Shown here: piece by piece, positions 1 through 20,017 of the stretch
Numbering within the stretch: position 1 is the stretch's first letter
How the letters are laid out: each line of letters begins with the position of its first letter
Source: a virus
IMG/VR virus record: IMGVR_UViG_3300020205_000847
Span: 1-20,017 of that record
DNA: 20,017 nt
Direction: 5' to 3' (one strand)
Program-made: the position numbers and the translations under genes
Notes under the pieces: model-generated
Told to the model about the DNA's origin: nothing
The model's input: only the letters and a program-made list of their open reading frames with translations
The model's database searches: none

Positions 1-831
1 ACATTCAATTTCTCGTTTGAACCTATCCTCACCTAATTGTGCTTTTATTTCATCAGCCCATTTTTGATCACGTTCAGGTTGTTCTGACCAATGAGAACGA
101 AACGCTTTAAATCCATTAATTCCCAACGGGGTTTTATTACCGTAATCATCTTCTGTTTTGTTAGCACCTTTCCAAATTAATGCAAATTGATCTTCATCTG
201 AATTTGGAGTACTTGTTATAATTGCTTTACCCCCTGTACTTAATGTGGGGGTAATTGATGTCCAAAAGGCTTGCGCTATACTAGGTCGTACAAAAGCAAA
301 TTCATCTAAGTATAACAGCGTAATAGACATACCCCGGCCAGTATTTTCAGTAGTAGTTGCTGATACGATACGACTCCCATTTTCAAAATCTAATGATCCT
401 TTATTATAAGTAGTGACGCCGGCTTTAATGTAATCTGGGCAATTTTCATATGCATATCTAATACGTTGCATAATTTCTTGAGCACCGGTATATTTGTGTG
501 CCGCAATTAAAATTGTAGAGTCCGGGACAAACATCGCATACCAAAGTAAATATCCCGCTGCAGAGGTACTTTTGCCACTTTGTCTTGGCATTAATGATAT
601 ACTAAATCTATTTTCGTGATATGTACTAATTAATCTTTGTTGATATCCCCATGGATGATATACCATACTACCTTTAGTAGGATGTTGAATTACAAAAAAA
701 TTATCTAAAAAATAAAAATGACCGGTCTTAGGATCACAGCACTTTATAAAATCTTGTAATTCCTTATCGGTTTTAAATTTAGTTTTTACATAGGGATTTT
801 TTACAAGACTAGGAACGTCATTTTTACTCAT
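1..831 (-). CDS. Terminase large subunit, T4 gp17-like (3' end missing)
   Basis: This is the DNA-packaging motor ATPase, which would pump phage DNA into proheads and cut the concatemer. The reading frame is open from the ATG at 829-831 to the window edge, giving 277 residues of the N-terminal ATPase domain; the nuclease domain lies outside. Visible motifs are Walker A MPRQSGKST at residues 81-89, Walker B LLYLDEFAF at 172-180 with the catalytic Glu, and the coupling motif TSTPNS at 206-211. The order and spacing match the T4 gp17 family. The start lies 9 bases after the stop of the methyltransferase gene, so the two are probably co-transcribed. The family assignment is firm; the T4-like subgroup is inferred from the YLDEFAF form of Walker B. 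Confidence 0.93.
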   Translation of the reverse strand, partial: MSKNDVPSLVKNPYVKTKFKTDKELQDFIKCCDPKTGHFYFLDNFFVIQHPTKGSMVYHPWGYQQRLISTYHENRFSISLMPRQSGKSTSAAGYLLWYAMFVPDSTILIAAHKYTGAQEIMQRIRYAYENCPDYIKAGVTTYNKGSLDFENGSRIVSATTTENTGRGMSITLLYLDEFAFVRPSIAQAFWTSITPTLSTGGKAIITSTPNSDEDQFALIWKGANKTEDDYGNKTPLGINGFKAFRSHWSEQPERDQKWADEIKAQLGEDRFKREIEC

Positions 832-840
832 AATGAGTAT

Positions 841-1533
841 TTATTTAATATCTAATGGCCGAGCCTTAGTAGCAACGATACAGTAAAAATGTTCTTTAAC
901 TAAATTTGGAGTTCCGTCTTCATTTTTAGAAAACGATACCTCAAACTCAAAATTATTAAAAATATTGATATCAAAACCGGTTCTATTTAGTAATGCTGCT
1001 AGTTGCTGTTCACCAAATATACTATAATGATTTAAGTTAAATTCGTGCTTTCTAACACAATTGGGTGCAGGTACTTCAATATAAATTTTACCATGCTGTT
1101 TTAATATTCTATTATATTCCATTAATGAAAAAATAGGATAAGGACTATGTTCTAACGCATGACGTAAAAAGATAAAATCTACACTTTCATCATAGTATCC
1201 ATCTTTTTGTGGCAAAAAAGATAAATCATATTTTTTAATAATATGTCCTTTATCTTCACATAGTTTAATATCTCCGGGACTTAATGTAACACCTATAACA
1301 TCTGTATATTCACGAGTTTTCATTTCATCTAAGAAATATCCTGGGCCGCAACCCAAATCTAAAATTTTAGCATTTTTAGGGATATTTAACGGGTCAATGT
1401 ATGTTTTAACTACTTGCGTAGTTAATACACCATGCATATCACTGAGACCTTCGTCATAAATATGCGCTGTATAAAGCCATTCATTGTAAAATTTAAGTTT
1501 TACGAGGTCTAGTGTAGTATTGATATCAATCAT
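841..1533 (-). CDS. Class I SAM-dependent methyltransferase
   Basis: This 230-residue protein has the class I methyltransferase SAM-binding loop DLGCGPG at residues 59-65, an acidic position after the next strand, and RHALEH in the region that follows motif II in type-11 methyltransferases. The substrate cannot be read from the sequence. The first 50 residues, before the SAM domain, look like a small family-specific cap. It ends 9 bases before the terminase start and begins about 50 bases after the stop of the small gene at 1587. The leader contains TAGGATT as a weak ribosome-binding site. Modification of a phage surface sugar, DNA or a host metabolite are all possible. Confidence 0.8.
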   Translation of the reverse strand: MIDINTTLDLVKLKFYNEWLYTAHIYDEGLSDMHGVLTTQVVKTYIDPLNIPKNAKILDLGCGPGYFLDEMKTREYTDVIGVTLSPGDIKLCEDKGHIIKKYDLSFLPQKDGYYDESVDFIFLRHALEHSPYPIFSLMEYNRILKQHGKIYIEVPAPNCVRKHEFNLNHYSIFGEQQLAALLNRTGFDINIFNNFEFEVSFSKNEDGTPNLVKEHFYCIVATKARPLDIK

Positions 1534-1586
1534 TTGTAATCCTATATTGTATTATACAATACTTAGTCTTGCAAACATCAATACAA

Positions 1587-1961
1587 TTATTTTTTATAAC
1601 CTTTAAAGGGGTTTACAGGACTAATAGAATTAGTAGTGTCTAATTCTTTACTTTCTAAATCGCCCTTATTGATATCTTGATACACACTACCTACTGCCTG
1701 GTATGCTTGTTTAAGCATTTTTTGTTCAATTTCAGAATACGGCGCTGCAAGATTATTTCTACCGGCCCAACTTTGACTATTAACCATATTTATTGGAGTT
1801 GTGCCATCACTGCAGGCCACAGCCATCATTACACGATTTAACTCATATGTTCTATCGGCGCGGTCTTTATCTACAAATGTATGTAGCCCGCGAGTAGAAA
1901 CATCTTGCCGTTTAGATATTTTACCAGCCACTGCTTCAATTACAAATTCACTTGCTCTCAT
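1587..1961 (-). CDS. Conserved phage protein with MRASEFVIEA start, candidate capsid-targeted internal protein
   Basis: The protein is 124 residues. It has a basic segment after the N-terminus (GKISKRQ), then RGLHTF and SWAGRNN motifs that I recall from uncharacterised proteins of environmental T4-like phages. The N-terminus MRASEFVIEA resembles the capsid-targeting peptide of T4 internal proteins, which ends in an I-x-E or L-x-E site cut by the gp21 prohead protease. Its C-terminus NPFKGYKK is nearly the same as that of the upstream neighbour. The ATG overlaps that neighbour's TGA stop, so translation is coupled. The function is unknown; the packaging idea is inference. Confidence 0.75.
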   Translation of the reverse strand: MRASEFVIEAVAGKISKRQDVSTRGLHTFVDKDRADRTYELNRVMMAVACSDGTTPINMVNSQSWAGRNNLAAPYSEIEQKMLKQAYQAVGSVYQDINKGDLESKELDTTNSISPVNPFKGYKK

Positions 1962-2347
1962 TTAGGATATCCTTTAAAAGGATTAATTGGACTATTTTTA
2001 TTGTTACTTGGATCGGCACTATTAGAAGTACTAATAAGTTTTTTACCGTGTAATCCTAATTGTTTTAATGCTATGTCTATATCAGTTCCTAAATTAGGAT
2101 CCATATAATCTGTAACTATCATATTTTCTCCCCACTCAGTTTTTGCAGCATATGTACCAACCGTGACCCCTTGTTGTTTGTTAACAGCAGCACCCTTTGC
2201 TCCTGCCATAGCCACCCCAAATCTATATTGCGGATAAAAATCACTATTAGGCAATGCTGATATAGTATAAACACCCGGTAAAGTTTGCTTTACTTCTTGT
2301 GATAAAGTATTAACAGTTGATTCTATAATGAATTCATGCGCTCTCAT
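1958..2347 (-). CDS. Conserved phage protein with MRAHEFIIES start, candidate capsid-targeted internal protein
   Basis: I chose the ATG at 2345-2347 because it places MRAHEFIIES at the N-terminus, parallel to the next gene, and because it lies 1 base after the stop of the upstream virion gene. A longer in-frame start would overlap that gene by about 50 bases. The protein is 129 residues, ends in NPFKGYPK, and has a central domain unlike its neighbour's (LPGVYTI, YRFGVAMAGA). The shared ends with different middles suggest sorting or processing signals. It is coupled to the next gene by an ATGA overlap. No enzymatic motif is visible. Confidence 0.75.
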   Translation of the reverse strand: MRAHEFIIESTVNTLSQEVKQTLPGVYTISALPNSDFYPQYRFGVAMAGAKGAAVNKQQGVTVGTYAAKTEWGENMIVTDYMDPNLGTDIDIALKQLGLHGKKLISTSNSADPSNNKNSPINPFKGYPK

Positions 2348-2348
2348 A

Positions 2349-2882
2349 TTATGTTTCAGTAGATAAATCCAAACTGTTTTCAGTTGATAGTAAATCACCG
2401 GCGGTATATCCGTCTAGTTCTAAATCTAACCCAACTGTTGTTTCCCCAACCGTTGTTACCTGCGCTGATATAAAATGAAATATTGTAGAATTTACTAGTG
2501 GATTTACTAATATTCTTACATTTGATCCACTAATATCTATATCATATTCTGTTAACGGGGAACCTGTAAACAATGTACTATGTCCATTCCATTTTACAGT
2601 TGAGGCTGAAGATGAAGATGCGACTAATGTAATATTTTGCCTGTTAGCAGTAGTTAAATCTTGTGAATTAATTTGAAAAACACCTTGAGTAAAAGTTAAC
2701 GCAGGGGTTTGAAAAATTATTTGGGCAGCTGTGTTACCCACACTATATGCTTCTGATGTAGAAAAATCACTACTAAACAATACAGAAAAATTATTATTAA
2801 TTTTACCAAATGCAGTGCGTAATGGATCACCGTCCCCGTCATTGGGCAAAGCTCCTATATTAATTGTTTCTTGTACAGCCAT
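2349..2882 (-). CDS. Putative virion structural protein with the PNDGDGDPLRTAFGKINNNF motif
   Basis: The 177-residue protein begins with the pattern GALPNDGDGDPLRTAF followed by KINNNF. I know this pattern from the N-terminal regions of many structural (tail, fibre, neck) proteins in T4-like phages. The rest is rich in Ser, Thr, Val and Asn, as in beta-structured fibre domains, and has no catalytic motif. The start follows an AAGGATTATACTATG leader that is almost identical to the one before the propeller gene upstream. A TATAAATA box at 2904-2911 may serve as a late promoter. It is followed after 1 base by the next gene, forming a small operon. Confidence 0.7.
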   Translation of the reverse strand: MAVQETINIGALPNDGDGDPLRTAFGKINNNFSVLFSSDFSTSEAYSVGNTAAQIIFQTPALTFTQGVFQINSQDLTTANRQNITLVASSSSASTVKWNGHSTLFTGSPLTEYDIDISGSNVRILVNPLVNSTIFHFISAQVTTVGETTVGLDLELDGYTAGDLLSTENSLDLSTET

Positions 2883-2903
2883 AGTATAATCCTTATTATA
2901 TTA

Positions 2904-2911
2904 TATTTATA
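2904..2911 (-). promoter_or_regulatory. Candidate T4-type late promoter TATAAATA
   Basis: On the minus strand this reads TATAAATA, the consensus of the T4 late -10 element recognised with gp55. It lies 20-30 bases before the ATG at 2882 and upstream of an AAGGA ribosome-binding site. The late sigma factor itself is not in this window, so the assignment is by motif and position only. Confidence 0.5.
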
Positions 2912-2923
2912 CTTGTAGATGCA

Positions 2924-3910
2924 TCATTGTATACCGCCGGCTGCGGCTAATTCATATATAGCCGCACTAAGTGGACCACGTGTAGACGTGGCTGCAGTAT
3001 CAGTTGCATATGTGATTCGTTGTACGATTGACACCCCGCCCGGATAGGCGCCACCACCAAACCAGCCATCAGTAGAATTACCGGCTGCTGCCATATATGA
3101 GATAGCCGAACTAAGTGGGCCACGAACACTTGCAGTTGCTGTATCGGTTGCATATGTGATTCGGTCTACAGTTGAAGTGAGACCGGGGCCGGTAGATATG
3201 CCAGACCCGCCACCAAACCACGCATTAGTTGTATTACCTGCTGCGCCTAGATTAGTACGTCTGCCTACACTAAGTGGACCGCGTATACTAGCGGTTGCAG
3301 TATCAGTTGCATATGTGATTCGTTCTACTGCTGAGAGGCCCGGCACTCCCCCCGCATTGCCACCGCCAAACCAGCCATCGGTTTCATTACCTGCAGCGGC
3401 AGATAGGCTTGTACCTGCCGGATAACTAAGTGTACCACGTACACTAGCGGTAGCAGTATCGGTTGCATATGTTATTCGGTCAACCGTTGACTTGTTATAA
3501 GGCTGTGCGTTGTCGTTATACCCACCTCCAAACCATGCATAATCAGTATTACCTGCTGCGGCTACACCATATTTAGCCTGACTAAGTGGACCGCGTACAC
3601 TAGCGGTTGCCGTATCGGTTGCATATGTGATTCGGTCTACTGTTGAGGTTACAGGGAACGTCCCGCCGCCAAACCAGCCATCAGTAAGATTACCGGCTGC
3701 GGCTAAACGCCTTCTAGCCAAACTAAGCGGTCCACGCACTGACGCGGTTGCTGTATCGGTTGCAAATGTTATTCGGGCTACGGTTGACCTAAAACCCGGA
3801 GCTGTACCGCCACCAAACCACGCCGCTGTGTTTTCCTGCACGGCAGGTGCATCTGTCATAGTAAATCCACCTGAAAAAGAAACCCCAGCCGTTATTGTAA
3901 ATCCTGACAT
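2924..3910 (-). CDS. Six-repeat kelch-like propeller protein, probable tail fibre or adhesin
   Basis: The 328-residue protein contains six repeats of 47-54 residues, each opening with WFGGG (Trp at about 31, 79, 126, 180, 231 and 283) and containing RITYATDTATA followed by RGPLS. Six such units would suit a six-bladed beta-propeller of kelch type, but that fold is inferred. The first 20 residues, MSGFTITAGVSFSGGF, match the N-termini of the glycine-rich proteins at 15988 and 16799, which points to a common anchor on the virion. The leader AAGGATTATACTATG is shared with the next gene. The likely role is receptor or glycan binding. The last repeat ends only a few residues before the stop, so there is no C-terminal domain. 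Confidence 0.75.
   Translation of the reverse strand: MSGFTITAGVSFSGGFTMTDAPAVQENTAAWFGGGTAPGFRSTVARITFATDTATASVRGPLSLARRRLAAAGNLTDGWFGGGTFPVTSTVDRITYATDTATASVRGPLSQAKYGVAAAGNTDYAWFGGGYNDNAQPYNKSTVDRITYATDTATASVRGTLSYPAGTSLSAAAGNETDGWFGGGNAGGVPGLSAVERITYATDTATASIRGPLSVGRRTNLGAAGNTTNAWFGGGSGISTGPGLTSTVDRITYATDTATASVRGPLSSAISYMAAAGNSTDGWFGGGAYPGGVSIVQRITYATDTAATSTRGPLSAAIYELAAAGGIQ
2940..3830 (-). repeat. Six tandem ~150-bp coding repeats of the propeller gene
   Basis: The nucleotide sequence repeats with the protein: each unit carries a close copy of a block reading, on the plus strand, as CTAAGTGGACC, then a stretch with GTATCGGTTGCATATGTGATTCGG. Copies begin near 2967, 3111, 3269, 3426, 3580 and 3720. 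DNA-level similarity indicates recent expansion or homogenisation, and could allow blade gain or loss by recombination. Confidence 0.8.
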
Positions 3911-3931
3911 AGTATAATCCTTGCTATGTTA

Positions 3932-3939
3932 TATTTATC
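3932..3939 (-). promoter_or_regulatory. Candidate late promoter GATAAATA for the propeller gene
   Basis: The minus strand reads GATAAATA, one base from the T4 late consensus, about 20-30 bases upstream of the ATG at 3910. A second GATAAATA on the plus strand at 3956-3963 faces the opposite way, making a divergent pair 16 bases apart. Confidence 0.45.
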
Positions 3940-3955
3940 AGTTTACTAATATATA

Positions 3956-3963
3956 GATAAATA
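3956..3963 (+). promoter_or_regulatory. Candidate late promoter GATAAATA for the nuclease gene
   Basis: This is the plus-strand partner of the divergent pair. It lies 20 bases before the nuclease ATG at 3984, followed by the ribosome-binding site TTAAGGAAT. The match is one base from the T4 late -10 consensus TATAAATA. Confidence 0.45.
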
Positions 3964-3983
3964 TACACATATTAAGGAATATC

Positions 3984-4784
3984 ATGCGGAAATTATTTGT
4001 ATTTTTGTTAGTAATATCAAGTACGTTTGCTAATGCTTGGGTACAACGTGCGCCAAATATTATAGAATCTTGTAAAATACATGCTCCATATGGATTTCCA
4101 ATAACAAACGGAATTACTACTATATGTAGACAGGGATATCTAGTTGGCTATGATGCAGCAGCAAAACTACCAAAATTTGTAACATATCAATTAACACCCA
4201 ATAACGCACTAGGATGTATCGCACGTACTGACGCTTTTGCAATTGATAAAAGTATTATTAATGGTGCCACCCCTGATGATTATGTTGGTACTGGATATGA
4301 TAAGGGACATATGAGTCCAGATGGTGATTTAAGTTGGGATGTGCAAGTGGAATATGAATCATTTTTAATGACTAATATGAGCCCGCAAGCTGGTTCATTC
4401 AATCGAGGTATTTGGAAATTATTGGAAACTTCTATACGAGGCTGGACTGTACAAAATAATCAACCATATACAATTTATGTAGGTAGTGTGTATAATGCAA
4501 CTGATAAAACTATTGGAAATAAAGTACGTGTGCCACATGCTTATTATAAAATAGTTATAAATAATAAAACTAATCAAGTTGCCGGATGGATGTTCCCACA
4601 TACCCCGCCGTATCCTAATTTAGGAAATGATTTAACTAAATTTCGTTTAGCAATATTAGATATAGAAAAAATTGCTAAAGTTGATTTTAAATTTCCTAAC
4701 AACTCAATAGAACTTCAGCCCGGTCAAGAATGGCCAATAAATTTTGGACAATTAACTGAGGCAAAAAGAAACAAATGCAGATAA
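3984..4784 (+). CDS. Exported DNA/RNA non-specific endonuclease (NUC1/EndA superfamily)
   Basis: This 266-residue nuclease would cut single- and double-stranded DNA and RNA using a His general base and a Mg-bound Asn. The beta-beta-alpha metal motif is present: DKGHM at residues 106-110 (His109, from the family's DRGH) and NMSPQ at 131-135, followed by FNRGIWKLLE, which supplies the conserved Asn, Trp and Glu. Residues 1-18 form a signal peptide with AxA ending (ANA before WVQR), so export to the periplasm or outside is predicted. It is the only plus-strand gene and sits between two minus-strand operons with its own ribosome-binding site TTAAGGAAT. Possible jobs are DNA scavenging, exclusion of incoming DNA, or clearing viscous DNA at lysis. 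Confidence 0.88.
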   Translation: MRKLFVFLLVISSTFANAWVQRAPNIIESCKIHAPYGFPITNGITTICRQGYLVGYDAAAKLPKFVTYQLTPNNALGCIARTDAFAIDKSIINGATPDDYVGTGYDKGHMSPDGDLSWDVQVEYESFLMTNMSPQAGSFNRGIWKLLETSIRGWTVQNNQPYTIYVGSVYNATDKTIGNKVRVPHAYYKIVINNKTNQVAGWMFPHTPPYPNLGNDLTKFRLAILDIEKIAKVDFKFPNNSIELQPGQEWPINFGQLTEAKRNKCR

Positions 4785-4795
4785 CTATTCTGCAT
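4775..4795 (-). terminator. Candidate terminator between convergent genes
   Basis: A 7-bp inverted repeat (ATGCAGA and TCTGCAT) encloses a 7-base loop that contains the TAA stop of the nuclease gene. On the minus strand the hairpin is followed by the T-rich stretch TTGTTTCTTTTT, so it could end the spanin operon, which stops at 4805. On the plus strand it is followed by A-rich sequence and is a poorer terminator. Confidence 0.45.
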
Positions 4796-4804
4796 AAAAA
4801 ATAA

Positions 4805-5083
4805 TTATTGCACTTCGTCAAAGATTTTCTTTTGCTTAGTATACCATTCTAGAATAGCATCTAATTGTGCGGCACATTCATGTCGTAATCCATAATTTTT
4901 AGTAACAGTTTCCATTAACTTAGATAGTGTTGTAGTAGAATTTTCAATAAGTTCTAATGGCTTACAAGATTTTATAAGTTCATCAGGTAAAGAAGGAAAT
5001 GTTTGTTTTATTGGCACGGTACTACTACACCCGCTACTTAACAAAAGTAGTATCGTTAGAAATACAGCAAACAAAGATTTCAT
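4805..5083 (-). CDS. Putative outer-membrane spanin lipoprotein (Rz1-like)
   Basis: The 92-residue protein has a lipoprotein signal: a short basic start, a hydrophobic stretch and the lipobox LSSGC with the acylated Cys near residue 19. The mature part is about 73 residues, with two further Cys (KSCKP and HEC) and a helical, charged C-terminal region ending near WYTKQKKIF. Size, lipobox and position just downstream of a membrane/coiled-coil protein fit the outer-membrane half of a spanin pair that fuses inner and outer membranes at lysis. Its ATG overlaps the stop of that protein (ATGA). It lacks the strong proline richness of lambda Rz1. Another small phage lipoprotein function cannot be excluded. 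Confidence 0.65.
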   Translation of the reverse strand: MKSLFAVFLTILLLLSSGCSSTVPIKQTFPSLPDELIKSCKPLELIENSTTTLSKLMETVTKNYGLRHECAAQLDAILEWYTKQKKIFDEVQ

Positions 5084-5595
5084 TTTTTAGGTAATTTCAT
5101 AGTAGACGGATTAACTAACTCATTATGAGACTGTACTGGAATTTCAGTTACAAAATTTAATAATGTGGCGTCATTTTTTGCAGCAGCATTATGAACATTA
5201 ACTACTATGTCAGGAAGCACCGGACAGGATTGGTCCATCTTTACTGTTTCTCTGTCAATATATTTTACAATTGTATCGCCGGTTTGCTTTATTATTTGCT
5301 TTTTTACAATAACTTTAGTAACAACTTCAGTAGTTACTTTTTCTGATTTTACTTCCGCTTGAGCAACTTTTGCTTCCATTTCTTTAACTTTTAATTTCCA
5401 ATTTGCTTCGTTAGCCAATCCACCTTCTAAATATAATCCTAAACTTAAAATTATTATACTAATAATTTGTATAGGAAGTTTATAGGTACTAATAAAGGGA
5501 ATAAATCCTAATACAAACCCTGCAATAGTACCCAATACCCCTATAATAAAAATAAGATGGGGAATAAACTCGGGTAAAACAGATAAGATCCACAT
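5080..5595 (-). CDS. Putative inner-membrane spanin (Rz-like) with coiled coil
   Basis: The 171-residue protein has two hydrophobic segments (about residues 10-35 and 41-58), then a long charged alpha-helical stretch (KVKEMEAKVAQAEVKSEK) likely to form a coiled coil, then a Cys at about 124 in a DQSCPV context. This resembles inner-membrane spanins of environmental T4-like phages, which carry a periplasmic coiled coil ending near a Cys-Pro motif. The presence of two hydrophobic segments is unusual, since lambda Rz has one; the periplasmic placement of the coiled coil would require an N-out topology or a non-spanning first segment. It abuts the epimerase stop and is coupled to the lipoprotein gene. 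Confidence 0.62.
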   Translation of the reverse strand: MWILSVLPEFIPHLIFIIGVLGTIAGFVLGFIPFISTYKLPIQIISIIILSLGLYLEGGLANEANWKLKVKEMEAKVAQAEVKSEKVTTEVVTKVIVKKQIIKQTGDTIVKYIDRETVKMDQSCPVLPDIVVNVHNAAAKNDATLLNFVTEIPVQSHNELVNPSTMKLPKK

Positions 5596-6579
5596 TTAAC
5601 TATTTAGTATTGGTATCTTTGTTTGCCAATACTTAGACGTACTTAACCACTCATAATAATAATTAAAACCTTCTTCTACATCTACTTTAGGATCATATCC
5701 AAAGTCTTTTCTGGCGGCATCTATGTTTAACGAACCTCGGCTAGGGAAATCAGCATCTTTATTTTTTACTACTAATGTTCCGCCACCGGCTAATTTAATT
5801 GCTAGATGGGCAGCATTAAGCAAAGTTACACTATGACTCTTTGTTATATTATATGTTTTATTTTCGGTGTTATCACTCAATGCGGCAGCAACAATGCCAT
5901 CTGCTGCATCTTCAACATAAGTAAAATCTAATGTCTCTTTTTCACCATTAACTTTTAATGTCTCCCCGCGCATTGCAGTAAGTAAAAATTTACTAATAAC
6001 TCTATCTTCTACATCTAACGGACCATATACAGCACTAGGACGAATGATAGTATGAACCAAATTGGTTTTACGAGTATAATCTTTAACTAACCATTCACCT
6101 GCTAGTTTCATAATACCATACTGACCTTGAGGTTTGCAAATAGCATCTTCTGTTACATCATCTGTAAAGTCTCCGTATACCATTGAACTAGACATATATA
6201 TAAATTTACGCACATCATATTTGTTACTGGCTTCTAATAAATTTAATAATCCTTCACTCATTACCCGACTACCTGCTGCAGGGTTTGCATTAACTACCTT
6301 TTGTCTTGGAAAACTAGCCATATGAATTACAATCTCTGGCTGCTCAACATTAAATATATGGTCAACTGCGTGAGCATCACATATATCACGTTCGTAAATA
6401 TAACTATCCCTATCAATTTTTTTCCTACGCTCAATCATCAAGTAATCAATTTCATCTTGCGGAATGATACCGTAGTTTGTTTTAGAATCTACTATAGATA
6501 CTAAATGTCCCTTATCTTGTAATCGCTTAACTACATTGTGGCCTATTAATCCAAGACCACCGGTTACTAAAATATTCAT
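5596..6579 (-). CDS. NAD-dependent epimerase/dehydratase (extended SDR family)
   Basis: The 327-residue protein belongs to the extended short-chain dehydrogenase family that acts on nucleotide sugars. The NAD-binding motif GGLGLIG lies at residues 7-13, the catalytic Tyr and Lys are Y154 and K158 in YGIMK, and the partner Ser lies in MSSSMVYG at about 130-136. Length and layout match GalE- or WcaG-like enzymes. The sugar cannot be deduced. The ATG overlaps the stop of the preceding small gene (ATGA) and the gene abuts the spanin gene directly, so it is part of a coupled operon. Possible roles are modification of host surface glycans, a virion glycan or a DNA-linked sugar. Confidence 0.88.
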   Translation of the reverse strand: MNILVTGGLGLIGHNVVKRLQDKGHLVSIVDSKTNYGIIPQDEIDYLMIERRKKIDRDSYIYERDICDAHAVDHIFNVEQPEIVIHMASFPRQKVVNANPAAGSRVMSEGLLNLLEASNKYDVRKFIYMSSSMVYGDFTDDVTEDAICKPQGQYGIMKLAGEWLVKDYTRKTNLVHTIIRPSAVYGPLDVEDRVISKFLLTAMRGETLKVNGEKETLDFTYVEDAADGIVAAALSDNTENKTYNITKSHSVTLLNAAHLAIKLAGGGTLVVKNKDADFPSRGSLNIDAARKDFGYDPKVDVEEGFNYYYEWLSTSKYWQTKIPILNS

Positions 6580-6869
6580 TTAAACTTTAAACTCCAATAT
6601 GTATAGTCTTCTGCTAGTAAAATTGTCCGTACGTGATATGTAGTATTCATATCTAGATATGATATGCCACCCTTGTGCCAACTAGGAGGTTCAAGTGAAT
6701 GTTCTATTATCCATTTACCTGCTTCACTTTGTTGCCATTGCCAAAGTGGTTCTGCTGCATATATCGCCGGATCTTCAACATCGCCTATTTTAAATTGATA
6801 TACTACACAAGCAACTTTGCTTTGTACGGTATTATCTAGTAAAATCTTATTTTTAATATCTAATATCAT
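6576..6869 (-). CDS. Small conserved phage protein of unknown function
   Basis: This 97-residue protein contains the stretch VVYQFKIGDVEDPAIYAAEPLWQWQ, with several Trp residues. I recall similar uncharacterised proteins in environmental T4-like phages. It has no signal peptide, membrane segment or catalytic motif. It is coupled on both sides by ATGA overlaps, to thyA upstream and the epimerase downstream, which supports it as a real gene. Its place after the nucleotide-synthesis genes does not reveal a role. Confidence 0.7.
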   Translation of the reverse strand: MILDIKNKILLDNTVQSKVACVVYQFKIGDVEDPAIYAAEPLWQWQQSEAGKWIIEHSLEPPSWHKGGISYLDMNTTYHVRTILLAEDYTYWSLKFK

Positions 6870-7765
6870 ACTGCCATTGGCGCACTTAGAGCAGGGTGCG
6901 ATTTATAATTTACAAGTTTTATATCATCCATAGAAAAAGAATTAATATCTTTTATATCAGGATTTAACCAAAGAGTAGGTGCTTCTAATGGTTCTCTTGT
7001 CAAAATTTCATTAACTTGATTTATATGATTATTGTAAATATGTACATCGCCAAATACTAATATTAACTCACCTACTTCAAGGTCACATACCTGTGCTATC
7101 ATGTGAGTTAATAAGGCATATGATGCTATATTAAATGGGATTCCTAAATAAGAATCTCCGCTACGTTGATACATTTGGCAGGATAGTTTATTTTTTGATA
7201 CATACATTTGGAACATAGCATGACACGCCGGCAAGGCCATTTGATCAATTTCGCCGGGATTATAACTTATTACCATATGTCTACGGCTATTAGGGTTTGT
7301 CTTCAACCCTTCAATTAGATTTGCTAATTGATCAAGGTTCTTATAAACTGGATCAAACCAAGTTTTACCATAGTCATCATCTATATCAGGTTCACCTTCG
7401 GGAACATGTGTTCGCCAACGTCGCCATTGCACCCCGTATATTCTACCTAAATCACCTTCACTCATTGCCTTAGGTTTCCAATCGGGTGCTAATGCATTTG
7501 GAGTCCATATTGTCACCACACCTTCTTTTGTGCCATGTGTGATTTCAGCCAATCTACGTTCATTTCCACTGCCTTCGATAAACCATAACAACTCTCCTAC
7601 TACAGCTTTCCAAGCAAGTTTTTTAGTAGTAACTGCTGGAAATCCTTTTTTGAGGTCAAATTTTAATTGACGACCAAATACACTTAATGTACCTACTGAA
7701 GTTCTATCACCCTTTTCTTCGCCATTTTCTATTATATCACGTAACAACTCTAAATAAGATTTCAT
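6866..7765 (-). CDS. thyA: Thymidylate synthase
   Basis: The enzyme converts dUMP and methylene-tetrahydrofolate to dTMP and dihydrofolate. The 299-residue protein has the full ThyA layout: RTSVGTLSVFG (Arg21) for phosphate binding, the active-site Cys181 in LPACH, the RSGDSYLGIPFN nucleotide-binding block at about 201-212 and the C-terminal APMAV. I chose the ATG at 7763-7765, which overlaps the DHFR stop (ATGA) and follows the ribosome-binding site GGAAAAG; a TTG 12 bases upstream is a weaker choice. It is somewhat longer than E. coli ThyA (264 residues), with insertions in the 100-140 region. The neighbouring DHFR regenerates its folate cofactor. Confidence 0.96.
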   Translation of the reverse strand: MKSYLELLRDIIENGEEKGDRTSVGTLSVFGRQLKFDLKKGFPAVTTKKLAWKAVVGELLWFIEGSGNERRLAEITHGTKEGVVTIWTPNALAPDWKPKAMSEGDLGRIYGVQWRRWRTHVPEGEPDIDDDYGKTWFDPVYKNLDQLANLIEGLKTNPNSRRHMVISYNPGEIDQMALPACHAMFQMYVSKNKLSCQMYQRSGDSYLGIPFNIASYALLTHMIAQVCDLEVGELILVFGDVHIYNNHINQVNEILTREPLEAPTLWLNPDIKDINSFSMDDIKLVNYKSHPALSAPMAV

Positions 7766-8217
7766 TTTCTTTTCCAAATTTCATATGTATGATCATCATT
7801 GCCCACTGCTTCTTCACAAAAAAAATGTTGTTCTATGTATAACATATCTATCCAGGTATCGCACTGGTATTCAATAAATGTTTTAGTCAAGTGAATTTCT
7901 AAAATTAAATCCCAGCAAGAATTAATTAATTTAGCGCCACCTATTATCCAAGCATTATTAAACGGTGCAATAGTATATAAATTAGGAACAGATATTGCCC
8001 CGTTAGGTAGTAATAATGTGTTACTAGTTACTACTATATTCAATCTACCTGGTAATGGTTTTTTTGGAAGACTTTCCCAAGTATGTCGTCCCATAACAAT
8101 TACTTGATTGTCAGTTAATTGTTTAAATCGTTGCAAATCACCTCGGAGATTAGTCCAAGGTAAGTTGTTCTTATAACCTATCCCGCCATTTGGGTCACAG
8201 GCTATTATCAGTTTCAT
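7762..8217 (-). CDS. folA: Dihydrofolate reductase
   Basis: The enzyme reduces dihydrofolate to tetrahydrofolate with NADPH and recycles the product of the next gene, thymidylate synthase. The 151-residue protein shows the family's N-terminal GGIGYKNNLPW, the catalytic acid Asp27 in RGDLQRFK, the NADPH-binding VMGRHTWES at 41-49 and PLPGR. The adjacency of DHFR and ThyA resembles frd-td in phage T4. The start codon overlaps the stop of the upstream 98-residue gene, and its own stop overlaps the thyA start, so expression is coupled throughout. Confidence 0.95.
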   Translation of the reverse strand: MKLIIACDPNGGIGYKNNLPWTNLRGDLQRFKQLTDNQVIVMGRHTWESLPKKPLPGRLNIVVTSNTLLLPNGAISVPNLYTIAPFNNAWIIGGAKLINSCWDLILEIHLTKTFIEYQCDTWIDMLYIEQHFFCEEAVGNDDHTYEIWKRK

Positions 8218-8510
8218 AAATTTCTTAGAAATTCATCGGTAGCGGGTTGCACTGTATCCGCAATGCTTTGCACATTTAAGACAAATTCAATACTTACTAC
8301 TAATTCATCTAATTCATTTAATCGTTTACTGATTAATTCTTCAACTTGATCAGACTCTAACCCTTGTTGTAAAAACTTCTCTATGTTAATGGTTTGCTGT
8401 TTTTTACCTTTAAGTTTAATTATAATTTTACGTATAAATTGAACTGGAATTTTATTCTTTTCTACATCTTCAAGGATGTGTTCCCATTTTTGAATAAATT
8501 CAGGTGACAT
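8214..8510 (-). CDS. Conserved phage protein, mostly helical, unknown function
   Basis: This 98-residue protein is basic in its first half (KIIIKLKGKKQQ) and acidic in its second, with predicted helices throughout. I recall similar proteins (a kinase-unrelated, helical 100-residue family) next to the gene at 8513 in environmental T4-like phages, but no function is known to me. The ATG follows the upstream stop after 2 bases, and its stop overlaps the DHFR ATG. This tight arrangement supports the call. Confidence 0.7.
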   Translation of the reverse strand: MSPEFIQKWEHILEDVEKNKIPVQFIRKIIIKLKGKKQQTINIEKFLQQGLESDQVEELISKRLNELDELVVSIEFVLNVQSIADTVQPATDEFLRNL

Positions 8511-8512
8511 TA

Positions 8513-9214
8513 TTATGCACCAACTTTAATTTTTTTTACATATGCTCGTTTAACTGGAGTTTCTACGATAGGTTGAATGACCTCAGATTTTTTTACTTTT
8601 TTAGGTTTGTCAGGAGTTAATGCAGGATTTAATGAATGTGCTTCCGCAGTTAATCTTGCTGATTCGGCTAACAAGCCGTGTGCTTCTTTTTCCATTTTGA
8701 GTGCTTGCTCTAATCGTTGAGTGGCAAGAGTAACATCTCCTAATGCATCTTTTCCTGCTATAATAGGTTCTTTATTACCGCGCATTCTACGAACTACATC
8801 TGCTGGATCTTGCAATCCTCGACTATCATTCATTTCAGCCAATCGTTTAACCGCAGCCTCACCTTGTTGCATTTCATCAAGAATTTTATTCAATTCGTCA
8901 AGTTTAATTTTTGTATTAGGTTGCGGTGTCATAACAATTTGACTAGTTTGCACTTTTTTCAATTGACTTTCAACATGCAACACTACTAGCAACGGTCTGC
9001 CATCCGGACCATATGTCCGATTAAGTGCATCTGCTAAATTTTCACTATGTTGTCCAATGTCACTTTCAATACATTTTATTAACGGGTCATGGATGTGTTG
9101 ATTTAGTGTTTCAGTATATGTTACTAAACACATGTGTGGTTCGTTTGGAACCTCACGAAAAATTACAGCGACCTTACGGTCTCCGTGTTTACCTACATGT
9201 CGTAAAAAACTCAT
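8513..9214 (-). CDS. Conserved T4-like phage protein beginning MSFLRHVGKHGDRK
   Basis: The 233-residue protein opens with MSFLRHVGKHGDRK followed by IFREVPNEPHMCLV, a pattern I recall from uncharacterised proteins conserved in environmental T4-like phages. Residues 110-180 are helical and charged (LDELNKILDEMQQGE), suggesting a coiled coil. The C-terminal 40 residues are Lys- and Pro-rich, as in nucleic-acid-binding or flexible tails. It has a strong ribosome-binding site AAAGGAGAT 8 bases before the ATG, consistent with the first gene of the coupled operon running to 4805. Its function is unknown. Confidence 0.75.
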   Translation of the reverse strand: MSFLRHVGKHGDRKVAVIFREVPNEPHMCLVTYTETLNQHIHDPLIKCIESDIGQHSENLADALNRTYGPDGRPLLVVLHVESQLKKVQTSQIVMTPQPNTKIKLDELNKILDEMQQGEAAVKRLAEMNDSRGLQDPADVVRRMRGNKEPIIAGKDALGDVTLATQRLEQALKMEKEAHGLLAESARLTAEAHSLNPALTPDKPKKVKKSEVIQPIVETPVKRAYVKKIKVGA

Positions 9215-9275
9215 GGTGTATCTCCTTTAATTGTTTCTTTATTATATTTAATAGTAATTTGCTAACCCTAAATAT

Positions 9276-9701
9276 TTATTTAGTAAGTTCATCCAGCATA
9301 CGATATTCTTTATAAGCATTAACTACTGCCGGCGTAGTATTGCGATTTGTCGGCGAAACTTCCATCCAAATTTCGTTTTTATTATCCCAACTATTTAGAT
9401 CTGGGTGGTAGAAGCTTCTACCCAAACCTACAAAATTTCGTGGTTGATGAATCTTTCCACCATTATACAAATCCGTTGCAAGTTTTTCTACCTCTTCCCA
9501 TGGCTTGACTGCAAGATCATACTCAGCAGGTCGACTGGAAGTGAAATTGCCTTCCTCATGATATTGTTTTACTATTCCAATAAATTGTTCCAAAGTTTCC
9601 GATTTGGTACGGGTGATAATCACTAAAACATCATCCTTGGACACTTTGCCTAATAAAAGACTTTGCAAACATCTACCCAAACTTGTGCCAATATACATCA
9701 T
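9276..9701 (-). CDS. Conserved phage protein, unknown function
   Basis: This 141-residue protein begins MMYIGTSLGRCLQSLL and carries the motifs DDVLVIITRT, GGKIHQPRNFVG and WMEVSPTNRN. I recall similar uncharacterised proteins in environmental phages. No known catalytic signature or membrane segment is seen. The start overlaps the stop of the 122-residue gene (ATGA), and it is the last gene before a 61-base gap that precedes the next operon. Confidence 0.7.
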   Translation of the reverse strand: MMYIGTSLGRCLQSLLLGKVSKDDVLVIITRTKSETLEQFIGIVKQYHEEGNFTSSRPAEYDLAVKPWEEVEKLATDLYNGGKIHQPRNFVGLGRSFYHPDLNSWDNKNEIWMEVSPTNRNTTPAVVNAYKEYRMLDELTK

Positions 9702-10066
9702 ACAATTACCGATTTCTTTGTTGCTCTGTTACTATAAAATTTATATCCTACATTACGAATAGCATCGGCTATTACTTGTGGACTATCTTCAAATGTTTCT
9801 CTAATATCCTGTTCAGACAGTTCAGAATCAAAAGTATAAATTTCATAATGCCGTTGACTATTTACTCTAGCCCTCAATATCATCATATCTAATGGAACAT
9901 GTGCCGGCTTAATTGTAGCATTGTCTTCTTTGAGAATACGAAAGATATTTTCTTTTTCCCACTGTTGATGTTCTTTTTCAATTTTTGAAACATTGATTAA
10001 AGACTCAAGTCCATTCATGTCCCACATGACAACAAATCTAGTTGTTTTCTTTTTTGATGAGTGCAT
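9698..10066 (-). CDS. Small conserved phage protein, unknown function
   Basis: The protein is up to 122 residues, with the opening RFVVMWDMNGLESLINV, a central alternating region and a basic C-terminus. Two starts are possible: the ATG at 10064-10066, which overlaps the upstream gene by 29 bases, and the ATG at 10025-10027 (MWDMNG), which follows the upstream stop. Neither has a clear ribosome-binding site. I prefer the longer form because RFVVMW looks like the first beta-strand. The stop overlaps the next ATG. Confidence 0.65.
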   Translation of the reverse strand: MHSSKKKTTRFVVMWDMNGLESLINVSKIEKEHQQWEKENIFRILKEDNATIKPAHVPLDMMILRARVNSQRHYEIYTFDSELSEQDIRETFEDSPQVIADAIRNVGYKFYSNRATKKSVIV

Positions 10067-10289
10067 ATACTATCTTTGCCTGTTCTAATATATCTGCTAA
10101 TGCTACGTTTGTTTTTGCTGCACGGTGTATTTCAGCCCAGAGTTTACTTTCTATTATGTGTTCATGCAATGGGCGACCGTCAACCGTTCTATTATCCATA
10201 ATTAATTTACGTTCGGAGGAATCGGATTCACGTTCATAAACCCTTTTACCTTTATCCGGACTTTCATAAATTAAATTTGTATTTTTCAA
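10038..10289 (-). CDS. Small phage protein with YESPDKGKRVYERE motif, TTG start
   Basis: This 83-residue protein begins with a TTG at 10287-10289 whose TG overlaps the TGA stop of the VWA gene (TTGA). The N-terminal pattern IYESPDKGKRVYERE is one I recall from small uncharacterised proteins of T4-like phages, which argues against the internal ATG at 10199 that would remove it. The remainder is helical. The TTG start follows AAAGG closely. Its position directly after the VWA gene suggests co-expression with it; the function is unknown. Confidence 0.65.
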   Translation of the reverse strand: MKNTNLIYESPDKGKRVYERESDSSERKLIMDNRTVDGRPLHEHIIESKLWAEIHRAAKTNVALADILEQAKIVYALIKKENN

Positions 10290-11584
10290 TTGCCTTTATT
10301 ATCATAAATTGCATAAGTTCCGAATGGGGGATTCGGATTAGGGTCACCGTGAATGATCCAAGTAGTATCACAGTAGTCAGCATCACCCCAACTGCCGCAG
10401 GGGTATCCATCAGTAAATACAATCAATCGTTTTGGATCAATAGCGTGTTCCTTCAAATAAGTAAATATACAATCAAAGTCAGTACCACCACCACCTTCTG
10501 GTACATATTCATCAATTGAGTCCATGTTATCGCTATGAAAGTCTTTTGGATTATAGACCTCTGTATCAAAACAAAAAACATGTACCTTATATCCATCAAA
10601 ACTATTCATCATCCCGCCGATTTCGCCTAGAAAATCTTGTGCTTGTTTCTGACTAATACTTCCAGACATATCAAGAGTAACAACTACATCAATTTCTTGA
10701 CCTGGAGTCATCCCGGGCATAATTGCATCTAAATGCCAACCTCGACGGGAAGGGCGCATCCATGAATAGTCGGCGCGAATACAACTAGTTAAATTAGTTT
10801 GAATCAATTCTCGCCACGGCATTACAGGATTAGTATGTGATTTGATCAACCGTTCAACACCTGCAGGTAATGTTCCGGGGTCTGCGCTACCAGCAGCATT
10901 AATAATTGCTTGTTTTACTTCTTGTCGTACCCGCTCACGTTCTTCTGAAGACATTTTAGGACGACCTTTACCTTTGCCACTGCCGTCGATTTCTTCTCCA
11001 TCTTCATCACCGTCACCATCTTCTTCACCATCTAAGTGTTCATCTAGCAGTTGGTCAATTAATTCATCCATTGAAATTGTTTTGCAATTTTGTAACAAAT
11101 CATCATAAATTTCTTCAGCAGATTTACCGTCGTATTTTTTCTCATACAGACAAGGAACGGTAGTAATAAAATCACCAATTTTATGACGCTTTAGGTCAGC
11201 GTTTACTGCATAATCATCTGCAATATTCCAAATTTTAGGATCCCGCTGTTCTCTACGACCCATGTGATCATATACTACATGCAATACTTCATGCGCTACC
11301 AAGAATTCTACTTCTTTTGGTTTCAGCATCATAATGAAACGTGAATTGTAATAAAAAAGTTGACCGTCAGTGGCAGCAGTACCGCACCATTCATCGGCAT
11401 TAACTAGTTTTAATCGTGTTGCAAGATTGCCAAAAAATGAATGTTTCAGCAATAAAGAAATACGGGCACTTACCAACCTCTCACGGGCATTGAAATCAAT
11501 TTTTGGATCAGTTGGTCCAACTAATTTATCAAATTTGTTACTTTTAGATTTAGATTTTTTTACAGTAGAAACAACAGCACTCAT
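10286..11584 (-). CDS. Putative metallopeptidase-domain plus VWA-like protein, partner of a MoxR ATPase
   Basis: The 432-residue protein joins two modules. The N-terminal half has a zinc-binding HEVLH at residues 98-102, followed by NIADDYAVN at about 120-128, as in the DUF2201-type putative metallopeptidase domain. The C-terminal half has a VWA-like domain with the metal-ion site DMSGS at 305-309 and TDG later on. An acidic linker rich in Asp, Glu and Gly (about 181-205) separates them. The gene lies directly downstream of an AAA ATPase, the classic arrangement for a MoxR-VWA chaperone pair; in cyanophages related pairs are labelled CobS and CobT. It has its own consensus promoter and an AAAGGA ribosome-binding site. 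The target is unknown. Confidence 0.85.
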   Translation of the reverse strand: MSAVVSTVKKSKSKSNKFDKLVGPTDPKIDFNARERLVSARISLLLKHSFFGNLATRLKLVNADEWCGTAATDGQLFYYNSRFIMMLKPKEVEFLVAHEVLHVVYDHMGRREQRDPKIWNIADDYAVNADLKRHKIGDFITTVPCLYEKKYDGKSAEEIYDDLLQNCKTISMDELIDQLLDEHLDGEEDGDGDEDGEEIDGSGKGKGRPKMSSEERERVRQEVKQAIINAAGSADPGTLPAGVERLIKSHTNPVMPWRELIQTNLTSCIRADYSWMRPSRRGWHLDAIMPGMTPGQEIDVVVTLDMSGSISQKQAQDFLGEIGGMMNSFDGYKVHVFCFDTEVYNPKDFHSDNMDSIDEYVPEGGGGTDFDCIFTYLKEHAIDPKRLIVFTDGYPCGSWGDADYCDTTWIIHGDPNPNPPFGTYAIYDNKGN

Positions 11585-11634
11585 GTCAGGTCCTTTATTA
11601 ATGTATAGAGTATTATATCAGATAATATATTTAA

Positions 11635-11640
11635 TGTCAA
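11635..11640 (-). promoter_or_regulatory. -35 element of the VWA-gene promoter (with -10 at 11612-11617)
   Basis: The minus strand has TTGACA at 11635-11640, a 17-bp spacer ending in TGA, and TATAAT at 11612-11617, so it is a full sigma70 consensus with an extended -10. It lies between the AAA ATPase and VWA genes, about 20 bases upstream of the VWA ribosome-binding site, which gives the second gene independent expression. Confidence 0.9.
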
Positions 11641-11662
11641 TGAGTAAACTGTTATTTCTCAG

Positions 11663-11679
11663 CCCAATTATTAATTGGG
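11663..11679 (-). other. Hairpin over the 3' end of the AAA ATPase gene
   Basis: CCCAATT and AATTGGG form a perfect 7-bp inverted repeat around a 3-base loop that includes part of the TAA stop of the ATPase gene. There is no T-run after it, so it is either a weak terminator or an mRNA 3' stabiliser ahead of the VWA promoter. Confidence 0.4.
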
Positions 11680-12771
11680 TTCTACAATATATTTGCCGTA
11701 TTTTTTATGAAACTGATTAAAGTTTTTCAACTGACTGGGTTCAATTGGCAGTTTATATGTTTTTAACGCAATTTTAGCCCCTAGCACAACCAACTCAGTT
11801 TCAAAATTATCCATAATATAATTGAAAAAGTTATCAGCCATGACATGGAAATCTTTACTAGAAATTTTTCTATTTTCAATAGCATCTTTCAACTCATAGC
11901 ACATTGCAATAGTTAATGCATACATAGCCGAAATTTCTTTAACAGCAAGGTCTTTTACCTTACCAGAAAGAATATCAATCGGGTTAGGCATTTTACCTGA
12001 AAATCTACGATGGGCCGCAAATTTAATTGCAAGACCATCTCCTACTGCACCTGAGATTAGATTCAAAATAGTATCTGGATCAGTATCATCATCATCATTT
12101 AGCAAATCAGACACAAAGCACCAACTACGCGGTGTAGCAAATGCTCGGCTTGATGATTTTGAATCAAATTCATTTAGGTCTTGTTTGGCAAACGATAGAT
12201 AGCCAACCACATCTTTATGAATACCTTTATTCACTGCCCATGTTTGCCATGATGTAAAATCAGCCCGCATTTCCAAATGCAAGAAACGATTTGCCAGGGG
12301 CATTGGCATACGATAAGTAACACCTTTGTCACTGTCACGATTACCTGCAGCAACAATAACTACATTGTCAGGCAATACATATTTACCAACACGGCGATTC
12401 AAAATCAATTGATAACCAGCAGCCTGAACAGCAGGTGATGCTGAATTCATTTCATCCAAGAACAAAACAACAATTGGATATTTACTTGCTAGTTCCTCAT
12501 CGGGCAAATCAACAGGGGCAGCCCAATCCATTTTATTGAGGTCCTTGTTGAAGTAAGGGATACCCCGAATGTCAGTGGGTTCCATTTGAGCCATACGCAA
12601 GTCAATCATATGACCGCCCAACTCTTTTGTAACATCTGCTACAACTTCAGATTTACCGATGCCGGGAGGTCCCCAGATGAACAGTGGACGCTTAACTTTA
12701 AATGCTTTTAGCAATGCTTTACGTGCCTGGACACTAGTAATAGTAAGACGATCAGAAACAGTTGATACCAC
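11671..12771 (-). CDS. MoxR-type AAA+ ATPase (CobS-like)
   Basis: The 366-residue protein has Walker A GPPGIGKS at residues 34-41, Walker B VVLFLDE at 101-107, a NSASPAVQAAGYQLI helix typical of MoxR-family ATPases and a sensor-1 region AAGNRDSD at about 140-147 followed by PMPLANRF (arginine finger area). Such ATPases remodel proteins together with a VWA partner, and the next gene encodes one. The start is a GTG at 12769-12771 after the ribosome-binding site AAGGA. A consensus promoter at 12800-12828 drives it. In phages this family is often annotated as cobalt chelatase CobS, but no cobalamin gene is present here, so a role in chaperoning host or phage complexes is more likely. Confidence 0.87.
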   Translation of the reverse strand: MVSTVSDRLTITSVQARKALLKAFKVKRPLFIWGPPGIGKSEVVADVTKELGGHMIDLRMAQMEPTDIRGIPYFNKDLNKMDWAAPVDLPDEELASKYPIVVLFLDEMNSASPAVQAAGYQLILNRRVGKYVLPDNVVIVAAGNRDSDKGVTYRMPMPLANRFLHLEMRADFTSWQTWAVNKGIHKDVVGYLSFAKQDLNEFDSKSSSRAFATPRSWCFVSDLLNDDDDTDPDTILNLISGAVGDGLAIKFAAHRRFSGKMPNPIDILSGKVKDLAVKEISAMYALTIAMCYELKDAIENRKISSKDFHVMADNFFNYIMDNFETELVVLGAKIALKTYKLPIEPSQLKNFNQFHKKYGKYIVEPN

Positions 12772-12799
12772 AATAATTCCTTATTAAGTTGAAAAATTT

Positions 12800-12828
12800 A
12801 TTATAACACTAATTTAATTAAATGTCAA
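12800..12828 (-). promoter_or_regulatory. Consensus sigma70 promoter for the AAA ATPase gene
   Basis: TTGACA at 12823-12828 and TATAAT at 12800-12805 on the minus strand are separated by 17 bp, with TGT before the -10 (extended -10). The -35 lies inside a long inverted repeat at 12822-12849. Confidence 0.9.
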
Positions 12829-12849
12829 TACTTTTTTGAGTATTGACAT
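12822..12849 (-). terminator. Inverted repeat, possible terminator overlapping the next -35
   Basis: ATGTCAATAC and GTATTGACAT form a perfect 10-bp inverted repeat with an 8-base loop. It lies 4 bases beyond the stop of the gene at 12854 and is followed on the minus strand by TTAATTAAATT, a weak T-rich tail. The second arm contains the -35 hexamer of the ATPase promoter. It could be a terminator, an operator or both. Confidence 0.45.
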
Positions 12850-12853
12850 ACTA

Positions 12854-13267
12854 TCATTTTGCCAGAAGGTAGGGTTTGTCCCACTTACCAATGTTCACAT
12901 CAACGTACCAACCCACATCAAAGTAGTCGGATTGAATGTCAGAGCGGTCATGATTACCGTCATTCATTGCATGGAATACTTCCTGCATAAAAGCAAGGGC
13001 CTTACCGTCGTAATGATCTTTGAAGTGATAAGGATTTACTTGATCGTAACCACTAGTGCTAGGCTTAAAGCCGCTAGCCACTTGGTAGTGACTATTACCG
13101 CAAACTGTATTAGAATTTGCAATAAAGTCAATAGAACCAGATTTAAGATTCAAACACAGGGTCATATGATTACGTACTGCAAGAGACCCTTTAACCTTAT
13201 ACTTAGCAAGAATTGCCTTGATTTTAGGGGCAATTTTTGCTTTCTTTTCTTGAGACATATAAGCCAT
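12854..13267 (-). CDS. Conserved phage protein with DYFDVGWYVDVNIGKW motif
   Basis: The 137-residue protein begins MAYMSQEKKAKIAPKIKAIL (a helical basic start) and ends with a conserved block DIQSDYFDVGWYVDVNIG followed by KWDKPY. I recall close relatives in many phages and plasmids, with no known function. It has a good ribosome-binding site AGGAG before the ATG and its own promoter at 13302-13330, whose leader resembles those of the three small genes upstream. No catalytic motif is evident. Confidence 0.75.
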   Translation of the reverse strand: MAYMSQEKKAKIAPKIKAILAKYKVKGSLAVRNHMTLCLNLKSGSIDFIANSNTVCGNSHYQVASGFKPSTSGYDQVNPYHFKDHYDGKALAFMQEVFHAMNDGNHDRSDIQSDYFDVGWYVDVNIGKWDKPYLLAK

Positions 13268-13301
13268 TTAAGAACTCCTGTTGTTTACTGAATAAGACTC
13301 T

Positions 13302-13330
13302 ATTATATCACCAAACCAATTAAATGTCAA
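13302..13330 (-). promoter_or_regulatory. Consensus sigma70 promoter (cassette copy 4)
   Basis: TTGACA at 13325-13330, a 17-bp spacer ending in TGA, and TATAAT at 13302-13307. The TGA inside the -35 is also the stop codon of the upstream gene (13327-13329). The spacer differs from the other three cassettes at a few positions. Confidence 0.9.
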
Positions 13331-13782
13331 CCGTTCAACTTTGCACGGAGCAGGTCGCTCAGAGTAGGCTGATGTTCTCCGGGAACCACCACATCCTCTA
13401 CGAACAGGTCTACCCTTTCGCCGTAGTAGCCATTTGACTCACCCAACCAACGAACATCCACATATCCCTTGCGGGTTGCGAACTTGTAGAAGGTCCAAGT
13501 CACAGACTCGTGGTCTCTTTCGTTGAAGTCTACAGGAGTCTGACCCTCAACCTCTTCAGCCATGAGCAAAGGCTCGCCAACCAAGTCCTGCAGGTCACCA
13601 ACGATATCGTTGATATCCACACACTCGCAACAGTCTTGCTGGTGAGCAAACATAAACCGTTCGCCTTGTGCGGTTACAAAAGTCATTTCGCCGTCACCAA
13701 CGGAGCCAGTGACTTGGACAAAGGTCTTGCCCAGCATCTGTGCCATGCCCTTTTGGGTGTCTACTATGTTGCGGTAATCCAT
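13327..13782 (-). CDS. DUF7448-like conserved protein, G+C-rich outlier
   Basis: This 151-residue protein has the motifs MLGKTF, QDCCECVDINDIVGDL and WTFYKFAT followed by VRWLGESNGYYGERV. I associate these with the DUF7448 family of phage and plasmid proteins, whose function is unknown. I start it at the ATG at 13780-13782, which follows AAGGAAAAG; a longer frame would run into the upstream gene. Its stop lies within the -35 of the next promoter. The gene is clearly richer in G+C than its neighbours (32 of 60 bases at 13381-13440 against 20 of 60 at 11881-11940), which points to recent acquisition. It is co-transcribed with the 76-residue gene upstream. Confidence 0.8.
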   Translation of the reverse strand: MDYRNIVDTQKGMAQMLGKTFVQVTGSVGDGEMTFVTAQGERFMFAHQQDCCECVDINDIVGDLQDLVGEPLLMAEEVEGQTPVDFNERDHESVTWTFYKFATRKGYVDVRWLGESNGYYGERVDLFVEDVVVPGEHQPTLSDLLRAKLNG

Positions 13783-13792
13783 TTTCTTTTCC

Positions 13793-14023
13793 TTAAATAG
13801 TTTCAGTTTCAAGTTTAGCAACACGCATCATTTTGAGGTTGCCATGAGTAGCACACAGGCGAACCGAATAATCATGTCCGGCAATCTGACCAAGTGTAAC
13901 ATCAATCCAAGGAACAATTTTATTAGCAGCATTCAGATTCAAGCAAATGTTAGTGATAACACCTTCAAGATTACCGGCAGCAGAAGACCAAGAAATTGTG
14001 TCGTTGATATTAAGATTATTCAT
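13793..14023 (-). CDS. Small protein of unknown function
   Basis: This 76-residue protein has an alternating polar/hydrophobic composition suggesting a small beta-rich fold (ISWSSAAGNLEGVITNI). I do not recognise it. It starts at an ATG after the weak ribosome-binding site CAGAG, 34 bases downstream of the -10 of its own consensus promoter at 14057-14085, and its stop lies 10 bases before the next gene's ATG. These signals and the cassette-like leader support it as real. Confidence 0.65.
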   Translation of the reverse strand: MNNLNINDTISWSSAAGNLEGVITNICLNLNAANKIVPWIDVTLGQIAGHDYSVRLCATHGNLKMMRVAKLETETI

Positions 14024-14056
14024 ATTTAACTCTGTTTGTTGTCTGTTTAAGTATCT

Positions 14057-14085
14057 ATTATATCACCAAAACCATTTAATGTCAA
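14057..14085 (-). promoter_or_regulatory. Consensus sigma70 promoter (cassette copy 1)
   Basis: TTGACA at 14080-14085, a 17-bp spacer ending in TGA, and TATAAT at 14057-14062. From -35 through the leader it is almost identical to the copies at 14312 and 14606. The TGA stop of the gene at 14082 is inside the -35. Confidence 0.92.
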
Positions 14086-14279
14086 GCCAAAATAGCAAAA
14101 TTTTCTGTAAATTTGACTACTGAGCCCTTGAAACGCTCCAGGGCAGTGTAGTATTCAGCAGAGAAATTGGTGTTTTTACCGGCAATTTCTAGTTGATAAC
14201 TATAGTTACCCAATCTCCATAACACAACCCGTTCCCGATCTTTGTTATAACCATCTGCGATATACTGAATTTGATTCAT
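14082..14279 (-). CDS. Small protein of unknown function
   Basis: This 65-residue protein has an aromatic and charged composition (YNKDRERVVLWRLGNYSYQLEI) that suggests a small beta-sheet. I do not recognise it. The ATG follows GAG after a consensus promoter at 14312-14340 and a cassette-type leader. The stop codon TGA lies inside the -35 of the following promoter. The supporting evidence is the promoter, the ribosome-binding site and the compact packing. Confidence 0.62.
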   Translation of the reverse strand: MNQIQYIADGYNKDRERVVLWRLGNYSYQLEIAGKNTNFSAEYYTALERFKGSVVKFTENFAILA

Positions 14280-14311
14280 TTTGCGATCTCTGTTTGTCTG
14301 TTTAAGTATCT

Positions 14312-14340
14312 ATTATATCACCAAAACCATTTAATGTCAA
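14312..14340 (-). promoter_or_regulatory. Consensus sigma70 promoter (cassette copy 2)
   Basis: TTGACA at 14335-14340, a 17-bp spacer ending in TGA, and TATAAT at 14312-14317. Spacer and downstream leader are identical or nearly identical to the copies at 14057 and 14606. Confidence 0.92.
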
Positions 14341-14344
14341 CCGT

Positions 14345-14572
14345 TTAGCAATTGAGTTCAAACAAAACTGCATCACCATGACGGTTAACAACAGGGACTT
14401 TTTTGCCGTTGACCATGACGTAACCATTGTTACCATCCAAATAAATGCCATGCGGGCAAGGCTCAATAGTCACATCCCGAACGATTTCGCAAAAACCCCA
14501 ACGCTTTGTGGGTAACTTACCTCGGAACAATCTCATGTTTTCAAGGGAAGTAATCAGGATTTTTACTTTCAT
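14345..14572 (-). CDS. Small protein of unknown function
   Basis: The 75-residue protein opens MKVKILITSLENMRLFRGKL and has GIYLDGNNGYVMVNGKKVPV in its second half, suggesting a compact beta fold. I do not recognise it. It has a clear ribosome-binding site CGGAG before the ATG, a consensus promoter at 14606-14634, and it stops 5 bases before the next -35. This packing supports a real gene in the early-promoter cluster. Confidence 0.65.
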   Translation of the reverse strand: MKVKILITSLENMRLFRGKLPTKRWGFCEIVRDVTIEPCPHGIYLDGNNGYVMVNGKKVPVVNRHGDAVLFELNC

Positions 14573-14605
14573 ACATAACTCCGTTTGTTGTCTGTCTAAG
14601 AGTCT

Positions 14606-14634
14606 ATTATATCACCAAAACCATTTAATGTCAA
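14606..14634 (-). promoter_or_regulatory. Consensus sigma70 promoter (cassette copy 3)
   Basis: TTGACA at 14629-14634, a 17-bp spacer ending in TGA, and TATAAT at 14606-14611. The spacer is the same as in the copies at 14057 and 14312; the leader differs slightly. Confidence 0.92.
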
Positions 14635-14645
14635 CCTCAGAGTTT

Positions 14646-14900
14646 TTATTTCATTAAAATTCCCATTAAAATCAACTTTTCCAAATGGTCTATTGCTTTA
14701 TTGATTTTTAATAGTAATTCTTGAGTATATAATTTGGAATTCAATCTACGCCCAGTAACTTCCATTTTGCTCAACTCAGTTACCATAGTTGAAATATTAT
14801 TAGACATTTTTTGAAGGTCTGGATTGTATCCAATACTAGATAAATCAAATTGAATTTTAGTTGATATGTCTTGCCAATCTAAGGAGTTTTTTAATTCCAT
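14646..14900 (-). CDS. Small helical protein of unknown function, possibly translated from a leaderless mRNA
   Basis: This 84-residue protein is mostly helical and charged (QKMSNNISTMVTELSKMEV, KINKAIDHLEKLIL), perhaps a coiled coil. I do not recognise it. I place the start at the ATG at 14898-14900; an upstream in-frame TTG would begin inside the porin terminator and ahead of the promoter -10. The promoter at 14907-14935 has its -10 only 6 bases before this ATG, so the predicted transcript begins at or next to the A of the ATG and would lack a leader. Confidence 0.6.
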   Translation of the reverse strand: MELKNSLDWQDISTKIQFDLSSIGYNPDLQKMSNNISTMVTELSKMEVTGRRLNSKLYTQELLLKINKAIDHLEKLILMGILMK

Positions 14901-14906
14901 AAAATA

Positions 14907-14935
14907 ATTATAACATTGTTTGGTATTTATGTCAA
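14907..14935 (-). promoter_or_regulatory. Consensus sigma70 promoter, first of the array
   Basis: TTGACA at 14930-14935, a 17-bp spacer ending in TGT, and TATAAT at 14907-14912 on the minus strand. The spacer and downstream sequence differ from the cassette copies. It lies 4 bases downstream of the porin terminator hairpin. Confidence 0.9.
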
Positions 14936-14939
14936 ATGG

Positions 14940-14961
14940 AAAGAGCGCCAAAGCGCCCTTT
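14940..14961 (-). terminator. Terminator hairpin after the porin gene
   Basis: On the minus strand AAAGGGCGC and GCGCTCTTT pair as a 9-bp stem with one G-U pair and a 4-base loop, ending in a short T-run. It lies 19 bases after the porin stop. It would separate the adhesin-porin transcripts from the promoter array that begins immediately afterwards. Confidence 0.75.
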
Positions 14962-14980
14962 TGGTTCTTATATAATAAGA

Positions 14981-15856
14981 TTAAAATTGATGTGTTACAC
15001 CAATACCTGTTTGTTTTGTATCAGATCCGGTAACGTTACGATATGCAACGCTCAAGGCAGTACGCTTGCTTAAAGCATAATCAGCCCCTACATTATAGGC
15101 CTTTACATCACCAAGAGATTTTGTACCATAACTAATTTTAGCAGTTAGTGGACTAGTACTGATAGGCATAGATGCTCCTATTAATGTGCCGGTACTTTCA
15201 ACAGCATTATCTTTATCTAGACTATAACTAACATAAGTTTTTAACTTAAGTACTGAAGTTTGTCCAGCAATCATTGTACTTTTTACAGTACCTGATTCAA
15301 ATACTGCAATAGTAGCCAGTACTGGACCTAATACACCTACTGCACTATATGATGTTGATTCTGTTCCAATAGTAACTGTGCGATCAAACGACCCACTAAA
15401 ATTACCAGCGCCAGCGGTTACAAATATTGCATCACCGCTACGAATAGTTCTTAAATTATGAACATCTCCTGCGATAGAACCATAAGCAGTTCCAAATACA
15501 TCATTACTAGTTATGGCTAAAAAATGACTATTGAATTTACGGCCAATATCAATTGACCCTACATTAGATGAAAGTCCCACTGTTGTTTGACGATCACCAA
15601 ATTTAGTTTCAGTGCCGGAAACTGGGTTAGTAGCCGCAACACTAGTTTCTATCATAGCACGGGCAGTTAATCCCCCGCCAAGAGTTTCAGATGCTGAGAT
15701 ACCAATCCTACTAGAATCACTTTTCATACTACTGGAGTTTGATCCAGCAACAGTTGTGTTATCTAAAAATGGGCGTAAATTACCTGATACGGTAATTTGG
15801 GCGGTTGCTACAATAGAAGCAGCGGCTAACATGGTAGCAATAACGATTTTTTTCAT
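14981..15856 (-). CDS. Phage-encoded Gram-negative outer-membrane porin
   Basis: The 291-residue protein starts with a signal peptide (MKKIVIATMLAAASIVATA, AxA-type cleavage near residue 19) followed by ITVSGNLRPFL, and ends in GIGVTHQF, the C-terminal Phe signature used by the BAM complex. Alternating hydrophobic strands such as GLTARAMIETSV and TALSVAYRNV fit a beta-barrel of the general-porin type of betaproteobacteria. It is shorter than typical 330-400 residue bacterial porins, so loops or strands may be reduced. A ribosome-binding site AAAGGA precedes the ATG. It lies directly after the tail-adhesin block and has a 130-base leader with a strong inverted repeat. Altered uptake, or replacement of the host receptor to block superinfection, are possible roles. 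Confidence 0.88.
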   Translation of the reverse strand: MKKIVIATMLAAASIVATAQITVSGNLRPFLDNTTVAGSNSSSMKSDSSRIGISASETLGGGLTARAMIETSVAATNPVSGTETKFGDRQTTVGLSSNVGSIDIGRKFNSHFLAITSNDVFGTAYGSIAGDVHNLRTIRSGDAIFVTAGAGNFSGSFDRTVTIGTESTSYSAVGVLGPVLATIAVFESGTVKSTMIAGQTSVLKLKTYVSYSLDKDNAVESTGTLIGASMPISTSPLTAKISYGTKSLGDVKAYNVGADYALSKRTALSVAYRNVTGSDTKQTGIGVTHQF

Positions 15857-15915
15857 ATTTTTTCCTTTAAATAAAAGTCATTAGACTTGTGTTATACTTA
15901 TCTAAGGGGTAATCT

Positions 15916-15951
15916 TACTAATAAATTACTTGTTTGAGTAATGTATTAGTA
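15916..15951. repeat. 36-base inverted repeat in the porin leader
   Basis: Arms of 15 bases pair with a single mismatch around a 6-base loop (inner arms ATTACT and AGTAAT, outer arms CTAATA and TATTAG). No T-run follows on either strand, so a simple terminator is unlikely. Operator or mRNA hairpin functions are both possible. Confidence 0.7.
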
Positions 15952-15987
15952 GTTATAGCACAATTTACACTGTGTTTTTATTTAAAG

Positions 15988-16755
15988 TTAAAAAGTTATC
16001 GAACCTGAACTAGTCCACTTATAAACTCTATATCCACCTGCTACTGTTATTGTTGTTGAACCAGTTGTTGCACTGGCTGCCGAATAGGTGTCAGCGTAGC
16101 GAATAATGACAACGCCGGAATTGCCTGTACCACCACCACCGTAGTTCATAAACCCCGTGCCGCCTTTGCCGGTGTTGGGTGCCTCGCTAGGATTATCATT
16201 GTAAGCTGATCCGCCACGAGCGTACTCGGTTGCTGTTCCCGAAATACTAAGTGTTAAACCTAAACCTCCTGTACCGTTAGGCTGGCCAGCGCCACCGGCG
16301 CCGCCGCCACCACCGACTTGCGTCCCGCCATCGTACCCTTGTCTAGGACCACTTATATAAATAGAATCCGGATAAATACCTCGACCAGTACCGCCGTTAT
16401 ATCTTCCTGCACCGCCCCCGGATCCGCCGTTAGTGGCCATACCACTTCCGCCACCTTTAGCAACAATAGTAAATGCAGAAGAATCTCCACCATTATTGTA
16501 AGAATAAATGCCGGATGAGGTACCGCCACCCCCGACTGTAATTGTGTAAGGGGTGCTTGTGGTCACACTAGTTGTTCCAGTTAATAGCCCGCCGGCGCCG
16601 CCTCCTCCACCATATTGGTTGGTATCTTGTACAGGACCACCTGACCCGCCACCCGCCACTATTAAATATTCCACTGTAGGTGGTAATGCTACTGGGAACG
16701 GTATATCAAACCCGCCCGAAAATGTCATACTACCTGTTATTGTAAATCCTGACAT
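15988..16755 (-). CDS. Glycine-rich tail adhesin-like protein (single module)
   Basis: The 255-residue protein has an N-terminal anchor-like segment MSGFTITGSMTFSGGFD, then PTVEYLIVAGGGSGG, a glycine-rich core with runs such as GGGGGAGG, and a C-terminal block GNSGVVIIRYADTYSAA followed by GGYRVYKWTSSGSITF. This layout matches the glycine-rich domain of many environmental phage fibre proteins, and the glycine-rich motifs are reminiscent of the polyglycine-II adhesin gp38 of phage S16. The ribosome-binding site AAGGATATAGTATG is shared with the next gene upstream. A role at the tail tip in receptor binding is inferred. Confidence 0.75.
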   Translation of the reverse strand: MSGFTITGSMTFSGGFDIPFPVALPPTVEYLIVAGGGSGGPVQDTNQYGGGGGAGGLLTGTTSVTTSTPYTITVGGGGTSSGIYSYNNGGDSSAFTIVAKGGGSGMATNGGSGGGAGRYNGGTGRGIYPDSIYISGPRQGYDGGTQVGGGGGAGGAGQPNGTGGLGLTLSISGTATEYARGGSAYNDNPSEAPNTGKGGTGFMNYGGGGTGNSGVVIIRYADTYSAASATTGSTTITVAGGYRVYKWTSSGSITF

Positions 16756-16798
16756 ACTATATCCTTATTTTGCAAAGTAATTCATTTTATCTTTTTAA

Positions 16799-17650
16799 TT
16801 AAAAAGTTATCGAACCTGAACTAGTCCATTGATATACTCTATATCCACCTGCTACTGTGATAGTAGGTGAGCCGGTTGTTGCACTGGCTGCCGAATAGGT
16901 GTCAGCGTAGCGAATGATTACGATACCTGAACCGCCTGCTCTACCGTCAACACTGCCCTGTCCAGCGCCTCCGCCGCCGCCGCCGCCAGTGTTTGTTCCC
17001 CCATTAGTTCCTGGAGTGCCGCCACCACCACCCGCGCCATTGCCACCACCACCAGAACCTCCTGCTGCTCCAGTGAGTGTTCTTGCACCGCCGCCGCCCC
17101 CTCCAGCGTAGGTAACAGAAGAACCTGAAATAGAAGACGCAGTTCCATTTCCCCCCGCTCCGCCGGCACCGTTCGATATTGAATTGGCCCCACTGGCTCC
17201 CGCTCCGCCACCACCACCACCGGAGTCGGTGTTGCCTCGGCCGCCTGAATTACCTTGTCCAACCGTTCCGCTTGTATTAACTGCAATACCATTACCAGAC
17301 CCCCCAGCAGAACCACCGGCTGATCCTGCCACGGTCTTATCTCCACCCTTTCCTCCGCCTATTGAGGTAATAGATGAAAATACTGAGTTTGATCCGTTTG
17401 TTGCGATATAGGAAGGGGCTACTCCCGCAGCACCGCCAGCGCCAACTGTAACCGTAATAGCAGAGCCAAAAGTAACAGACAAACCTGTTGCTGTTCTAAA
17501 TCCTCCGGCTCCACCACCGCCGCCATCGTCATATCCACCGGCACCACCACCAGCAACTACCAAGTATTCAACAGGTAGATCAGATGCCGGGAATGGTATA
17601 TCAAACCCACCGTCAAAAGTCATACTACCTGTTATTGTAAAGCCTGACAT
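16799..17650 (-). CDS. Glycine-rich tail adhesin-like protein (single module)
   Basis: This 283-residue paralogue has the same plan: N-terminus MSGFTITGSMTFDGGFD, PVEYLVVAGGGAGG, a longer glycine-rich core with SSISGSSVTYAGGGGGG and NTGGGGGGGAGQG, and the C-terminal block GGSGIVIIRYADTYSAA. N- and C-terminal parts are nearly identical to the gene at 15988, while the core differs in length and residues. This pattern fits swapping of the receptor-contacting core between conserved ends. It is preceded 12 bases upstream by the MSHFAKV gene and uses the leader AAGGATATAGTATG. Confidence 0.75.
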   Translation of the reverse strand: MSGFTITGSMTFDGGFDIPFPASDLPVEYLVVAGGGAGGYDDGGGGGAGGFRTATGLSVTFGSAITVTVGAGGAAGVAPSYIATNGSNSVFSSITSIGGGKGGDKTVAGSAGGSAGGSGNGIAVNTSGTVGQGNSGGRGNTDSGGGGGGAGASGANSISNGAGGAGGNGTASSISGSSVTYAGGGGGGARTLTGAAGGSGGGGNGAGGGGGTPGTNGGTNTGGGGGGGAGQGSVDGRAGGSGIVIIRYADTYSAASATTGSPTITVAGGYRVYQWTSSGSITF

Positions 17651-17662
17651 ACTATATCCTTA

Positions 17663-18028
17663 TTATGTTAACACTGTGGCTTTTTTCCAAGATGTAGTAG
17701 TTTCATCCCATGTATACATCTGTTCAGCAGATGCATCAGTGGGCATTGGGGTTGGTGGATTCCACAAACAAGTTGTTTCGTCTAGTAACCAACTTGGATA
17801 TGGACTAGGTGGAATAAACGCATCTCTTGTTGCGTCATATGTGTACCCAATTCCAGCATAATTTTTACGCAACGGAGTGTTACCTTGTGAATGCACTCCT
17901 CCACTGGTGTTATAACTTGTTTGAACCCATAATGCTGGATCTCCAAATAAACCTGTATTTACTACATCTTGTTCTATTACTATTACCTGAGTAACTATTC
18001 CGTTTTCTACTTTTGCAAAATGACTCAT
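17663..18028 (-). CDS. Small conserved phage protein MSHFAKV family
   Basis: This 121-residue protein begins MSHFAKVENGIVTQVIVIEQ, then WVQTSYNTSGG and LRKNYAGIGYTYDATRDAF, and ends with PPSPYPSWLLDE and WDETTTSW. I recall the same pattern from small proteins in cyanophages and freshwater phages, usually encoded beside tail-fibre genes, with no established function. Its ribosome-binding site AGGGAGA is the strongest in this block. Placed between two glycine-rich adhesin genes, it may be a fibre-associated or assembly protein. Confidence 0.8.
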   Translation of the reverse strand: MSHFAKVENGIVTQVIVIEQDVVNTGLFGDPALWVQTSYNTSGGVHSQGNTPLRKNYAGIGYTYDATRDAFIPPSPYPSWLLDETTCLWNPPTPMPTDASAEQMYTWDETTTSWKKATVLT

Positions 18029-18041
18029 TTTATCTCCCTAA

Positions 18042-19745
18042 TTAAAATGTTATTGAACCTGAACTGGTCCACTTATATACTCTATATCCACCTGCTACTG
18101 TTATTGTTGGTGAGCCAGTTGTTGCTGTTGCAGCAGCAGATGTATCTGCATAACGAATGATTATGATACCAGAACCGCCTACTGCGCCTGCTAGCGCACC
18201 GCCGCTATAACCGCCACCGCCACCGCCACCGCCAGTGTTAGATGTTCCTGCAGTTGCAAGAGTACCACCAGCAGTTCCTCCTGTACCTCCACCTCCAACT
18301 CCACCGGCACTCAGTCCAGTATAACCGCCGCCACCGCCGCCACCTGCATAGTATGTTGCGGTTCCTGAGATAGAACTTTGTAATCCTGCACCTCCACGAC
18401 CTAAATTACCTGATGCATCGTTATTATATCCTACCGCACCGGCTCCGCCACCCCCGCCTGCGTAATAATTATTGTTACCAGCAAATAAACCACCATTATT
18501 ACCTTGACCCGCAGTACCGACGCCACCACTTGTAACAGTAGTATTGTTTGTTCCGGCACCGCCACCTGAACCACCGTTACCACCAACACTGCCCAAACTG
18601 ACTCCGTCTCCACCACCACCACCACCTATAGCAGTTACAGTAGATATACCTGCACCAGAAATTATAGAATTGTCACCGTTATTTCCTCTTGCCACAGCAG
18701 AACTTGTTCCTCCGGCGCCAACAGTAATAGTAATTGCAGAGCTAGCGGTGACTGGTAAACCTGCAGCAGTTAAATAACCACCTGCTCCACCACCTCCACC
18801 ATATGGTCCACCACCACCGCCACCAGCAACTACTAAGTATTCTACTGTGGATGTAACTGGCAACGACCAGGTTATTGAACCTGAACTGATCCAATTGTAT
18901 ACTCTATATCCACCTGCCACTGTTATAGTAGGTGAACCGGTTGTTGCACTGGCTGCTGAGTATGTGTCTGCGTAACGAATGATTACAACACCACTGCCAC
19001 CTGCACCACCAGATCCACCACTGTTATAACCTTGGCCGCCACCACCGCCACCAGTATTTGCTGTACCATTTACAGCTGCCAATGGACTACCGTTACCACC
19101 ATTCCCACCACCACCATTCCCACCAGTTCCTATGCCAGCTGCGGCATATCCAATACCACCGCCGCCTCCACCTGCGTAGTATGTTGCACTACCTGATATA
19201 GATGACGATAATCCAACTCCACCATTACCTGACTGAGTGCTACCAACAGCGGCTCCACCCACTGCGCCTGCACCACCACCACCACCACTAGGGTACGGAT
19301 TAGAATAAGTGCCGCCAGCACCGCCTGCATTACCTTGCCCGGCCGGTGTTGCTGCTCCGCCTGCAGGAGCACCCAAACTATATTGACCAATACCACCGCC
19401 ACCGCCCGAACCTCCAGCTTTGCCGGCATTGTTATAACCACTACCCCCGCCGCCTGCGGCGCTGGTAATTGTGCTGAATACCGACGCAGATCCATTATTA
19501 CCGTCATCAGCAACGTTTGTTACAGCCGCGCCTCCTGCCCCAACTGTTACTGTAATTGCAGAACCAGCAGCAACTGCAAATCCAGTGTCTGTTCTATATC
19601 CACCTGCGCCGCCACCACCTGCATATCCTGCACCGGATCCCCCGCCGGCAACTACTAAGTATTCAACTGCGGGTGGCACTGCTGTTGCCACTGTTACAAA
19701 AGTAATGTTGGCAAATGTAATTCCACCGGTTAATGTCACGCTCAT
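18042..19745 (-). CDS. Two-module glycine-rich tail adhesin-like protein
   Basis: The 567-residue protein consists of two tandem copies of the glycine-rich module. The first starts after a short N-terminal segment (MSVTLTGGITFANITF) and ends in GGYRVYNWISSGSITW; the second restarts at SLPVTSTVEYLVVAGGG and ends in GGYRVYKWTSSGSITF. Each copy contains AVEYLVVAGGG or similar, SAITVTVGAGG, TYYAGGGGGG and IIIRYADT or VVIIRYADT blocks. The N-terminus differs from the MSGFTIT anchor of its two paralogues. A TATAAATA box at 19794-19801 lies upstream. The likely role is a receptor-binding fibre tip, by analogy only. Confidence 0.78.
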   Translation of the reverse strand: MSVTLTGGITFANITFVTVATAVPPAVEYLVVAGGGSGAGYAGGGGAGGYRTDTGFAVAAGSAITVTVGAGGAAVTNVADDGNNGSASVFSTITSAAGGGGSGYNNAGKAGGSGGGGGIGQYSLGAPAGGAATPAGQGNAGGAGGTYSNPYPSGGGGGAGAVGGAAVGSTQSGNGGVGLSSSISGSATYYAGGGGGGIGYAAAGIGTGGNGGGGNGGNGSPLAAVNGTANTGGGGGGQGYNSGGSGGAGGSGVVIIRYADTYSAASATTGSPTITVAGGYRVYNWISSGSITWSLPVTSTVEYLVVAGGGGGGPYGGGGGAGGYLTAAGLPVTASSAITITVGAGGTSSAVARGNNGDNSIISGAGISTVTAIGGGGGGDGVSLGSVGGNGGSGGGAGTNNTTVTSGGVGTAGQGNNGGLFAGNNNYYAGGGGGAGAVGYNNDASGNLGRGGAGLQSSISGTATYYAGGGGGGGYTGLSAGGVGGGGTGGTAGGTLATAGTSNTGGGGGGGGYSGGALAGAVGGSGIIIIRYADTSAAATATTGSPTITVAGGYRVYKWTSSGSITF

Positions 19746-19793
19746 ACAACTATTTATCTGTAATAAGTTAATATATTATTAAAAATTTGGCAG

Positions 19794-19801
19794 TATTTAT
19801 A
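19794..19801 (-). promoter_or_regulatory. Candidate late promoter TATAAATA for the adhesin operon
   Basis: The minus strand reads TATAAATA in the T-rich tail of the tmRNA terminator, about 50 bases before the ATG of the 567-residue adhesin gene. A second, weaker GATAAATA occurs at 19751-19758, too close to the ATG to be the sole promoter. Confidence 0.45.
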
Positions 19802-19803
19802 AA

Positions 19804-19825
19804 AATAGGGACCGAAGTCCCTATT
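19804..19825 (-). terminator. Intrinsic terminator of the tmRNA gene
   Basis: On the minus strand a perfect 9-bp stem (AATAGGGAC with GTCCCTATT) closes on a TTCG tetraloop framed by C and G, the very stable cUUCGg form, and is followed by TTTATAAATA. It marks the 3' end of the tmRNA transcription unit. Confidence 0.9.
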
Positions 19826-20017
19826 GCTATTTTTGGTTACAAGGTATAACTACCTCGCCTTCTGGGTGCTTACGCAGCCATTAGGAATTTTTCATCATTT
19901 GCAGATAAAGGTTTTGCTTCTACGACCGAGTAGAGCGTCTTTCTATACTATGGGTATAGCGACTACACTTTGCCCCCAATCCTAACGGCTTCTACATTGC
20001 CGGACTGTCCATTTCAT
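19826..20017 (-). ncRNA. ssrA: tmRNA (partial), coding piece with tag ANDEKFLMAA
   Basis: On the minus strand an in-frame string GCA-AAT-GAT-GAA-AAA then TTC-CTA-ATG-GCT-GCG and TAA encodes ANDEKFLMAA and a stop (19870-19902). It matches the ANDE...AA form of bacterial tmRNA tags. A second possible resume codon GCA at 19915-19917 would lengthen the tag by five residues, to AKPLS plus the above; both have UA at positions -5 and -4. The stop is followed by only about 44 bases, including a 7-bp hairpin, before a strong terminator, with no T-arm or acceptor end. That fits the coding half of a permuted two-piece tmRNA. The TTCGAC region expected at the 5' side and the acceptor piece must lie beyond 20017. 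Confidence 0.72.

Follow-up and report, generated by a model that had tools for sequence, protein, structure and literature searches.

Phage-encoded tmRNAs are known and have barely been studied. The OM43 phage Melnitz carries a two-piece tmRNA whose ssrA gene groups with alphaproteobacterial tmRNA and has a glutamine riboswitch, and 53 two-piece phage tmRNAs have been reported, 50 of them marine or aquatic (PMC9004378). A merged model, RF04321, and 79 bacteriophage tmRNA sequences have also been published (PMC11915505), and a reduced tmRNA from phage DS6A acts as an inhibitor (PMC11915505, PMC4131195). Small structured RNAs beside phage tRNA genes include the theta ribozymes, which are HDV-like and flank phage tRNAs (PMC10879173). 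Because phage two-piece tmRNAs are already described (PMC9004378, PMC11915505), the gene examined here belongs to a known kind; what is new in it is an inserted module, which we call hairpin A.

The DNA analyzed, referred to as the window, is a whole IMG/VR virus record of 20,017 bases that ends at position 20017. The element at this end almost certainly represents one half, the coding one, of a circularly permuted tmRNA gene (ssrA) carried by the phage. It is cut at its 5' end by the end of the contig and is transcribed from 20017 towards 19802, so that the minus strand reads, in order, the PK1 region, a linker, the tag ANDEKFLMAA, a stop codon, a 44-nt spacer and a UUCG terminator. The features discussed below are the following.

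19802 to 20017, minus strand: coding piece (3' gene segment) of the permuted two-piece tmRNA, identified by its RF01850 match and by full homologous genes in relatives
19977 to 20002, minus strand: PK1 region CGGCAAUGUAGAAGCCGUUAGGAUUG, with CGG(C)/(G)CCG and CAAU/AUUG pairings, a likely H-type pseudoknot
19929 to 19972, minus strand: hairpin A, 44 nt, supported by a covariance model and by covariation, absent from contig L005 and most relatives
19870 to 19902, minus strand: resume codon GCA, tag ANDEKFLMAA and stop UAA, by direct reading and from the same tag reported by ARAGORN in relatives
19835 to 19855, minus strand: 3' structured segment AGGUAGUUAUACCUUGUAACC, with AGGUA/UACCU and GUUA/UAAC pairings, a hairpin in the predicted fold
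19804 to 19825, minus strand: UUCG hairpin terminator with a 9-bp stem, from the fold and a terminator scan
1 to 831: terminase large subunit (TerL), phrog_36964, E 1e-62

The RF01850 model of betaproteobacterial tmRNA matches positions 20014-19802 over its full length with 40.8 bits (E 9.8e-10; gathering score 84), while ARAGORN reported no tmRNA in the window; both the low score and the silence of ARAGORN are explained if the acceptor half lies beyond 20017, off the contig. By eye, PK1 likely forms an H-type pseudoknot, and its CGGC/GCCG pairing is aligned as a helix by RF04321 in relatives. The PK1 core GCAATGTAGAAGCCGTTAGGATTG recurs unchanged in at least 119 viral stretches, and was not found in 398 Pseudomonadota genomes with up to 3 mismatches allowed. 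The 3' segment AGGUAGUUAUACCUUGUAACC, which inspection suggests is a probable pseudoknot, aligns to the RF01850 consensus CCUUGuuACcaAA and is conserved in betaproteobacterial coding pieces. The terminator reads AATAGGGAC-TTCG-GTCCCTATT from 19825 to 19804; the scan lists its stem on the plus strand, and the minus-strand TTTTT overlaps the end of the stem. The sequence-only reading had placed the tag stop about 44 bases from the terminator with no T-arm between, and the distance from stop to stem is exactly 44 bases, again without a T-arm. When the 238-nt element was compared to named phages by BLAST, the only matches were terminator-like and due to chance.

Because the window is the entire record and could not be extended past 20017, the upstream half was looked for in relatives. 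A degenerate search with the 33-nt tag pattern found it in 13 other viral contigs, in most of which ARAGORN reported a permuted tmRNA with the same tag. RF04321, RF01850 or RF01849 scored above gathering in all of these contigs except L010, which is truncated 23 bases ahead of its tag, with 117-166 bits for RF01850 and 81-127 bits for RF04321. The relatives show a T-arm, CAGGUCC-ACCA, a spacer, and then GGGCCUG…UCGA and the coding piece, and an acceptor piece lies upstream in nearly all same-tag contigs with enough upstream sequence. The claim of a permuted, two-piece layout therefore stands, on the RF01850 match in the window and, in relatives, on tmRNA models above gathering, an upstream T-arm and CCA, the intervening segment and TCGA, and full acceptor pairing. 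A script could pair the two pieces in about 80 distinct phage loci, and the acceptor stem pairs at 7/7 positions in essentially all of them. The alanine identity pair G3·U70 occurs in 81 of 83 rows, the two exceptions (L321 and L259) being misassignments. The acceptor sequences vary and still pair (GGGCCUG/CAGGUCC, GGGGAUG/CAUCUCC, GGGGGUG/CACCUCC, GGGCCGG/CCGGUCC), which indicates selection for a tmRNA. Nothing else points as strongly as this pairing across phages to the window piece being part of a working type of gene.

The gene resembles the betaproteobacterial permuted tmRNAs of RF01850 and RF04321 in its piece order and alanine-type acceptor, both seen in relatives, in the 3' end of its coding piece, with CCUUGuaACcaAA and a terminator, and in its tag of the form ANDExF..AA. 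The phage family differs in that PK1 is larger, the PK1-to-tag linker has an additional GGG/CCC hairpin, where hairpin A is inserted, and the spacers between the pieces are longer. The window gene and the Melnitz gene are both permuted, two-piece ssrA genes of large aquatic phages with myophage-type genomes, but the window gene fits the betaproteobacterial model best and bears hairpin A, whereas the Melnitz gene is of alphaproteobacterial type with a glutamine riboswitch (PMC9004378).

If the gene works as its relatives suggest, the minus-strand transcript would start beyond the contig end with the acceptor piece (T-arm, 3' strand of the acceptor, and CCA), continue through a spacer and the coding piece in the order seen in relatives, and end at the UUCG terminator. 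By analogy with known two-piece tmRNAs, the spacer would be cut out and the two RNAs would stay joined by the acceptor and P2 helices. The tmRNA would then be charged with alanine, as G3·U70 in relatives predicts, and the particle would bind host SmpB and enter ribosomes stalled on the mRNA ends that accumulate during infection, where the appended ANDEKFLMAA would mark the product for degradation. The acceptor piece lies outside this record, and the window gene could be broken upstream. It is very improbable that we are looking at a remnant in decay or without an acceptor, left over from recombination or titrating SmpB, instead of part of a working tmRNA. The reduced tmRNA of DS6A is a precedent for this explanation, and the acceptor half is not within the window. 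However, the window has an intact tag, PK1, 3' hairpin and terminator, the relatives' tags vary yet keep reading frames with AA- or NA-type termini, and acceptor complementarity holds across changing acceptors (GGGCCUG, GGGGAUG, GGGGGUG), all of which argue for a working tmRNA.

The tag frame, read on the minus strand from 19902 to 19870, is GCA AAU GAU GAA AAA UUC CUA AUG GCU GCG UAA. The tag first read from the sequence is thus confirmed, both directly and by the RF01850 match and the same pattern in the 13 viral contigs. Its MAA ending had been called unusual, but this does not hold, because the Rfam betaproteobacterial consensus ends in AMAA, as do nine of the 120 bacterial tmRNA tags that we fetched with ANDExFA[L/M]AA; ANDERFAMAA and ANDENFAMAA are bacterial examples. 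The pattern ANDE[x]FLMAA had no match in 84,980 GTDB-species contigs, so that the tag points to no host and L at position 7 has so far been found in phages alone. The phage family is diverse in its tags, which include ANDSQFALAA, ANDAYFGEDRLAA and ANDSQYLVAANA, among others. Long tags of 28-33 amino acids were observed in L035, L062, L076, L088, L096 and L272 (for example ANASKGEVTVTGKNVKFSARTAQRQPLAV and ANANTTGTVKVTMGKNFRFGRQAANDSAVLLAA), and tags in L015, L017, L025 and L081 end in LAANA or VAANA (for example ANDETYLLAANA), whereas ClpXP-type degrons do not usually have such a C-terminus.

The gene had also been described as phage-encoded, and the rest of the record agrees, since TerL, thymidylate synthase and dihydrofolate reductase (DHFR) are encoded in this IMG/VR virus record, together with a MoxR-type ATPase. 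Nearly all genes in the window are on the minus strand, in an 18-kb run of mostly same-strand genes. The TerL is closest to those of PA5oct-like jumbo phages (56%). A downstream gene block is common to the window and six contigs (L020, L044, L098, L119, L025 and L283), in which VWA-like proteins are 77-80% identical to that of the window; the MoxR-type ATPases of all but L283 are 81-84% identical. These six contigs bear tmRNAs of the window's type upstream of the MoxR-type ATPase and VWA-like block, and the element thus keeps a stable place within a family of large aquatic phages. Three glycine-rich proteins (255, 283 and 567 amino acids), encoded on the minus strand at 15988-19745, share the C-terminal repeat ..GGYRVYKWTSSGSITF, and are probably tail-fibre-like paralogs.

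Hairpin A was overlooked when the locus was first read, in contrast to the permuted tmRNA, which was correctly recognized and is supported by RF01850 and the acceptor pieces of relatives. Most relatives have, after PK1, a short GGG-NNN-CCC hairpin, then GGUCG and the tag leader. Where this GGG/CCC hairpin, which lies between PK1 and the tag, would have its 3-nt loop, the window has about 40 nt folding into an irregular hairpin, with the core GUCG-CUAUAC-CCAUA-GUAUAG-AAAGACG at 19936-19963 and the tetranucleotide GTAG at its foot. The R1 covariance model scores the window copy, which is one of its training sequences, at 64.4 bits (E 4e-17). Across 53 copies, 92.8% of the cells in the model are paired, and 103 cells show double changes, compared to a mean of 30.8 in shuffled alignments (none of 500 shuffles was as high) and 5-39 in slid controls; the covariation score was 0.388 versus 0.143. 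Several invariant positions were imposed by the search pattern, but the covarying outer helix and the upstream UA, present in over 90% of copies, were not. The outer 4-bp helix has different compensating sequences at each site, with UA, AU, GC and CG pairs. Covariation thus supports a single-hairpin fold, which has no double pseudoknot. A second mini-tag within hairpin A (UAGUC/GCU AUA CCC AUA GUA UAG) was considered and dropped, since compensatory changes in other copies destroy its codons.

Nine other contigs, with differing tags, contain the identical 44-mer, and a relaxed pattern found 80 stretches. These fall into 64 distinct contexts, of which 34 are phage tmRNAs (with two script misfilings corrected by hand) and 15 lie 5-7 nt from a tRNA 3' end, a fixed distance indicating that the outer stem begins directly at the end of the tRNA; the remaining contexts are leaders or intergenic RNA, with one or two chance matches. 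Hairpin A is therefore portable, occurring in phage tmRNAs, at tRNA 3' ends and in other leaders. Named phages that have it are Synechococcus phage S-SZBM1, where it stands behind tRNA-Pro, S-B05 and DSL-LC02. In some phages hairpin A is present although no permuted tmRNA was detected, and a 259-kb record has the two 17 kb apart. Two supposed copies, in L261 and L274, were rejected as chance matches at 20.6 bits. A search of 300 bacterial genomes of the host-type order gave one weak match only. No Rfam 15 family matches hairpin A, and we found no description of it in the open-access literature, within collections and literature whose coverage is incomplete. Hairpin A is thus an RNA motif, absent from Rfam 15, that is common to phage tmRNA linkers and phage tRNA trailers, and the PK1-to-tag linker, which is short in the one-piece tmRNAs that have been studied, here accepts whole RNA modules.

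We tentatively favor the reading that a factor of the host or the phage, one that binds or processes RNA, recognizes hairpin A as a module tolerated in the PK1-to-tag linker, because it replaces an ordinary short loop and because the same conserved internal loops stand behind phage tRNAs. REP/RAYT palindromes are imperfect hairpins with GTAG at their foot. Hairpin A shares both traits and occurs in several unrelated contexts, so that it might instead be a mobile palindrome, of REP/RAYT or IS200/605-like type, lodged in a tolerant loop and lacking any RNA function. This is quite improbable, since the outer helix compensates site by site, which a transposed block would not produce, and the spacing to tRNA 3' ends is fixed. 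Furthermore, hairpin A is present in one copy in 21 of 22 phage records; this can be read in favor of such a palindrome, but differs from REP families, and hairpin A does not behave as a mobile block in many copies per genome.

The single copy per genome is also what might be expected of a cis-acting transcription signal, such as a put-type antiterminator that would allow read-through of tmRNA or tRNA terminators into downstream phage genes. In the window, hairpin A is followed by the terminator and the 18-kb gene run, and in L260, L280, L304, L309 and S-B05 it directly follows a strong promoter-like sequence. In contrast, the copies in tRNA trailers lie inside tRNA arrays and not near promoters, and 22 other related phage records bearing tmRNAs lack hairpin A, making such a role unlikely. 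A number of cyanophage-type loci (L260:3955-3998, L280:1016-1059, L304, L309 and L331:1493-1536) have hairpin A just after a TTGACT...TATAAT promoter-like sequence and before a conserved GGACGCAAGUAAGUCGC leader.

A further explanation, that hairpin A is a 3'-end processing element of stable phage RNAs (a nuclease site or a small self-cleaving ribozyme), draws on its start exactly at tRNA 3' ends and on the theta ribozymes, which likewise flank phage tRNAs (PMC10879173). Unlike these, however, hairpin A is a single irregular hairpin that also occurs inside tmRNAs; it has no HDV-like double pseudoknot and matches no Rfam ribozyme, and cleavage inside the coding piece would part PK1 from the tag. 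We consider this explanation doubtful. Returning to the recognition module, we can conceive of a signal, acting in trans or in cis, that large aquatic phages employ in the form of a portable hairpin, with UA-GUC-G-stem-NCAUA-stem'-AAA-GAC-G enclosed by an outer helix of variable sequence. Each genome would have this signal at one site, be it a tRNA trailer, a leader or the PK1-to-tag linker of a permuted tmRNA, and in the linker it may control the processing or activity of the tmRNA through a phage or host factor, a proposal to which we give somewhat less than an even chance. If hairpin A does recruit a factor, the phage would be able to control how ribosomes are rescued during infection. For trans-translation, the insert could be harmful instead of neutral.

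Other features were observed in related phage tmRNA genes. A different insert of about 40 nt (insert B, ..AUGAUCUGAAGCAAGCUAGUCUUGACAGUAGGAUU..) occupies the same hairpin loop in L028, L044, L051, L084, L102, L122, L325, L327 and L328; it is unrelated to hairpin A and was seen only in tmRNAs, its matches elsewhere (L326 and L329) being chance matches in coding sequence. About 17 related genes have a protein ORF of 36-122 amino acids within the permuted tmRNA spacer, as in the following examples.

L005, 1854 to 2222, minus strand: spacer ORF
L039, 2889 to 3248, plus strand: spacer ORF
L273, 3182 to 3517, minus strand: spacer ORF
L060, 4627 to 4941, plus strand: spacer ORF
L258, 2964 to 3224, minus strand: spacer ORF
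L015, 1013 to 1207, plus strand: spacer ORF
L272, 13067 to 13201, minus strand: spacer ORF

These ORFs have a Shine-Dalgarno sequence, AAGGAA, directly after CCA, and their stop codons coincide with the first G of the coding piece or lie a little ahead of it. Most differences between copies are at third codon positions (22 of 31 in one example), and two match the GNAT and CxxCxxCC families. The Shine-Dalgarno sequence can pair with the end of the spacer and might thus be exposed by processing, and a protein gene in this position would mechanically couple tmRNA maturation to expression of a small protein. Finally, a 286-kb phage contig carries a GOLLD RNA (L001:10928-11336, plus strand) about 4 kb from its permuted tmRNA and tRNA cluster.
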